From: an uncultured Gammaproteobacteria bacterium
GTDB taxonomy: Bacteria > Pseudomonadota > Gammaproteobacteria > Eutrophobiales > Eutrophobiaceae
Length of the DNA: 64,000 nucleotides
NCBI GenBank assembly: GCA_943788815.1
Contig: CALSRS010000001.1
Span: 1,611,501 to 1,675,500, forward strand
Reading direction: 5' to 3'
Shown: in pieces, positions 1 through 64,000 of the stretch
Numbering within the stretch: the stretch's first letter is position 1
How the letters are laid out: every line of letters begins with the position of its first letter
The notes under the pieces: generated by a model
Told to the model about the DNA's origin: nothing
The model's database searches: none
The model's input: only the letters and a program-made list of their open reading frames with translations
Program-made: the position numbers and the translations under genes

Positions 1-67
1 CAGAGGAATACTTCTTACGGGTACGACGACGTATATCTTTAACTAATTTCTCGCTATTATTGCTCAT
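1..67 (-). CDS. IS3-family transposase OrfA, N-terminal fragment
   Basis: Reading leftward from the ATG at 67-65 gives 22 residues, MSNNSEKLVKDIRRRTRKKY followed by SS, before the window ends. This basic start resembles the first helix of IS3-family OrfA transposases, which bind the terminal inverted repeats. A good ribosome binding site (AGGAG) lies about 8 bases upstream. Only the N-terminus is visible, so the subgroup and whether the element is intact cannot be judged. The family call rests on a short but characteristic segment. Confidence 0.7.
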   Translation of the reverse strand, partial: MSNNSEKLVKDIRRRTRKKYSS

Positions 68-136
68 AATGAGACTCCTATTTATAAGTTTAACTTATCA
101 GAAGTCTCTCTTAGAAATCAGCTCAATTCTGTCTCA
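1..136 (-). mobile_element. End of an IS3-like insertion sequence
   Basis: The transposase start at 67 is followed, moving away from the gene, by about 70 noncoding bases and then by the truncated Tat-leader reading frame. The IS end must therefore fall in this stretch. A terminus near 136 is possible because the sequence there, read from the minus strand, begins TGAGACAG, with the TG typical of IS3-family ends. The other end and the target duplication lie outside the window, so the exact boundary is inferred. Confidence 0.5.
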
Positions 137-245
137 TATGCTTTGACGGGATACACACGGGACTACTTAGGGGCGCCGATGCCAGTCCACCAATTGAGAG
201 TGCCTTGATGACTTCACGACGGCTATAAGATTGAGGAATTTTCAT
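123..245 (-). pseudogene. Tat-exported protein, truncated by IS
   Basis: From the ATG at 245-243 the minus strand reads MKIPQSYSRREVIKALSIGG and continues LASAPLSSPVCIPSKH before meeting IS-derived sequence and a stop at 125-123. SRREVIKALSIGGLASAPL is a textbook twin-arginine signal: an S-R-R motif, a mild hydrophobic core, then an Ala-rich cleavage region. The mature domain is missing from this side, so the enzyme cannot be named. Its start is divergent from nsrR and shares the NsrR operator, so it was probably a nitric-oxide or nitrite related periplasmic enzyme; this is inference. The frame is short and was recognised by its signal peptide. Confidence 0.7.
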
Positions 246-276
246 GTCTTCGCCTATAATTTTTTTGATTACATTA

Positions 277-299
277 AACAGGTATTTAATATACCTCTT
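277..299. promoter_or_regulatory. NsrR operator in divergent promoter
   Basis: A 23-bp imperfect palindrome centred at 288 has arms AGGTAT and ATACCT. It matches the gammaproteobacterial NsrR consensus (two 11-bp half-sites around one base) at about 17 of 23 positions. It sits just upstream of a TATAAT box at 301-306 serving nsrR, and between nsrR and the Tat-leader gene. This fits autorepression and control of the divergent gene. Confidence 0.7.
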
Positions 300-343
300 T
301 TATAATGTATAGTATTTTTTCTCTATAATTTCGTCAAGTAAAG

Positions 344-775
344 ATGCAACTTACGACTCATACTGACTACTCTCTAAGATTGTTAATATACCTGGCTATA
401 ATAGGTGACGATACAACTGGGACCATACAATTAGCTGCAGACAGCTACGGAATTTCTGCAAATCATCTCGCAAAAGTAGCACAAACACTGGTCCAGCTTG
501 GTTATATTCAAAGTCTTAGAGGTCGAGGCGGCGGGTTAAAACTGGCACTTCCTGCAAACAAAATAAACCTGGGTGACGTTGTACGAAACACTGAAAACCT
601 GCGTTTGTTGGAGTGTTTTGGGGAAGATTCCAGTTGTCCTATAGTGCCTGCCTGCAACTTAAAACGGGTCCTGGCGATTGCCCAAAATGCTTTTTTAGAA
701 ACGCTGGATGATTATTCACTAGCGGATTTGGTATCGAACAGACGGCAGTTGAATAAGTTACTAGAGGTGTCATAA
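344..775 (+). CDS. nsrR: Nitric-oxide-sensing Rrf2-family repressor NsrR
   Basis: This is a cytoplasmic winged-helix repressor that holds an Fe-S cluster and releases DNA when the cluster reacts with NO. The 143-residue length is normal. The N-terminal helix-turn-helix region (to about residue 65, including SLRGRGGGLKLA) is followed by the cluster-binding segment with C91, C98 and C104 in the ECF...SCPIVPAC pattern, which separates NsrR from IscR and other Rrf2 proteins. It lies behind its own apparent operator and diverges from an IS-broken Tat-exported gene. A cytochrome b gene follows after about 270 bases on the same strand, too far to assume co-transcription. Confidence 0.9.
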   Translation: MQLTTHTDYSLRLLIYLAIIGDDTTGTIQLAADSYGISANHLAKVAQTLVQLGYIQSLRGRGGGLKLALPANKINLGDVVRNTENLRLLECFGEDSSCPIVPACNLKRVLAIAQNAFLETLDDYSLADLVSNRRQLNKLLEVS

Positions 776-1046
776 AGAAGGTGAGGGCTTAGGATCGGAG
801 GGTGATGTGCTATTTATTGAACATTATAATGTAAATTTTGTTTTATAGTGTTCTGAATGATCAGTCTTGTCCGTCATGAAAAATTTTCATGCATGTTTCG
901 AAAAATTTATCGCGCTGATACTTAACTCCTAACTCCTTACATGTTTATAAACAATAATCATTCCTACTCTTAAATATTTAACTTTCTTTTCATATTCTTA
1001 ACGCTATAATTTTTAAAATATTAATCGATGATTTAAAGGGGAACTC
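776..1046. promoter_or_regulatory. Intergenic region with palindromes and cyt b promoter
   Basis: No gene is seen here. Two perfect palindromes stand out: ACATTATAATGT at 821-832 and CATGAAAAATTTTCATG at 875-891, the latter with an odd central base. A TATAAT box lies at 1005-1010, and AAAGGGG precedes the cytochrome b start. The palindromes could be operators, but neither matches NsrR or FNR well enough to name the regulator. Confidence 0.45.
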
Positions 1047-1778
1047 ATGTCAGGATTAAAATCCTATGCAGTCTGGGACAAGACAACGCGAATATTCCAT
1101 TGGCTAAATGGCATCTGTATTTTATTACTGCTCATGTTTGGCGTGATGATATTAAATCACAATGCCATTGGCATTGATGGCACGGAAGAAATTATATTAA
1201 AGAAATTACATACCTTGGTTGGTTACGTTTTTCTCACCAATCTTATCTGGAGATACATATGGGGTTTTATTGGTAACCGTTATGCACGTTGGGGAGCAAT
1301 CCTTCCAGTTGGTAAGGGATTTATTGCATCACTTAAAGCATACCTGGCAGGATTCAAATCTGGTAAGCCAGTGCATTATCTGGGCCATAACCCGGCTGCA
1401 AGAATTAGTGTCACCTTGTTGTTTGTGTCGATCACTATTCAAGGGGCCACGGGTTTAGTTATTGCGGGAACTGACATTTTTTATCCGCCATTTGGTGGGT
1501 TTATACAGGAATGGATAGCCCCTGCTGGTGTTAACCCCGCAGATCTCTTGCCGGGGACTCGTGAATTATACGATCCAGATGCCTATGGCGAGATGCGAGC
1601 ATTTCGTTCACCTATTATCACAACACATTTATACAACTCGTATTTTCTCATGTGCATGATTCCTCTACATATCATTGGTGTAATCGTAACGGATATCAAA
1701 GAAGGCAGTGGTTTGATCTCTGCCATGTTTACCGGACGTAAGGTGTTTGATAGCGAGCCGGTGGATAGTGAAAAGTAG
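1047..1778 (+). CDS. b-type cytochrome membrane subunit (Ni/Fe-hydrogenase/b561 type)
   Basis: A 243-residue integral membrane cytochrome b of the DiHaem cytochrome b/b6 fold. It has four to five hydrophobic segments and candidate haem ligands H18 (RIFHWLNG), H55 (KKLHTLVGY), H194 (ITTHLYN) and H208 (IPLHIIGV). Such subunits move electrons between the quinone pool and a periplasmic partner such as a dihaem cytochrome c, hydrogenase or sulfite dehydrogenase. No partner gene is adjacent, so the electron donor is unknown. The start is supported by AAAGGGG 6 bases upstream. The neighbouring NsrR gene hints at, but does not prove, nitrosative or anaerobic control. Confidence 0.8.
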   Translation: MSGLKSYAVWDKTTRIFHWLNGICILLLLMFGVMILNHNAIGIDGTEEIILKKLHTLVGYVFLTNLIWRYIWGFIGNRYARWGAILPVGKGFIASLKAYLAGFKSGKPVHYLGHNPAARISVTLLFVSITIQGATGLVIAGTDIFYPPFGGFIQEWIAPAGVNPADLLPGTRELYDPDAYGEMRAFRSPIITTHLYNSYFLMCMIPLHIIGVIVTDIKEGSGLISAMFTGRKVFDSEPVDSEK

Positions 1779-1841
1779 TATTTTGACAGGATTAACAAGA
1801 TTTACAGAATAATATTTTGCCATTTTGAAATTCATCTATTA

Positions 1842-1932
1842 CCGTCATTCCCGCGAAAGCGGGAATCCAGTTAAAGATGTGCGCCTCAGGCACACATTAA
1901 CTGATTAGATGCTGGTTTACACCAGCATGACG
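1842..1932. repeat. REP/BIME-like palindromic element
   Basis: The element opens with CCGTCATTCCCGCGAAAGCG, whose CCCGC-GAAA-GCGGG part is a hairpin, and closes with an inverted CCAGCATGACG. CGTCAT and ATGACG therefore bound a roughly 90-bp unit containing internal stems. Similar CGTCATTC-bounded units lie at 1957, 2246 and 8002. This is the pattern of dispersed extragenic palindromes mobilised by REP-associated transposases. Confidence 0.7.
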
Positions 1933-1956
1933 AGTAATTGCACAGTACAAATCAGG

Positions 1957-2153
1957 CCGTCATTCCCGCCTCGACTTTGTCTCCTCGAACGCTGTTCCAG
2001 ACGCGTTTCTACCTCGGCAACTGTTCCCGACGTTGCTCTATCTCCTACATCCATGTAGTCGTCCTCCATCCCTGGAGTCGTGAGACGCCCTCGGTCTTCG
2101 TTCCAGACGCGACTCTACCGATTCCATCCATGTAGGCGTTCGCGGGAATGACG
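1957..2153. repeat. 197-bp repeat bounded by CGTCATTCCCGC inverted repeats
   Basis: CCGTCATTCCCGC at the left and GCGGGAATGACG at the right form near-perfect terminal inverted repeats. Inside are two copies of GTTCCAGACGCG (1994-2005 and 2100-2111) and the palindrome CTACATCCATGTAG (2045-2058). The word TCCATGTAGGC (2127-2137) recurs in the repeat that interrupts the tRNA-Arg at 40791-40801. It looks like a small nonautonomous mobile repeat. An open frame across it is repeat sequence, not a gene. Confidence 0.65.
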
Positions 2154-2245
2154 AATTTTCAACATCTTATATTCCACATTTAAGTTATTTAGAAACATAC
2201 TGTTCATCCTGCGAAATCTTGTTTATATCGTCTATTCTTTATTAG

Positions 2246-2270
2246 ATTCTGGCTTTCGCCAGAATGACGG
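2246..2270. repeat. Solo REP hairpin
   Basis: ATTCTGGC and GCCAGAAT pair around a TTTC loop and run into ATGACGG, the same right border as the elements just upstream. It lies about 130 bases before the fumarylacetoacetase-like gene. A T-rich run follows, so it might also weaken read-through. The rest of 1779-2398 holds no gene. Confidence 0.6.
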
Positions 2271-2398
2271 GGTTGTTTTTTTATACTTACTTTTGTCTTT
2301 TCACGCCTTTGGTTTTGCTTCTCACTCCTTGCCTTAGGCATAGCAATTGACTTATATTCGTAAGAATAAATAGATATAAAAACCACGGGGGAGTTGTA

Positions 2399-3499
2399 AT
2401 GTCACTAACGCGATCTTTCATAGCTATCATTTTAATTTCATTTTTCACTGCTAATCTTTCTGCTCAATCTGGAACGCCGTTCAAGCTGGGCTCATTTTCT
2501 GACAATGGGCGCGAATTCGTCGGTGCTGTCCTTGAAAATGATACGGTGATTGATATCGCCTCGGCGAATACCTCAATATCCCTGGGTGAAATATATGTCG
2601 CCGGTCCAACCAGTATGATAGATCTCATTAACCGGTATGATGCTGGTCTTCGTGTCCGAATTATCGAAATTGTATATATTGTAAATCGAGATGCAGCCGA
2701 TAGTCGGCCAAGTTACGTCTACAATCTCAACCAGTTGAAAATACTGCCTCCGGTGATGTATCCCAGGACGATGATGAATACAGCCTTGAACTACACAGAG
2801 CATGCATTGGAAATGGAAGATGTCCGTGATGACGGCGTAGATGGCAGTGCACAACCTGGTATTGCAACTACGGGAACTAGTCGGCCTGCCAGTGTTTGGG
2901 AGCCAGCCTCAGGTGACCGACGGTGGAATCCTTATATGTTCATCAAGCTACCCTCAGCAATTATTGCCCATGGTGAAGCAATCCAGGTTCCAAAGGGTAG
3001 ACAACAAATCGACTGGGAATGTGAACTGGGCGTGGTTATAGGAAAGACAGCGAAAGATATATCACCGCAAGATGCAGCTGATTATATTTTTGGTTATACA
3101 CTGGAACTGGACGTCTCTGATCGCCAGGGACGTGGAGATACACGCTATGGCTCAGATTGGTTAATCGGCAAGTCCCGTGACACCTTTGCGCCTATGGGGC
3201 CGTTTATCACTCCTAAGGAATTTATCAGTGATCCAAGTAATCTGGAGATTACCTTCATTCTTAACGGCACAACCATGCAGGAATCCAATTCCAACCTGAT
3301 GATTCATGATGTCTTTGAACAGGTGGTATATGCTTCCAATATTGCCACATTGTTGCCAGGAGACGTGCTGGCCACCGGCACCCCTTCAGGTGTGGGATCT
3401 GCCCGCAACCCACCTATATATCTTAAGGCCGGTGATAAGACATCGTGCACCTATGAAGGCGTTGGGACACTGGAAAATTCTGTGGTGAATGCCAACTAG
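2399..3499 (+). CDS. Exported fumarylacetoacetate hydrolase-family protein
   Basis: Residues 1-22 form a Sec signal (SFIAIILISFFTANLSAQ). The rest is a FAH fold, as in 2-oxo-acid hydratases and acylpyruvases that cleave or decarboxylate beta-diketo acids with a divalent metal. Family landmarks are WECELGVVIGK, a metal-site E-x-E pair, then GYTLELDVSDRQGRGD and the C-terminal LLPGDVLATGTPSGVG. The usual enzymes are cytoplasmic, so a periplasmic location is unusual. The substrate is not predictable. GGGGGAG upstream supports the ATG. It stands alone between REP elements and a DUF167 remnant. Confidence 0.85.
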   Translation: MSLTRSFIAIILISFFTANLSAQSGTPFKLGSFSDNGREFVGAVLENDTVIDIASANTSISLGEIYVAGPTSMIDLINRYDAGLRVRIIEIVYIVNRDAADSRPSYVYNLNQLKILPPVMYPRTMMNTALNYTEHALEMEDVRDDGVDGSAQPGIATTGTSRPASVWEPASGDRRWNPYMFIKLPSAIIAHGEAIQVPKGRQQIDWECELGVVIGKTAKDISPQDAADYIFGYTLELDVSDRQGRGDTRYGSDWLIGKSRDTFAPMGPFITPKEFISDPSNLEITFILNGTTMQESNSNLMIHDVFEQVVYASNIATLLPGDVLATGTPSGVGSARNPPIYLKAGDKTSCTYEGVGTLENSVVNAN

Positions 3500-3512
3500 T
3501 ACAAAAAACAAT

Positions 3513-3740
3513 TTGCAAGAAAAGCTAAGGATACCAGTCAAGGTAAAACCCAATTCAAAGAACAGTAAGCTTGAAATAATTGGAGACCAGAATGTATAGA
3601 TGTCCTGGCTTAAATCTCCCCCTGTGGATGGCAAGCCATTCCAGGCGCAAGTAAGGAGGACATTCAAATCAGGCCAGGCCAGAATTAACCTTAAAAATAC
3701 TGGAAATCCGAGCAGAGTGATGCATCGTATCAGGCACTAT
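3513..3740 (+). pseudogene. DUF167/YggU-family remnant
   Basis: One frame reads LRIPVKVKPNSKNSKLEIIG, then an in-frame TAG at 3597-3599, then WLKSPPVDGKPFQAQV and later NTGNPSRVMHRIRH. This matches the DUF167 pattern: V-x-V-x-P-x-(S/A)-(S/K), then L-x-(A/S)-P-P-V-D-G-K, then (S)-G-x-x-S-R-x-K. The stop in the middle, the degraded core and the drifting end show that it is broken. Intact YggU proteins are about 95-100 residues and of unclear function. The frame after the TAG could be mistaken for a 77-residue gene. Confidence 0.7.
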
Positions 3741-3836
3741 TTACCCAGCTCCTGCGCACCATATTATTTAAAAAAACTATATCTATTTTTCCATATTGTG
3801 ACATATACTTCGCGCCCGATTACCAGTAGGTAAATA

Positions 3837-4553
3837 ATGGACGTAGAGCTACCAATTCAGATCCACCCTCAACCAGATGACACCTCATGTGGGCCTACTT
3901 GCTTACAGGCAGTCTTCAACTACTACGGTGAGTCAGTTGACCTTAAAACAGTCATAAAAGAAACTCACATGCTCAACGGTGGTGGGACTCTGGCCGTATT
4001 CCTTGCATGTAATGCATTACGTCGCGGACTAAATACTACTATCTACACCTATAACCTTCAGGTCTTTGATCCTTCCTGGTTTCAATTATCAAATAGTGAA
4101 ATGATTTTTAAATTGATGCGGCAGAGTGAATTTAAAAATGACCCGAAACTACACGCCGCAACTGAGGGTTATATAGAATTTCTGAAGCTTGGCGGAAAAC
4201 TAAAACATGTGGATCTGACTACCAGGTTGATTCGCAGCATCATCAGAAAACGTCTACCTATACTGACTGGCCTGAGTTCTACCTATCTTTATCAGGATAA
4301 GCGGGAGTACGGGACCAATGATGTTTCCGATGATATTCGAGGTTACCCTGCAGGACATTTCGTATTGTTAACCGGTTATCACCGGGAAGGCAGGACAGTA
4401 TTGATCAATGATCCCCTTTCACCAAATCCGGCAGCACCTACGCAAATCTACCCAGTTAATATTGACAGAGTCATCTGTGCGATTTTGCTTGGTGTATTAA
4501 CCCATGACGCCAATTTGTTAGTAATTCAACCTGGATCGAGAAAAATTCGATGA
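3837..4553 (+). CDS. C39-like papain-fold cysteine peptidase
   Basis: A 238-residue soluble protein with the C39-like signature: Q12 (oxyanion hole) and C18 in TSCGPTC, then the His in AGHFVLLTGY near residue 172 and the following NDP. All triad positions appear intact. There is no ABC-transporter domain, signal peptide or membrane segment, so it should act in the cytoplasm. Its stop overlaps the next start by 4 bases (ATGA), coupling it to an ATP-grasp ligase, then a GCS2 amidoligase and an N-formylglutamate amidohydrolase homologue. It may trim or hydrolyse the amide or peptide made by those ligases; this is inferred. Confidence 0.8.
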   Translation: MDVELPIQIHPQPDDTSCGPTCLQAVFNYYGESVDLKTVIKETHMLNGGGTLAVFLACNALRRGLNTTIYTYNLQVFDPSWFQLSNSEMIFKLMRQSEFKNDPKLHAATEGYIEFLKLGGKLKHVDLTTRLIRSIIRKRLPILTGLSSTYLYQDKREYGTNDVSDDIRGYPAGHFVLLTGYHREGRTVLINDPLSPNPAAPTQIYPVNIDRVICAILLGVLTHDANLLVIQPGSRKIR

Positions 4554-6016
4554 AAATTTATTTTGTCGTAAACAATCCCAACAACTGGCCTTTAAAGATC
4601 CCCGGAGTTAATGTTGTTTCGGCCCGTGATTACTTGACCGATCCAAACTATAGTGATGAGAGGACAGCGAAGGTATTTAATCTTTGCCGATCCTACGCCT
4701 ATCAGAGCATTGGTTATTATGTATCACTACTGGCATCAGCACGCGGTCACAACCCCATGCCAGATATTAATACTATCCAGGACTTAAAGTCCCAGCATGT
4801 CATCAAGCTATTGTCCGAAGACATTGAAGAGGAAGTCGCCCGCGCATTAAATCCTTTACAGTCAGATACCTTTACCTTAAGTATTTATTTCGGTAAAAAT
4901 ATTGCCAAACGTTATGACAAACTCTGCCTGCGCTTATTCAATTTGTTCCGGGCACCGTTATTACGAGCGACATTTATTAAGGGAAAGAACTGGGAATTAA
5001 ATTCCATCAAGACAATTGCCGTAAACGATATACCGGAGTCTCATTTTGATTCCGTAATTGAGGCGGCTGAGACATACTTTTCCGGGAGAAAAAGGCACGC
5101 CAGGAGACGAACAACAACCCGGTACGATATCGCATTATTACATAACCCTGATGAGGAAAATGCACCTTCTGACGAGCGGGCCCTTAAAAAGTTCCAGCGT
5201 GCGGCTGAGGTCGTCGGACTGGACATGGAAATGATAACCCGAAATGACTTTCACCGACTGGCAGAGTTCGACGCCCTATTCATACGGGAGACGACAGCAG
5301 TCAATCACCATACATTCCGGTTTGCCCAGAGGGCAACGGCTGAAGGCCTGGTAGTGATGGACGACCCGGATTCAATACTAAAATGCACTAATAAAGTCTA
5401 CCTGGCAGAATTACTTGTCCGAAACAATGTACCGATACCCAAAACCCTGATCATCCATAGAAAGAACGTGAAAAAGATTAAGGAGTACCTTGGCCTGCCC
5501 TGTGTCCTCAAGAAGCCTGACAGTGCATTTTCCGCAGGTGTAAAAAAAGTAGAAGATGAAGAGCAGTTGGCCATTATGGTTAATCAGATGCTTGATGATT
5601 CAGATCTGATCGTTGGACAGGAATTTTTACCAACGGAATATGACTGGCGTATCGGTATCTGTGATCGCCGGCCATTATATGCCTGCCGTTATTACATGGC
5701 ACGAAAGCACTGGCAGATTATCAAACATGACACTACTGGCAAGACTCATGATGAAGGTAAGGTCGATACCATGTCGATCAGTGAGGCGCCGGAAGAGGTA
5801 GTAAAAATGGCCTTGAAAGCAGCTAACCTTATAGGCGATGGATTATATGGCGTGGATGTAAAACTGGTGGGGCAAAAACCTTACATTATCGAAGTGAATG
5901 ATAATCCAAGTATTGATTCTGGTTTTGAAGATGCCGTATTAAAAGACGCACTTTATCGTGAAATCATGGGCGTGTTTTTAAGGCGCATTGAAAATCAAAA
6001 GCGTGGAATATCATAA
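4550..6016 (+). CDS. RimK-like ATP-grasp amidoligase with RLAN domain
   Basis: Residues 1 to about 180 fit the RimK-like ATP-grasp N-terminal domain. A linker and pre-ATP-grasp segment follow, then an ATP-grasp fold from about 270 to 480. Visible ATP-grasp marks are CVLKKPDSAFSAGV (nucleotide lysine and small loop), the VGQEFLP strand, GVDVKLV and the Mg-binding IEVNDNPSID. Such enzymes activate a carboxylate as acyl phosphate and join it to an amine. At 488 residues it is longer than RimK itself, so it is not ribosomal protein S6 ligase. It overlaps the peptidase gene by 4 bases and sits 4 bases before the GCS2 gene, implying one pathway whose substrate is unknown. Confidence 0.85.
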   Translation: MKIYFVVNNPNNWPLKIPGVNVVSARDYLTDPNYSDERTAKVFNLCRSYAYQSIGYYVSLLASARGHNPMPDINTIQDLKSQHVIKLLSEDIEEEVARALNPLQSDTFTLSIYFGKNIAKRYDKLCLRLFNLFRAPLLRATFIKGKNWELNSIKTIAVNDIPESHFDSVIEAAETYFSGRKRHARRRTTTRYDIALLHNPDEENAPSDERALKKFQRAAEVVGLDMEMITRNDFHRLAEFDALFIRETTAVNHHTFRFAQRATAEGLVVMDDPDSILKCTNKVYLAELLVRNNVPIPKTLIIHRKNVKKIKEYLGLPCVLKKPDSAFSAGVKKVEDEEQLAIMVNQMLDDSDLIVGQEFLPTEYDWRIGICDRRPLYACRYYMARKHWQIIKHDTTGKTHDEGKVDTMSISEAPEEVVKMALKAANLIGDGLYGVDVKLVGQKPYIIEVNDNPSIDSGFEDAVLKDALYREIMGVFLRRIENQKRGIS

Positions 6017-6020
6017 GAGT

Positions 6021-7259
6021 ATGTCAAAATTACCGATTTTTTCCGCCTATGGTATTGAACTGGAATACATGATGGTTGACAGTGACACGCTAAATCCAAT
6101 CCCTGTTTCAGATAAAATAATTAAAGAGGTTGCTGGGGAATATGTAAATGAAGTTGAACAGGGTGAGATTGCCTGGTCCAACGAAGTGGTCCTTCACGTA
6201 ATTGAACTTAAGACCAATGGGCCAGTAGCGGATTTTGATAGGCTGCCGTCTCTTATGACCCGAAATATAACGGCAATTAACACGATTCTGGAAAGATACC
6301 ATGGCGTCCTGATGCCCACTGCTATGCATCCGTGGATGAATCCATATCTTGAAACCCAGCTGTGGCCTCATAGCAATTCAGAGATCTATGATACCTATGA
6401 TCGCATATTTAACTGCCAGGGCCACGGCTGGTCAAATCTGCAGAGCATGCATATCAATTTACCTTTCCTCAACGATAATGAATTCGCTCTATTACATACT
6501 GCTATCAGATTGTTACTCCCGATCATGCCAGCTATCGCAGCCAGTTCCCCGCTGATGGATGGTGAGTTAACCGGGTTGATGGATACCCGGATGGATACCT
6601 ATCGAAAAAATGCAAAAATGATACCGAGTATTACCGGGCTGGTTATTCCCGAAGCGGTAACCAGCCAGTCCGATTACCAGAAACAGATCCTTGACCCCAT
6701 GTATAAGGATATCGCAAGTTATGATCCCGATGCCATACTGCAGGATGAATGGTTAAATTCACGGGGCGCAATTGCCCGGTTTGACAGGAATACCATCGAA
6801 ATCAGGGTGCTGGATACTCAGGAAACACCACTTGCTGATCTTGCAATTGCAGAACTCATCAAGGCCGTATTGAAGAAAATTTCCTCCCTGCAATGGTGCG
6901 ACTTATCAAAACAGCTTGAAATTTCAACACCGGCACTTTCAGACATCTTCCTGAGCGTAATTAAAAATGCCGAACGTACGGTCATTCATAATAAAGACTA
7001 CCTTTCTTTATTTAACTTTCCCGACAAGCGCTGCGATGCACAGGAACTCTGGCAATTTCTGTTTGAATCAGTGGAACTGGATGAAACGGGTGACCGTGAA
7101 GCGATGCAACAGGTCATAAAGTTTATTTTTAAACATGGAACACTGGCCAGGAGGATCACAACCCCGCTGCAAAAAAGTTTAACTCAACCCCGATTAAAAG
7201 AAATCTACAGGGTACTGACTGAATGCCTTGCAAAGGAAACCTTGTTTGAAGGGATATAA
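6021..7259 (+). CDS. GCS2-type carboxylate-amine ligase (glutamate-cysteine ligase-like)
   Basis: This glutamine-synthetase-fold ligase resembles YbdK/GCS2 proteins. It has GIELEYMMVD near the start (Mg/ATP site), CQGHGWSNLQSMHINLP around residue 125, and RFDRNTIEIRVLDTQETP near 260. Family members form a gamma-glutamyl or similar amide using ATP. The ATG at 6021, 4 bases after the upstream stop, gives 412 residues and begins right before the conserved LPIFSAYGIELE. An in-frame ATG at 5988 would add 11 residues overlapping the previous gene and seems less likely. Glutathione synthesis is unlikely to be its role, because it belongs to a cassette with an ATP-grasp ligase and peptidase. Confidence 0.85.
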   Translation: MSKLPIFSAYGIELEYMMVDSDTLNPIPVSDKIIKEVAGEYVNEVEQGEIAWSNEVVLHVIELKTNGPVADFDRLPSLMTRNITAINTILERYHGVLMPTAMHPWMNPYLETQLWPHSNSEIYDTYDRIFNCQGHGWSNLQSMHINLPFLNDNEFALLHTAIRLLLPIMPAIAASSPLMDGELTGLMDTRMDTYRKNAKMIPSITGLVIPEAVTSQSDYQKQILDPMYKDIASYDPDAILQDEWLNSRGAIARFDRNTIEIRVLDTQETPLADLAIAELIKAVLKKISSLQWCDLSKQLEISTPALSDIFLSVIKNAERTVIHNKDYLSLFNFPDKRCDAQELWQFLFESVELDETGDREAMQQVIKFIFKHGTLARRITTPLQKSLTQPRLKEIYRVLTECLAKETLFEGI

Positions 7260-7983
7260 CGGTCAAATTATTCTGAGTTGCGAACATGGTGGCAACCAAA
7301 TACCCAGCAATTATCAAAAACTGTTCAAGCGGCAGGTTAACCTGCTTAATTCACACTATGCTTACGATAAGGGAGCGCTAGTTGTAGCCAGAAGGCTGTC
7401 AAAACGACTAAAAGCACCTTTGATCTATTCAATAACATCCCGGTTATTGATTGACCTGAACCGTTCATTGCATCATCCAGGATTGTTTTCTGATTTTTCC
7501 AGAAGTGCCAACGATATTATAAAATCTGAAATCATAAAGCATCATTACTCTCCTTATCATTCCAGGATAGGTAAGTTAATTGATGAGTCAATACAACATA
7601 ACAAACGTGCCTTTCATTTTTCCATACACAGCTTTACCCCAGAATTAAATGGTGAAGTCCGCAACGCAGATTTTGGCATCCTTTATAATCCTTCCAGAAA
7701 TATTGAAAAGAAAATCGCAAAATCATTACAACTATTTATCAAGGAAAATTCTGGTTTTTCAGTCAGACTAAATTATCCATACCTGGGAAAGGCAGACGGA
7801 CTGACAACCATACTCAGGAAGAAATACCCTGTTAGTCGTTATTGTGGAATTGAAATAGAGATGAACCAGAGTGCCTTTGACAATCCCAGGAACAAAACTA
7901 ATGAATTCGTATATATATTGACCAAGGGGATTGGTGAGGTGTTAGGAGTGAGGAGTATTATCCCGCGAAGGATATTCACTTAG
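7228..7983 (+). CDS. N-formylglutamate amidohydrolase-family hydrolase
   Basis: The 251-residue protein has family marks SCEHGGNQIP near residue 18, YDKGA, FHFSIHSFTPELNG around 130 and IEIEMNQSAF near 210. These Zn-dependent hydrolases cut N-acyl or N-formyl amides, classically N-formylglutamate in histidine degradation. No hut genes are present here. It overlaps the GCS2 gene by 32 bases, so it belongs to the amidoligase cassette and probably hydrolyses an amide of that pathway. The start at 7228 is the only ATG; a TTG at 7246 would shorten it by six residues. Confidence 0.8.
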   Translation: MQRKPCLKGYNGQIILSCEHGGNQIPSNYQKLFKRQVNLLNSHYAYDKGALVVARRLSKRLKAPLIYSITSRLLIDLNRSLHHPGLFSDFSRSANDIIKSEIIKHHYSPYHSRIGKLIDESIQHNKRAFHFSIHSFTPELNGEVRNADFGILYNPSRNIEKKIAKSLQLFIKENSGFSVRLNYPYLGKADGLTTILRKKYPVSRYCGIEIEMNQSAFDNPRNKTNEFVYILTKGIGEVLGVRSIIPRRIFT

Positions 7984-8001
7984 TCAAGAAATTAAATGTT
8001 A

Positions 8002-8062
8002 TCGTCATTCTGGCGGATGCCATAATCCAGTAGAATATACGCACCTCTGGCGCAACATTTAA
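8002..8062. repeat. REP-like element, fourth copy
   Basis: TCGTCATTCTGGCGGATGCC followed by ATAATCCAG repeats the left border of the elements at 1842 and 1957 in degraded form, and continues with GCACCTCTGGCGC. It directly follows the amidohydrolase gene. No coding sequence is seen between 7984 and 8199. Confidence 0.5.
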
Positions 8063-8199
8063 TTAACACCAAACTTTCCGTTGGTTTAAGGCATAATTTG
8101 ACGATAATTTAAATTGTCGCCTTATCTGGCACACTGGCACCTAAGGCCTTACATTTCAGCTATTTTGTTACTCTCTTCACACTCCTTTATAAATCTGCC

Positions 8200-8610
8200 A
8201 TGATTTATACCATGAAGCCTGACGACCTACACTGCTGGAAATGCGACGCATCGCTAAAAGATGTCCTATTACCTCTATCACGCTTATCCCAATGCAAAAC
8301 CTGCCATGCAGATCTACACGTGTGCCGTATGTGTCAGTTTTACGATATCCGTGTCAATAACAGTTGCCGTGAACCCATAGCAGAGAAAGTCGCAGACAAG
8401 ACCCGAAAAAACTTTTGTGGTTACTTACAACCCACCGACAAGGCATATCAAGCAGGTGATACAAGCCAGGCCTCCTCATCAAAACAGCAACTTGATGCAT
8501 TATTTGGCCTGGACTCAACTGAGGATCAAAATGACGCTAACGCGTCTCCTGATGAGGAGGCAAGACGGAAGCTGGAGGAGCTGTTTAATTTTGATAAGGG
8601 TGAGGAGTGA
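8200..8610 (+). CDS. Conserved Cys-rich zinc-ribbon-like protein
   Basis: A 136-residue soluble protein of unknown function. The first 80 residues hold cysteine pairs typical of metal binding: HCWKCDA, QCKTCHADLHVCRMCQFYD, then SCREP and FCGYLQP. The pattern C-R-x-C-x-F-Y-D...C-R-E-P-x-A-E resembles an uncharacterised proteobacterial family. The last 50 residues are acidic and Gln/Ser-rich, probably disordered, with a helical EEARRKLEELF end. MKPDDLHC at 8212 is a second possible start. It appears to be a single-gene unit. Confidence 0.75.
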   Translation: MIYTMKPDDLHCWKCDASLKDVLLPLSRLSQCKTCHADLHVCRMCQFYDIRVNNSCREPIAEKVADKTRKNFCGYLQPTDKAYQAGDTSQASSSKQQLDALFGLDSTEDQNDANASPDEEARRKLEELFNFDKGEE

Positions 8611-8904
8611 GGAGCGAGGCGTCGACTCAATAGACATCACTAATATACTTACATACTAATATTCACCTGAGCCAGGTAATTGTTGAAAAAAGAAAATAAC
8701 AGGACGAATGAGATTTTATATATCCCTGTATAAGTTTTTCCAAATCACGGTTAATCATAAAAATCTGTCATGAATACAAACTGAAATCATAACCACACAT
8801 GCATTCCGTAGGGACAGTTTAATTGCGGAGATGAGGACAGTTAAATATCGATATCTTAAACTCCAATATCTCACTTCTCATTTCTTACTTACAACTTCCC
8901 ACCT
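8611..8904. other. Noncoding interval with a short direct repeat
   Basis: This lies between two convergent genes. The near-direct repeats GGACAGTTTAA (8812-8822) and GGACAGTTAAA (8835-8845) sit 23 bases apart. No gene, strong terminator or known site was recognised. Confidence 0.4.
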
Positions 8905-9657
8905 CTAACTAAAAAACAGCAACTTAATAATAAACACCACCAAAATAGAATTCAGTACTATCTTTATCGTCTTGTCTCCCTTGGAAATTGAGGTATGTGT
9001 TCCAAGCCAACCCCCAATTGAATTACCAATAGCAAGACAAAAACCAAAAAACCATAATATCTGACCCTGGCTGGCATATACGATTAATGCTGTAATGGTA
9101 TAGCAACCGACGATAAACACCTTGTGCATATTGGTCCGGACCAAATCAATACCAAGGACACTATGCAACACGGGCATAATGATAAAGCCCACGCCTATCT
9201 GAATGAAACCGCCATAAAACCCTACCGCCGCCATTAATAGATGACCCGCTATCAATCGCTTCCTGGGTATGGTTTCATAAGTCTGACTTTTTTTATTGCC
9301 CACATCAAAAGCAGTAATAATCATCACCCCAAACATGATTATTGCCAGAGTGCGATTGAACCAGATGCCTTCCAGTCTAGTTCCAACGAGGGCACCAGCT
9401 ATTGAACCTGGAATGGCCATGGCTGCAAGGGACAGGCTTAATTTGAAATCTGAAAACCCTTTTCTAAAAAAGGTAATTACCGCGGTGATGTTTTGGGCGA
9501 GAATGCCTATTCGATTGGTACCATTGGCGACGGGACCCGGAATACCCATAAACACCATAATCGGCACCGTCAGCAATGACCCGCCACCTGCCATCACGTT
9601 TAAAAAACCGGCAATTACACCAGCTCCCAGTAAAATCAATCCTTGCCAGATCTCCAC
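8905..9657 (-). CDS. TauE/SafE (TSUP) family membrane permease
   Basis: A 250-residue integral membrane protein with about seven to eight hydrophobic segments. The hallmark half-repeats are AGFLNVMAGGGSLLTVPIMV near the N-terminus and GFYGGFIQIGVGFIIMPVL around residue 145. TSUP proteins export or import sulfite, sulfoacetate and other small anions. The substrate cannot be read from sequence. A sulfur dioxygenase-rhodanese fusion lies 30 kb away, so sulfite export is plausible but unproven. It ends the run of minus-strand genes that starts at the TPR lipoprotein. Confidence 0.85.
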   Translation of the reverse strand: MEIWQGLILLGAGVIAGFLNVMAGGGSLLTVPIMVFMGIPGPVANGTNRIGILAQNITAVITFFRKGFSDFKLSLSLAAMAIPGSIAGALVGTRLEGIWFNRTLAIIMFGVMIITAFDVGNKKSQTYETIPRKRLIAGHLLMAAVGFYGGFIQIGVGFIIMPVLHSVLGIDLVRTNMHKVFIVGCYTITALIVYASQGQILWFFGFCLAIGNSIGGWLGTHTSISKGDKTIKIVLNSILVVFIIKLLFFS

Positions 9658-9693
9658 CTAATCTACCTTTAATTTATTTGTATTGGCCGCAGA

Positions 9694-10785
9694 TCAAACA
9701 TTAAATCGAAACAACATGACGTCACCGTCTTTAACGATATACTCCTTGCCTTCCAGACGCCACTTGCCAGCTTCCTTGGCGCCGTTTTCACCTTTGTAAT
9801 GGATATAGTCTTCATAGCCAATCACTTCGGCACGTATAAATCCCTTTTCAAAATCTGTATGTATTTTTGCGGCTGCCTTTGGTGCCGTATCACCTTTACT
9901 AATTGTCCATGCCCTGGCTTCCTTGGGTCCTGCAGTAAAATATGTCTGTAGACCAAGCAATTCAAATCCAGCACGAATAATTCGATTTAAGCCAGGTTCT
10001 TCCAGACCCATTTCACTGAGAAACTCCAGCTTTTCATCATCTTTAAGCTGGGCTATCTCAGACTCAATCGCCGCGCAAACGGGGATGACATCAGAGCCTT
10101 CTGACTTTGCATGTTCTAACAATTTCGCCAACCAAGGGTTGTCCTCGATTCCGGACTCTTCAACATTAGCAATATACAACATGGGTTTGGCAGTCAGGAG
10201 ATGTAGTTCGTTGAGATACTGCGAGTTTTCCTCAGATACATCAAATGAACGTACAGGTGAACCTTCATCAACATGAGCCGTAAGCTTTTCCAACAGTGCT
10301 TGTTGTTTCAGGGCAGACTTATCACCACTACGGGTATTTTTAATGACTTTTTGTAACGCTTTATCAATTGAATCCTGATCTGCCAGGCACAACTCTGTAT
10401 TGATTATTTCAATATCGGATAGAGGATTCACCTTGCCCGCAACATGAATAATATTATCATCTTCAAAGCAACGAACGACCTGGGCGATGGCATGGGTTTC
10501 TCGAATATGAGACAAGAACTTGTTCCCAAGACCTTCACCTTTCGATGCCCCTTCCACCAGCCCTGCGATATCAACAAACTCCATATGCGCGGGAATTACT
10601 TGTTTAGGATTGACGATATCTGCTATGGAATTGAGCCTGGGATCCGGTACCGGGACGATTCCGACGTTGGGGTCTATTGTACAAAAAGGGAAATTTTCTG
10701 CGCCGATTGCAGAGTTGGTTAATGCATTAAATAAGGTCGATTTTCCTACATTGGGGAGTCCGACAATTCCACATTTAAATCCCAT
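9694..10785 (-). CDS. ychF: Ribosome-associated GTPase/ATPase YchF (OLA1)
   Basis: An Obg-family P-loop protein of standard length (363 residues). The G1 motif is GLPNVGKST at residues 9-17, followed by [19 protein letters not shown] as G3. A coiled region comes next, then the C-terminal TGS domain ending [18 protein letters not shown]. YchF prefers ATP, binds ribosomes and influences stress responses. It follows pth, as in many gammaproteobacteria. Confidence 0.95.
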
Positions 10786-10890
10786 AACTTAGTGATATGT
10801 AATAAATGAGAGGTGGATTGAATACATAATTTTTATATTGATTGTGAAATTGACCAAAAAGACAGTTTCTTTTCTTGTATCTTTATCATT

Positions 10891-11472
10891 TTATTTCGCA
10901 GAATTAAGTAACGTCATTGCCTTGTTTAATTCTCCACTAAAGAGAACAGGCATAATCTCCAGCCCGCGAACAATAGACTCATCAATTAACTTTCTTTCTT
11001 CCTGGCCAGGCCTGTGCAATACGTAATCAACCACTTCATCCTTGTGACCTGGGTGACCGACTCCAATGCGCATACGCAAAAAATCTGTTGAACCCAGTTG
11101 GTTAATTATATCTCTTAAACCGTTATGTCCACCGTGACCACCATCTTTTTTTAGCCTGATAATTCCGGCATCCAGGTCGATTTCATCATGGGCTACCAAC
11201 ACCTCGGAAGGTGAGATATTGAAATACTCCATAGCCAGTTTCACTGACCTGCCGCTATGATTCATGAAGGTATCTGGTTTTAAAATCCGGCAATCTAAAT
11301 TGTCACGTGCAATACGCGCAGCCTCACCGGAAAATTTCTTTTCCTTGGAAAAACTGGCTGAACTACCTGATGCGAATTCGTCGACAAACCAGAACCCGGC
11401 ATTATGCCGGGTCTCGTCATATTCGCGACCCGGATTTCCCAGGCCTACCACAAGTTTTATTGTAGAAGACAC
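10891..11472 (-). CDS. pth: Peptidyl-tRNA hydrolase
   Basis: Releases peptides from peptidyl-tRNA that has dropped off ribosomes. Visible motifs are GLGNPGREYDETRHNAGFW (with the catalytic His of the RHNAG motif), PDTFMNHSG and HDEIDLDAGIIRLKKDGGHG. The 193-residue length is normal. It starts 21 bases after rplY and precedes ychF, the conserved order. Confidence 0.95.
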   Translation of the reverse strand: MSSTIKLVVGLGNPGREYDETRHNAGFWFVDEFASGSSASFSKEKKFSGEAARIARDNLDCRILKPDTFMNHSGRSVKLAMEYFNISPSEVLVAHDEIDLDAGIIRLKKDGGHGGHNGLRDIINQLGSTDFLRMRIGVGHPGHKDEVVDYVLHRPGQEERKLIDESIVRGLEIMPVLFSGELNKAMTLLNSAK

Positions 11473-11493
11473 GTGGTGGGGAAACGGGTATGA

Positions 11494-12162
11494 CTACGAA
11501 TCCGGTTTGTCTTTGTCCTCAACTGGTTCTGCCGCTGCTTCACCTGCCGCAACCTCACCTGTTTCCTCGGATTCTTCCTGCTCAACCTGAGGTGGCTGTA
11601 TGGAAAGTACGGCCTGCGTTGCGTCACCACCAGATACGATGATTTCAAGTTCTATACCCTTGGGTAACTTAAGCTCATTAAGGTGTATAGCATCTCCCAC
11701 ATGAAATTCAGCGATATCAACTTCAATGTATTCCGGCAGGTCTTTCGGCAAACAAAGCACTTCGAGCTGCGTCATCAAGCTGTTTACAATGCCTTTTTCA
11801 TCTTTAACACCAGGGCAGTTCTCTTCATTGAGTACATGAATTGGAACACGCATGGAGATTTTTTCAGTGGCCTTAATCCGCTGCAAATCGATATGCATAA
11901 TCTTTGGCTTGTATGGATGCCTTTGGAGGTCTCTTAATACCACCTCTTCGGCCTCTTTTCCGATCTTCAAGGTGAGAATATGTGAATAAAAAGCCTCTTT
12001 TTCCAGGTGATGCATGAGGTAATCATGCTCCAACTGGATCATCACTGGGTCTTTTTCAGTCCCATATACTATGCCTGGGACTTTGCCGGTACGACGTAAG
12101 CGGCGGCTCGCACCTTTCCCTACGTTGTCTCGCGGCTCAGCATTTAACTCAAACTGTTCCAT
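11494..12162 (-). CDS. rplY: Ribosomal protein bL25, long CTC form
   Basis: The N-terminal RNA-binding L25 domain (residues 1 to about 95, with RDNVGKGASRRLRRTGKVPG) binds 5S rRNA. The C-terminal TL5/CTC beta domain follows to about residue 190, and a Glu/Ala-rich acidic tail closes the 222-residue protein. E. coli L25 lacks the CTC domain. It is in the prs-rplY-pth-ychF unit. Confidence 0.95.
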   Translation of the reverse strand: MEQFELNAEPRDNVGKGASRRLRRTGKVPGIVYGTEKDPVMIQLEHDYLMHHLEKEAFYSHILTLKIGKEAEEVVLRDLQRHPYKPKIMHIDLQRIKATEKISMRVPIHVLNEENCPGVKDEKGIVNSLMTQLEVLCLPKDLPEYIEVDIAEFHVGDAIHLNELKLPKGIELEIIVSGGDATQAVLSIQPPQVEQEESEETGEVAAGEAAAEPVEDKDKPDS

Positions 12163-12271
12163 GAAACTTCTCCTATATCAGGGTAAATGACATCCATGCC
12201 GCGACCTGCATGGATGGAAAGCGGGGCATTATAGGGCAGTAGTGTGCTTTGCACAAAAAATATTCGAAGAT

Positions 12272-13240
12272 TTAGTCCACAAACATGGAACTTAGGGATT
12301 CTCCCGCGGAAATACGTCTCATACTCTCGGCCATCATCTCAGCAATGCTCAGCTGGCGGATCTGGCTACATTCCATGGCAGCATCTGTGAGTGGAATGGT
12401 ATCGGTAACCACCAGCTCGTCCAGCCTGGAATTTGTAATATTGCTTATCGCCTTTCCCGATAAAACAGCATGGGTACAGTAGGCAACCACCATTTTAGCT
12501 CCCCTGTCTTTTAGTGCCCCTGCCGCGTTACATAAGGTCCCAGCTGTATCCACCAGATCATCGATAATTACGCATTCACGGCCATCAACCTCACCGATGA
12601 TATTCATAATTTCTGATTCATTGGGGTTAGGTCGACGTTTATCGATTATTGCAAGATCTGCATCTTCCAGTCTTTTCGCCAACGCTCTGGCCCTGACAAC
12701 ACCTCCAACGTCAGGTGAGACAACTATCTGGTTAGGGTAACTGTGCTTCCAGATATCTCCCAGTAACACCGGAGATGCATAGACATTATCCAGCGGCATG
12801 TCAAAAAAGCCCTGAATTTGATCGGCGTGCAGATCGACTGTCAGTATTCTATCGATACCCGCAGAGGCTATCATGTTGGCAACGACCTTGGCAGTAATAG
12901 GAACCCGTGAAGATCGTGAACGCCTGTCCTGGCGGGCATATCCCATGTATGGAATCACTGCGGTTACACGCTCACATGAAGCACGTTTCAGCGCGTCTGC
13001 GATAATTATTAATTCCATCAGGTTATCATTGGTAGGGCTGCACAATGATTGAATGATAAACGCATCACGACCACGTACGTTTTCATCTATTTCCACAAAA
13101 ATCTCGCCGTCACTAAAGCGACCGACATTAATTTTCCCCATAGGTAGACTTAAATATGAGGCAATTTTAATGGCTAGTTCAGGATTAGCATTCCCGGTAA
13201 ATAGCATTGTATTGGCGAGGTAGTTAATATCCATAATCAA
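12272..13240 (-). CDS. prs: Ribose-phosphate pyrophosphokinase (PRPP synthase)
   Basis: Converts ribose-5-phosphate and ATP to PRPP for nucleotide, His and Trp synthesis. Signatures are [10 protein letters not shown] at the N-terminus, the flexible-loop [11 protein letters not shown] segment, [19 protein letters not shown], and the PRPP loop [14 protein letters not shown]. The frame is 322 residues. Either the first ATG or the ATG two codons later (13234) could be used. It follows the tRNA-Gln gene, as in relatives. Confidence 0.96.
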
Positions 13241-13262
13241 TATTTACACTTGTTTAAATGTA

Positions 13263-13338
13263 TGGCTGGGGTGCCAGGATTCGAACCTGGGAATGCCGGG
13301 ATCAAAACCCGGTGCCTTAACCGCTTGGCCACACCCCA
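13263..13338 (-). tRNA. tRNA-Gln (UUG)
   Basis: On the minus strand a 76-nt tRNA begins TGGGGTGTGGCCAAGCGGTT and ends in an encoded CCA. The anticodon stem CCGGG/CCCGG encloses TTTTGAT, so the anticodon is UUG. The acceptor stem TGGGGTG/CACCCCA and T-loop TTCGAAT are intact. It lies between ispE and prs, the conserved gammaproteobacterial position. Confidence 0.96.
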
Positions 13339-13386
13339 ATAATATAACTAATTTAGCAGTTTTTATCCTTATTCTATTACCAGGAT

Positions 13387-13420
13387 AAAAAACCGGGTGT
13401 CATCTCCAAAGGCTACACCC
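13387..13420 (-). terminator. Rho-independent terminator after ispE
   Basis: On the minus strand GGGTGT and ACACCC pair around a 14-base loop, then GG and six T residues follow. It begins 19 bases after the ispE stop and precedes the tRNA-Gln, so it may separate ispE from the tRNA-prs unit. Confidence 0.6.
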
Positions 13421-13438
13421 AAATCAATATTTATATAG

Positions 13439-14284
13439 CTAATAAAGCTGGTTAGTTACTCGGTCTAACAACGGGGATATATTGACACCCTGACTGAGAA
13501 ACCCATTCCATGTATCAGGGATATTCCCCAACACGTCTTTGGCTTGTGCTTCGCTTGTAAATATACCGAATACACTTGCGCCCGTACCAGTCATTCTTGC
13601 TGTGGTCCACTGTCCTAACCAACGATGAGCCCTGGCGACCTCTGGGTATGCCTTGAAAACGACTGGTTCACAGTCATTATGACAGTTCCCATTCTGGAAA
13701 TCGTTTATTGTGATTGGTGAGGTATTGCGTGTCAAATCGGGACTACTAAAAACCTTCGCCGTATCAACATGGCACCCTGGGTGTATTACCAGATACCATG
13801 CTGGAGATAACTCAAGCGGTCTTAGTATTTCACCCACACCTTCACCCCAGGCCGATCTTCCTAAAACAAAGACAGGTATATCCGCACCGAGTTGTAAGCC
13901 AATCTCTGCAATTTGTTGTAATGAAAATCCGGCACCCCAAATTTCGTTCAACGCGACCAGTGTTGTCGCCGCATTTGAACTGCCGCCACCCAGCCCTCCC
14001 CCCATAGGGAGAACTTTTTTGAGTGCAATTTGAATGCCTTGCCTGGATCCACTTATCTTTTTTAATAACTGCGCAGCTTTGTACACGAGATTATGCTCTG
14101 TTTCAATTTCAACGCCATCACAACGCAGGTGTATCTGGTCATCAGCGATATGAGAAAATTCTAGTTCGTCACCATAATCCAGTATTTGGAACACGGTCTG
14201 TAATTCATGGTAACCATCTTCTCGCCTGCCTGTGACATGCAGAAACAAGTTAAGTTTTGCCGGGGAAGGCCAGAGCTTTTGCAT
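13439..14284 (-). CDS. ispE: 4-diphosphocytidyl-2-C-methyl-D-erythritol kinase
   Basis: A GHMP kinase of the MEP isoprenoid pathway that phosphorylates CDP-ME. Seen here are PSPAKLNLFLHVTGRREDGYHEL at the start (K10 region), the ATP loop LPMGGGLGGGSSNAAT around residue 95, and MTGTGASVFGIF near the C-terminus. It is 281 residues and lies 2 bases after lolB, so the pair is co-transcribed. Confidence 0.95.
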   Translation of the reverse strand: MQKLWPSPAKLNLFLHVTGRREDGYHELQTVFQILDYGDELEFSHIADDQIHLRCDGVEIETEHNLVYKAAQLLKKISGSRQGIQIALKKVLPMGGGLGGGSSNAATTLVALNEIWGAGFSLQQIAEIGLQLGADIPVFVLGRSAWGEGVGEILRPLELSPAWYLVIHPGCHVDTAKVFSSPDLTRNTSPITINDFQNGNCHNDCEPVVFKAYPEVARAHRWLGQWTTARMTGTGASVFGIFTSEAQAKDVLGNIPDTWNGFLSQGVNISPLLDRVTNQLY

Positions 14285-14286
14285 AT

Positions 14287-14919
14287 CTAATTCAGGTCCC
14301 AGCGATTAATTACGATCCTGACTTGCGTCCGTGCGCGTGTAAATTCAACGCGCGAAGGCAGGGCATTTTCTTTTGTGAGATCATAGCGTTGATAATCAAT
14401 TGACCATCCATCTTGTTCAAATTTTTGCAGATGACCACTATCGTTGATGGCAAGTTTATCGCTAGTCACAGCTGAGTTGGGAATACCCCGAATCCAGTAT
14501 TTAAGCGCATTGAGTGGGATGCTCCATCCAAAACTATTTTTCAAAATCTCGTTTACATCTTTATCAGAAAATTCACGGTTATCGCTAGTCTTGAGCAAAA
14601 TAGAATCTTTGTCTCCTGTTATTAGTGCTGACCCCTGCGCCAAAGGTGCAATAATCCGGATCTCGAATGAATCACCAGTTTGTATCCAATAAAGGCTTGC
14701 TGACCAGGCATCTTTATCTACTCTAACCGCCATCCTTCCAGCCAGCTCCCAGTCACGCAGCTTAAGTATTTCTCTTTGATGATGCTCCCACAGAGAATTT
14801 TTTTCAGTTTCAGTTTGTATAGTCTGGTTTGCACAACTTGAGATAACAAGAGTAAGGGCGCATAAAGACAAAATTGCAAAACGTCTATTAATACTTTGCA
14901 ATACATTCTGGCGAAACAT
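14287..14919 (-). CDS. lolB: Outer-membrane lipoprotein insertase LolB
   Basis: LolB receives lipoproteins from LolA and inserts them into the outer membrane. The signal peptide ends in the lipobox VISSC with the lipidated C29. Mature-domain features include WELAGRMAVRVD, WSASLYWIQTGDSFEIRI and the Leu/Pro-rich DALKYWIRGIP-like segment, here NALKYWIRGIPNS. The 210-residue length is typical. It is directly upstream of ispE. Confidence 0.9.
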   Translation of the reverse strand: MFRQNVLQSINRRFAILSLCALTLVISSCANQTIQTETEKNSLWEHHQREILKLRDWELAGRMAVRVDKDAWSASLYWIQTGDSFEIRIIAPLAQGSALITGDKDSILLKTSDNREFSDKDVNEILKNSFGWSIPLNALKYWIRGIPNSAVTSDKLAINDSGHLQKFEQDGWSIDYQRYDLTKENALPSRVEFTRARTQVRIVINRWDLN

Positions 14920-14971
14920 ATCCTGGCTCCGGTCAAATAGCAGACCTGATATTAGATGATTGAATTGACTA

Positions 14972-16750
14972 TCAGGGGTTAAATCGTTGAATTACGTCCT
15001 GTAAAGTATCGTTATCAGGCGTTGCCTCCAGGGCAGCTTCCCATATCTTAATCGCTTCTCGCTTGTCACCCTTGATCCACAGGACTTCACCCAGGTGTGC
15101 GGCAATTTCAGCATCGGGAATAATGTCCAGTGCCCGTTTCAGGTACAAAATGGCATCATCCAACCTGCCCAATCGATACAATATCCAGCCCTTACTATCG
15201 AGTATATAATGATCATGCGGGTTGATCTCCAGCGCCGCATCAATCAACTCTAGTGCCTCAGTATATCGGTCCGTCTTATCGGCCAAGGTGTATCCCAGGG
15301 CATTCAATGCCATGGCGTTCTCAGGCTCGCGTTTAATTATCGTTCTTAAATCAGCTTCCAGTATATCCAGTCTATCGAGTTTTTCTCCCAGCATGGCCCT
15401 TGAGTAAAGCAGATCAGAGTTGTAACCGTTTTCCAGTGCGCGATCGTATATACGCATGGCCTCTTCCAGGTCCTCCTGGTTTACCAGAATTTCTGCCTCG
15501 GCCTGTATCAGTATGACTGACTCACTTTCGTTTTGTATGCGAATTGAACCTAAATGCATCCTGGCATCTTCTATCCTTCCCTGCCGTGCCAGCATTAGTC
15601 CTAATCGTACCTGTGCATCAAAATAGTTTTGCCCCGCCTGCACACCCTGGTACCAGATAGCTGCTTTTTTATAGTCTTCGTGATCTTCGGAGATTCGACC
15701 AAGATAATAATTAACGTCATTTGTGCGATGTGACTTTGTAGATAATTTCAGGAAATATTCCTCAGACGCATCAATATCTCCAGATTGCAGATATAACAAT
15801 GCCAGGGCAAACATCACATCATTATTATTTGGCGCCTGATCTATGAGGGTCTCAAATTGCTTTAAGGACTCATCATATAATCTCGATTCTGACAACATAC
15901 GCGCATAACTTAATCTTAAATTGAAATTATTGTCTCTACGCTTTTTGATCACCCCTTCAAGCCAGGACAATGCATCTTCATTCCTGTTTAATCGCTGCAA
16001 TACAAAGACGTATCCCAGCACGACACTGTCATCATCTGGTTTCAATTCATAGGTTCTTTCGAGCAGCTCCAGTGCATATTCATACTCACCGATAATTGAT
16101 GCCACCCGCGAAAAAGCAAATAATGCTTCTGGGGATTCCTGTCTGGTTTGGACAAGTTCATCGACTACATCCAGTATTATTTCCCTTTGTCCCTCCCTGC
16201 CCAGGAGGTTTGCAACCATCAACAGTTTCTGTTCCACATCTCCGTAGGTGTAATCTAGAATATTCTCCAGGTATTCCAGTGATGCCGACACATCGCCTTC
16301 TCTTAAAGCCATAACGGCCAGCACCTGATGAGGATCTGGATTTCGAGGGTCTAGTTCTGCCCACATACCTGCCATTTCTTTTGCGGCTTCGGTTTCGCGC
16401 GCAAAGACAGCAATTCTTGTGGCCCGTTGAATTATTTCTGGATCCCGGGTTTGCCGTGCCAACTCAAGATAATTCTCCAGGGACTGCTCGACATGACCTC
16501 TTTGCCCCGCAAATTCGGCCTCGAGAATTTTATACAGTAGCTCTTGGGTCAGCTTAATTTTTGGCCTGACTGGCTCAACTTTGACGATCTTTGCTTTATT
16601 TTGAGTCTCTTGCTCAGCTGAATCTGCCGTCTGGAGGTCTGACTGGTTCGCTGGGACCGTAGTGCAGGCGGACAATAACAAAAAGATAAATGGGCTAATC
16701 TTGCCAATTATCTTCAAATTGTTTAAAAAATGTTTCAAATTAATACTCAT
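14972..16750 (-). CDS. TPR-repeat lipoprotein (PA4667-like)
   Basis: The signal peptide has lipobox LLSAC with C29. The remaining 560 residues are built of many tetratricopeptide repeats, seen as recurring A-x-x-x-A/Y-L-x-L...P patterns such as ALNALGYTLADKTDRYTEAL and SKGWILYRLGRLDDAI. It is probably a periplasmic or outer-membrane scaffold. The position between lolB and divergent hemA matches the Pseudomonas gene at that locus, whose role is not firmly set. It is likely the first gene of the lolB-ispE run, with a 52-base gap. Confidence 0.85.
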   Translation of the reverse strand: MSINLKHFLNNLKIIGKISPFIFLLLSACTTVPANQSDLQTADSAEQETQNKAKIVKVEPVRPKIKLTQELLYKILEAEFAGQRGHVEQSLENYLELARQTRDPEIIQRATRIAVFARETEAAKEMAGMWAELDPRNPDPHQVLAVMALREGDVSASLEYLENILDYTYGDVEQKLLMVANLLGREGQREIILDVVDELVQTRQESPEALFAFSRVASIIGEYEYALELLERTYELKPDDDSVVLGYVFVLQRLNRNEDALSWLEGVIKKRRDNNFNLRLSYARMLSESRLYDESLKQFETLIDQAPNNNDVMFALALLYLQSGDIDASEEYFLKLSTKSHRTNDVNYYLGRISEDHEDYKKAAIWYQGVQAGQNYFDAQVRLGLMLARQGRIEDARMHLGSIRIQNESESVILIQAEAEILVNQEDLEEAMRIYDRALENGYNSDLLYSRAMLGEKLDRLDILEADLRTIIKREPENAMALNALGYTLADKTDRYTEALELIDAALEINPHDHYILDSKGWILYRLGRLDDAILYLKRALDIIPDAEIAAHLGEVLWIKGDKREAIKIWEAALEATPDNDTLQDVIQRFNP

Positions 16751-16988
16751 TGGTGATGATGATATGGAATTGTTTAATTAAAATCATCAATTATGGACTT
16801 ATAGATTAAATAATAGGTTCACAATAGTATAGAGTCCCTTTGTGTTGATTTGCGCACATTGTAAACCCAAACATCAGGTATGTACCGGAATTTGATACAA
16901 AATTGCTTATAACAGGTTGATTAATAAATGATTTATAATACATTCAAGCAAATATAACAATCGGTATGATGCTAAGCCAAAAACTATC

Positions 16989-18269
16989 ATGACAATCTTT
17001 GCACTAGGACTAAATCACATAACTGCCCCTGTAGAGGTGCGCGAGAAGGTGGCGGTTAATGATTACAACCTGCCTACAGCCTTGTCTGAACTGCGAGCAC
17101 AAAATGACATTGATGAAGTTGCTATACTTTCCACATGCAACCGAACTGAAGTGTACTGTTCCCTCAAAAATGAGGATAACAGAATCATTATTGACTGGTT
17201 GTCTCACTTACATCACCTAAAAATACAGGACCTAAATCCATTCCTTTATTCCTATCCAGATGCCAATGCAGTTAAACACATGTTGCGGGTTGCCAGTGGA
17301 CTGGACTCCATGGTGCTTGGAGAGCCGCAGGTTCTTGGGCAACTAAAGACTGCATATAAAGCAGCAGTCGAGGCTGGCAGTATTGGCCACCTACTGGGCA
17401 AGTTATTTCAACATTCTTTCAAAGTTGCCAAGGAAGTTCGAAGCAATACTGAAATAGGTAACCATCCCGTTTCAATCGCCTTTGCAGCTGTCAGACTTGG
17501 GCAACAGATATTTGGTGATTTCTCAGATAAAACGGTACTGCTAATTGGCGCAGGAGAAACAATCGAATTAACTGCTAAACATCTTCACGAATGTGGCTTA
17601 AACCGGATGATTATTGCAAACCGTACACTTGAACGATCGCAACATCTTGCCAGTGAGTTTTCAGGATATGCAATCACCCTGGATGATGTTCCCAATCACC
17701 TGCATGAAGCGGATATCGTAATCAGCTCAACGGCAAGTGAAGCACCAATAATCAGCAGAGACATGGTTGAGGCCGCCATAATAAAACGTAAGCACAAGCC
17801 TGTTTACATAGTAGATATTGCGGTACCCAGGGATATTGAACCTGGCGCTGGCGAACTCGATGATGTTTACCTGTATACCGTTGATGACCTCCAGGTAGTC
17901 ATTGATGAAAATCTGCGAAATCGAGAACAGGCCGCGATGCAAGCTGAGGAAATAATTGATACACATGTCATACATTTTATGGACTGGTTACATTCACTAA
18001 ATACCGTATCTACTATAAAGGCAATACGTGATCAGGCGACAGCGATCCAGCAGGAAGTTCTCAGCACGGCTATCAAGCGATTAAATCGCGGTGAAGACCC
18101 AAAAATGATTATGACAGAAATGGCGCGATCTCTTTCAAATAAACTAATTCATCCACCCAGTTCCGGATTAAGGAATGTTAGCCAGGAGCAAAAAGATGAA
18201 TTGTTGAGGGCGGCAAGAATTCTATTTAACGTGCCCTCTGACAGTAGCGAATCAGATAATCACAATTAA
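16989..18269 (+). CDS. hemA: Glutamyl-tRNA reductase
   Basis: First step of C5-pathway haem synthesis: reduces Glu-tRNA to glutamate-1-semialdehyde with NADPH. C50 in LSTCNRTEVYC is the catalytic thiol. ASGLDSMVLGEPQVLGQLK and the NADPH loop LIGAGETIELTAKHL are intact, and a helical dimerisation domain closes the 426-residue protein. The upstream region to 16750 is AT-rich and shared with the divergent TPR gene. prfA and prmC follow. Confidence 0.97.
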   Translation: MTIFALGLNHITAPVEVREKVAVNDYNLPTALSELRAQNDIDEVAILSTCNRTEVYCSLKNEDNRIIIDWLSHLHHLKIQDLNPFLYSYPDANAVKHMLRVASGLDSMVLGEPQVLGQLKTAYKAAVEAGSIGHLLGKLFQHSFKVAKEVRSNTEIGNHPVSIAFAAVRLGQQIFGDFSDKTVLLIGAGETIELTAKHLHECGLNRMIIANRTLERSQHLASEFSGYAITLDDVPNHLHEADIVISSTASEAPIISRDMVEAAIIKRKHKPVYIVDIAVPRDIEPGAGELDDVYLYTVDDLQVVIDENLRNREQAAMQAEEIIDTHVIHFMDWLHSLNTVSTIKAIRDQATAIQQEVLSTAIKRLNRGEDPKMIMTEMARSLSNKLIHPPSSGLRNVSQEQKDELLRAARILFNVPSDSSESDNHN

Positions 18270-18319
18270 CCAAACCGCTTCATATCGGTTTGATCTATTT
18301 ATTTAAGCTATTCTAAAAA

Positions 18320-19414
18320 ATGCTAAAGCAAAGCCTGCAACAAAAACTTGATAAGCTGACGGAGAGACGTGGTGAAATTCACGCTTTGTTATCCGATGCT
18401 GACGTTATTCGTGACCAAAATCAGTTTCGTAACCTAAGTAAAGAAGTGGCGGAGATTAACCCGGTTGTCAATTGTTATGGAGATTATTTACAACACATGG
18501 AATCCATACATGAAACCAATGGTATGTTAAATGACGATGACGAGGACATCAGGCAAATCGCCCATGAAGAGATACAATTAAAGGAAGCCAGAATCAGTGA
18601 GCTGGAAGAAGAACTGCAGAAATTATTATTACCAAAAGACCCCGCAGACAACAGTAATATTTTTCTTGAAATACGCGCAGGCACGGGGGGGGAAGAAGCT
18701 GCCTTGTTTTCGGCAGATTTGATGAGAATGTATTCACGTTACGCGGAAAACCAGCGTTGGAAAATTGAGATTATCAGTACTGCTTTAAGTGACCTTGAAG
18801 GCTACAAGGAAATTATCCTGAGAATAATCGGAACCGGCGCCTATTCAAGATTAAAATTTGAATCAGGCGCCCATCGTGTGCAACGGGTGCCAGAAACAGA
18901 ATCGCAGGGCCGAATTCATACCTCAGCATGTACTGTCGCTGTGCTGCCTGAAACAGAAGAAATTGAAGAAATAGATATCAGCACTGATGAAATAAAAGTG
19001 GATACATTTCGTGCTTCTGGTGCGGGTGGACAACATGTAAACAAAACTGACTCTGCTATCCGCCTGACACATATTCCATCAGGCATCGTTGTAGAATGCC
19101 AGGATGAGCGCTCTCAACATAAAAACAGAGCAAGGGCAATGTCTCTCCTCAAAGCAAAGCTATTGAACAATGAACGCTCAAAACAAGAAGCCGAAATAGC
19201 AGAGAATCGCAGGAACCTGGTGGGCTCAGGAGACCGTTCTGAGCGAATTCGTACCTATAATTTTCCACAGGGCAGGGTCACAGATCATCGCATCAATCTT
19301 ACATTGTATAAACTAGATGAGTTTCTTCAGGGTGATATGGATATGGTCATTGATCCTCTTATCAATGAATATCAGGCCGATCTACTGGCGGCGCTGGGAG
19401 ATGATGATAAATAA
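18320..19414 (+). CDS. prfA: Peptide chain release factor 1
   Basis: Reads UAA and UAG and triggers peptide release. The GGQ loop is in [21 protein letters not shown] around residue 235, and the [15 protein letters not shown] and [18 protein letters not shown] segments are typical. The length is 364 residues. Its stop overlaps the ATG of prmC (TAATG), fitting coupled production of the release factor and the enzyme that methylates its GGQ glutamine. Confidence 0.97.
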
Positions 19415-20256
19415 TGGTGCCCAAGTGCTCTATAAAACAAGCATTAGACCAGGGCATGCTTCAACTATCACATAAAGATACGGCAAAGCTGGAATGTGAA
19501 ATTTTGATGTCCAACGTTGTCAAAAAAAGGAGAGAATATCTCTATTCACATCCTGAATATCTTCTCGATGCAACGGAATATTCAAATTTCAATTCTCTGA
19601 TACAAAAACGTGCCAGTGGTTTCCCAGTAGCCTATCTGACGGGTTCAAGGGAATTTTGGTCTATCGATATCAAGGTCAATAAATACACATTGATACCCAG
19701 ACCAGAAACGGAATGTCTTGTTGAATCAGTATTAAAAAATATAGAGACAGAAAGTAAACAAAAGATACTGGATCTTGGCACCGGCTCTGGAGCAATAGCA
19801 ATTGCAATTGCCAGTGAAAGACCAATGTCTCAAATTACTGCCATTGATATCTGTCCATATGCACTAGATATGGCAAAAGATAATGCCAATAAGAACAATG
19901 TTTCTAATATCGATTTTTTACTATCGGACTGGTTCTCAGAAATCAATCAGACTATGTTTGATGTAATCATCTCAAACCCTCCATATGTAGAATCGAACTG
20001 CCCCGGATTTATTAGTGGAGACATTCGTTACGAACCCAGGCTGGCTCTTGATGGCGGCTCCAGGGGAATGGATGCATATATCAGAATAATCCCCGGCGCC
20101 ATAAGATATTTAAAACCAGGGAGCATGATCGCACTTGAGCACGGTTACTTACAAGGAGGAATGATCCATAATTGCATGTCTGACAATGGCTATTGTGATA
20201 TTCAAACCATCAAGGACTATGCTGGGAATGATAGAGTTACCACAGGCAAGATATAG
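19414..20256 (+). CDS. prmC: Release factor glutamine methyltransferase
   Basis: SAM-dependent N5-glutamine methyltransferase acting on the GGQ loop of RF1/RF2. The SAM motif is ILDLGTGSGAIAIAIA, and the catalytic NPPY sits in VIISNPPYVES. The N-terminal helical RF-binding domain and PRPETECLVE are present. The length, 280 residues, is normal. It overlaps prfA by one base. Confidence 0.95.
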   Translation: MVPKCSIKQALDQGMLQLSHKDTAKLECEILMSNVVKKRREYLYSHPEYLLDATEYSNFNSLIQKRASGFPVAYLTGSREFWSIDIKVNKYTLIPRPETECLVESVLKNIETESKQKILDLGTGSGAIAIAIASERPMSQITAIDICPYALDMAKDNANKNNVSNIDFLLSDWFSEINQTMFDVIISNPPYVESNCPGFISGDIRYEPRLALDGGSRGMDAYIRIIPGAIRYLKPGSMIALEHGYLQGGMIHNCMSDNGYCDIQTIKDYAGNDRVTTGKI

Positions 20257-20262
20257 CTAATT

Positions 20263-20697
20263 ATGAAACAGATGATCGAAAGACAAAGGTCCATTTTAAT
20301 CCCGGACACGATTACTAATTTTCAATACGATGCATTAATGGAGAGATTTAATAAGCTAGAGCACATTCTTGATTTTGAATTAACAGATGAACATCTCGAC
20401 ATTAAATATGACCTTAAACAGATCTCGTTTAATGAGATCTGGACGGTAATACTAGAAGTCATGCTGCAAAATCAGTACCCACCATTTATCTGGTGGAAAT
20501 ATAAGCTATTGGCTCAGCTTGAAGCCAATGAAAAAGACCATCTGGCCAACCGCTTTGGATGGTATGAATATGTCACAGATATTTTTATCAGTCATCATTC
20601 TGATTCTCATAATGATCCGAACAAGAAAAAGCTTTGGCAGCATTATTCCAACAAAGATAAAACACAGACTCGTGATGATATAAATCATGAAGGATGA
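20263..20697 (+). CDS. Hypothetical protein between prmC and moeB
   Basis: A 144-residue soluble protein with no recognised domain. It is rich in charged and aromatic residues, with a central YPPFIWWKYKLLAQLEANE segment and a hydrophilic His/Asn/Asp-rich tail. It starts 7 bases after prmC and overlaps moeB by 11 bases, so it is translated within the hemA-prfA-prmC-moeB operon and is likely real. Function unknown. Confidence 0.65.
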   Translation: MKQMIERQRSILIPDTITNFQYDALMERFNKLEHILDFELTDEHLDIKYDLKQISFNEIWTVILEVMLQNQYPPFIWWKYKLLAQLEANEKDHLANRFGWYEYVTDIFISHHSDSHNDPNKKKLWQHYSNKDKTQTRDDINHEG

Positions 20698-21433
20698 AGA
20701 ATTAATCCGCTATAGCAGGCAGATCATGCTCCCGGAGATTGATGCGGGAGGTCAGATCAAACTGGCAAACGCCAGGGTAATTATATTTGGTCTGGGCGGA
20801 CTTGGTTCATCCGCATCAATCTATCTTGCGGCCGCCGGTGTCGGTCATCTGGTATTAGTGGACTTTGACAAAGTTGATATGTCCAATTTACAAAGGCAAA
20901 TCCTGCATTCAAGCAATGACATTGGAAGATATAAAACAGAATCAGCAAAAGACCACTTATTATCTCTTAATCCCAACGTAAAGCTGACCTTGATTGATCG
21001 TAAACTAGAAGACAGTGAACTCTACGAACAAGTAAAAAAAGTCGATGTCGTCATCGATGCAACAGATAACTTCACCTCCAGATTTATGATTAACAAAGCT
21101 TGTGTGCAGGCAAAAAAACCCCTGGTGTCTGGCGCGGCTATACGCTTTGAAGCCCAGGTAAGCGTGTTTGACCCCAGAGAGAAAACTTCACCATGCTATC
21201 GCTGTCTTTATGGAGAGCAAGACATTACAGATGAAACATGTACAGCAAACGGGGTTATCTCACCACTATTGGGCATTGTTGGCAGCATACAGGCAATTGA
21301 GACGATGAAACTGATTATGGAAATCGGTCAGACCTTGATAGGCAGATTAATACTGTTTGATGCCATGTCCATGGAATGGCACCAGGCACGACTGGCCAAG
21401 GATCCAGAGTGTCCGGTATGTAGTAACGAGTGA
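20687..21433 (+). CDS. moeB: MoeB/ThiF-type adenylyltransferase
   Basis: An E1-like enzyme that adenylates the C-terminal Gly of a sulfur carrier, MoaD or ThiS. Marks are RYSRQIMLPEIDAGGQ, the nucleotide loop GLGGLGSSASIYLAAAGVG, DFDKVDMSNLQRQILH and two Zn CxxC pairs (SPCYRC and CPVC). It is 248 residues. The position after prmC matches Pseudomonas moeB. ThiF is the alternative family name, and sequence alone cannot separate their carriers. Confidence 0.9.
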   Translation: MKDEELIRYSRQIMLPEIDAGGQIKLANARVIIFGLGGLGSSASIYLAAAGVGHLVLVDFDKVDMSNLQRQILHSSNDIGRYKTESAKDHLLSLNPNVKLTLIDRKLEDSELYEQVKKVDVVIDATDNFTSRFMINKACVQAKKPLVSGAAIRFEAQVSVFDPREKTSPCYRCLYGEQDITDETCTANGVISPLLGIVGSIQAIETMKLIMEIGQTLIGRLILFDAMSMEWHQARLAKDPECPVCSNE

Positions 21434-21499
21434 ACAAACACTTCTTTATTATAAATCTGAACCTCGCTGGCAATATACTATGTAAAATGAATATTACGA

Positions 21500-22558
21500 C
21501 TAGTAGGTGAATGACAGGTTGATTGAACCAAAATCATGTCCACCAGGTTCGCCGTTAAACTCACGAGTTCTCAGGACATGCGCATAAGAAAATTTAAACT
21601 TTCTATAGACAGTGCTGATTCCCAACACAAGATCTGTCACCAAGGATTTCTTTTCAACGCTATGGCTAGATGTGAATGTATTACCATCCAAAAAGATATC
21701 TCTTAAAACAAATCTCGTCGTCATTGCCATAAATATATGGGCACTAAAAGACCGGTAATCATCTCTATATCGGACATCACTGGTATCCGCGGGTGCATTG
21801 GTGTCTCCACCGGGTCTAATTATTGCGGATCCAAAATCTGCAGGAAGATCCCAACCTGTCCTTATTTCGATACCACCATTTACATAGGTGCTGATGTTCC
21901 CCAGGGTACCGCCTCCATGAATAATCGCATCTGCACCCCACCGACCACTAAATTTTAAATGCGGCACCAATCGATACTTATGGTCATAAACCAGCATCAA
22001 GCCAGGCTCTGTTTTAATTTGATTTGACCAGCCGTTTGCCTTTGGTATTCCCCTGATAGAATGCACCAAATCCTGCGCTTGTTTGGCCAGTGACCATCTA
22101 CCAGTAAATCCCAGCTGGATCTCAAAACTGTCCAGAACTCGATAGTTTTTGCTATGAAATGCCATGCCGCCATATAGCCAGCCTGCATAAGGCCGTTCTG
22201 AGAGAATAAGTTCACTGGTAACGGTATCATTGGGTGTATACATCATCTGTCCGATTGAAACTGCAAAATTTCCCTGCCTGGTTTCATCATCATGATATGG
22301 CAACAAAGAAAACATACTTCTAGTAATATCTTGCAAGGTTCCTTGTTGTTGCATCCAGTTTAGATCTTCGAACCAGTTTAAATCTGGAGAAAACCAGTTC
22401 AACTTAATGCCGTTAGTATAAAACCGATCCGTACTGTTAAAGAGGTCGTTTTCAAACCGGGCGGTAAATGTCCAGGACTCAGATGGTGGATTCTGAGCAA
22501 AGACAGGCATAGCCATAAAAAACAAGCCAAACAGTAAAACAGATGGAATTATATTCAC
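21500..22558 (-). CDS. LpxR-family outer-membrane lipid A deacylase
   Basis: The signal peptide ends near AMPVFA. The mature chain is beta-barrel-like and carries family marks FTARFENDLFNSTDRFYTNG, SIGQMMYTPND and SERPYAGWLYGGMAF, and ends with aromatic Y, as barrel proteins do. LpxR removes the 3'-acyloxyacyl group of lipid A, altering surface immunogenicity. The 352-residue length fits. It ends 16 bases short of dgkA's stop side, so both may be co-transcribed on the minus strand. Confidence 0.85.
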   Translation of the reverse strand: MNIIPSVLLFGLFFMAMPVFAQNPPSESWTFTARFENDLFNSTDRFYTNGIKLNWFSPDLNWFEDLNWMQQQGTLQDITRSMFSLLPYHDDETRQGNFAVSIGQMMYTPNDTVTSELILSERPYAGWLYGGMAFHSKNYRVLDSFEIQLGFTGRWSLAKQAQDLVHSIRGIPKANGWSNQIKTEPGLMLVYDHKYRLVPHLKFSGRWGADAIIHGGGTLGNISTYVNGGIEIRTGWDLPADFGSAIIRPGGDTNAPADTSDVRYRDDYRSFSAHIFMAMTTRFVLRDIFLDGNTFTSSHSVEKKSLVTDLVLGISTVYRKFKFSYAHVLRTREFNGEPGGHDFGSINLSFTY

Positions 22559-22574
22559 TATGCGTACGAGAATA

Positions 22575-22937
22575 TTAGAGTAATAAAATAATACCCCAAA
22601 TTACCAGAACATTAATTAAAGAAAGGAACACGGCCGCAGAACCTGCATCTTTAGCATACCTTGATAATTCATGCTTCTCACCACCAAAACGATCGATAGC
22701 GGCTTCAACACAGGTATTTAATAATTCAACGATCAGTACGATAAATAAAACGAGAATAAGCAATGCCTTTTCTAAACCAGTTTCTCCAAAATATAAACCC
22801 ATTGGAAATAGAATCATTGCGAGTATTAATTCCTGACGAAATGCCGCTTCATTATTGAATGCCAGTTTAAGACCACTTAGTGAAAAACGAGTAGCTTTAA
22901 TGATTCTATCTATACCTTTAGGTCCTTGCCCAGACAT
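22575..22937 (-). CDS. dgkA: Diacylglycerol kinase
   Basis: A 120-residue membrane kinase with three helices. It recycles diacylglycerol from membrane-derived oligosaccharide or lipid A phosphoethanolamine reactions. Motifs are the N-terminal amphipathic FSLSGLKLAFNNEAAFRQEL and the active-site ELLNTCVEAAIDRFGGEKHEL. It precedes the LpxR gene. Confidence 0.95.
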   Translation of the reverse strand: MSGQGPKGIDRIIKATRFSLSGLKLAFNNEAAFRQELILAMILFPMGLYFGETGLEKALLILVLFIVLIVELLNTCVEAAIDRFGGEKHELSRYAKDAGSAAVFLSLINVLVIWGIILLL

Positions 22938-23022
22938 AACTGGCCCCTTAATCAGAAAAGAAGTTATTATTGCTTGTTAGGGATCCTTTTCCAAGGTGCT
23001 TTGCCGCTGAAGATCCTTTTAT

Positions 23023-23775
23023 TTACTCATCTTCAGAATCAATTAATTTTTGTAATTCGCGTTTTTTAAACCACGATAACCAGCCAGTAATAGACAAAGC
23101 CAAAAATAATATAACGGCAAGATCAACAATCACAACGCCTACAGTGCCAAAGATCCTCCCGCTATGGATGTCCTGAATGACTCTTTCCAGAGGTAAGCCT
23201 TCTCCAAGATAAAGTCTCATCACTTTATCGAGCATATCATCTGGTAGATTTGCCTTTTCAGACCAGTTTTGCTCTACGGGTGATTGGGATTGCCATCTCC
23301 CCAGTTCCAAATCAGAAGATAACAGGACGCCATTTGCATTAATAACTATGTTGTCATTAAATTTTCCTATGGATGTGATTCCCTCGGGAATGCCATGGGC
23401 CTGGTTAAGCGTTTCGACGAACTCTCCTTGAGCCGTCACCAATATCAAAGACGCCTGTAAACCAACAATAAAAAAATCTTCAAGATAAATAACGCCAATA
23501 AGATTGTCAGCTATCAGGTCCAGTTCAACATCATTCATATAGAGATGATTGTCTATCTGTGTGAAATAGTGACCGTTGGTAAAATATGTGACTGGATCAT
23601 CTGCAGGCTCAATATCATAAATCGCCAATAGACCGCGATTTTCAATATAAGTATCTTCCAACTTAAGGTCTTGCGTATGCAGTAACAATATACCAGTTAC
23701 TGAAAGCATAATAATAAAAAAGGTGGCAATCATGCCGATGACCTTATGGCTGGATAAAAGTAACTTTAAATTCAT
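23023..23775 (-). CDS. PepSY-associated transmembrane protein
   Basis: Residues 8-32 form a first membrane helix containing H10 (SSHKVIGMIATFFIIMLSVTG). A periplasmic domain follows to about residue 205, and a second helix (GVVIVDLAVILFLALSITGWLSWF) follows DIHSGRIFG. Such PepSY-TM proteins are thought to bind haem and carry electrons across the membrane, including to ferric siderophores or flavoproteins. It overlaps the FMN-binding protein gene by 4 bases, so the two likely form a redox pair behind a Fur-box promoter. Confidence 0.8.
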   Translation of the reverse strand: MNLKLLLSSHKVIGMIATFFIIMLSVTGILLLHTQDLKLEDTYIENRGLLAIYDIEPADDPVTYFTNGHYFTQIDNHLYMNDVELDLIADNLIGVIYLEDFFIVGLQASLILVTAQGEFVETLNQAHGIPEGITSIGKFNDNIVINANGVLLSSDLELGRWQSQSPVEQNWSEKANLPDDMLDKVMRLYLGEGLPLERVIQDIHSGRIFGTVGVVIVDLAVILFLALSITGWLSWFKKRELQKLIDSEDE

Positions 23776-24293
23776 TGAGTGACAAGTTGGTGAAAATAAA
23801 GTGATAGTACAGCAAGTCGGTTGACTGCTCTGACGGATAATGTAGCGCCAGATATGCCATCAATACCTTTATCCAGTTCATTCTTGTCTTTTAATTTTAC
23901 ATTGAGAAATTGGTCGGTATAAAACGGATATCGAACCTCCCACCCCCTGGATTCCCTGAATATTAGTATTTTAACTTTTTCAATTTTATTTGCGTTAATG
24001 ACTATACCCACTGTGATAGGAAGAGATTTACCAATTTCTTCAAGTATCCAGGCCGTCCTTTCACCCTCACGCCAATAGCTTACTCGTAAAACTCCAAGAT
24101 CATGTCCCAGAATAGAACGGACTTGTTGTTTAGTTTCGTTTTGAATCCATAACTTCGAAACTACTGGGACGCTCCCATCAAAAACGTCTTCAAGAAAAGC
24201 TTGTGGTTCCTGGTATGTTCCTCGGGCAGGTAGTTGGGGTGAGATAAAACCCCAAAATAGTATATGCAAAAATATAATGACTTTTATTTTCAT
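23772..24293 (-). CDS. Exported FMN-binding domain protein
   Basis: A signal peptide (to about residue 22) precedes a 150-residue domain ending DGISGATLSVRAVNRLAVL. D-x-x-S-G-A-T-x-S is the covalent flavinylation site used by ApbE, with FMN on the Thr or Ser. The protein would be periplasmic and pass electrons, probably from the PepSY partner it overlaps. No apbE gene is in the window. Its position after a porin and Fur box suggests an iron-linked role. Confidence 0.8.
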   Translation of the reverse strand: MKIKVIIFLHILFWGFISPQLPARGTYQEPQAFLEDVFDGSVPVVSKLWIQNETKQQVRSILGHDLGVLRVSYWREGERTAWILEEIGKSLPITVGIVINANKIEKVKILIFRESRGWEVRYPFYTDQFLNVKLKDKNELDKGIDGISGATLSVRAVNRLAVLSLYFHQLVTQ

Positions 24294-24349
24294 AAAGTGG
24301 ACGTGTGAAATTTATGACTGCCGATAAAATAAATTGCAAAAATTAGATG

Positions 24350-25648
24350 TTAAAACTGATAACCAAGTCCTAGATTAATGCCATCAAGGGTTCGATCAAC
24401 CAAACCATCGGCATCCTCCCACTGAACATCAAATTTAAACACAACATTGTCGTGCGGCCACCAGTTGACCCCCGTGGTCATTTGTTTAAATTCTTCAAAA
24501 CGGTGAGCACCATCAATTTGGTTTCTCTCGTCCCACTGGGTATAACGTGCAAACAGACCGATGTCTCCCCATGAAGAATTGGCAAGATTAAATCGATAAG
24601 ATGGTTCTAAATACCAGCCATCAAGCGTACCCGCATTGATGCTATCAGGTATTAATAAAGGGTCATCGCTATAGTCCCAGCGGGCATATAATGCCCTCAA
24701 GCCAAAGCCACTGTGGTGTTGCCAGATTAAATGACTCTCCAGTAAGGTCGCATTAATATCTATATTATCCGCAGTGCCAGTTATATCCGATTGATACTGA
24801 CCTGAAATGCTGATCTCAAGACCTGGTATTCCCGTATATCTGATCCTACCAGTTGAAGCAAAGCCCAAATCGTCTGCTTGTGCTACCTTGGTTCGGCCAC
24901 TACGCGGCCGTAAGGTTGAACTTCCTATTGTTGGCACTGAAAGTCCTGTATGTATGACTGCATCATAATTCCAGCCTGGAGCCAACTCACCATACATACC
25001 AATTCCTGCTTCCCACCAGGTTGCTGGTATTATTTCTGACTCTACCTTGTTTCTTTCTACACCATAAAAAGTATCAGGCTCATGTGTAGGATTGATTATA
25101 CCGATTGGGAGAATATCAAGACCTGCCCTGGCCGTATGAGCTTCATTCAAATCTATCTCTACCCAGGCCTGTTCTAATTCGACTTCACCTGGAGCACCAT
25201 CGCCTGCCAGGGAATGTTCAAGTTCAAACTCAGAAAAAAATCGTATGTTTTCAGTAAACTCACGACCAAAATATAAAACAAATCGATGGTAATCAGTGCG
25301 ATCTAATGAATCATCACCGTCGTCAAGCATATCGTCACTCAAGTTGTTGTAATGCAGTTCTCCATAACCACCAATAGATGTACGCTGAAATTCATCTGGG
25401 CCGCGATTAATATCGATCGTAACCTGCTCTACTGCATTCGCTGTAATTTCAACTGCATCACTATTTTGGCTCGCTAGACTTTCCGTCTCTTCCAATTTTG
25501 CCTTTAACAACTCGATGGCTTTTTGTTGTTCCTGAATGATTTGCCACATTTGTTCAGGGCTTGGAACCTGACCCATAATTGCAGGCGAGACCACCAGGGC
25601 CAGCAAGATAATAATTATTTTTTTTTGTGCTAAAGATAAAGGTGACAC
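24350..25648 (-). CDS. Outer-membrane porin with N-terminal coiled coil
   Basis: After a signal peptide (cleavage near IMGQ), residues 30-65 form a coiled coil typical of trimeric OprP/OprO-like porins. A beta-barrel with alternating aromatic residues follows, ending in YQF. IGGYGELHYNN and RFFSEFELEH are typical of this family. The 432-residue length fits. It is the first gene of a porin-FMN-PepSY unit behind a Fur box and an FNR box, so it may admit iron complexes or other anions. The exact substrate is unknown. Confidence 0.85.
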   Translation of the reverse strand: MSPLSLAQKKIIIILLALVVSPAIMGQVPSPEQMWQIIQEQQKAIELLKAKLEETESLASQNSDAVEITANAVEQVTIDINRGPDEFQRTSIGGYGELHYNNLSDDMLDDGDDSLDRTDYHRFVLYFGREFTENIRFFSEFELEHSLAGDGAPGEVELEQAWVEIDLNEAHTARAGLDILPIGIINPTHEPDTFYGVERNKVESEIIPATWWEAGIGMYGELAPGWNYDAVIHTGLSVPTIGSSTLRPRSGRTKVAQADDLGFASTGRIRYTGIPGLEISISGQYQSDITGTADNIDINATLLESHLIWQHHSGFGLRALYARWDYSDDPLLIPDSINAGTLDGWYLEPSYRFNLANSSWGDIGLFARYTQWDERNQIDGAHRFEEFKQMTTGVNWWPHDNVVFKFDVQWEDADGLVDRTLDGINLGLGYQF

Positions 25649-25698
25649 AAACTACTCCTTGGATAAATGGATAAAATGCCTAAACTATATTTAATCTT

Positions 25699-25724
25699 AA
25701 TGATAATGAGAATTATTATCATTA
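25699..25724. promoter_or_regulatory. Fur box before porin-flavin operon
   Basis: TGAGAAT-T-ATTATCA at 25707-25721 matches the 7-1-7 Fur consensus in 13 of 14 arm positions, and an overlapping TGATAAT begins at 25701. It lies 51-76 bases upstream of the porin start on the minus strand, in the promoter zone. The same 15-base core recurs upstream of bfr/lemA at 26686. Confidence 0.85.
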
Positions 25725-25739
25725 GCAAATAAAATATAT

Positions 25740-25761
25740 GCGCATCTCTGCGCTTTTTTTT
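25740..25761 (+). terminator. Small hairpin with T8 tract, plus strand
   Basis: GCGCA and TGCGC pair around TCTC and are followed by eight T residues, so the plus strand carries a compact terminator. No plus-strand gene is upstream. On the minus strand it could be a weak bfd terminator. Its direction is therefore puzzling. Confidence 0.45.
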
Positions 25762-25808
25762 GTTTTATTCCGATTGCAGCAGGATATCTGAAGTTAGGCG
25801 TAACGGTT

Positions 25809-25822
25809 TTGATTTACATCAA
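25809..25822. promoter_or_regulatory. Consensus FNR/ANR box
   Basis: TTGATTTACATCAA is a perfect TTGAT-N4-ATCAA site inside a longer inverted repeat (GGTTTTGAT/ATCAAAACC). It lies between bfd and the porin gene, about 160 bases upstream of the porin start, so oxygen-dependent control of the porin-flavin operon is plausible. Confidence 0.7.
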
Positions 25823-25855
25823 AACCTCTTAATCTTGTGTTTAAAACAGAGAAAT

Positions 25856-26032
25856 CTAAGCCGCCTGGGGGGAATGGTGTTGTTTTACCAAATCTCTAAC
25901 GGATTCCAAACATGAACCGCAGGACTCTGTGACCTTTAATTTTTCTTTTAATTCACGGACGGTAGTTGCCCCTTCCTCCATGGCTTTTCGAATGTCCTTA
26001 TCGGTCACCGCCCTGCATACACACACATACAT
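25856..26032 (-). CDS. bfd: Bacterioferritin-associated ferredoxin
   Basis: A 58-residue [2Fe-2S] protein that reduces bacterioferritin to release stored iron. It begins MYVCVCRAVTDKDIRKAMEE, with C4 and C6, and carries C38 and C41 in ESCGSCLE, the Bfd/NirB-type C-x-C...C-x-x-C pattern. It follows bfr on the same strand with a 98-base gap that contains a weak Fur-like site. Its small size makes it easy to miss. All four cluster cysteines are present. Confidence 0.9.
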   Translation of the reverse strand: MYVCVCRAVTDKDIRKAMEEGATTVRELKEKLKVTESCGSCLESVRDLVKQHHSPQAA

Positions 26033-26081
26033 CGTAGGGATATCCCTTAATCACTATACTTGATGATAATCTTAGTACAAA

Positions 26082-26096
26082 TGAGAATTGTTTACA
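26082..26096. promoter_or_regulatory. Weak Fur-like site upstream of bfd
   Basis: TGAGAAT-T-GTTTACA matches the 7-1-7 Fur consensus at about 10 of 14 positions and lies 50-64 bases upstream of the bfd start. bfd is commonly Fur-repressed, so this is a reasonable but weak call. Confidence 0.4.
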
Positions 26097-26130
26097 AATA
26101 AACAGTATCTTATTGTTTTTACTAAATATT

Positions 26131-26598
26131 TTATTTCATCATGCTTTGCAGGTAGTTTTCAATGCCAAGCTTATCGATGAGACTCAGTTGAGTTTCCAGA
26201 AAATCGATGTGCCCTTCTTCACTTTGCAAAATAGACTCAAATAGCTCCCTGGAAACAAAATCTTTTATAGATTCACTGTATTCTATTGCCTCTCTTAGCT
26301 CGGGCGCTGCAATCATTTCCAGCTTGAGATCACACTCGAGCAATTCTTTTACGTTTTCTCCAATCATGAGTTTTCCTAACTCCTGCAAATTAGGAAGGCC
26401 TTCAAGAAACAAAATACGTTCAATTAATTGATCAGCGTGTTTCATCTCATCAACTGATTCCTGAAACTCCGTTTCAGCAAGACCAGTTAATCCCCAGTCT
26501 TTTAACATTCTGGAATGTAAGAAATACTGATTAATTGCAGTAAGTTCATTTTTCAAAACTTTGTTCAGGTAGTCAATTACCTTATCATCACCTTTCAT
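26131..26598 (-). CDS. bfr: Bacterioferritin
   Basis: A 155-residue subunit of the haem-containing 24-mer iron store. Ferroxidase ligands E18, E51, H54, E94, E127 and H130 are all present, and the haem-binding M52 (DEMKHA) confirms Bfr rather than plain ferritin. It is followed by bfd and lies divergent from lemA across a Fur box. It is presumably iron regulated. Confidence 0.95.
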
Positions 26599-26685
26599 TT
26601 AACTCTCTCCACTGGTATATATCACAATAGAACAAAGCATAGCGGATAAGCCTAGAGTATAAAAGGATATCTTTGGTAACCGTTA

Positions 26686-26700
26686 TGAGAATTATTATCA
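26686..26700. promoter_or_regulatory. Fur box between bfr and lemA
   Basis: TGAGAAT-T-ATTATCA is identical to the core upstream of the porin gene. It lies 88 bases from the bfr start and 68 from the lemA start, so either promoter could be the target; bfr is the likelier one. Confidence 0.75.
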
Positions 26701-26767
26701 TTTTTAATATAAAATTTTAAGTCGCTAAAAAATCACACAGGTGAGATGCCTGATCCGGAGGTGGTGT

Positions 26768-27340
26768 ATGGACGTATCCAGTTTTATTTTTTTTGGTGCC
26801 GTTGCAGCTATAGCATTCTATGCGATTACCCTATACAACAATCTCGTTACCTTAAAACATAATGTCGATAAAGCCTGGTCAAATATCGATGTGTTGCTCA
26901 AACAACGCCATGATGAACTACCTAAACTAGTTGAAACCTGTAAGCAATACATGGGCTATGAACAAGAAACTCTGGAAAAAGTGATGCAAGCACGTTCAGC
27001 AGTATCTTCAGCCAGGGAAAAAGGTGATATTGGCGCGCTTGGTTCCGCCGAGACACAATTACGCATGGGCTTAGGTTCTCTATTTGCCGTAGCTGAAGCC
27101 TATCCCGACTTAAAAGCCAATCAAAATTTTCAGCATCTGCAATCCAGAATTTCAGGACTCGAAGATGCCATAGCAGATCGCCGGGAATTCTATAATGAAA
27201 GTGTAAACCTGAACAATATCAGGATTGAACAGTTTCCTGATGTCATTCTTGCGAGAATGTTTAACTTTAAAGATCGTGAATTACTTGAGTTTTCTGAAGA
27301 AGAAACCAAGGACGTTGATATTAAATCACTGTTTGCTTAA
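26768..27340 (+). CDS. lemA: LemA family membrane protein
   Basis: One N-terminal membrane helix (residues 4-22) is followed by a long helical domain with the family segments LYNNLVTLKHNVDKAWSNIDVLLKQRHDELPKLVETC and FNESVN-like FYNESVNLNNIRIEQFPD. LemA proteins are of unclear function and often pair with GIDE or TPM proteins. The ATG at 26768 is preferred over an in-frame ATG at 26741 because GGAGGTGG ends 3 bases before it and it starts directly before the helix. It gives 190 residues. Confidence 0.9.
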   Translation: MDVSSFIFFGAVAAIAFYAITLYNNLVTLKHNVDKAWSNIDVLLKQRHDELPKLVETCKQYMGYEQETLEKVMQARSAVSSAREKGDIGALGSAETQLRMGLGSLFAVAEAYPDLKANQNFQHLQSRISGLEDAIADRREFYNESVNLNNIRIEQFPDVILARMFNFKDRELLEFSEEETKDVDIKSLFA

Positions 27341-27352
27341 TTACCTTACTGT

Positions 27353-28273
27353 ATGTTTGTACTTATAGAGTGGGCGCGTTACAGCGCGCCAGATGACTTC
27401 TGGCCTATAGTTATAATTTTAATTATTTTATGTGTTACAGGTTTTTTTGGCGCATTCTATTATTTTCATCGCATGCGGGTTTTGGCAGATATACCAACTT
27501 CAAAAATTCGCTCTGCCGCTCAAGGTTATCTTGAGCTAACAGGTGAGGGGGCATTGATGGAGGGTCCTCAAATCTTTGCGCCATTAACCGGTAAACTTTG
27601 CACCTGGTATCATTACATGATTCAGGAACGAAGACGGTCCAGACGCAAAAGCCACTGGGCTACGATTGAGCAGGGCACCAGTGATGAATTGTTTTTACTT
27701 ATTGATGAAACTGGAAAATGTGTCATTGACCCTGAAGGGGCATCTGTAATCCCCAGTCAAACAGACACCTGGTATGGATCTTCTAAAAGACCAGGCAAAT
27801 CAACATCAGCAAGCTTTCTCGGAGGCAAACGTTATCGTTATATTGAAAAACGTATGCATCCAGGTGAGCCACTTTTTGCCATTGGCTTGTATCAAACTGT
27901 TGGTGGAGCAAGCTCAGATTTTAATATGAATTCTCAGGTATCAGATCTATTAAAAGTGTGGAAAAGTGATAGTGAGTCCTTACTAAAAAAATTTGATACG
28001 AACAAAGATGGGCAAATAGATATGCAAGAATGGGAGAATGTTCGGAAGACCGCCCTCAATGAAATTATTGATAAGCACAAGGAAATAACAACTGCTCCCC
28101 CTGTGAATTTGCTGGGGAGGACCCGTGATAGAAGACGTCCGTTTATACTCTCGTATGTATCACAAGAAGGCCTCATTAAACGATATAAGTTGTTAAGCTA
28201 TGGTTTGATTAGCCTTTTTTTTACAAGCGGTACATTTGTCACCTGGATTTTAAATCTCAGGCTTAGTGCCTGA
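27353..28273 (+). CDS. GIDE-domain membrane protein with EF-hand
   Basis: Two membrane helices (about 17-38 and 281-300) flank a GIDE domain (MUL1-like, without a RING), recognised by RRRSRRKSHWATIEQGTSDE and the following DPEGA. A canonical EF-hand loop, DTNKDGQIDMQE at 215-226, is inserted late in the domain, with D, N, D, Q, D, E at the six ligand positions. It starts 12 bases after lemA, a common pairing. The single EF-hand suggests calcium sensing or folding. The function of bacterial GIDE proteins is not known. Confidence 0.8.
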   Translation: MFVLIEWARYSAPDDFWPIVIILIILCVTGFFGAFYYFHRMRVLADIPTSKIRSAAQGYLELTGEGALMEGPQIFAPLTGKLCTWYHYMIQERRRSRRKSHWATIEQGTSDELFLLIDETGKCVIDPEGASVIPSQTDTWYGSSKRPGKSTSASFLGGKRYRYIEKRMHPGEPLFAIGLYQTVGGASSDFNMNSQVSDLLKVWKSDSESLLKKFDTNKDGQIDMQEWENVRKTALNEIIDKHKEITTAPPVNLLGRTRDRRRPFILSYVSQEGLIKRYKLLSYGLISLFFTSGTFVTWILNLRLSA

Positions 28274-28290
28274 CAACTGGATATATAATA

Positions 28291-30333
28291 ATGAGCGATA
28301 AGTATAACTTACCCCGTTTCTCTGGCATTGATCCCGACTCTATCTCAAAAGACCTGGATAAGCTGCTATCTAAAAACAATGAAAAGTTGCAAGAGTTGCT
28401 GGAGAGTCTCTCAACATACAACTGGAATAGCCTTATTGTCCCCCTGGAGGAGATGGATGATGACCTGAATAAATTCTGGTCTCCCATCAGGCACCTGCAT
28501 TCTGTCGCAGACGATGAGCTACTCCGTAAGTCCTATAACGACGGCTTGCAAAAAATCACGGAGTACTACACCAACATTATGCAGAATGAAATGTTATATC
28601 AGGCTTATAAACAGATCCGAAATTCGGATGAATATAAGCAAATAGACACTGCAAAACAAAAGGTGATAGATGACAACCTTCAGGACTTTACCTTGTCTGG
28701 AGTTGGTCTGGATGAAGAAAAGAAACAACAATACAAAAAGATCGTTCAGGATTTAACAAAAGTAGAATCAAAATTTGAAGAAAACGTACTGGATGCGACG
28801 CAAGAGTGGAGTAAGGTCATTGTAGATGAATCGCAGCTGCAGGGTCTTCCCGAATCTGTTATTGAACTTGCTAAAAAAAATGCGGAAGACAGAAATATTA
28901 AGGGCTGGGTCTTTACTCTGGATTTTCCTTCTTACTACCCCACAATGTTATACGCCGACAGTTCAGAATTAAGACGTGATCTATACGAGGCATATGTCAC
29001 CCGCGCCTCCAGTCTTGGGTCTGGAAGAAAAGACCTGGATAACTCTGCTTGTATGGCTCAAATTCTTACTCTGAGAAAACAAAAAGCTCGAGTACTTGGG
29101 TTTGAAACTTATGCAAATCTCTCATTGGCAAAAAAAATGGCAAAGTCTCCTGAGGAAGTTCTTTCATTTCTAGATGAATTAGGTAGCCATTCAATTGAAG
29201 CTGCCAGGCAAGAGTACGCTGAATTAATTAAATTCACAGAAACTGAGTTTCAATTGCCAACAATTAACCCCTGGGACGTTGCATATTATTCAGAGAAATT
29301 AAAACATCAAACTTTTGATTTTTCCCAGGAAGAAGTCCGATCTTATTTTCCTGCAAGTTCGGTATTGAATGGTTTATTTTCCATCGTAAATAAACTTTAT
29401 GGCATCAATATCAAACAATTAGCTAGTGTAGACGTCTGGCATGATGATGTCTGTTTTTACCTAATCACAGATTCACTTGGTAATGATCGAGGTGGTTTTT
29501 ATCTCGATCTCTATGCTCGAAAAAATAAACGTGGCGGAGCCTGGATGGATGAATGTGTAATTAGGAAAAATTTGGATGGAAAATTACAAATTCCCATCGC
29601 TTTCCTGAATTGTAACTTCACGCCACCGGTAAATGACAAGCCATCGTTGCTAACTCATGATGAAGTAACAACACTTTTTCATGAATTTGGCCATGGACTT
29701 CATCACATGCTTACCCTGATCGATTATCCGCCCGTATCCGGGATCAATGGCGTCCCCTGGGATGCAGTAGAACTACCCAGCCAATTTATGGAAAACTGGT
29801 GCTGGGAACGCAAGTCTTTAGATCTGATTGGAAAACATTACCTTACAGGAGAACCGATACCAGATACCTTATTTTCAAAAATGCAAAAGGCAAAGAATTT
29901 TCAAAGCGCTATGCAAATGGTCAGACAGCTTGAATTTGCTATTTTTGATTTCAGATTACACTTTGAAGATTCTGACTACTCCCAACAGTCCATCCAGCAA
30001 TTACTGAGTGATGTAAGGCAAAAAACTGCTGTAATCATACCGTCAGAATTTAATCGCTTCCAAAATAGCTTTACGCACATCTTTTCGGGCGGGTATGCTG
30101 CAGGATATTATAGCTATAAGTGGGCTGAAGTATTGTCAGCCGATGCCTTTTCCAAATTTGAAGAAAATGGTATTTTTGATCCAGAGACAGGCAAGCATTT
30201 TTTAAATACTATTCTAGAACAGGGAGGATCCAGAGATGCAATGGATCTGTTTGTTGAATTTAGAGGCAGGGAACCCAGTATTGTGCCATTGTTGAGACAT
30301 GCCGGAATTGAAATGCAAGCTAAAGGCCAATGA
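28291..30333 (+). CDS. prlC: M3-family oligopeptidase (oligopeptidase A type)
   Basis: A cytoplasmic zinc metallopeptidase of 680 residues that cuts short peptides, including processed signal peptides. The zinc motif is TLFHEFGHGLHHML near residue 470, with the third ligand Glu in the downstream VELPSQFMENW. It starts 17 bases after the GIDE gene and overlaps the following SH3 gene by 4 bases. The gene symbol follows E. coli OpdA; other M3 enzymes would look similar. Confidence 0.9.
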   Translation: MSDKYNLPRFSGIDPDSISKDLDKLLSKNNEKLQELLESLSTYNWNSLIVPLEEMDDDLNKFWSPIRHLHSVADDELLRKSYNDGLQKITEYYTNIMQNEMLYQAYKQIRNSDEYKQIDTAKQKVIDDNLQDFTLSGVGLDEEKKQQYKKIVQDLTKVESKFEENVLDATQEWSKVIVDESQLQGLPESVIELAKKNAEDRNIKGWVFTLDFPSYYPTMLYADSSELRRDLYEAYVTRASSLGSGRKDLDNSACMAQILTLRKQKARVLGFETYANLSLAKKMAKSPEEVLSFLDELGSHSIEAARQEYAELIKFTETEFQLPTINPWDVAYYSEKLKHQTFDFSQEEVRSYFPASSVLNGLFSIVNKLYGINIKQLASVDVWHDDVCFYLITDSLGNDRGGFYLDLYARKNKRGGAWMDECVIRKNLDGKLQIPIAFLNCNFTPPVNDKPSLLTHDEVTTLFHEFGHGLHHMLTLIDYPPVSGINGVPWDAVELPSQFMENWCWERKSLDLIGKHYLTGEPIPDTLFSKMQKAKNFQSAMQMVRQLEFAIFDFRLHFEDSDYSQQSIQQLLSDVRQKTAVIIPSEFNRFQNSFTHIFSGGYAAGYYSYKWAEVLSADAFSKFEENGIFDPETGKHFLNTILEQGGSRDAMDLFVEFRGREPSIVPLLRHAGIEMQAKGQ

Positions 30334-31031
30334 ATATTAAACAGTTAAATCTATTTATCTTTTTGTTAATGCTGAGCCAGGGGATATTTGCCCAGGGACT
30401 GACGGTATATATAACCGATCAGATCCAAATTGGATTACATACAGATAAATCCTTACAAAGTCCTATTATAAAACTATTGCCTTCAGGCACCTCGCTAGAA
30501 CTGGTAAAGCAAGAAGAAGAGTTTTCATTTGTCAGAGATTCAACAGGTACCGGAGGGTGGATAGACAGTACATATATTTCAGAATTTAGCTCTGCTGTCC
30601 CAAAACTACAGGAAGCTGAAACTAGAATACGTAATCTGGAATCATCCTTAAGGAACGCGCGCCAGGGACAGACATCTGGAGAAATAGAAAACCTGATGCA
30701 ACAGCTAGAGGAACAAAGGAGCCGTTCGCAATTACTATCAAGTGAAAATGAAAATCTTAACAGACAAATAGCTTCCAACAACCCTGATTCACTTTATGAG
30801 AAAATTGAACAGCTGTCCCTGGACAACAGTCAGCTAGAAACAAAGCTCGCTAATATACTCGAATCAACACCCCTGGTTCCCCAGCTACAACAAACTGAAC
30901 CTATTGAGAGTTTCTTTACATTAAAAAACATCCTGATTATGTCAGGCATATTGCTTACAATTGGACTAGTGCTTGGGATTTATATCATGGACCTCGTTAA
31001 TCGAAAACGTCATGGGGGCTTCAGGATCTAA
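30330..31031 (+). CDS. SH3-domain, coiled-coil membrane protein (YgiM type)
   Basis: A signal-like helix (residues 5-22) is followed by a bacterial SH3 domain (about 23-85), a coiled coil (about 88-165) and a C-terminal membrane helix (ILIMSGILLTIGLVLGIYIM) with a basic end. The layout matches the TIGR04211/YgiM family, which faces the periplasm and is of unknown role. It overlaps the M3 peptidase gene by 4 bases. Confidence 0.85.
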   Translation: MNIKQLNLFIFLLMLSQGIFAQGLTVYITDQIQIGLHTDKSLQSPIIKLLPSGTSLELVKQEEEFSFVRDSTGTGGWIDSTYISEFSSAVPKLQEAETRIRNLESSLRNARQGQTSGEIENLMQQLEEQRSRSQLLSSENENLNRQIASNNPDSLYEKIEQLSLDNSQLETKLANILESTPLVPQLQQTEPIESFFTLKNILIMSGILLTIGLVLGIYIMDLVNRKRHGGFRI

Positions 31032-31050
31032 CAAGCTGGGAATTGAATAA

Positions 31051-31257
31051 TTGTTCAGAATTGCTTCCTGGAATGTAAATTCCCATGGGGACTACCGGGT
31101 AGCGGACTTCAGTCGAAATCGAGGGTTGAGAATAAACCATATACTTGCCAGCGAGGCTTAATCATCAAAATGCTATAGCTGCTGGATAGGCAAACAGCCT
31201 GGAACGCTACACAGATCCTCTAATAACACGCCTGAAATAGCTGATTTTGATATTTAA
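31051..31257 (+). pseudogene. Exonuclease III remnant with internal deletion
   Basis: One frame reads FRIASWNVNS, the N-terminal strand of exonuclease III, joined directly to DYRVADFSRNRGLRINHILA, part of the C-terminal region. After an in-frame TAA come SKCYSCWIGKQ and SSNNTPE, which resemble the enzyme's final (C)-x-x-C-x-I-D-K and S-D-H-A-P motifs in decayed form. About 190 central codons are missing, so it is a dead xth-like gene. The rest of 31032-31371 holds nothing else except the rpmE leader. Confidence 0.75.
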
Positions 31258-31371
31258 AGCGCGATTACCTATCTGCCAATATATTTGTGGAATCATTGCA
31301 TAAGGCTTGTTAATCCAATAAACTGCCCGCCCCAGAGCTTCTGATAATATTAATAGATAGAGTAGACTACA

Positions 31372-31581
31372 ATGAAAGCAGACATACATCCCGAGTACGG
31401 AGAAATCAAGGTAACATGCAGTTGCGGCAATACCTTTGAGACCAATTCTACACATGAAGAAAAGCACGTACATATTGAGGTCTGTTCAGAATGCCATCCG
31501 TTTTACACAGGCAAGCAAAAGATCCTTGATTCTGCCGGCAGGGTGGACAAATTCAGACGCAAATACGGAATTTCGTCATAA
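31372..31581 (+). CDS. rpmE: Ribosomal protein bL31, zinc form
   Basis: A 69-residue ribosomal protein linking the subunits. C16, C18, C38 and C41 bind zinc, so this is the zinc-containing, non-YkgM type. [20 protein letters not shown] and [18 protein letters not shown] are typical. A strong terminator follows 25 bases after its stop. Confidence 0.96.
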
Positions 31582-32383
31582 CCAATTCTTCAATAATTTA
31601 AATTCAAAAAAACGCCTTATACAGGCGTTTTTTTGTATATGGGTCGCCTTTAGCCAACAGCCTGTCGAAAGTGAGGTTCTGTGTGAATCATCAGAGTTTG
31701 ACTCACTTACATCCGTCAGCCATATCATTGATGGAGATACATTCATAACGACTGACAATACCCATGTGAGGTTGCTTGGTATTGATACCCCGGAAATTGA
31801 TTATGAAACTAATAATCATGAACCTGGGGCCGTCAATGCCAGGGCATTATTGATTCAATTTCTGAGTCAAGCCAATCAAATAGGACTGGTGTTTGATAAA
31901 GAATCCAGGGACCAATATGGGCGTACACTGGCTCATGTGTTTCTTGTCAACGGCACCAATTTACAAGCTGAGCTAATAAAATCAGGCTATGCCGTTCCTT
32001 ACACTTTCCCTCCCAACCTGATGTTTACTGATTGTTACTATGCTTTGGCACAAACAGCGAGAAATAATAATCAAGGCGTCTGGAATTATTCAGCTTTTCA
32101 ACAAATAAATGCCTCTGAACTGAAACCATCCGATAAAGGATTTCGAATAATTGCGGGAAAGATAGCAGAAATTCACAAAAGTAAGCGTTCACTAATATTA
32201 GAGTTGAACCAAAACCTGAGAATATTTATCTTAAATAAAAACCTAAAATATTTCGAACACATGAATCTGCAGGATCTATTAGGTAAATCCATTGGGGTAT
32301 ATGGCAAAATAAGCTATCGAGCTAATGTATTTTGGCTACAACTGCGTCACCCATACGATTTAATAATTGAACCATCAATGTAA
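31454..32383 (+). CDS. Exported thermonuclease-family nuclease, start uncertain
   Basis: A staphylococcal-nuclease fold is clear: [28 protein letters not shown] and [17 protein letters not shown], with the active-site Arg and Asp/Glu residues. A C-terminal beta-domain of about 100 residues follows. A hydrophobic segment ([13 protein letters not shown]) looks like a signal peptide core, but no ATG, GTG or TTG lies in frame between the rpmE stop and that core. The nearest starts are ATG 31454, TTG 31475 and TTG 31526, all inside rpmE. The signal core is encoded by the rpmE terminator. The start given is therefore an upper bound. Confidence 0.65.
31606..31634 (+). terminator. Rho-independent terminator after rpmE
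   Basis: ACGCCT and AGGCGT pair around TATAC, extended by A-run/T-run pairing, with seven T residues at the end. It lies 25 bases after rpmE and inside the beginning of the nuclease reading frame. Confidence 0.85.
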
Positions 32384-32422
32384 ATCTTCTTGCGACAAAT
32401 TTAAAAACGGCGGACACGGAAA

Positions 32423-33913
32423 ATGAAAATATTACGATTACTACTACTGCTTTATCTGGCTGTGACATATGGATGCGCAACCAACCCTGCTACGGGCGAT
32501 TCTGATTTCATGACCATGTCAGAACAAGAAGAGATTGAAATCGGCAAACAGGCACACCAACAAATTTTGCGACAATACAGTGTATACAACGATCTTGAAC
32601 TTCAAAACTACGTTCAATATGTAGGCAAAAAAGTCGCAGATAACAGTCACCGCCCAGAACTGGATTACACCTTTACAGTACTCGACAGTCGGGAGGTTAA
32701 TGCATTTGCACTACCGGGAGGCTACGTTTATATCTCTCGCGGTTTAATGGCCTATTTAAATACCGAAGCAGAACTGGCGGCAGTACTAGGCCATGAAGTT
32801 GGGCACGTGACCGCACGCCATGCCGCAAGACAACAATCAGCCTCGCAACTGACTGGTCTTGGAGCTGCAATTGGTACGATTATCGGTGAGGCCTTTATCC
32901 CCGGTATCAGTTCCGTTGGTGGACAAGAGCTAGTGGGAATGGCGGGGACTGCATTCCTGAGAGGTTATGGCCGAGACCATGAGCTTGAGGCTGATCGACT
33001 GGGAGCAGAATACCTTGCCCGCAGTGGTTATAACCCAGACGCCATGCTTGATGTTATTGGGGTACTCAAAAATCAGGAATTATTTGAACTACGTCTAGCC
33101 AGAGAAGAGGGGAGACAGCCTAGAATATACCACGGCGTATTTTCTACACATCCATCCAGCGATACTCGATTACAAGAAGTCGTGGGGTTCGCCCATGATA
33201 TTAAAGAAGTATCAACAGAATCTACCTTCATTGGAAGAACTGAATATCTTCAACGTGTTGACGGCTTAGTTTATGGGGAAAGTACTGACAATGGACTCAT
33301 TAAAGGCCGAGATTTTTATCACGGTAATATGGGCTTCTCAATGCGTTTTCCACAACGATGGCCCATTCAGAACCTACCTGACAGGCTGCTGGCGACAGCC
33401 CAGGGGGGACTGGCAATGGTGCAGGTCATGGTCCAGCCTGCTGATCCCAGACTGACTCCAAAAGATTATATGAACCAACGAATGGGTATAGACACCAATA
33501 GCAGGAACGGACAATCCCTGACAATCAACGGATTGCCGGCCTACACCACAACGGCCGTACTGGATACAAATTACGGTAAACGCTTATCAAGAATGTCCGT
33601 CGTTTATCTGGGCAATATGGCATTTGTTATTGCAGGTTATACACGAGATGTAAATGGATTAAACCGATACGACAATGCTATTTTGGGGGCCGTGCGAAGC
33701 TTTAGACCACTATCAAATCAAGAGAGACAAGTCGCCAACCTGACTAACCGAATTAAACTTGTCAGGGCACGAGAAGGTGAAGACTTTGACAAGCTTTCCA
33801 GTTTTTCGCCCCTGGAAAAATTTCCTGAAGAACAATTGAGGCTTATTAATGCGCAATACCCATCTGGGGATCTTGAAAACGGGCAACTATTTAAGATTAT
33901 TCAGTCCAATTAA
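32423..33913 (+). CDS. M48-family metalloprotease lipoprotein
   Basis: A lipoprotein (lipobox VTYGC, C18) with the M48 zinc motif LGHEVGHVTARHAARQQ near residue 125 and the third ligand in the ELEADRLGAEYLARSGYNPD helix. A roughly 230-residue C-terminal domain follows. It belongs with periplasmic proteases related to BepA/LoiP, though it lacks the BepA TPR region, so substrates are unknown. It stands alone, 40 bases after the nuclease gene. Confidence 0.85.
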   Translation: MKILRLLLLLYLAVTYGCATNPATGDSDFMTMSEQEEIEIGKQAHQQILRQYSVYNDLELQNYVQYVGKKVADNSHRPELDYTFTVLDSREVNAFALPGGYVYISRGLMAYLNTEAELAAVLGHEVGHVTARHAARQQSASQLTGLGAAIGTIIGEAFIPGISSVGGQELVGMAGTAFLRGYGRDHELEADRLGAEYLARSGYNPDAMLDVIGVLKNQELFELRLAREEGRQPRIYHGVFSTHPSSDTRLQEVVGFAHDIKEVSTESTFIGRTEYLQRVDGLVYGESTDNGLIKGRDFYHGNMGFSMRFPQRWPIQNLPDRLLATAQGGLAMVQVMVQPADPRLTPKDYMNQRMGIDTNSRNGQSLTINGLPAYTTTAVLDTNYGKRLSRMSVVYLGNMAFVIAGYTRDVNGLNRYDNAILGAVRSFRPLSNQERQVANLTNRIKLVRAREGEDFDKLSSFSPLEKFPEEQLRLINAQYPSGDLENGQLFKIIQSN

Positions 33914-34063
33914 TGAACTAGCCAGATTTCACAAGGATAAACTGCTTTCACAGCGCTAATTTGGTAAATAACTCGACTTGAAAACAGGTAAAGTTAGCGC
34001 CTGTCTTTAATGTTGTTTATTACCTTAAAAGCATAACTATTTGCGGTCATTGATATTCGATCT

Positions 34064-34086
34064 TTATCCACAGATTTTGTGGATAA
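34064..34086. promoter_or_regulatory. Two inverted consensus DnaA boxes
   Basis: TTATCCACA (34064-34072) and TGTGGATAA (34078-34086) are both exact DnaA 9-mers facing each other across 5 bases. A third partial box, TGTGGA, starts at 34090, and a very AT-rich stretch follows (34140-34200). This could be a DnaA titration or regulatory site, or part of a replication origin. The arms can also form a hairpin. The rest of 33914-34240 holds no gene; an inverted repeat GCGCTAA/TTAGCGC lies at 33953-34000. Confidence 0.6.
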
Positions 34087-34249
34087 CTCTGTGGACGAAT
34101 TGCGGACATGCCCTCAAGATTGGCTTGTTTGTTGGGTTTATTACAAATTAGTTAAATTTTATACAACTCTTTTTTTATATAACAATATCAATAAGTTATA
34201 CCTGTTTTCATGCGTTTCAGCGCGTTTTTGTCAAAATTTCTTAGGGCTA

Positions 34250-34452
34250 AACCGGGGTGAAGTTTTTTTCTGTGCATAAAAGCACCGACTTTGAGCGTCA
34301 GGAGGAACCAAATCAGCAGGTGTAAGTCAAAAACAACACCCCAAGAAGTCCTGATTTCATAACAAATCAGGACTATCCCGAAATCTCCTTTCGGGTGCAT
34401 TTGGCCCCGGTCTGGCATTATTCCCCTAATTTGACCGGGGCCTTGTTTTTTT
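34250..34452 (+). ncRNA. Candidate structured small RNA at the spf/ErsA locus
   Basis: The plus strand carries three successive hairpins: an 11-bp stem at 34347-34374, a 7-bp stem at 34377-34395 (CCCGAAA/TTTCGGG), and a terminator at 34403-34452. GGGGTG (34254-34259) can also pair with CACCCC (34337-34342), suggesting a domain of about 200 nt. No protein gene explains a plus-strand terminator here. The unit converges on engB, as Spot 42 in E. coli and ErsA in Pseudomonas do. Sequence identity to either was not recognised, and the 5' end is a guess. Confidence 0.55.
34403..34452 (+). terminator. Strong rho-independent terminator
   Basis: GGCCCCGGTC and GACCGGGGCC form a 10-bp stem around a 20-base loop, followed by TTG and seven T residues. 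The T-run is on the plus strand only, so it ends a plus-strand transcript that faces engB. Confidence 0.85.
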
Positions 34453-35044
34453 AATCATAGAGCCACGTATTAAGTCTAGAAATCGCCTCCTCAACACCAA
34501 TTTTTTTAGTCACAGAAAATAATTGAGAAGTAGCATTAAAATCCTTCAAACTCGTTTTAATCGAGAGTAATGCTGTTTTTTGATGACTATATGGAAGCTT
34601 GTCAGCCTTATTGACTATCATGTGTAGAGGAACGCCTGAGGAATCACACCAGTCGAGCATGAGCAGCTCCTCATCCCTTAACTCACGCCTGATGTCCACA
34701 ATCAGGACGACGCCGCAAAGTGACTTACGTGTCGTAAAATATTCATTAATGTTCTGGCGCCATTGATCTTTTAATGATTTGTCTACCCTGGCAAATCCAT
34801 ACCCCGGCAAATCGACCAACATTACGCCATTTTCAACGGTAAAAAAGTTCATTAATCTTGTTCTGCCAGGTGTTTTACTTGTCTTGGCCAGCCCTTTGTT
34901 CTCAGTTAGGCAGTTAATTACACTGGATTTACCGACGTTAGATCGTCCAACAAATGCCACTTCCCGGCCACTATCCTCTGGAATTTGAGATATTTTTGCC
35001 GCGCTCGTAAGAAAGACGCTTTGACGGTAAGGATTTTTAGCCAT
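34451..35044 (-). CDS. engB: Ribosome biogenesis GTPase EngB (YihA)
   Basis: A 197-residue circular-order GTPase needed for large-subunit assembly. G1 is GRSNVGKSSVIN, G3 is DLPGYGFA and G4 is VNKADK. It diverges from the cytochrome c4 gene and converges on the candidate RNA. This neighbourhood matches Pseudomonas (engB, cc4, dsbA). Confidence 0.95.
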   Translation of the reverse strand: MAKNPYRQSVFLTSAAKISQIPEDSGREVAFVGRSNVGKSSVINCLTENKGLAKTSKTPGRTRLMNFFTVENGVMLVDLPGYGFARVDKSLKDQWRQNINEYFTTRKSLCGVVLIVDIRRELRDEELLMLDWCDSSGVPLHMIVNKADKLPYSHQKTALLSIKTSLKDFNATSQLFSVTKKIGVEEAISRLNTWLYD

Positions 35045-35189
35045 ATTTTGAATCCATTATTATGTTTAATATTAGGAAATCTTTATAAGAAACATCCAAA
35101 TTTATTTTTAATTTAGGTAATATGCGCATATTAAACACAAGATACCAAATGACCCATATATTCCAAATAATTAAGAGGACATAAAAAGC

Positions 35190-35810
35190 ATGGGAAACAA
35201 ATTTGTATATATAAGTTTTATTATTTCTATGTTTTGCATAAGTAACGTAATTGCTCAAGGGGATCCTGATGCAGGTGCTCAGAAAACACAAACTTGCTCG
35301 GTTTGTCATGGCCCCAATGGAAACAGTATCAATCCAATGTGGCCTAAATTAGCTGGGCAACATCCATTGTACACTTTAAAGCAATTGCAGAACTTTAAAT
35401 CCGGTAGCCGCTCAAACCCGCAAATGACACCTATGGTCGCTGCTCTCTCTGATCAGGACATGATGGACATTGCTGCATATTATGCCTCGCAATCCCCTGT
35501 TGAATCTCAATTACCTTCCTCAATGGAAAATCGGGATGTGGAACTTGGAGAAAAAATTTACCGGGCAGGTGATACGACAAAAAGCATGGCATCATGCATG
35601 GCATGTCATGGACCAACGGCGACTGGAAATCCAGCTGCTAACTTCCCTAACCTTGCAGGACAACATGCGAGCTACACTGCGGCACAACTTCAGGCATTTA
35701 AAAACGAATCTCGTGCAAATGACACAAACAGCGTAATGAGAGACGTCGCTTTGAAATTGACAAATGAGGAAATAGAAGCCGTTTCACAATATTTACAAGG
35801 CTTATATTAA
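35190..35810 (+). CDS. Dihaem cytochrome c4
   Basis: A signal peptide to about residue 22 precedes two homologous cytochrome c domains with CSVCH (C36-H40) and CMACH (C136-H140). The Met ligands lie in NPQMTPM and in TNSVMRD. Cytochrome c4 feeds electrons to terminal cytochrome oxidases. The 206-residue length is typical. dsbA follows on the same strand. Confidence 0.95.
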   Translation: MGNKFVYISFIISMFCISNVIAQGDPDAGAQKTQTCSVCHGPNGNSINPMWPKLAGQHPLYTLKQLQNFKSGSRSNPQMTPMVAALSDQDMMDIAAYYASQSPVESQLPSSMENRDVELGEKIYRAGDTTKSMASCMACHGPTATGNPAANFPNLAGQHASYTAAQLQAFKNESRANDTNSVMRDVALKLTNEEIEAVSQYLQGLY

Positions 35811-35940
35811 CCCGCTAAATATCTAATTAAATCCTAAATTTTAGACTTTTAGGGAACTGCACGGGCAGTTTTAGCATCAAACCTTGAAAATCAAACGACA
35901 AGTAATCCAATACGAAATTTAATATGCAGGGGTATTACCT

Positions 35941-36564
35941 ATGAACAATAGAATTATACAATCAATCTTTTTTCTAGCATGTCTGTTTATAGGCAACTCC
36001 GCATACACGCAGGAGTCTATTGAAGGCAAATATACGGTAATTAACCCTCCCCAACCCACGCAAACTGGCGATAAAATTGAGGTGCTGGAAGTTTTCTGGT
36101 ACGGGTGTCCCCATTGTTATAGTTTTGAACCACATGTTGAAGCCTGGTTAGAGGACCTGCCGGAAGATGTTGCCTTCATACGAGTCCCCGGCGTACTAAA
36201 CCGTGGCTGGATACCACATGCCAAGGCATTTTATACCGCTGAAAAACTTGGCATAGTCGACAAAATTCATCGCCCCTTATTTGATGCTATACACAAAGAT
36301 AAAAGAAATTTATTTACTGAAGATGAGCTTATGGATTTTTTTGAAGAGCATGGTGTTTCATCTGAAGAATTTTTGAGAGTTAATAACTCAAAAGAACTAG
36401 AAACAAAAATTAGGCAGGCCTACTTTCTAGCCAGAGATTATAAGTTGACTGGCGTCCCCTCTGTTGTCGTAAACGGAAAGTATTTAATATCTGCGGGACA
36501 GATTCGTACATTTGATGAAATGATACGAGTGACCAATGCCCTGATTGAAAGAGAGCGCAAGTAA
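35941..36564 (+). CDS. dsbA: Thiol:disulfide interchange protein DsbA
   Basis: Periplasmic oxidase that inserts disulfides. The signal peptide ends near AYTQ, the active site is C56-P-H-C59 in FWYGCPHCYSFEPH, and the cis-Pro is in TGVPSVVVNG. It is 207 residues. It should support the cytochromes and other periplasmic redox proteins nearby. Confidence 0.95.
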   Translation: MNNRIIQSIFFLACLFIGNSAYTQESIEGKYTVINPPQPTQTGDKIEVLEVFWYGCPHCYSFEPHVEAWLEDLPEDVAFIRVPGVLNRGWIPHAKAFYTAEKLGIVDKIHRPLFDAIHKDKRNLFTEDELMDFFEEHGVSSEEFLRVNNSKELETKIRQAYFLARDYKLTGVPSVVVNGKYLISAGQIRTFDEMIRVTNALIERERK

Positions 36565-36631
36565 ATAAATCTACAGAATCTGTCCAGCTAAATTATTGGG
36601 AAGCTTTCTTATATACTGGTTGTCCTGATTT

Positions 36632-37510
36632 ATGAAACCAGGCATCTCGTTTATTATTGCCGGCATAATCTTTGTCTTAATACCAATTAGCCTGGTGCAA
36701 GTCTGGCCATATGCAAAAAGCGAGGTCATGCCTGCTGATCTATCTATATACCCTAACAGTTACTATGCCCCAAAGAGTGAAAGATTATCATCATGGGATG
36801 ACCACAGGCTTGAGCGCCTTGATAGCGAATCGGACTTTGAATTTGCCACTAGAATGCTTGCCACCGTGCACAATGCGACGTACCACTGCGAAGCGCATAA
36901 TTACCAACAAAGCTGGTTCACCTGGCTAACATGGCGCACAGGGATTTATGCATTAATTCCCAAAAATGATTTAGGTGTTCTTGATATAAAAACATTTCGT
37001 TGTGGCTTTTGTCATCAACGTGCATTTATCCTGGCACGCACCATGAGACAAGGAGGAATCGAGTCAGCTGAAGTCCTGGGGCTCAGTGGGCATGTTGTCA
37101 CTGTATTTACATTTAATGAAGAGTTATTTGTCCTAGACCCAGATCTTGGAGTTGGCCCCGTCAAAATTACAGGCCTGGATTCTGCAAATGGAAATCCTGA
37201 TGATAATATCGAGGCAATTCTGCGCGAAGCCTATCAACCTATTACCAGGGTGTGGGGAAATGAATATACCAATAGAATGATCGATATATTTACTACAAAG
37301 GATGATAATGAATATTATGTCTACAAAAATCTTGAAATAAGACGATCTGCTCAGAGCATATTATTTTCCATAGAAAAATACATTGAGAGATACCTCATGA
37401 TCCTGGGCGTGGCACTTATAGTCGTAGGACTACTAATGACCAAGTGGAAAATAAAAGATCTTAAGCAACTAAGCTGGCACATTAATCATCTAAATAAAAT
37501 TGATAACTAA
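36632..37510 (+). CDS. Membrane-anchored transglutaminase-like protein
   Basis: A 292-residue protein with an N-terminal membrane helix (about 5-25), a soluble domain and a C-terminal helix (about 252-272). Within the domain, GFCHQRAFILARTMRQGGI carries C127 in the C-x-x-x-A helix, SGHVVTVF carries H154, and FVLDPDLG carries D169. Together they form a plausible Cys-His-Asp triad of the transglutaminase/papain-like fold. The function and substrate are unknown. It follows dsbA with a 67-base gap. Confidence 0.65.
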   Translation: MKPGISFIIAGIIFVLIPISLVQVWPYAKSEVMPADLSIYPNSYYAPKSERLSSWDDHRLERLDSESDFEFATRMLATVHNATYHCEAHNYQQSWFTWLTWRTGIYALIPKNDLGVLDIKTFRCGFCHQRAFILARTMRQGGIESAEVLGLSGHVVTVFTFNEELFVLDPDLGVGPVKITGLDSANGNPDDNIEAILREAYQPITRVWGNEYTNRMIDIFTTKDDNEYYVYKNLEIRRSAQSILFSIEKYIERYLMILGVALIVVGLLMTKWKIKDLKQLSWHINHLNKIDN

Positions 37511-37524
37511 CTAAATAATTTTAT

Positions 37525-39375
37525 TTATTCCACTTCAAATGCAAGCAATACATTACCAGGGATAATGGCGCCATGATGGGAATAGCCCGAATTCACATAA
37601 ACCATACCATTCACAACTGTCACACCGGCGTTACTCATTGAGCCACCATTCGCTTTTACCCCGTTCACAGTGTCAAAGTCCTGATAAGTATCGTATTGCC
37701 AAAGTGTCTTACCGTCTTGAGTTGATAATGCCCTGAGACGACCATCCATGGTTCCAGAGAATACAACACCAGGAACAACAGTTAATGCTGCGGCATGTGA
37801 GGGTTTGCACTTTTCACGCCCATCGCAGGTCAGTGGAGGAACTCTCCATACTGTCTTACCAGTTTCCAGATCAATTGCACTAATTCCACCAGTTGATTCT
37901 GGCTCTGAGGTATTAAAATAATTGTTACCGGCGTACACTTTTTCACCATCTATTGCCAGGCCCCACATGATCCCTCCACTGGTCGCGCCTTTACCAGTCG
38001 ACTCTGTCCACAGTATGTTGCCTTCATTTTCTGGATCAAAGGCATAGACCAAGCCTAGTTTATTTCCTGCATATAGTATGTCTCGCCCATTAACATTGGC
38101 GAGCACGGGCGAATTTCCAAAGTCAGTATCTGGGGCATCAACGTCCGGGCAGATATATGGATTTTCACCCATTGCACGGCAACTTGAATTCCAGACATCA
38201 TCTTCCGCCACCTGCTTTGCCCACTGGATTTCGCCCGTATCTATATCAAAGGCAATAATGGCATCGGACGTGTTGGTCGCAGGAATGGAATAATTATTTC
38301 CGGTTCCGATATATAATAAATTTCGTTTTGCATCTACCGTTGGCGCATTCCAAATCGGATCACCAGATGGCCCCCACAGTTGGGTACCTATATTATTCTT
38401 ACCTATTGGCCTTGCCTCAGTACTAATGGTATAGGTCTTCCATAAAACTTCGCCATTATCTGCATCCACTGCAAGCATGCTGCCTCGAAACTGGCAACAG
38501 GGATATTTAGGATTTCTTACCTGTGATTCTTCCCGTGATGAAACGGGAACAAATAAACGTCCATCGAATAGCGTGGGTGCCCCGGTTACTACCGCTCGGG
38601 GATGATCATCCACTTTAATCTTCCAAATAATCTCTCCGGTTTGGGCATCCAGGGCATAAGCATTTGCCGACTGATCACCAAAAAAAACTCGAAGCTTGCC
38701 ACCCTCTTCAACACTACCAATACTGATAGCACTACGCACGCCGCCTTCCACTTCAATTCTCCAATGCACACAACCTGAATCAGCATCCAGAGAAAAAATG
38801 TCACCGACCGCATTGCCAACATAGATACGATCATTAACGACAACAGGTTGGGTCCCGCCCGAGGTAGCCCGTGGGTACCCAAATGCCCATTTTAATTTCA
38901 AGCGCGACACATTGTGTGAATTAACGCCCGCGTCAGATGACTTTTGAAATCGAGTGTTATCGACCGTATTTCCCCAACCATTCCAGGAAGGTCCTGTAAT
39001 CGCTTGAGAAAAAGTAGAGGTTTCACTATCACAGTAGGCTGCTTGAGAGATAGGCTCTGGAAGAACGCTTCCAAACGATTTACCTGATAAATATTCAGCC
39101 AGAGTATATTTTTGCGTACGGGTGCGCTCTCGTGCCTGAGACTGCATGACACCATTATCCATCACATCCAGGATATGCTCCGGTGTCATTTGCCTTAACA
39201 CCCCTAATTCAGGTCCCAGCGCCTGATCTCCACCGGAAGCCTCGTGACAGATAGCACAATGGGTTTCAAATATCACTGAGCCATCTTGTTGAGCATATGA
39301 ATTAGCTGATATTACAACACTCATTATCAACGACGAACAAATCAACCCAGCTCGAAACATCATATTGCCCCCCAA
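37525..39375 (-). CDS. PQQ-dependent dehydrogenase with N-terminal cytochrome c
   Basis: After a signal peptide, a small cytochrome c domain (CAICHE, about residues 38-100) leads into an eight-bladed PQQ beta-propeller, marked by repeated W-motif strands such as GCVHWRIEVEGGV and GEVLWKTYTIS and by the disulfide-like CC pair in YPCCQF. The domain order resembles polyvinyl-alcohol dehydrogenase-type quinohaemoproteins that oxidise alcohols and hand electrons to cytochromes. The substrate is unknown. No PQQ synthesis genes are in the window. Confidence 0.85.
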   Translation of the reverse strand: MGGNMMFRAGLICSSLIMSVVISANSYAQQDGSVIFETHCAICHEASGGDQALGPELGVLRQMTPEHILDVMDNGVMQSQARERTRTQKYTLAEYLSGKSFGSVLPEPISQAAYCDSETSTFSQAITGPSWNGWGNTVDNTRFQKSSDAGVNSHNVSRLKLKWAFGYPRATSGGTQPVVVNDRIYVGNAVGDIFSLDADSGCVHWRIEVEGGVRSAISIGSVEEGGKLRVFFGDQSANAYALDAQTGEIIWKIKVDDHPRAVVTGAPTLFDGRLFVPVSSREESQVRNPKYPCCQFRGSMLAVDADNGEVLWKTYTISTEARPIGKNNIGTQLWGPSGDPIWNAPTVDAKRNLLYIGTGNNYSIPATNTSDAIIAFDIDTGEIQWAKQVAEDDVWNSSCRAMGENPYICPDVDAPDTDFGNSPVLANVNGRDILYAGNKLGLVYAFDPENEGNILWTESTGKGATSGGIMWGLAIDGEKVYAGNNYFNTSEPESTGGISAIDLETGKTVWRVPPLTCDGREKCKPSHAAALTVVPGVVFSGTMDGRLRALSTQDGKTLWQYDTYQDFDTVNGVKANGGSMSNAGVTVVNGMVYVNSGYSHHGAIIPGNVLLAFEVE

Positions 39376-39427
39376 ATAAATTTTGATTTTTCTATCAACT
39401 ATAAATTCTTTATTACAATATTCTGAA

Positions 39428-40501
39428 TCACTCTACATTGCCAATTACAGAGTGACCTTCTGAACGCCAGCGTAACATACCACCGGACAAACTTGCCACA
39501 CGCTCAAATCCATTATTTTTTAATATCACGCTTGCCTGGGCAGAACGTCCGCCGCCACGGCATACGGTTACAACAGGACTGGACTGGTGAAGTTCATCTA
39601 TTCGTTCAGACAGTTGATCTAGAGGCAACAAAGTTGAACCAGGTATGTGCCCCAGGGGACCCTGATACTCATCTACACCCCTGACATCAATTATCTGAAC
39701 CTCCCCTACAACTTCCTCCAATGATTGTGGATTTATTTCCCAAATACCTGCAAAGGTATAATTCAATTCTGCCCAATCAGGATCCTCACTAAGATTTAAT
39801 AAACTATCAGGCTTGCCCGATATTAAGTTTGCTGGAACAGCAATATCAATCTGATTAGGATGCTTTAGATTCAGATTATTCATATACCCTTCGAAATCAT
39901 TTTCGTTCAAATTGCCCCCTAACCTGGGATTATAATTTTTTTCTTCTATTACACTGGTGACCGTTAATCCTCGATAATCATGGGCGGGGTAAAGCAAGGT
40001 ATCATCTGGTAATGTAAATATCTGTGTGTGTACAGATTGATACATATCCTTTGCCTTTCCTTGTTGAAAATCTGTCCTGCCGCAACCACGTATTAGCAAA
40101 CAATCACCTGTGAATGCCATACTTTCATTATCAAGAACATAGCTTAGACAACCATTGGTATGCCCCGGCGTTTCTCGAATAGAAAGAAATCGCGTTCCGA
40201 ATTCTACTTTGTCACCATGATTTAAATATATATCTGCATTTTTCACACCGGCATTATTTGATATACATATCTGCGCACCACTCCTCGATTTCATTACCCA
40301 GGCGCTGGTTATATGGTCTGCGTGACAATGGGTATCGAGAACATACTTCAATTTAAGCCCTAACTCATTCAGTAAGGCAATATCCCTGCGCACTTGCTCA
40401 AAGACAGGATCTATCAAAATCGCATCATGGGTATCAGAATCCGCCAAAAGATAAGTATAGGTAAAAGACTTTGAGTCCAGTAGCTGACGAAATATCAACA
40501 T
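39428..40501 (-). CDS. Persulfide dioxygenase-rhodanese fusion
   Basis: Residues 1-230 form a metallo-beta-lactamase fold of ETHE1 type: THCHADH at 57-63, ETPGHTNGCL, FTGDCLLIRGCGRTDFQ and YPAHDY. This type oxidises glutathione persulfide to sulfite. A rhodanese domain (about 250-350) with VCRGGGRS, whose Cys is intact, follows. The fusion passes sulfane sulfur between activities. It fits sulfide oxidation or detoxification, with TSUP or sulfite export elsewhere. It stands just upstream of the PQQ dehydrogenase, on the same strand. Confidence 0.9.
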   Translation of the reverse strand: MLIFRQLLDSKSFTYTYLLADSDTHDAILIDPVFEQVRRDIALLNELGLKLKYVLDTHCHADHITSAWVMKSRSGAQICISNNAGVKNADIYLNHGDKVEFGTRFLSIRETPGHTNGCLSYVLDNESMAFTGDCLLIRGCGRTDFQQGKAKDMYQSVHTQIFTLPDDTLLYPAHDYRGLTVTSVIEEKNYNPRLGGNLNENDFEGYMNNLNLKHPNQIDIAVPANLISGKPDSLLNLSEDPDWAELNYTFAGIWEINPQSLEEVVGEVQIIDVRGVDEYQGPLGHIPGSTLLPLDQLSERIDELHQSSPVVTVCRGGGRSAQASVILKNNGFERVASLSGGMLRWRSEGHSVIGNVE

Positions 40502-40758
40502 TTATACATCCTCTTTATAAAGTAATTAAATTCACGCTGACATAAAACAAACGATAACACTGTGGTCACATTTAATATTATAAACATTTTTATCGAATTA
40601 ATTTTTTATAAACTTATATTGAAAATAACATGACATAATATCCACGAAATAGGATTTGCATCATGAATATGGTCAACCAAACGAGATGCAGCTGACTTTT
40701 CTTCGCTCCACCGTCACTAGACTCACAACACTAAATACTAACCTACTGTTCTTAATCA

Positions 40759-40857
40759 GGTTGGCTCGCCCGGCGTGACTATGGCCTACGTCCATGTAGG
40801 CCACCCCCTTCGGGGCCAGCTTCGCTACGTTGTTCAAATTCGCTCCAGGCAAATTTG
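40759..40857. repeat. Repeat element interrupting tRNA-Arg
   Basis: The stretch contains the near-palindrome GGCCTACGTCCATGTAGGCC (40783-40802) and shares TCCATGTAGGC and the CTAC(A/G)TCCATGTAG unit with the 197-bp repeat at 1957-2153. It ends exactly at the T-loop of the truncated tRNA-Arg. An apparent frame across it (40779-40970) is a repeat artefact. The remainder of 40502-41046 shows no gene. Confidence 0.6.
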
Positions 40858-40916
40858 TCGAACTCACGACCTTTGGCTTCGGAAACCAACACTCTATCCA
40901 ACTGAGCTACGGGCGC
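40858..40916 (-). pseudogene. Truncated tRNA-Arg (CCG)
   Basis: On the minus strand GCGCCCGTAGCTCAGTTGGA opens a normal tRNA: D-arm, anticodon stem TTGGT/GCCAA around TTCCGAA (anticodon CCG), and T-stem start GTGAGTTCGA. The sequence then switches to repeat DNA, so the 3' T-stem and acceptor strand are missing at this point. A partial match to the lost 3' end (CGCCGGGCG) appears about 95 bases further on, at about 40766-40776, followed by an imperfect A-G-CCA. This suggests an insertion or a repeat carrying a tRNA end. Confidence 0.75.
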
Positions 40917-41046
40917 ATTTTTTCTTATTATTCCAAGTTTGTTTAAATTGTGAAAAGATGCCAGATCCATAGTATTATTCTAATTCAGATAAACAGTAGT
41001 TCAGTGTATTAATTCCATGACCATGTTTATCATCTGGACATAATTC

Positions 41047-41556
41047 ATGAGCAAAGACGAAGATCAGATTTTCCTACAAAATTTCATGATTATCATAGTC
41101 ATGATGCTAGGATTAATCTGTCTTTTTATCATCCTTTCCCAGGTTCTTGGAAGCAATGAACAGTCCATCGCACGAGACAGGGCAATAGTTTTAATAAACC
41201 AGACTCAACCAATTGGACGCGTCCGATATAATGCCGCCTCAGATCAAGGCGAAGCAGAAGCAAACACCTTAACGGAACAAAACTCAGAAGCAGCGGAAAC
41301 TGATCCTGGGAAACGAGTTTACGATACACTATGCACCTCCTGTCATAGCACTGGACTACCCAATGTACCTCAACTTGGATCTGCGACAGATTGGGCAGAT
41401 CGAATAGCCCAGGGGGAATTATTGCTGTATGAAAGAGCAATTATTGGGTTCACGGGAAATTCCGGCATGGTGATGCCCGCAAAAGGCGGCAATCCGTCAC
41501 TCAGTGACGATGAAATCAGGGCCGCCGTAGATTACATGGTTGAGAACAGCCAATAA
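41047..41556 (+). CDS. Membrane-anchored cytochrome c5-like protein
   Basis: An N-terminal helix (about 13-33, FMIIIVMMLGLICLFIILSQ) anchors a periplasmic class I cytochrome c with CTSCH at 96-100 and the Met ligand in GMVMPAKGGNPSLSDDEI. The Gln/Glu-rich linker separates the two. It probably shuttles electrons to an oxidase or from a dehydrogenase. The 169-residue length is typical for cytochrome c5 with an anchor. Confidence 0.85.
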   Translation: MSKDEDQIFLQNFMIIIVMMLGLICLFIILSQVLGSNEQSIARDRAIVLINQTQPIGRVRYNAASDQGEAEANTLTEQNSEAAETDPGKRVYDTLCTSCHSTGLPNVPQLGSATDWADRIAQGELLLYERAIIGFTGNSGMVMPAKGGNPSLSDDEIRAAVDYMVENSQ

Positions 41557-41567
41557 GCTTTAATCAT

Positions 41568-42668
41568 TTATCGCAGCAAGGCTTTCTGATAGGAGTCCTC
41601 TGATATTCTGGTCCAGTTAGAATAATTTTCCCTGAACTCTTTGTAATGCTCGTGTATGCGCTTAAACTCCGGATCTGTAGCAGCCTCTTCTTCCAATACT
41701 TCTTCTGACACTCGCTTTAATTCTGCCAGCACCTCGGACGGAAACTCAAGAATTTCAATATTCTGACTGGATTGTAATTCCAACAAGGCCTCATTATTGT
41801 GGTATTCCATTGTTGTATACATCCACATGCTAGTAGCCTGTGCAGCATTATTAACGATGGCCTTTAAGTCCTCTGGCAATTGCGCCCATGCATTACTATT
41901 GATGATTAACTCCAACTCTGTTCCCGGCTCATGCCAGCCCGGGTAATAATAAAAGCTCGCTGCACGATTTAGTCCCAGCCTTAGATCATGGTAGGGACCT
42001 ACCCACTCTGTTGCATCCAAAACCCCTCTTTCCAGCGCTGTATAAATCTCACTTCCAGACATTAGTACTGGATTTCCTCCGACTTTTTTCAGTACGTTTC
42101 CACCGAGCCCCGGGATGCGCATTCGCAATCCTCTCAAGTCGTCCACCGAATTAATTTTTTTCTTGAACCAGCCGCCGGTTTGAACACCGGTATTCCCCAT
42201 AGGAATCGGCACAAGGTTAAAAGGTTCATACAGTTCACGCCATAACTCAAGACCACCACCAGAATAAATCCATGTTTCCACACCTTTGGCTGTCATCCCA
42301 AACGGCACAGCAGCAAAAAATTGTGCGGCAGGTACCTTGCCTGACCAGTAATAGGAGGCGCCGTGTCCCATTTCAATGGTGCCCTGAGAGACAGCATCAA
42401 AGCTCTGAAGCGCGGGCACCAGTTCACCTCCTGCATATACCTGTATATTTAACCTCCCGTCGCTCATAGCATTAACCATATCTGCAAAACGTTCAGCACC
42501 TTCCTGGAAAACTGGAAAATTTGCAGGCCACGTAGTCACCATTTTCCAGTTAAAAGTTTGCTTGGTCGCCGCTACCTCTGCACCCGTGCCTTGATCTGAT
42601 GTTCCGCCATTACAGGCAATGAATAAAAAGCTGATTGGTATAATTAATATCCAACGTAATGTTTTCAT
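41568..42668 (-). CDS. TRAP-type substrate-binding lipoprotein (DctP family)
   Basis: A lipoprotein (lipobox LFIAC, C19) with the DctP-like fold: FNWKMVTTWPANFPVFQEGAE at the start, then VDDLRGLRMRIPGLGGNVLK and ALERGVLDATEWVGPYHD, whose Arg and Trp typically bind a carboxylate substrate. TRAP transporters also need DctQ and DctM membrane subunits, but none is nearby, so the transporter lies elsewhere or the protein has another partner. Mannitol- or keto-acid-type binding proteins are the closest looking relatives. Confidence 0.85.
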   Translation of the reverse strand: MKTLRWILIIPISFLFIACNGGTSDQGTGAEVAATKQTFNWKMVTTWPANFPVFQEGAERFADMVNAMSDGRLNIQVYAGGELVPALQSFDAVSQGTIEMGHGASYYWSGKVPAAQFFAAVPFGMTAKGVETWIYSGGGLELWRELYEPFNLVPIPMGNTGVQTGGWFKKKINSVDDLRGLRMRIPGLGGNVLKKVGGNPVLMSGSEIYTALERGVLDATEWVGPYHDLRLGLNRAASFYYYPGWHEPGTELELIINSNAWAQLPEDLKAIVNNAAQATSMWMYTTMEYHNNEALLELQSSQNIEILEFPSEVLAELKRVSEEVLEEEAATDPEFKRIHEHYKEFRENYSNWTRISEDSYQKALLR

Positions 42669-42711
42669 TCTTGACCTTTCCTCCGTTTATAAAATTTTTC
42701 AATTAATATTC

Positions 42712-44874
42712 TTATAACTGCGGCTGCAAGTTGGCATATGCCAATACCAGCCATTTACTACCAGCATCTTCAAAATTAACCTGTATCCTGGCATTACTAC
42801 CTTTGCCTTCCAGATTCAGGATTACGCCGTCGCCAAACTTGGAATGCGTGACACGCTGTCCCAGATTAAACCCTGTATCATTGTTTTTAGTTTTCTCCAG
42901 GGTTTCTAGCACGGAATACCCACTATTAGTTCCTAATCTTACCTCGTTTAAGACTTCCTTGGGTAATTCGCCAAGAAATCTTGATGGTTGAGGGTAATAT
43001 TCTGAACCATGTAACCTCCTATGCTGGGTGTAAGTACAAGTCAGCTTTGTCCTGGCCCGGGTAATCCCTACATAACACAGTCGTCTTTCTTCCTCCAATT
43101 GCAGAATATCGTTTGAGCTTCTTTGGTGTGGAAACAGACCTTCTTCCATTCCCGCAAGAAAGACATTATTAAATTCAAGTCCCTTTGCTGAATGTAAAGT
43201 CATCAAACTAACATAATCAGAATAGGTATCTGCCTGAGTATCACCCGATTCGAGTGCGGCATGAACCAAAAATGCCGTGACTGGCTCCATTTCCTCGTAC
43301 TCTTCTTTGTCTGACTTAAATTCTGAGGCAGCCGTGACAAGTTCTTCCATATTTTCAATCCGTGAAAGCCCCTTTTCACCTTTTTCTTTTTGGTAATGAC
43401 CAATTAATCCGCTTGATTTTATTACGACGTCCATGGCTTCACCCAATTCCACCTCCTTAACCGCACTACCTATTTTGGATATTAATTCAAGAAAACCAAA
43501 TAGCGCATTCAACGCCCGTTCAGATAATGACTTGTCATTTATTATCTGAACCGCTGACTGCCATAAAGAAATATCTTCCTGTTTAGCGCGGTTACGTAAC
43601 TCATCAATGGTTCTTTGCCCTATACCTCTGGTTGGCGTGTTTACTATACGTTCAAATGACGCATCATCTTCGTTGAAAACGGCAAGACGCATATAGGCCA
43701 GAACATCCTTAATTTCAGCACGTTCATAAAACCTCATGCCTCCAAATACCTTATAAGGAATGCTGGATTGCATCAATTGCTCTTCAAGCACGCGTGATTG
43801 CGCACCGACACGATACAAAATGGCATGATTACAATAATCATCACCTTGAATTTTTCCTGACACTATTCTGTCTGATATATACCGCGCTTCATCATGCTCA
43901 TTATATGCTGCGTACAAATCTATCTTTTGTCCTTCATCATCATCTGTCCACAATTCCTTGCCTAATCTTGTTGAGTTATTGGCTATTAATGTATTTGCGG
44001 CATTCAATATATTTGCGGTCGACCGATAGTTTTGTTCAAGTCGAATTAGTGCACTATTTGAAAAATCCTTTTGAAAATTTTGCATGTTCTCCATTTGAGC
44101 ACCACGCCAGCTGTAGATCGACTGATCATCATCGCCTACGGCAAAAATTGCGCCATGCTCACCAGCAAGCAACCTTAACCAGGCATACTGTAAAGAGTTA
44201 GTATCCTGAAATTCATCAACGAGGATATATCTGAATCGCTGACGGTATATATCAAGTATATTTTCCTGATCCCGGAACAGCTCGTGGGCCCTTAATAGCA
44301 ATTCTGTAAAATCCACTAAACCCTGTCGATCACATAATGTCTGATAGGCCTGATACAACTTAACCATTATTTCGCGTTCTGGATCCCCATATGTATCAAT
44401 ATGCTGTGGCCTTAGACCTTCATCTTTCTGTGAATTTATAAACCACTGAATCTCTCTGGGTGAATATTTTCCATCGTTCATGTCCAAAGCACGTAACACG
44501 CGTTTTACTATCCTGACTTGATCATCGCTATCGAGTATCTGAAAATTTTCGGGCAATCCTGCTTCTTGCCAGTGACTACGCAACAACCTGTGAGCAATTC
44601 CATGAAATGTTCCAACCCACATTCCACCGGCAGGCCGATTCAATAAAACTTCTATTCGGCTTCTCATTTCCGCCGCAGCTTTATTGGTAAAGGTTACTGC
44701 CAGGATCCCATAGGGGCTGACCTGGTTAGTCTGAATAAACCAGGCGATACGATGAACCAGGACTCTTGTTTTTCCGCTTCCGGCGCCTGCCAGCACCAGT
44801 ACATTCCCCGAAGAAGAAGCAACAGCTTCTCGTTGCACATCGTTTAAACTGTCTAATACACTTGATACATCCAT
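42712..44874 (-). CDS. uvrD: DNA helicase II UvrD
   Basis: SF1 3'-5' helicase for nucleotide-excision and mismatch repair. Motif I is AGAGSGKTRVLVHRIAW, motif II is ILVDEFQDTNSLQ, motif III is VGDDDQSIYSWRGA, and motifs V and VI are VSLMTLHSAKGLEF and CYVGITRARTKL. The C-terminal RVTHSKFGDGVILNLEG tail is typical of UvrD. The length is 720 residues. Confidence 0.96.
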   Translation of the reverse strand: MDVSSVLDSLNDVQREAVASSSGNVLVLAGAGSGKTRVLVHRIAWFIQTNQVSPYGILAVTFTNKAAAEMRSRIEVLLNRPAGGMWVGTFHGIAHRLLRSHWQEAGLPENFQILDSDDQVRIVKRVLRALDMNDGKYSPREIQWFINSQKDEGLRPQHIDTYGDPEREIMVKLYQAYQTLCDRQGLVDFTELLLRAHELFRDQENILDIYRQRFRYILVDEFQDTNSLQYAWLRLLAGEHGAIFAVGDDDQSIYSWRGAQMENMQNFQKDFSNSALIRLEQNYRSTANILNAANTLIANNSTRLGKELWTDDDEGQKIDLYAAYNEHDEARYISDRIVSGKIQGDDYCNHAILYRVGAQSRVLEEQLMQSSIPYKVFGGMRFYERAEIKDVLAYMRLAVFNEDDASFERIVNTPTRGIGQRTIDELRNRAKQEDISLWQSAVQIINDKSLSERALNALFGFLELISKIGSAVKEVELGEAMDVVIKSSGLIGHYQKEKGEKGLSRIENMEELVTAASEFKSDKEEYEEMEPVTAFLVHAALESGDTQADTYSDYVSLMTLHSAKGLEFNNVFLAGMEEGLFPHQRSSNDILQLEEERRLCYVGITRARTKLTCTYTQHRRLHGSEYYPQPSRFLGELPKEVLNEVRLGTNSGYSVLETLEKTKNNDTGFNLGQRVTHSKFGDGVILNLEGKGSNARIQVNFEDAGSKWLVLAYANLQPQL

Positions 44875-44936
44875 AAGTACATTTTAACCTTGATATCAGT
44901 GTTAGAATAGGATGGCATAATATAAAGGATACTGAA

Positions 44937-46256
44937 GTGAAAAGCGCAGAATTTGAAACCACTGTAAATGACGCAATTCAATATGCTCGCAATAAAGGTG
45001 TGGCCGCGGTTGAAGCGAACATCGGTTCAGGAACCGGTTTTTCTGTCACTGCCAGATTAGGAGAAGTTGAAACTGTGGAGCACCAAAATGATAAAGGCTT
45101 GAGCATTACGCTTTATATCGGCACTAAAAAAGGAAGTGCTAGCACCTCAGATTTTTCTACCAAGGCTCTTGAGGAAACTATAGATGCAGCATATGCCATT
45201 GCCAGTCATTCCGGTGAAGATGATTGTGCGGGACTTATTGAATCTGAATACCTTGCAAAAGATATCCCCGAACTTGAGCTTTCAAATGATTGGGAAATTT
45301 CGCCTGAATCGGCTATTGAAATGGCTAAAGAATGTGAAGATATTGCACGTCAATATGACAATAAAATCACCAATTCAGAGGGAGCCACAATTCAGACTTA
45401 TTGTGGGCAACACTATTATGGAAATAGCCATGGGTTTACTGGCGGCTGGGAATGGACGACACATTCAATAGATTGTAGCGTTATTGCAGAGTCAGATGGG
45501 CACATGCAACGTGACGGCTGGTATACGCGCGCTCGCGACCCTCAAGTACTGGAAAACAACAAATCTGTTGGTGAAAAGGCCGCGATTAGAGCAATAAAAC
45601 GTCTGGACTCAAGAAAGACTCCAACTTCAAATGTTCCTGTAATTTTTGAAGCCCAAGTTGCAAGCAGCCTGTTCGGATCATTGGTCAATGGGATATCTGG
45701 CAGTGCTCAATATCGAAAATCTTCATTTTTACTGGATAAAAAAGATAAAAAAATATTTCCCGACCACATTAACATCGAGGAAAGGCCTCACATAAAAAAA
45801 GCCATTGGCAGCAGTCCGTTTGACAATGATGGAATGGCTACTTGCAACAGATCTATTATCAAAGATGGCGTTTTACAAGGTTATTTACTAAGTGCCTATT
45901 CGGCTAGAAAATTAAACATGAAACCAACCGGAAACGCTGGCGGAATACACAACCTGATAGTTAAGCCTGGGCCTGACGATTTAGACGCTATGATCAAAAA
46001 TATGGGGAAGGGCTTACTGGTAACTGATCTTATAGGGTTTGGCATAAACCTTGTAACAGGGGACTACTCCAGAGGAGCGGCAGGCTTTTGGATAGAAAAC
46101 GGTGAGATACAATATCCTGTTGAAGAAATAACAATTGCCGGAAACTTATCTGATATGTTTGCGCAGATTGTTACTACAGGAAAGGATATTGACGTCAGGG
46201 GAAATATTCAGACAGGTTCAGTCTGGTTAGAAAATATGACGGTTGCAGGTAGTTAA
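44937..46256 (+). CDS. pmbA: Metalloprotease PmbA (TldE)
   Basis: The non-metal partner of TldD; together they process microcin precursors and antitoxins in the cytoplasm. The 439-residue protein has the TldE/PmbA pattern, including GFTGGWEWTTHSIDCSVIAE and GGIHNLIVKPG and a C-terminal AGNLSDMFAQIVTTGKDIDV. It starts with GTG at 44937. TldD itself is not in the window. A RiPP locus lies 5 kb away, but PmbA is a housekeeping protein. Confidence 0.92.
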   Translation: MKSAEFETTVNDAIQYARNKGVAAVEANIGSGTGFSVTARLGEVETVEHQNDKGLSITLYIGTKKGSASTSDFSTKALEETIDAAYAIASHSGEDDCAGLIESEYLAKDIPELELSNDWEISPESAIEMAKECEDIARQYDNKITNSEGATIQTYCGQHYYGNSHGFTGGWEWTTHSIDCSVIAESDGHMQRDGWYTRARDPQVLENNKSVGEKAAIRAIKRLDSRKTPTSNVPVIFEAQVASSLFGSLVNGISGSAQYRKSSFLLDKKDKKIFPDHINIEERPHIKKAIGSSPFDNDGMATCNRSIIKDGVLQGYLLSAYSARKLNMKPTGNAGGIHNLIVKPGPDDLDAMIKNMGKGLLVTDLIGFGINLVTGDYSRGAAGFWIENGEIQYPVEEITIAGNLSDMFAQIVTTGKDIDVRGNIQTGSVWLENMTVAGS

Positions 46257-46334
46257 AATTTCACTGGGCCAGAAACCGTGGAATATAAAAAGAGATACAG
46301 GTAGGATCATAGTTATAAAAATTGCATAAACCTG

Positions 46335-47288
46335 ATGAATCTACCTGAACAAAATATATCCCAGCATTCTATAACAAGCGGATTATCCAGTATCATTGAT
46401 ACTGCCAATCAGATTATCCTCGGCAAAGAAACTGTCATTCGCCTGTCACTGGCTTGCATGATTGCAAGAGGGCATTTATTAATTGAAGATACGCCTGGTG
46501 TGGGAAAAACTACGCTGGCCCATGTACTTGCAAAAATTTTGGGACTTAGTTATCAACGCATCCAGTTTACCAGTGATATGTTGCCAGCAGATATACTGGG
46601 TGTATCGGTATTTGATAGACAAAGCGGTAAATTTGCATTCCATCCCGGACCGATTTTTTCCCAGTTTATTCTTGCAGACGAAGTTAATCGAGCGACGCCC
46701 AGGGCACAAAGTGCCTTGCTTGAAGCCATGGAGGAAAACCAGATCACATTAGAGGGAGAGACAAGAAATTTACCAGAACCATTCTTTGTTATCGCCACAC
46801 AAAACCCCTCCAATCAAATTGGAACATTTCCGCTACCAGAATCACAGCTCGATCGGTTTATGATGAGATTACATCTGGGGTATCCAGATAATGCTGCAGA
46901 AAGAGAACTGCTCAAAGGCAGAGACAGACGGGAAATGTTAGTCGAGCTTACGACGGAATTTACTCCTGAAAAGTTGCTTGAATTGCAAAAACAGGCACCT
47001 ACAGTAATCGTTTCTGACGCGATTCTTGATTATTTACAGGACTTACTTGAATTTAGCCGGGTATCACCTGACTTTAACAATGGTCTTTCACCCCGTGCCG
47101 GACTTGCGATCATGCGTTGCTCGCAGGCATGGTCATTGCTTCATGGAAGAGACCATGTATTACCTGAAGATATACAGGCAGTATTGCCAAGTGTAGTCAG
47201 TCACCGTCTGATACCAACAAATGAAAAATTTTCACATTCACCTGAAATGGTGTCTAACCTACTAATCAAGCAAGTACCCATACCCTGA
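46335..47288 (+). CDS. MoxR-family AAA+ ATPase
   Basis: A 317-residue AAA+ chaperone-like ATPase. Walker A is DTPGVGKTTLAHVLAK, and Walker B is ILADEVNRATPRAQSALLEAMEE. Sensor regions follow in IATQNPSNQ and PESQLDRFMMRL. It heads a MoxR-DUF58-TgpA operon (gaps of 27 bases and an 11-base overlap). Such systems are thought to assemble or activate metal or cell-surface proteins; the target here is unknown. Confidence 0.92.
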   Translation: MNLPEQNISQHSITSGLSSIIDTANQIILGKETVIRLSLACMIARGHLLIEDTPGVGKTTLAHVLAKILGLSYQRIQFTSDMLPADILGVSVFDRQSGKFAFHPGPIFSQFILADEVNRATPRAQSALLEAMEENQITLEGETRNLPEPFFVIATQNPSNQIGTFPLPESQLDRFMMRLHLGYPDNAAERELLKGRDRREMLVELTTEFTPEKLLELQKQAPTVIVSDAILDYLQDLLEFSRVSPDFNNGLSPRAGLAIMRCSQAWSLLHGRDHVLPEDIQAVLPSVVSHRLIPTNEKFSHSPEMVSNLLIKQVPIP

Positions 47289-47315
47289 TTTCATTCTGTA
47301 AAGAAAAATACCAGT

Positions 47316-48281
47316 ATGTCTGACTCAATCATCCTGGAACAAAAAACTCTGGGTTCACAAATCAGCAATTCTATGGATAGAAAGCGCTTATATATATTTC
47401 CGACTCAACACGGGATTATATTTGCATTTATGCTTGTCGTGATGTTGTTGGGATCTATCAATTACACCAATAGCATGGCATACATGCTGACATTCCTGTT
47501 GGGAAGTCTATACATGGTAGCTATGTTACAAACCTACAAAAATCTTAAAGGCATGGTATTAAAAACCAGCAATGCCAAATCAGTTTTTGCAGAGGAGGTT
47601 GCGGAATTTCCTGTCGTAATAATTAACCGCACAACAACTGATAGACGAAGCATTTATATTCATCCTTGGCCTAAAAAAAGAAAAAAATATAAATCCCGTC
47701 ATCAGGGTAAAGAATTTTCCAACATAACCCCGGGAGAAATACATCGAGGCATCCTCCCTGTAAAAACTCAGGTTAGAGGACGCTTACTAGCTGGCCGGTT
47801 GCGTATTTACTCCGTATATCCCCTGGGAATATTTCGTGCATGGTCATATATGAACTGTACAAGTTACTGTCTTGTGTATCCAAAACCAGCAGGCTCGACA
47901 GAGCTTCCCTTGTATTCTGAAGATCCAATGCGTGACCATTTTGGTGAGCAATCTGGTACTGATGATTTTATAGGTGTGAGGCAATACCGATCTGGAGATT
48001 CAATACGCAATATAGATTGGAAGGCCGTAGCAAGAGAGCAGGGCGTTCTGGTTAAAAAATTTGCTGGCAGCGGCGCAAGACAACTTGTATTACATTGGGA
48101 ACATACCAGGAATATTGGTGACGTAGAAAAAAGACTATCACAACTTGCATTATGGATAATTATTGCAGAACGCGAAGGTATACGTTATGGCCTTGAGTTA
48201 CCAGGCTATAGCATCTCTACAGGCAGCGGAGAACTGCATAGACACCAGTGCCTAAAGGCGCTCGCTGAACATGGCACTTAA
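47316..48281 (+). CDS. DUF58 domain protein
   Basis: Two hydrophobic segments (about 30-70) precede a DUF58 domain carrying the family segment GVRQYRSGDSIRNIDWKAVAR, with the adhesion-like MIDAS-type fold inferred. The protein is 321 residues. It pairs with the MoxR ATPase upstream and the TgpA transglutaminase downstream, the standard three-gene set. Confidence 0.9.
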   Translation: MSDSIILEQKTLGSQISNSMDRKRLYIFPTQHGIIFAFMLVVMLLGSINYTNSMAYMLTFLLGSLYMVAMLQTYKNLKGMVLKTSNAKSVFAEEVAEFPVVIINRTTTDRRSIYIHPWPKKRKKYKSRHQGKEFSNITPGEIHRGILPVKTQVRGRLLAGRLRIYSVYPLGIFRAWSYMNCTSYCLVYPKPAGSTELPLYSEDPMRDHFGEQSGTDDFIGVRQYRSGDSIRNIDWKAVAREQGVLVKKFAGSGARQLVLHWEHTRNIGDVEKRLSQLALWIIIAEREGIRYGLELPGYSISTGSGELHRHQCLKALAEHGT

Positions 48282-50271
48282 TAGCTTAACGCTACGTAAT
48301 CATAAGATATCACCAGAGTTACTCTGGTTGTCTATAGGCGTTGGGATGTGTGTATTACCACACACATTACATATCCCGCCATGGTCATCATTGATTTTCT
48401 TTGGACTGCTTTTATTTCGCTTATTACTAAATGAAAAAACTGTCAGAAAATATTTCGTTACCATGCTTTTTTTTCGGCTCGCCATAGGAGGAATTATTTT
48501 CACCGGTGTTTTTGTTACATACGGCACTATGGTAGGACGTGATGCAGGAGTAACCCTGCTTGTTTTGCTTGGAGGAATGAAATTATTGGAAATTAAAGCA
48601 GAGCGTGATTACTTTATCTCTGTCTACATAGGTTTTTTATTGATACTGACCAACTTTTTTTATTTACAAACCTTGCCGGTCAGCTTATACATGGGTGTTG
48701 CCGTACTCGTTCTTATAGCATCTCTAGTCAGTTTTAACGACAGAGGCCATGCCTTTAACCTGAAAGGACGATTGAAAGCTGCGACAGCACTTTACATTTA
48801 CGCTTTACCGTTAATGTTGATAATGTTTCTGTTATTTCCCCGAGTCTCTGGACCTTTATGGGGACTACCTAAAGATGCGCAGTCAGGTATTAGCGGTATT
48901 GATGATGAAATGATACCGGGCTCTATAAGTGAACTCATACTCTCAGATGCCGTTGCATTCCGAGTCGAATTTAATGGGCCCGTCCCCGACAAATCGAAGC
49001 TGTATTGGCGAGGCCCCGTATTGTGGTATACGGATGGATTTAAGTGGGTGCCTGATATACCCAAACAGCCTGACTTAACCATCAATTATGCTTCACAAGC
49101 TCTGAGTTACACGGTGACACTGGAACCAACCGACAAAAACTGGTTGTTCTCACTCGATATTCCAAACGAGGCAGCACAAGGCAGTAAACTCACTCATGAT
49201 TTACAGCTACGCACTCGCCGTTCAGTTATCAATCGTACTCGTTATGAATTAACTTCATTTGTTGATTATGAAATGCATTCAAATAATCCTGAGGAACTGG
49301 AGAATGCTTTGCAACTACCAGGAAGATACCATCCTCGTACGATAGCATTAGCCAATTCCTGGCGCAACGAAGGACTCAGCGACAGGGCAATTGTTCAACG
49401 CGCATTGAATCATTTTAATCAGGAGCCCTTTTTCTACACATTAACTCCACCTATATTTATTAATGACAACATTGACGAATTTATGTTTGAGTCCAGACAG
49501 GGATTTTGTGAACACTATGCTGCTGCATTTACCATCCTTATGCGTGCAGCTGGTATCCCAACAAGGGTGGTTACTGGCTATCAGGGTGGCACCATTAACC
49601 CCGTTGGAGAATATTTAATCGTCTACCAAAGAGATGCTCACGCCTGGACAGAAATATGGCTAGGCGAAGATGGTGGTTGGGTCAGGATAGATCCAACCTC
49701 GGCTGTCTCACCCTCCAGAGTAACAGAAGGTATTCAAAGTGCACTGCCAGATTCTCTGATAAATGTGCCTCCTGGTATTTTTAATAATGGGTTTTCCAGA
49801 GGCCTATGGGAAAACATGAACAATACATTCGATGCGATAAACAACCGCTGGAACCAGTGGGTCCTGGGCTATGACAGAAACAGGCAAAGGTTCTTCTTTA
49901 GCCAGTTGGGTTTTGGGAGACTAGGCAGAGATGAGCTGATGATCGGACTTATAATTATGCTGCTGATTAGTCTTGGCATTATCAGTTACAGCATGTTCAG
50001 ACAAACAGAAATCAAATCAGACAAGGCCAAGTCATGGTATGAAAAATTTAAACGACGTCTGTCAAATATAGGTATAAGCACGTACGAACATGAAGGGCCC
50101 ATAGACCTTGCAGAGCGTGCCAGTAAGCAAAGAAAAGATTTAGCAGATTCAATAAATGAGATATGCCAGGCCTATGTTGATGTAAGGTATAAAGGCAAGC
50201 TGGAAACTTTAGGTGTGCTGGAACAGAAAATTAAATCGTTTAAACCAAAAAAGCGGTCCAGTCAGTTTTAA
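48271..50271 (+). CDS. Transglutaminase-like membrane protein TgpA
   Basis: About six N-terminal membrane helices (DUF3488) precede a periplasmic transglutaminase core with FCEHYAAAFTILMRAAGIPTR (catalytic Cys), RDAHAWTEIWL (His) and VRIDPTSAVSP (Asp). A final helix (LMIGLIIMLLISLGIISYSM) precedes a cytoplasmic tail of about 80 residues. In Pseudomonas this family is essential, with an unclear target in the envelope. The 666-residue gene overlaps DUF58 by 11 bases and the macrodomain gene by one. Confidence 0.9.
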   Translation: MALNSLTLRNHKISPELLWLSIGVGMCVLPHTLHIPPWSSLIFFGLLLFRLLLNEKTVRKYFVTMLFFRLAIGGIIFTGVFVTYGTMVGRDAGVTLLVLLGGMKLLEIKAERDYFISVYIGFLLILTNFFYLQTLPVSLYMGVAVLVLIASLVSFNDRGHAFNLKGRLKAATALYIYALPLMLIMFLLFPRVSGPLWGLPKDAQSGISGIDDEMIPGSISELILSDAVAFRVEFNGPVPDKSKLYWRGPVLWYTDGFKWVPDIPKQPDLTINYASQALSYTVTLEPTDKNWLFSLDIPNEAAQGSKLTHDLQLRTRRSVINRTRYELTSFVDYEMHSNNPEELENALQLPGRYHPRTIALANSWRNEGLSDRAIVQRALNHFNQEPFFYTLTPPIFINDNIDEFMFESRQGFCEHYAAAFTILMRAAGIPTRVVTGYQGGTINPVGEYLIVYQRDAHAWTEIWLGEDGGWVRIDPTSAVSPSRVTEGIQSALPDSLINVPPGIFNNGFSRGLWENMNNTFDAINNRWNQWVLGYDRNRQRFFFSQLGFGRLGRDELMIGLIIMLLISLGIISYSMFRQTEIKSDKAKSWYEKFKRRLSNIGISTYEHEGPIDLAERASKQRKDLADSINEICQAYVDVRYKGKLETLGVLEQKIKSFKPKKRSSQF

Positions 50272-50828
50272 TGAGGAAAATAGTTGCTGCAAATAATCTT
50301 GCAATTGAAACTGTCATGGGTGACATTACTGATCAACCAGACATTGATATAATTGTAAATGCTGCTAACGCACAACTGACCTCAGGTGGTGGAGTTGCAG
50401 GTGCTATACATACCAAAGCAGGATCTTCTTTAGCAGAAGAATGTCAGCAATTTGCGCCAATTAAACCTGGCCAAGCCATTATTACCAGCGCCCATAATCT
50501 ACCAAATAAATATATCATACATTGTCTTGGACCTGTGTTCGGCGTTGACCACCCAGAGGAAAAATTACTGGCGTCGTGTTATCGAAGCGCACTTAATTTG
50601 GCAGAATCTTATGCCACCAATAGCATTGCATTTCCTGCTATTTCAACCGGAATATTTGGATACCCGTTCGCAGATGCCGCATCAGTTTGCATCGATGTGA
50701 TAATGAAATTTAATGGCTTTAAAAATCTTAATCTAATCAGGATGGTATTATGGAGACGCTCAGATTATGATAATTTTAATAACGTGTTAAATGAGAAGTT
50801 ATACTCTCATCAACACAAACAATATTGA
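50271..50828 (+). CDS. Macrodomain ADP-ribose hydrolase-like protein
   Basis: A 185-residue macro domain. GDITDQPDIDIIVNAANAQLTSGGGVAGAIH is the phosphate/ribose loop, and ISTGIFGYPFADAASVC is the second conserved loop. It matches MacroD/YmdB-type enzymes that deacetylate O-acetyl-ADP-ribose or reverse ADP-ribosylation. Its start overlaps the TgpA stop by one base, so it is the last gene of the MoxR-DUF58-TgpA operon; this linkage is unusual. Confidence 0.92.
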   Translation: MRKIVAANNLAIETVMGDITDQPDIDIIVNAANAQLTSGGGVAGAIHTKAGSSLAEECQQFAPIKPGQAIITSAHNLPNKYIIHCLGPVFGVDHPEEKLLASCYRSALNLAESYATNSIAFPAISTGIFGYPFADAASVCIDVIMKFNGFKNLNLIRMVLWRRSDYDNFNNVLNEKLYSHQHKQY

Positions 50829-50970
50829 GCATAGTTAATTCATCAGGCATCAAATGTAAAAATCAAAATACATGTAACTTTAAGATCTAAGCAACCGAAT
50901 CTAATCTCACACAACAATTATAATGTGTAATAATTTCAAATAGATAAAACTATAAATACAGGAATAAATC

Positions 50971-51237
50971 ATGAAAAAATTAAATAAATCAATTGCAGTA
51001 ACGAGCGCAATAACGGCAGCATTATTACTTGCATCTACAGGGCCAGCAGTTGCTCAGAGTGCAAGTATGGAAAAGTGTTTTGGTATTGCAAAAGCAGGCA
51101 AGAATGATTGTGCTGCCGGCCCAGGCACTTCCTGCGCAGGGACCAGCACGAAGGACGCTCAGGGAAATGCATGGATGTATATTCCCGCTGGCACATGCGA
51201 AAAGATTGTAGGCGGATCATTAACAGCCAAAAAATAA
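50971..51237 (+). CDS. bufA1: Bufferin precursor peptide (DUF2282)
   Basis: An 88-residue precursor. Residues 1-29 are a Sec signal ending in VAQS, and the core is about 59 residues with four cysteines, C36, C47, C55 and C76. [18 protein letters not shown] and [12 protein letters not shown] match the DUF2282 bufferin type. In characterised bufferins an MNIO enzyme converts Cys residues to copper-binding heterocycles before export. The gene is followed by a weak terminator, then bufB, bufC and bufD. A TATAAT box lies at 50919-50924. Confidence 0.88.
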
Positions 51238-51266
51238 GAGATGATATAAAACCTGAAGACATGAAA

Positions 51267-51291
51267 GGCCGGTGTAATCTACCGGTCTTTT
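51267..51291 (+). terminator. Hairpin between bufA1 and bufB
   Basis: GGCCGGT and ACCGGTC pair (one G-U) around GTAATCT and are followed by four T residues. It may partly stop transcription, so the precursor would be made in excess of the modifying enzymes, as in other RiPP operons. Confidence 0.6.
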
Positions 51292-51320
51292 AACTTCACC
51301 GCTTAGAATCTTAATCGTTA

Positions 51321-52184
51321 ATGCAAACTTTTCTTCCATCCACCTCAGGCATTAGTCTTAAACCCAAGCATTACAAGCTAATACTTGAAACAGAACCAAA
51401 AGTTGGCTGGTTTGAGGTGCATCCGGAAAATTACATGGGAAATGGGGGTGCCCCTCATAAATATCTGACTGAGATTCGTAGTCTATACCCTCTCTCCATG
51501 CATGGCGTAGGAATGTCTTTGGGATCAGCCACTAAAATTAATGAAGACCATCTGAACGCACTTTGTAAACTTGTAAAACGTTATCAACCTCAAATGATAT
51601 CCGAACATTTGTCCTGGAGCAGATTAGGAAACACCTACTTAAATGATTTACTTCCCCTGCCATATACTGACGAAAGCCTTAAGGTGATTGTAAATAATAT
51701 TGATCGCACTCAAACAACCTTGGGGAGAAAAATACTTATAGAAAATCCTTCCATATACCTCGCTTTTAATAACAGCACTTATAGTGAACCTGAATTTCTA
51801 AATAACCTAGTTGAACAAAGTGGTTGTGGATTATTACTAGATGTAAATAATATATTTGTTTCTGCATGTAATCAGGGATTTGATCCCTACAACTACATAC
51901 GCAAGATAAAAACAGAAGCTGTTGGTGAGATTCACCTTGCAGGCCACACAGTACAAAAAATTAACGACACTGAGATTCGTATCGATGATCATGGCTCAAA
52001 AGTCATAGAAGAAGTGTGGAGTCTCTTTTCGTTCGCAATTAAATATATTGGTAACCGAGTACCGGTGATGATTGAATGGGATACTGATATACCAGAATTA
52101 TCGGTACTAATTGATGAAATGAAAAAAGCAAATGCTATGATGAATAAAATTATTACCTCATCCAAAAAAATGTCTGCAGCATGA
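51321..52184 (+). CDS. bufB: MNIO enzyme of the bufferin locus (DUF692)
   Basis: A TIM-barrel multinuclear non-haem iron oxidative enzyme. DUF692 marks are GISLKPKHYKLIL, VHPENYMG, HGVGMSLGS and EHLSWSR (metal His), ILIENPSIYL, DVNNIFVSACNQGFDP and EIHLAGHT. In bufferin systems it oxidises Cys residues of the precursor. The length, 287 residues, is typical. It overlaps the DUF2063 partner by 4 bases. Confidence 0.92.
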   Translation: MQTFLPSTSGISLKPKHYKLILETEPKVGWFEVHPENYMGNGGAPHKYLTEIRSLYPLSMHGVGMSLGSATKINEDHLNALCKLVKRYQPQMISEHLSWSRLGNTYLNDLLPLPYTDESLKVIVNNIDRTQTTLGRKILIENPSIYLAFNNSTYSEPEFLNNLVEQSGCGLLLDVNNIFVSACNQGFDPYNYIRKIKTEAVGEIHLAGHTVQKINDTEIRIDDHGSKVIEEVWSLFSFAIKYIGNRVPVMIEWDTDIPELSVLIDEMKKANAMMNKIITSSKKMSAA

Positions 52185-52969
52185 GCAAATCTTTACCATT
52201 AATCGAGCTACAGAGAAATTTTACCCAATGTCTGTTTGATAATAATTTACATGCAGACTACTTGCCCTTAGACGATGCAACAAAATCAACCAATGATCAA
52301 CGTCTTGATATTTACCGAAATAATATTTTTTATTCGTTAAAAAATGCTCTTGCAGAATTATATCCGGTATTTAAACGTTTAACCGGAGACGATTTTTTCA
52401 ATGGGGCAGGGCTTGCCTACCTTAATATGTATCCACCAGAACAAGCATCGATGGTAAATTTCGGTAAAACATTTCCTGAATTTTTAGAAAAATTTGAGTA
52501 TGCGAGTAACTATAAATGGTTAGCAGATATTGCCCAATTAGAACTTGCTTGGCATCAGTCGTACCATGAAGCTGATACAGTTTCGTTGACCCCTGCTGAT
52601 TTAGCTCATATCCCACCGCACAAATTGGCCGATATGAATCTAAGACTACATCCTTCCTTCAGGTTAATTAATTCAAAATACCCTATTTATAAAATATGGC
52701 TAGCTAACCAGGATGGCGTAGACAATGATGAAACGATAGACCTAGATGCAGGAGGTGATATTTTATGTCTCTATAGGCCACAATATGATGTAATCATTAA
52801 GGTAATAAGCTTAGGGGCTTATGTTTTTTTATCAAACCTTCAACAGGGACAAACTCTGGGGAACGCAATAATCTCTGCAACGGAGTCAGACTCCGGATTT
52901 GCCGCAGAAAAGGTACTTTCTAATTGTTTATTAGAACAATATTTTGAAAAATTAATTGAGGCGAAATAG
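52181..52969 (+). CDS. bufC: MNIO partner protein (DUF2063)
   Basis: A 262-residue DUF2063 protein whose N-terminal part (LDIYRNNIFYSLKNALAELYPVFKRL) is the usual DUF2063 start. It is thought to bring the precursor to the MNIO enzyme. It follows bufB with a 4-base overlap and directly abuts the DoxX gene, whose ATG comes right after its stop. The C-terminal half is less conserved. Confidence 0.88.
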   Translation: MSKSLPLIELQRNFTQCLFDNNLHADYLPLDDATKSTNDQRLDIYRNNIFYSLKNALAELYPVFKRLTGDDFFNGAGLAYLNMYPPEQASMVNFGKTFPEFLEKFEYASNYKWLADIAQLELAWHQSYHEADTVSLTPADLAHIPPHKLADMNLRLHPSFRLINSKYPIYKIWLANQDGVDNDETIDLDAGGDILCLYRPQYDVIIKVISLGAYVFLSNLQQGQTLGNAIISATESDSGFAAEKVLSNCLLEQYFEKLIEAK

Positions 52970-53446
52970 ATGATTAAAAAGATTGGTGTTTTTACTAACA
53001 GCTTAAACAGACTATTTTTAATCTTTCCTGAATCGATTATTGCGCTAATTTCAAGGCTTGCTGTTGCTTCTGTATTCTGGCGTTCTACGCAAACCAAAAT
53101 CTCTGGTGGTGAACTTTTTGGACAAAATTGGAAATTCTGGAGTGTAAATGAGAGTACGGTATTCTTATTCCAATATGAATATTCCTTACCTTTGCTGCCT
53201 TATAAGATGGCGGCCTACCTTGCGACGTTTAGTGAATATTTTCTATCATTGGCTGTTGTATTAGGCTTTGCCACGCGCTTGAGTGCTCTTGGCCTTTTGA
53301 TTATGACCGCTGTAATTCAAGTTTTTGTATACCCCGAATCATGGAGTGTACATATACTGTGGGCTGCAATACTTGTTTACCTCATTAAACATGGTGGCGG
53401 TAAAATATCATTAGATCATTTACTGAATAAAAATATTCCTGCCTGA
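52970..53446 (+). CDS. bufD: DoxX-family membrane protein
   Basis: A 158-residue membrane protein with about four helices, including ISRLAVASVFWRSTQTKISG near residue 25, the typical DoxX opening, and PLLPYKMAAYLATFSEYFLSLAVVLGFATRLSAL. DoxX proteins often close bufferin operons and may help export or redox handling. It begins directly after bufC. Confidence 0.88.
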   Translation: MIKKIGVFTNSLNRLFLIFPESIIALISRLAVASVFWRSTQTKISGGELFGQNWKFWSVNESTVFLFQYEYSLPLLPYKMAAYLATFSEYFLSLAVVLGFATRLSALGLLIMTAVIQVFVYPESWSVHILWAAILVYLIKHGGGKISLDHLLNKNIPA

Positions 53447-53506
53447 GCACACAGACAAATTCAAAGTTTATGTGATGAAAAATCTTTAACTAGAAAACGT
53501 AAGGCA

Positions 53507-55252
53507 TTAATGATTTTTAAATCCCAAACTATGCAGCCTGGAGTAAACGCCTTCTTTTTTTATTAGTTCTGCATGGGTGCCAACTTGAATGATTTCTCCA
53601 TTATGTATAACAATAATTTTATCGGCATATTCAATTGTCGTCATTCTATGAGCTATGATAATACATGTATGATTTCGTCGTAATTCTTCCAGAGCCAATT
53701 TGATCTGGCTTTCTGATTCAGAGTCCAATGAGGATGTTGCCTCATCCAGAATCAAGATAACGGCTTTTTTAAGCAAGGCCCTTGCCAGGGCTATTCGCTG
53801 CCTCTGACCACCTGAAAGTTTTACTCCATTTTCACCAACCACGGTATTAAAACCTTGTGGTAGTTTTTTTATAAAATCAATTGCATGAGCATCTCGAGAG
53901 GCTTGTTCTATATCCGCATCCGTTACATCTCTTAGTTGGCCATAGGCAATATTATCTCTAATCGTATCATTAAATAACCTCACATCCTGAGCAACATACG
54001 CAATGTTATTTCTTAAATCTTGCAAACTGTAATCTGTAATTTCTTTGTCATCGATTAAAATCTTACCTCTAGAATACTGATAAAACCTTGGTATTAAGTT
54101 AACTAGCGTTGACTTTCCACTACCAGACTCACCAACTATAGCCAGCGTTTGTCCCCTGTTAATATTGAAAGATATATTGTTAATAACATATTCATTTTTC
54201 TGATAGGCAAAACTTAAATCTTTTACAGTTATTTTGCCTTCTGATTTTTCATGAAGGGTTATTCCATTATCAGTCTCCTCTTCCTGATCAAGCAACCAGA
54301 ATATACTTTCGCAAGCGGCCAAACCTTTTTGGATAAATTCATTAACCTTAATAAGACGTCTTAATGCATCCAACAACATAATAAGAGCGGCAAAAAAAGA
54401 GACGAATGTTCCGACACTTAACTGTCCGGCTGCCGCCTGGCCAGTTGCATAATAAATAATGATTGCCAGTGCAATCGCTGCTATTAACTGGACCATCGGA
54501 CCACTAATTAACGTTGCATTTATAAATTTCATAGAAAATCGTCTGTTTGCGTTGATTGCATCGAAAAACTTTTCCTTTTCGAGCGAATGTCCACCATAAA
54601 GTTTTATTATCCTGTTGGCATTGAATACCTCTGTTATCAAGCTGTTTATATCTCCAACCGTCTGTTGTACCTTTTTGCTCATCTTTCGCAGTCTTTTTCT
54701 AATAATTATCGCAATAGATACAATAAACGGTCCTGCAAACAATGTTATTAATGTCATCTGCTCGTCCAGATAAATCATCCAGACTAGCAATCCAGTAATT
54801 ACCAATGAGTCTTTTACAATGACGATAATTGCATTTGTTGTTGCATCTTTTACTTGTTCCACGTCATAGCTGAACTTTGCAACAATGTTTCCAGTACTTT
54901 GATTATCAAAAAACTCTGATGGCAAAAGTAATAGCTTATTAAACATTTGTTCTTTTAAATCCATTACAACTTTGTTCGCTACATAATGCAGTGACGACCC
55001 GTATATAAAAATAAAGATGCCACTGACAATAAATAAAACAACGAGATAAGCAGGAATAGTTGTCATCAAAACAGGGTCATTATTAATAAATGCACCATCA
55101 AGCATTGGTTTCAATATTGCCGCCTTTGCTGCGTCCGAAATTGCTAACACAATCATGGCAAATACAGACACTCCTAACAGGAATCTGTAAGGCACAATAT
55201 AGGTAAACAAACGTTTATAAATTTGATAATCTTTTTTAGACACTAGGTTCAT
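53507..55252 (-). CDS. msbA: Lipid A flippase MsbA
   Basis: Half-size ABC exporter of 581 residues. Six membrane helices (to about residue 320) precede an ATPase with GESGSGKST (Walker A), LSGGQRQRIALARALL (signature), VILILDEATSSLD (Walker B) and the His-loop IIAHRMTT. MsbA moves lipid A-core to the periplasmic leaflet. lpxK is not adjacent, so the name rests on the full-length match to the MsbA pattern. Confidence 0.9.
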   Translation of the reverse strand: MNLVSKKDYQIYKRLFTYIVPYRFLLGVSVFAMIVLAISDAAKAAILKPMLDGAFINNDPVLMTTIPAYLVVLFIVSGIFIFIYGSSLHYVANKVVMDLKEQMFNKLLLLPSEFFDNQSTGNIVAKFSYDVEQVKDATTNAIIVIVKDSLVITGLLVWMIYLDEQMTLITLFAGPFIVSIAIIIRKRLRKMSKKVQQTVGDINSLITEVFNANRIIKLYGGHSLEKEKFFDAINANRRFSMKFINATLISGPMVQLIAAIALAIIIYYATGQAAAGQLSVGTFVSFFAALIMLLDALRRLIKVNEFIQKGLAACESIFWLLDQEEETDNGITLHEKSEGKITVKDLSFAYQKNEYVINNISFNINRGQTLAIVGESGSGKSTLVNLIPRFYQYSRGKILIDDKEITDYSLQDLRNNIAYVAQDVRLFNDTIRDNIAYGQLRDVTDADIEQASRDAHAIDFIKKLPQGFNTVVGENGVKLSGGQRQRIALARALLKKAVILILDEATSSLDSESESQIKLALEELRRNHTCIIIAHRMTTIEYADKIIVIHNGEIIQVGTHAELIKKEGVYSRLHSLGFKNH

Positions 55253-55391
55253 TTTTATAAGATTAAATTATTTTGTTATTAGAGATCAGTAATATGTGTC
55301 AATTTACTAAGAATGCCTGGTATGTCCAGTTACCATTACTGTGGTATTGTATTTATGATACCCTATGAATTAAAACAGAGATTTTCTCGTC

Positions 55392-56258
55392 ATGTCTAAA
55401 TCACATCCAATCATCGCAATAACCGGTTCATCAGGTGCAGGTACTTCTGGTATAAAAACAGCATTTGAGCAGATATTTCGACGATTAGATATTAGTGCAG
55501 CATTCATAGAAGGGGACAGTTTTCATAAATTTGACCGGCAACAAATGGATGTTGAGGTAGAAAAAGCTGAACGAGAAAACAGGCATATTACTCATTTTGG
55601 CCCTGACGGCAACTTGTTCGATGAACTTGAAAACCTTTTTAGAGAATATTCCGAAAATGGCACCGGGAAAAGACGGTATTACGTTCATAATGAGGTCTCT
55701 GCCGCAAAGTATGGCTGCCCTCCTGGTTCATTAACACCCTGGGAACCTCTGCCTGAAAATACAGACCTGTTATTTTATGAAGGATTACATGGCGGACTAA
55801 TATCCGATGCCACAAATATTGCACAATATGTTGATCTATTGATTGGCGTGGTACCCATTATAAATCTGGAATGGATGCAGAAAATTCATCGCGACAGAGA
55901 TGTCCGAGGATATACTGCAGAGGACGCTACGGGAATGATACTGGATAGAATGCATGATTATGTTCATTACATTACCCCTCAATTTTCAAGGACTGATATA
56001 AACTTCCAGCGTGTACCTACGGTAGATACTTCAAATCCCTTTGCTATGGAAAAAATACCTACGAACGACGAGAGCTTCGCCGTAATACATGCCAGAAATC
56101 TGGAAAAATTGAATGTCGATTTCAGGTATTTGCTTGAGATGCTAGACGGCTCTTTTATGTCAAACCCGGAAACCATCGTGGTTCCTTCAGGAAAAATGAT
56201 CTTTGCAATGCAACTAACCATAAATCCCGTAGTTTCACGTTTGTTATCTTCTAGATAA
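55392..56258 (+). CDS. prk: Phosphoribulokinase
   Basis: Proteobacterial class I PRK, which phosphorylates ribulose-5-phosphate to the RuBisCO substrate. The P-loop is ITGSSGAGTSG. Other marks are EGDSFHKFDRQQM, HFGPDGNLFDEL and FYEGLHGG, with MILDRMHDYVHYITPQFS later. The length, 288 residues, is standard. RuBisCO is not in the window, but PRK has no other common role, so the organism very likely fixes CO2. Confidence 0.95.
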   Translation: MSKSHPIIAITGSSGAGTSGIKTAFEQIFRRLDISAAFIEGDSFHKFDRQQMDVEVEKAERENRHITHFGPDGNLFDELENLFREYSENGTGKRRYYVHNEVSAAKYGCPPGSLTPWEPLPENTDLLFYEGLHGGLISDATNIAQYVDLLIGVVPIINLEWMQKIHRDRDVRGYTAEDATGMILDRMHDYVHYITPQFSRTDINFQRVPTVDTSNPFAMEKIPTNDESFAVIHARNLEKLNVDFRYLLEMLDGSFMSNPETIVVPSGKMIFAMQLTINPVVSRLLSSR

Positions 56259-56370
56259 CTTTAGCTCAAAGTTTATCGCTGAGTATTTTTTGCAAAATTG
56301 ATTGAAATATTTAACAATCAGTAAAATTCCATATATTTTAAGATTAATAATATTAAATTCTGGAGATATT

Positions 56371-57027
56371 ATGCGCAAAATTTTAGTGCTAAACCCAAAG
56401 GGAGGATGTGGGAAAAGTACAATTGCAACAAACATTGCCGGATACCTGGCCATAAATGGTCAAAACGTTGCAATAGCTGACTTCGATCCACAAAAATCAT
56501 CTGAAGACTGGCTGCTAAAGCGCCAAGAGCATGCCCCAAAGATAACAATTGCCAGTATTAAGCGTGGAAATATCACCGTACCCAGAAAAACTGATACGGT
56601 GATTATTGATACGCCTGCAGCAATTCATGGAAAACGTCTGGCAGATTTTGTCAAAACCAGTGAGACTATGGTTATTCCTCTTTTGCCATCAGATATAGAC
56701 ATGCGGGCTGCAGAACGCTTCATAGAAGAGCTATTTTCTTTGAAAAAGCTTATAAATCGGAAGATCAAACTCGCAACTGTCGCAAACCGGGTACGTGAAG
56801 ATACGCTCTCAGCAGCCAAACTCGATTATTATTTAAACCAAATGAAACTTCCTGGGGGAAAAAAGCTGCCCTTCATTACTGTATTAAGGAATAGTCAGAA
56901 TTATGTTAAGTCAGCAGAGAAGGGCTTAAGTATATTTGAATTCGCTCCTGCAAAAACAACCTATGACCGGGAGCAATGGCAACCCCTGATGAGCTGGTTA
57001 ATGAGCAATCGTAGCATTCCGGGATAA
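56371..57027 (+). CDS. Orphan ParA-family ATPase
   Basis: A 218-residue ParA/Soj-like ATPase with deviant Walker A PKGGCGKST, ADFDPQKSSEDWL (Walker A' region) and VIIDTPAAIHGK (Walker B). No parB gene or parS site is adjacent. The start at 56371 fits GGAGAT just upstream and the conserved MRKILVLNPKGG opening; an earlier ATG at 56302 would add a poor 23-residue leader. It may position a cellular cargo. Its location beside prk recalls carboxysome-positioning McdA, but that is speculative. Confidence 0.85.
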   Translation: MRKILVLNPKGGCGKSTIATNIAGYLAINGQNVAIADFDPQKSSEDWLLKRQEHAPKITIASIKRGNITVPRKTDTVIIDTPAAIHGKRLADFVKTSETMVIPLLPSDIDMRAAERFIEELFSLKKLINRKIKLATVANRVREDTLSAAKLDYYLNQMKLPGGKKLPFITVLRNSQNYVKSAEKGLSIFEFAPAKTTYDREQWQPLMSWLMSNRSIPG

Positions 57028-57046
57028 TTACTTTTTTTAAGCTTAC

Positions 57047-58294
57047 CTAATCTATATAACTGGATAACAAGCCTTTAATATCTTCACTCTCATTTGCCAT
57101 AACTGTTCCAGGCCCGTATGCAGCGAGCTTAAGCCCCTGTTGAAAATAACGATTAGCATTTTCAACATTTCCCTCTCTTTCATATAGCATGGCAAGTTCA
57201 TAGTAACATTCTGCAGTAGGGGATATGTGCAGACTTTGTTCTAAACAAGCCTTGGCCTTACCCCATATTTCTGCATTTTTGTACAGCCTGCCTGCAGTTA
57301 ACTGTACAACATGATTGGTGGGGTTCAGTTTTAATAACTTCTCGATAAATGTTAGCTGCTTTGCAGGATTTTCACCTCGTACTTTTCCATATAACTTAAC
57401 CAATACTTCATCTGGGTTATTCTTGATAATCCTGCGTATCATGACTTCGCAGTCTGCTGTGTCTGGATATTGCAATCTACCAACAATATAAACTTCAAGG
57501 AGAAAAAATTCACGTTTAAGATGTTTAGGAACTGACTGCCATGTTTCCTTTAGTTGATTGATATCTCCGGACTGTGCTGCAAGTTTTAGCAAATTAGCGT
57601 AAACCTGTATTTGTCGTGGCCGCACTTCATTGGCAGGCAATAAGCCTTTTTTTTCAATTTCTTGTAAAACTGTTTTTGATTGTTGCCAGTCTTGTAATTT
57701 TGAACTTGCATCTAGTAGCATCAACTTGACCTGCTTCTGTCCAGGATCTTCATCATCAAGATGCTGCAATACTGCAAATGCCTGCTCAGTCTGTTTTTCC
57801 ATCAACTGAAGTTTTGCTTGAGTAATACTGACGGCCAGTTGTGAATCTTGATCTTCCGAATGCGCTTGTCTCAAATAACTATCGCGCCTTTCTATAGCAC
57901 CGAGTTGCTGCGCGGCCCTTGCGGCACCTAAATAATTGACCATAGGTAGCTTGCTATATCTGGCACCTTTCGATAAATATTTTTCAGCGGATTGCCAGTT
58001 TCCCTGAGCCAGCGCCAGATATCCGTGGGATAAAAAATATTCTGATCTTGCATGTGCTCTGGTTTTTTTCCAACGTTGATATTTTTTTGGAAAATCCAGT
58101 ATGCCGAACAGAACTCTTAAAATAAAGTTCAAGATTGCAAAACCACCCAGCAATAATAAAACAAAGAAACTCATACTGGTTTGGATTGAATACCCGGGGA
58201 TAGATAGAACTATTTGCCCTGGATCCTCACTGAGTAATATGCCAGCGAATACTGCAACAATAAGCCCCGCGAGTATAAAAAAAAGTGCTTTCAC
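57047..58294 (-). CDS. hemY: HemY, TPR membrane protein of the haem operon
   Basis: Two membrane helices (about 2-22 and 40-63) are followed by TPR-like repeats, including GHGYLALAQGNWQSAEKYL-type elements and AECYYELAMLYEREGN. The HemY family is membrane-bound and may organise haem synthesis, but its chemistry is unknown. It is 415 residues and overlaps hemX by 4 bases, the usual hemCDXY order. Confidence 0.9.
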   Translation of the reverse strand: MKALFFILAGLIVAVFAGILLSEDPGQIVLSIPGYSIQTSMSFFVLLLLGGFAILNFILRVLFGILDFPKKYQRWKKTRAHARSEYFLSHGYLALAQGNWQSAEKYLSKGARYSKLPMVNYLGAARAAQQLGAIERRDSYLRQAHSEDQDSQLAVSITQAKLQLMEKQTEQAFAVLQHLDDEDPGQKQVKLMLLDASSKLQDWQQSKTVLQEIEKKGLLPANEVRPRQIQVYANLLKLAAQSGDINQLKETWQSVPKHLKREFFLLEVYIVGRLQYPDTADCEVMIRRIIKNNPDEVLVKLYGKVRGENPAKQLTFIEKLLKLNPTNHVVQLTAGRLYKNAEIWGKAKACLEQSLHISPTAECYYELAMLYEREGNVENANRYFQQGLKLAAYGPGTVMANESEDIKGLLSSYID

Positions 58295-59364
58295 GGCAAC
58301 TCTTCAACTGTGTCAGGGTAATTAACCGCCTGATTATTATTAAATGTTTTTATGGCCTCTAATGTCGCATCGACATTAGGTATGACAGGCTCAATATCAA
58401 TTTTTTTCAATTTGTTGATGATTTCAATTGCGTTTGCTACAGCTGCATCATTGGTTTCAAAATATTCAACAAGCCATTTTTCTGCAAGCGCGAGCGAGTC
58501 GCTTAATAAATTTTTATCTCCTTTAAGCGCTGCCAGCCTGGAGGACTCTAATTGAAGGCGGAGGTTTTGATAAAGAAAATATTTCTCATTAGGCAAAAGA
58601 GATGTGCTAATCCCGTCACCAGTTCGAGAAATAATAAACATGCTTTTAAATTCTTTCCACACACCTGTTAATAAACGTTTCCATGCCGAAAGATCAGGGT
58701 CTATATCAATTGAGGTATTTATTTCACCCGTGATACTGTTTTGCTTTAAGGGGAGCTGATCTAATCGACTAACTAAATCTGATAAAGTCAGGGACATACC
58801 AATTAAATCCACCTGCGGCACAGATTTAAGTGTATTTATGTCTGCTGTTAATTGCCTGCGGACTGAAAACAAAGCGGGATCTCCCATTGACACAAGTCTA
58901 CTGCTCGCCTCTTCAAGTGCGACAACTGCTATATTGATGTCACTTTCCAGTTTTAACTTTATATTTGCAATTTCAACCAGGTATTCTACTTCCGCAATAG
59001 GAAAACTAACTTCCTGGCTATTCTGGCTGGAATACAATGACTGTAAGCTTGCATTAGTCGCCTCTAATGCTCCCGACAATGAGGACACTTCTGACTCGAT
59101 CAGTTGAAAACGAGAATTATTAGAGCTAACTTCTGCTGACAAACTGCTTATATCCTTTTCCAGAGCAATCGCTAAGTCAGTCGCGGATCTATCATTACTT
59201 AAATCAGCAATTAATTTGGAGTTTATATATACGAATGCAGCGACTACTACTAGTAAAGCAATATTTAAAAACGGCCAAAAATTTACTTTATTGGTATTAA
59301 CTACTGGATTATCAGAATTTTGCTGACTTACATCTTTATCCTGTTCAGTATTTTCCGATGTCAT
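58291..59364 (-). CDS. hemX: HemX family membrane protein
   Basis: A hydrophilic N-terminus of about 25 residues precedes a single membrane helix (30-48, FLNIALLVVVAAFVYINS), then a long helical, coiled-coil periplasmic domain. HemX is often mislabelled uroporphyrinogen methyltransferase; this one has no methyltransferase fold. It is 357 residues, and its neighbours are hemD and hemY. Confidence 0.88.
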   Translation of the reverse strand: MTSENTEQDKDVSQQNSDNPVVNTNKVNFWPFLNIALLVVVAAFVYINSKLIADLSNDRSATDLAIALEKDISSLSAEVSSNNSRFQLIESEVSSLSGALEATNASLQSLYSSQNSQEVSFPIAEVEYLVEIANIKLKLESDINIAVVALEEASSRLVSMGDPALFSVRRQLTADINTLKSVPQVDLIGMSLTLSDLVSRLDQLPLKQNSITGEINTSIDIDPDLSAWKRLLTGVWKEFKSMFIISRTGDGISTSLLPNEKYFLYQNLRLQLESSRLAALKGDKNLLSDSLALAEKWLVEYFETNDAAVANAIEIINKLKKIDIEPVIPNVDATLEAIKTFNNNQAVNYPDTVEELP

Positions 59365-59367
59365 TTT

Positions 59368-60144
59368 TCATAGCTCCAAATTTTTATTAATTGCCTCTAA
59401 CAGACCAAAATCTGTCTGTGTTTCGGCGATCACCGATTTTTTCATAAACCCTTCATCTCTTGCAGTATTTGCAATTCTATGGCTCATCGATACAAAGGGC
59501 GTTGAGAATAACTTGTTATGATATTTATGCGGCGTCATCTTAATTAAATTATATAAGCCCTGGTTACTGGTAAACACAATAATATCAGGGGGCTTAGTTT
59601 CCCAGATAGAATCTACCTGTTTTTTGGGCTCCTCTGGAATTACTCGCGTATAAATCTCTGCATATTTTACACTAGCACCTCTTTCTTCGAGCACTTGTTT
59701 TAATAGTTCTCTACCTGTATCTCCTCGAAAAATAAGGATATTTTTTCCTGTTATTTTGGCAGCCTGAAGATCAGTCATTTGTAGAAGGCCTTCACTACCT
59801 GATGGCGCTGTGGGAAATAACACAGAATCTATACCATACATCCTCATTTCATCAGCTGTACCGCTACCTGTCGCAAATACGGTTTTTGTTTTAACTTGCT
59901 CATTTAGATTTCTCATTAATGCTGAAAGTATCCGCGCTGCGTTTCTGCTGATTACTACTATCAAATTTGACCATTCGATTAGATTGCTTAGATTCTCTGA
60001 TGCAATATTCTCCAATGGCTTTATTTCAATTGTTGGAAAAAGTGTTATGACTCCACCGTGGTCTATAACCAGTTTGCAGAGCTGCTCGCTCTGCTTGGCC
60101 GGTCGAAGCACCATAATATTTTTTCCTGTAAGTGTTATTGGCAT
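59368..60144 (-). CDS. hemD: Uroporphyrinogen-III synthase
   Basis: Closes and inverts ring D of hydroxymethylbilane. The fold is poorly conserved, but VLRPAKQSEQLCKLVIDHGG near the start, VVISRNAARIL, FATGSGTADEM and DIIVFTSNQGLYNLIK fit. The ATG at 60144, 8 bases after the hemC stop, gives 258 residues and begins just before the conserved VLRP strand. An upstream start at 60213 would overlap hemC by 62 bases and is less likely. Confidence 0.88.
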   Translation of the reverse strand: MPITLTGKNIMVLRPAKQSEQLCKLVIDHGGVITLFPTIEIKPLENIASENLSNLIEWSNLIVVISRNAARILSALMRNLNEQVKTKTVFATGSGTADEMRMYGIDSVLFPTAPSGSEGLLQMTDLQAAKITGKNILIFRGDTGRELLKQVLEERGASVKYAEIYTRVIPEEPKKQVDSIWETKPPDIIVFTSNQGLYNLIKMTPHKYHNKLFSTPFVSMSHRIANTARDEGFMKKSVIAETQTDFGLLEAINKNLEL

Positions 60145-60151
60145 TTCATAT

Positions 60152-61075
60152 TTAACACTGTGAAAGCAATAATTCCCTCGCCCCTTTTGATAATAGGGCG
60201 TCCCCAACTGCATCTCCTAACTCAGTAGCCTTTTCAAATGGACCTGATAAATACTCTTTTATAATTCGCTTCCCATCGACGCTTCCTACCATTGCTGATA
60301 TTTCTATAGAAGATCCATTTAGAATTGCATGTGCGGCAATTGGAGAGTGACACCCACCATTTAGCTTTTCGTTTACTCTTCTCTCTGACATTACACATGC
60401 GTATGTCACAGAATCATTTAATGATTGTAAAAGTCCTGTTTTTTCTGTGTTATCAATACACACTTCTAAACCCAGTGCACCCTGGCCAATCGCAGGCAAC
60501 ATAATATCCATACTTATTTCGTGTGCTATACGCTTATGCATACCCAGCCTGTTCAGGCCTGCGGTTGCAAGAATTAATGCATCAAATTCTCCAGCATCAA
60601 GCTTTTTTAACCTTGTGCCAACATTTCCCCTAATGCTCTTGATACTCAAGTCTGGACGATATGCCAATAACTGAGAAATTCGACGCAGACTTGATGTGCC
60701 AATAATACTTCCCTCCGGAAGTTCATCGATATCATTGTATTTGTTGCTAATAAATGCATCGCCTGAACTTTCTCTTTTAAGAATGGAACATATTTGAAGC
60801 CTGTCAGGCAGTTCTGCTGTAACGTCCTTCATTGAATGTACTGCAAAATCTGCGGACCCATCTAATAAGGCAACTTCCAATTCCTTGGTAAAGGCTCCTT
60901 TGCCCCCTAACTTTTCAAGTGAGCGGTCCAAAAACTTATCCGCTTCAGTGGTTATGCCGTTAATATTAATGCTTAAATCTGGATATATGACTAAAAGATT
61001 TTGCCTGACAAATTTCGCCTGCCACATAGCAAGTGGACTTTCTCGTGTAATTATATTTAATGTATGATTAGACAT
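60152..61075 (-). CDS. hemC: Hydroxymethylbilane synthase (porphobilinogen deaminase)
   Basis: Polymerises four porphobilinogens. RESPLAMWQ at the start, HSMKDVTAELPD, IGTSSLRRISQLL and the dipyrromethane-binding Cys in NGGCHSPIAAHA are all present. The ATG at 61075 (MSNHTLNIIT, 307 residues) is preferred to an upstream GTG at 61087. It heads the hemCDXY operon and diverges from gshB. Confidence 0.95.
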   Translation of the reverse strand: MSNHTLNIITRESPLAMWQAKFVRQNLLVIYPDLSININGITTEADKFLDRSLEKLGGKGAFTKELEVALLDGSADFAVHSMKDVTAELPDRLQICSILKRESSGDAFISNKYNDIDELPEGSIIGTSSLRRISQLLAYRPDLSIKSIRGNVGTRLKKLDAGEFDALILATAGLNRLGMHKRIAHEISMDIMLPAIGQGALGLEVCIDNTEKTGLLQSLNDSVTYACVMSERRVNEKLNGGCHSPIAAHAILNGSSIEISAMVGSVDGKRIIKEYLSGPFEKATELGDAVGDALLSKGARELLLSQC

Positions 61076-61168
61076 GATAACTACCACAAATCATTTCATT
61101 TCCAATTTGTTGTGGATAAACTGATAGACAGTATACCTTAGCTACACTAAAACGATAGAACGGACCTT

Positions 61169-62119
61169 ATGAAACTAGGCGTTGTAATGGATCCCATAGA
61201 GGGGATTAACATAAAAAAAGATAGCACTTTTTCCATGCTACTTGCCGCACAGGCCAGGGGTTGGGATTTATATTACATGGAACAAAATGATTTACTTATT
61301 CAAGATGGTGTAGCCAGGGCAAGAGTAAAGCCACTTTCAGTAAAAGACGATTTTTCTGGTTGGTATGCGTTTGGAAACCAAAGTGATATAGACTTAGCTG
61401 ATCTTGATGTGGTTTTAATGCGAAAAGATCCTCCATTTGACATTGAATATATCTATACAACTTACATTTTACAATTTGCCCAGGAAAAGGGCTTGCTGGT
61501 TATAAATGATCCTGCTGGATTGCGTAACGTTAATGAAAAAATGTTTATCAATACATTCCCTGATTGCATCGCTCCGACATTAGTAACTCGAGATAAAGAT
61601 CGTCTCACTGAATTTCTTGAACTACACAAACAGGCTGTCTTTAAACCGCTAGAGGGCATGGGAGGAAAATCTGTATTTAAAGTTGATCATAATGATCCAA
61701 ATTTAAACGTCATTATAGAAACACTTACTCGGGACCAATCCCGCTTTATTATGGGACAAAAATATATCCCGGAAATAAAAGATGGAGACAAAAGAATCTT
61801 GTTAATCAATGGGGAGCCGGTGGATTATGCTCTTGCTAGAATACCAAAATCAGGAGAAACCCGCGGAAATCTGGCTGCCGGCGGAACAGGCAAAGGTGTT
61901 GAACTCAGTGAACGTGATAAATGGATATGTCGCAAAGTTGGCCCCGTTCTCAGAAGTATGGGGCTCTTATTTGTTGGCCTTGATGTTATTGGAGACTATT
62001 TAACTGAGGTCAATGTTACCAGCCCAACATGTATTCGTGAACTAGATGCGATATATGGAATCAATATAGGTGATCAATTAATGGAGTTGATTGATAAGAA
62101 GGTTAATGACAAGCAGTAA
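61169..62119 (+). CDS. gshB: Glutathione synthetase
   Basis: ATP-grasp enzyme adding Gly to gamma-glutamylcysteine. VLMRKDPPFDIEYIYTTYIL, KPLEGMGGKSVFKV and GLDVIGDYLTEVNVTSPTCI are standard. The length is 316 residues. It overlaps tonB by 14 bases and opens the gshB-tonB-yqgE-ruvX set. Confidence 0.95.
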   Translation: MKLGVVMDPIEGINIKKDSTFSMLLAAQARGWDLYYMEQNDLLIQDGVARARVKPLSVKDDFSGWYAFGNQSDIDLADLDVVLMRKDPPFDIEYIYTTYILQFAQEKGLLVINDPAGLRNVNEKMFINTFPDCIAPTLVTRDKDRLTEFLELHKQAVFKPLEGMGGKSVFKVDHNDPNLNVIIETLTRDQSRFIMGQKYIPEIKDGDKRILLINGEPVDYALARIPKSGETRGNLAAGGTGKGVELSERDKWICRKVGPVLRSMGLLFVGLDVIGDYLTEVNVTSPTCIRELDAIYGINIGDQLMELIDKKVNDKQ

Positions 62120-63074
62120 TAAACCAGATCTGAAAAATATTATGTCGAATGTAACCGAAATTACACCGGCACTACAACATCAAGCTTCTATCACTTCCGG
62201 TGACAGATTTGGTCTTACATTATGTCTGGCAATAATTACGCATGCCGTTGTTGTCCTGGGCGTTACCTTTTCCAGTGAAATCAAGCTTCCCCCAAATTAT
62301 GATTCTATGGAAATCATATTGGTTCAACAGTCTAGCCAGGCACCAGAAGATGCCAAAATGCTTGCTCAAGCAAACCTTGAAGGTGGTGGCGACTCCGATG
62401 AAAAAATTACACCTTCCACGCCATTGCCTACACCTTTTCCGGACTCCGTTGCCGAGATTGCTGCACCTCCTGTATTGGAAACTAATAGCCAAAATATCGC
62501 TGCCAATAAGTCCGAAATAATTACATCGCAGTCTGGCGAGACTGAACTTCCTACCGACCCGGACAACTCAACGAGTGAAATGGATCAAACAGATCAAGAG
62601 AATATTGATGCACCTATATCTAAAAAAATCCTGCCTAGCTCAGCTACTTTGCTTACAAATAGCATAAAAATTGCTTCCCTGAGTGCAAAAATTGAACGCC
62701 AACTGGTCACAAGATCCAACCGTCCTCGCAGAAAATATTTATCTGCAAGCACTAGTGAATTTATGTACGCAGCATACATGGAGGCATGGCGAGCCAAAGT
62801 AGAACGCATCGGCAATCTTAATTACCCTGATTCGGCAAGAAAGCAAAGCTTGTCCGGGAACCTGATACTGGATGTTGCTCTGAACAAAGACGGTTCCATA
62901 AATGACATAATAATTAGACGGTCATCTGGACATAAAGTACTAGATGATGCTGCAATAAGAATAGTAGAACTTGCTGCTCCATATTCGGCTTTTCCTGAAG
63001 ATATCGCTGCTCAAACCGATATACTTCATATAACTCGAACATGGCAGTTTCTGAACAATGGCGGCTTCAGATAA
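62106..63074 (+). CDS. tonB: TonB-family energy transducer
   Basis: An N-terminal membrane helix (about 40-58, LTLCLAIITHAVVVLGVTFS) is followed by a Pro/Glu/Asn-rich spacer and a C-terminal TonB domain (about 235-322) with LNYPDSARKQSLSGNLILDVALNKDGSI. It transmits proton-motive force to outer-membrane receptors. ExbB and ExbD are not adjacent. The ATG at 62106 follows AAGAAGG; a TTG at 62091 would add five residues. Confidence 0.9.
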   Translation: MTSSNKPDLKNIMSNVTEITPALQHQASITSGDRFGLTLCLAIITHAVVVLGVTFSSEIKLPPNYDSMEIILVQQSSQAPEDAKMLAQANLEGGGDSDEKITPSTPLPTPFPDSVAEIAAPPVLETNSQNIAANKSEIITSQSGETELPTDPDNSTSEMDQTDQENIDAPISKKILPSSATLLTNSIKIASLSAKIERQLVTRSNRPRRKYLSASTSEFMYAAYMEAWRAKVERIGNLNYPDSARKQSLSGNLILDVALNKDGSINDIIIRRSSGHKVLDDAAIRIVELAAPYSAFPEDIAAQTDILHITRTWQFLNNGGFR

Positions 63075-63241
63075 GTATGCATAATATTATTTATTAATGA
63101 AATTATAAGATTAACGCTTTATGTTAAGAAAACAATCTAGGTAAATGTCTTATTGCCAGACAGCTCTATATTTATATGTCGCAAACTTAATTATATCAAA
63201 CACTGTAGATTTGATACGATCACATAGATAATATAACGACA

Positions 63242-63802
63242 ATGAAATCAATAAACTTAACAAATCAGTTTTTGATCGCAATGCCTGGACTTTCAGATCC
63301 AACTTTTCACCAAACTGTAAGCTACATATTTTCCCACAATGAACACGGCGCAATGGGGATAGTCATAAACCGTCCATTAAACATGGGTCTGGGTGAAATA
63401 TTTGAACAAATGCAGCTTAGCTCTAATATTTCAGGAACAGATAAAATTCCAGTGTTTGATGGGGGGCCTGTAAAAACGGACCGTGGATTTATACTTCATA
63501 AACCTAACGCAAAATGGCAATCATCTATTAAGGTGAGCGAAAGTATAGAAGTAACAACCTCAAAAGATATTCTCGAGGCCATTTCAAACGGAACAGGACC
63601 TTCAAAGCAATTTATTGCCCTGGGATATGCTGGATGGGAAGAAGGTCAACTCGAACAGGAGATGATGGAGAACTGCTGGCTAACGACACCCGCGACACCC
63701 GATATTATCTTTGATATACCAGCTGACATGAGATGGGAATGCGCCGCATCTTCACTAGGTATCAATATGCATAATTTGTCTTTACAAGCCGGACACGCGT
63801 GA
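63242..63802 (+). CDS. yqgE: YqgE/AlgH family protein
   Basis: A 186-residue single-domain protein with the family marks NQFLIAMPGLSDPTFHQTV, HGAMGIVINRP, VFDGGPVKTDRGFILH and ALGYAGWEEGQLEQE. Its function is unclear. It precedes ruvX, overlapping it by 4 bases (GTGA), the usual gammaproteobacterial pair. Confidence 0.93.
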   Translation: MKSINLTNQFLIAMPGLSDPTFHQTVSYIFSHNEHGAMGIVINRPLNMGLGEIFEQMQLSSNISGTDKIPVFDGGPVKTDRGFILHKPNAKWQSSIKVSESIEVTTSKDILEAISNGTGPSKQFIALGYAGWEEGQLEQEMMENCWLTTPATPDIIFDIPADMRWECAASSLGINMHNLSLQAGHA

Positions 63803-64000
63803 CTCAAGAAATTACGCTTTTGTGTTTTGACTTTGGAAAAAAGAGAATTGGAGTTGCAGTTGGCCAGACACTAACCCGAACAGCATCACCACTATGTACA
63901 ATTCAAGTCAATAAAGGCATCCCTGACTGGGACAGTATTTCAGAGCTTATTAATTCCTGGTCACCTGATGTATTAATTGTCGGAAAACCTTTAAATATGA
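63799..64000 (+). CDS. ruvX: RuvX/YqgF pre-16S rRNA nuclease, partial
   Basis: From the GTG at 63799 the frame reads TQEITLLCFDFGKKRIGVAV and continues to the window end (67 codons), with the RNase H-like Asp in FDFGKKRIG and the later VLIVGKPLN strand. RuvX matures the 16S rRNA 5' end. The C-terminus lies outside the window. Confidence 0.92.
   Translation, partial: MTQEITLLCFDFGKKRIGVAVGQTLTRTASPLCTIQVNKGIPDWDSISELINSWSPDVLIVGKPLNM

Follow-up and report, generated by a model that had tools for sequence, protein, structure and literature searches.

A recurrent four-gene cassette

The 64-kb stretch of DNA analysed here (the window) carries four adjoining genes, encoding a papain-fold cysteine enzyme, two amide ligases of different families and an amidohydrolase. 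This gene set recurs far beyond chance. The features are listed below.

3837..4553, plus strand: C39/papain-fold cysteine enzyme gene (PF13529/PF03412; 238 aa; no ABC-transporter domain)
4550..6016, plus strand: RLAN and RimK-type ATP-grasp amide ligase gene (PF14401, PF08443; 488 aa)
6021..7259, plus strand: GCS2-family ligase gene, carboxylate-amine ligase type (PF04107; 412 aa from ATG)
7228..7983, plus strand: FGase-family amidohydrolase gene (PF05013; 251 aa, start uncertain)

According to the ORF coordinates, the C39 and ligase genes overlap by 4 nt (4550–4553), the ligase and GCS2 genes are separated by a 4-nt gap (6017–6020), and the GCS2 and FGase genes overlap by 32 nt (7228–7259). 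An earlier sequence-only reading had given these junctions exactly to the base, and its assignment of two amide ligases, a C39-like protein and an amidohydrolase agrees with Pfam (C39, RLAN plus RimK-type ATP-grasp, GCS2 and FGase). The GCS2 ORF starts at ATG 6021 or, in a longer form, at TTG 5988, and that of FGase at TTG 7228 or at the in-frame TTG 7246. All four proteins score below the cut-off of every NCBIfam model listed for each. Promoter- and terminator-like sites at the cassette show no excess over shuffles, and no defence system is matched there by PADLOC.

With about even confidence, we read the cassette as a cytosolic one that would make and recycle a small peptide or amide of the γ-glutamyl type, for which we infer the substrates, the order of steps, the location and the product. 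The cytosolic location is suggested by the lack of a signal peptide on inspection by eye.

Distribution and gene order

RLAN carriers comprise 13 of 40 relatives (host genome included), 81 of 369 genomes in the class sample and 72 of 398 in the phylum sample. The first locus set, consisting of 89 neighbourhoods from the relatives and class samples plus the window, totals 90 loci. A stand-alone C39 gene is present in 25 of these, the window included (type B), while 64 are of another kind (type A); L088 is the sole locus with the ligase and GCS2 genes and without C39. Two of the 25 stand-alone-C39 loci end at a contig edge, and the other 23 contain GCS2 in 22 cases and FGase in 20.

A scan with the GCS2 alignment only retrieved at least 576 relatives, of which the best 80 were examined, partly overlapping the genomes of the first set. 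These best 80 loci represent 14 named phyla; 4 of them have no phylum placement. The ligase gene lies within 5 kb of GCS2 on the same strand in 79 of the 80 and immediately upstream in 77; within the same distance, the C39 gene is found in 71 of the 75 loci with room for it, and FGase in 60 of 76. The full set of four is present in 55 of the best 80, from 11 named phyla, a count in which the C39 of L211 and the GCS2 of L181 are read in two pieces. The conserved co-occurrence that the sequence-only reading had looked to is thus borne out in a fixed order across many phyla; that reading overlooked that some carriers, a minority, lack FGase and sometimes C39. In the class sample, each of the 17 genomes with this GCS2 (E ≤ 1e-40) also belongs to the 81 of 369 that carry RLAN. 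Distance correlations among the four cassette proteins amount to 0.39–0.69, with no unrelated-gene control, and are not counted as support.

Genome G139 carries C39 and the ligase on one contig, and adjoining GCS2 and FGase genes on another. This split into two pairs implies that the linkage is not only inherited synteny. FGase is located away from the locus in G139, G023 (in two frames), G395 and, weakly, G401, and C39 in G402 and G405; some seeming gene losses are relocations. Genome searches detected no FGase gene in 12 of 17 genomes (16 of the 17 picked for having no FGase at the locus), and no C39 gene in 4 of 7 (6 picked for having no C39 at the locus). Their absence from some carriers indicates that neither is strictly needed. 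Co-occurrence and losses together point to C39, the ligase and GCS2 as the usual core and to FGase as the usual fourth part.

Natural minimal versions, with the ligase and GCS2 genes adjoining or nearly so, occur at L088 (G239) and L162 (G397, Thermophagus), and genome searches found neither C39 nor FGase in either genome. On plasmids there is no C39 match and one GCS2 match, in a 9-kb record labelled as a Legionella adelaidensis plasmid (L221, NZ_LR134436.1), with the order ligase-GCS2-FGase and no C39 listed. This cassette adjoins fur, bamE and dapF, and the record may therefore be a piece of the chromosome.

The C39/papain-fold protein

The first protein matches PF13529 (5.7e-11) and PF03412 (2.1e-6) in Pfam, and reaches 24.1 bits with the PA2778-family NCBIfam model, which requires 150. 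Residues Q12, C18, H174 and D192 are kept in all 87 rows of an alignment from which, as in the other residue-conservation alignments, duplicates and rows shorter than 85% of the window protein had been removed beforehand. Among the conserved residues of the cassette proteins are putative members of the catalytic triad and putative metal ligands of their families. The peptidase triad, ATP-grasp Mg site and amidohydrolase metal residues, described as intact from the window alone, are putative catalytic residues kept across relatives.

The AF2 model (pLDDT 93.6) superimposes to the PCAT1 peptidase (6mpz) with Z 16.4 (136 residues aligned, 2.0 Å) and to the Alr0975-glutathione acyl enzyme (2bu3) with Z 16.3 (160 aligned, 2.3 Å). 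By Z, the predicted fold is tied between the double-glycine peptidases and Alr0975, a phytochelatin synthase that cleaves glutathione. Foldseek places PeiR and PCAT1 on top (2.5e-5) and Alr0975 22nd (3.5e-3), and the sequence profile of the protein retrieves ComA/PCAT1 peptidases. Double-glycine C39 export peptidases are fused to an ABC transporter, whereas the window protein is a 238-residue chain with no transporter domain. Phytochelatin synthase (C83) has a papain fold that acts on γ-Glu-Cys-Gly; for the window model it is level with the C39 peptidases by Z and lower in Foldseek, and neither Pfam nor the sequence profile gives a match to it. The C39 protein may be a hydrolase or a transferase.

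The RLAN ATP-grasp ligase

The ligase consists of an N-terminal RLAN domain (PF14401, residues 25–170; 9.4e-49, 165.4 bits for a cut-off of 25) fused to a RimK-like ATP-grasp part (PF08443, residues 281–456; 3.2e-9), the organization of RLAN-type ATP-grasp proteins. The ATP-grasp part had been recognized from the sequence alone, and the RLAN domain overlooked. Residues K321, D436, E448 and N450 are kept in 92 of 92 aligned rows.

In the predicted structure (pLDDT 89.4, pTM 0.61), the part spanning residues about 192–482 matches LysX/ArgX with Z 27.6–28.4 (best three: Z 28.4–28.1, rmsd 2.1–2.4, 262–268 aligned) and RimK with Z 26.8–27.3. The best RimK value is about 1 lower, so the two fold groups are scarcely apart for this model. 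Glutathione synthetase 1gsa follows with Z 22.5, and the graspetide ligase PsnB has the same fold. The NCBIfam scores lie below the RimK cut-offs, at 68.1 bits against 143.4 for the RimK family (TIGR00768) and 27.3 against 331 for the RimK equivalog. The window ligase has the ATP-grasp fold in common with RimK/RimB and LysX/ArgX, and probably also the attachment of amino acids through their amine; the extra RLAN domain sets it apart from them.

The near-equal closeness to RimK is consistent with a protein-tagging role, in which RLAN would bind a target protein, the ligases would add glutamate-type residues, and C39 and FGase would remove them, comparable to RimK and RimB acting on ribosomal protein S6. 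RimK/RimB is a precedent for a paired ligase and protease, as a section of PMC12239564 describes. We nevertheless judge such tagging unlikely: two chemically different ligases and an FGase-type hydrolase would fit a metabolite better, and no widely shared neighbour presents itself as a possible target.

The GCS2 ligase and the FGase hydrolase

The GCS2 protein matches PF04107 (4.1e-22) and stays below the cut-offs of all 8 NCBIfam models listed; with 58.5 bits for 176.4 required, it is not assigned to the YbdK type (TIGR02050). Residues E13 and E15 are kept in 93 and R262 in all of the 95 alignment rows, of which at least 97% agree in 67 columns. The protein matches solved γ-GCS chains weakly (E 0.005–0.8), and YbdK-like 1tt4 likewise (1.3).

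The FGase protein matches PF05013 (1.1e-24), and E13, H14, D41, R66, N72 and H128 are conserved in 73 of 73 rows. Its nearest solved relative is Atu2144 (2odf; profile match 7.8e-36), deposited as a hypothetical protein. The N-formylglutamate deformylase HutG belongs to the same PF05013 family, and the window protein misses the HutG cut-off (TIGR02017) with 17.1 of 278.75 bits.

Separation from glutathione synthesis

The three kinds of fold in the cassette (GCS, ATP-grasp and papain) are also those of glutathione synthesis and Alr0975. An accessory or variant thiol system, similar to glutathione or phytochelatin, would account for the GCS2 and GSH-synthetase-like folds, for the tie of the C39 model with Alr0975 and for the 1gsa match of the ligase. 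The host genome, however, already has a separate GshA (PF08886, 6.4e-179) elsewhere and a GshB (PF02955) at window positions 61169–62119, both coexisting with the cassette, and a much stronger RimK-family match elsewhere (PF08443, 1.6e-69). These separate genes indicate that the cassette ligases are not the ordinary enzymes of the genome; together with the missed NCBIfam cut-offs, they answer the objection, anticipated in the sequence-only reading, that the ligases could be ordinary glutathione or RimK enzymes. The PF08886 GshA also rules out the cassette GCS2 as the only γ-GCS of the genome, and the cassette ligases as a pair are not its only γ-GCS and GSH synthetase. PF04262 is absent from the host genome, no second GCS2 was found in it, and a second FGase match is weak (5.8e-7).

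Among 19 carrier genomes, host included, a GshB-like match is strong (E < 1e-50) in 6, at a weaker, RimK level only in 10 and absent in 3. PF04262 is found in 0 of the 19; PF08886 was searched in the host genome of this group. The distribution argues against the thiol system, which we regard as quite improbable.

A sister branch with a GNAT-DUF3335 fusion

The 2009 amidoligase survey by Iyer, Abhiman, Burroughs and Aravind reportedly described a neighbourhood of RLAN, GNAT-DUF3335 (papain-like) and M20 genes, and both the survey and the Pfam text on RLAN reportedly name papain-like peptidases, M20 and GCS2 among the neighbours. The earlier remark that related neighbourhoods are known agrees with this survey; the sequence-only reading passed over the sister cassette with its GNAT-DUF3335 fusion. 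In the survey's neighbourhood, an RLAN-RimK ligase adjoins a papain-fold cysteine enzyme, as in the window; the window cassette differs in having no GNAT and a stand-alone C39, followed by GCS2 and FGase in fixed order. Passages of PMC12239564 and PMC10318531 cite the survey, one in the latter noting that fusion to GNAT is frequent in DUF3335 proteins, and part of PMC2922099 deals with enzymes of the ATP-grasp and papain-like kinds that belong to other operons. Among the open-licence papers listed, none dealt with this cassette or its product. The present analysis contributes the division into two branches, the recognition of FGase as the usual fourth gene, and evidence that counts against the glutathione, RimK and linked-RiPP readings.

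The GNAT-DUF3335 fusion is found near 60 of 64 type-A loci against 0 of 25 type-B loci, and Pfam is positive in 6 of 6 type-A examples; a looser GNAT-C39 pass gave matches at 5 of 106 type-B loci. The window C39 has no GNAT match in Pfam, which places it outside the GNAT-DUF3335 neighbourhood. A tree was built from 156 ligases, with duplicates and proteins below 440 aa omitted. A single branch (SH-aLRT 100) sets all 94 ligases of type B apart; the best-80 rows are typed by GCS2 by construction, and the class and relatives rows by C39 (L088 by GCS2). On this sequence tree, the window-type ligases are placed in a branch apart from the relatives beside the GNAT-DUF3335 fusion.

Type-A loci have M20 nearby in 15 of 64 cases, M14 in 6 and DUF2817 in 5 (4 in a first, stricter pass and 5 in a looser one), 26 of 64 in total and never two together. 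These hydrolases, which we take to be of the same fold class as FGase, perhaps fill in the sister cassette the position that FGase occupies in the window type. M20 also occurs close to 9 of 106 type-B loci, 7 of these in records titled Pontibacter, which blurs the hydrolase-slot argument; together with the looser GNAT-C39 matches it also speaks against a neat two-branch split. A gene of the DUF155/RMND1 family, identified by Pfam on L074 only, is near the ligase at 7 of 64 type-A loci (e.g. L055, L074, L113) and 2 of 25 type-B loci.

The making of the butirosin side chain includes a γ-glutamyl protecting step. In a comparable acyl transfer, the C39-fold protein would be an amide-forming acyltransferase, with GCS2 attaching a γ-glutamyl protecting group and FGase removing it. 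A passage of PMC10318531 describes the domain of the papain-like acyltransferase BtrH as a close relation of C39, and the C39-like domain of the sister cassette is fused to GNAT. No carrier protein or acceptor-making gene is, however, a widely shared neighbour, and we consider this acyl transfer decidedly improbable.

Neighbouring genes

Other recurrent neighbours of the best 80 of at least 576 GCS2 loci are limited to 9 loci or fewer each, mostly in Pontibacter; one group occurs in Rufibacter, Sabulibacter and Adhaeribacter, with stray members elsewhere. Near the cassette loci, the searches revealed neither a precursor ORF nor a transporter whose conservation extends past close relatives. These results bear on RiPP maturation, in which the ATP-grasp enzyme would cyclize, and the C39 enzyme cut, a ribosomal precursor; PsnB has the ligase fold, and C39 peptidases cut leaders. 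Small ORFs lying no more than 1 kb from 69 quartets were grouped, and the 8 largest groups come from closely related genomes (Pontibacter; Rufibacter/Sabulibacter; the window's family), two of them adding the planctomycete L169, whose match probably is the class-II glutamine amidotransferase described below. Graspetides have an adjacent precursor peptide gene; apart from these two groups, no 20–80 aa ORF of the 8 largest is common to more than close relatives, and no transporter is widely shared. The linked RiPP reading is unlikely, and RiPP maturation as the function of the cassette seems to us most improbable.

The class-II glutamine amidotransferase lies beside the cassette at L043 (7975–8817), L044, L046, L051 and L052, all of the window's family, and a close relative (4.7e-140) lies on the other side of the cassette at L169 (10942–12054). 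Because of this planctomycete occurrence it is not dismissed as synteny of the window's family; should it turn out to act on γ-glutamyl bonds, it could be an additional member of the cassette.

Several further candidates were rejected. A small many-cysteine protein at window positions 8200–8610, Zn-ribbon-like by eye and with no Pfam match, was considered as a fifth gene; it has a relative in only 3 of the 89 other loci. These three come from the same genus, and in each the gene is oriented opposite to the cassette. The upstream FAA hydrolase recurs only in these three loci, and the downstream TauE in two of them and in type-A L131. The cluster labelled c15 is probably a shadow ORF of the GNAT-C39 gene. 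Elsewhere in the window, an operon at 50971–53446 encodes a signal-like Cys-rich peptide, an MbnB/TglH/ChrH-family enzyme (PF05114), DUF2063 and DoxX; it looks like a metal-binding RiPP operon of the type for which we take bufferin to be the name.

Proposed pathway and implications

In the γ-glutamyl make-and-recycle reading, GCS2 would use ATP to activate a side-chain carboxylate, probably the γ-carboxylate of glutamate, and couple it with an amine. A carboxylate of the GCS2 product would be linked by the RLAN ATP-grasp ligase to the amine of an amino acid, in the manner of LysX, ArgX and RimK. The C39 enzyme would cut or transfer the peptide, and the FGase-family hydrolase would remove an acyl or glutamyl cap, releasing a free amino acid.

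A broader and more tentative proposal, possible though clearly speculative, is that of an unassigned primary or stress metabolite shared across phyla, a γ-glutamyl-capped small peptide with dedicated enzymes for its making and recycling. The N-capping chemistry would have been exchanged during evolution: the sister branch would use GNAT acylation and M20/M14-type decapping, and this branch γ-glutamylation by GCS2 and decapping by FGase.

The gene set recurs across phyla in the best 80 of at least 576 GCS2 loci, with no assigned product found. Since the gene set is defined, its sister group is clean and some carriers (Pontibacter, Rufibacter, Roseivirga) are cultured and harmless, the product of the cassette is directly testable.
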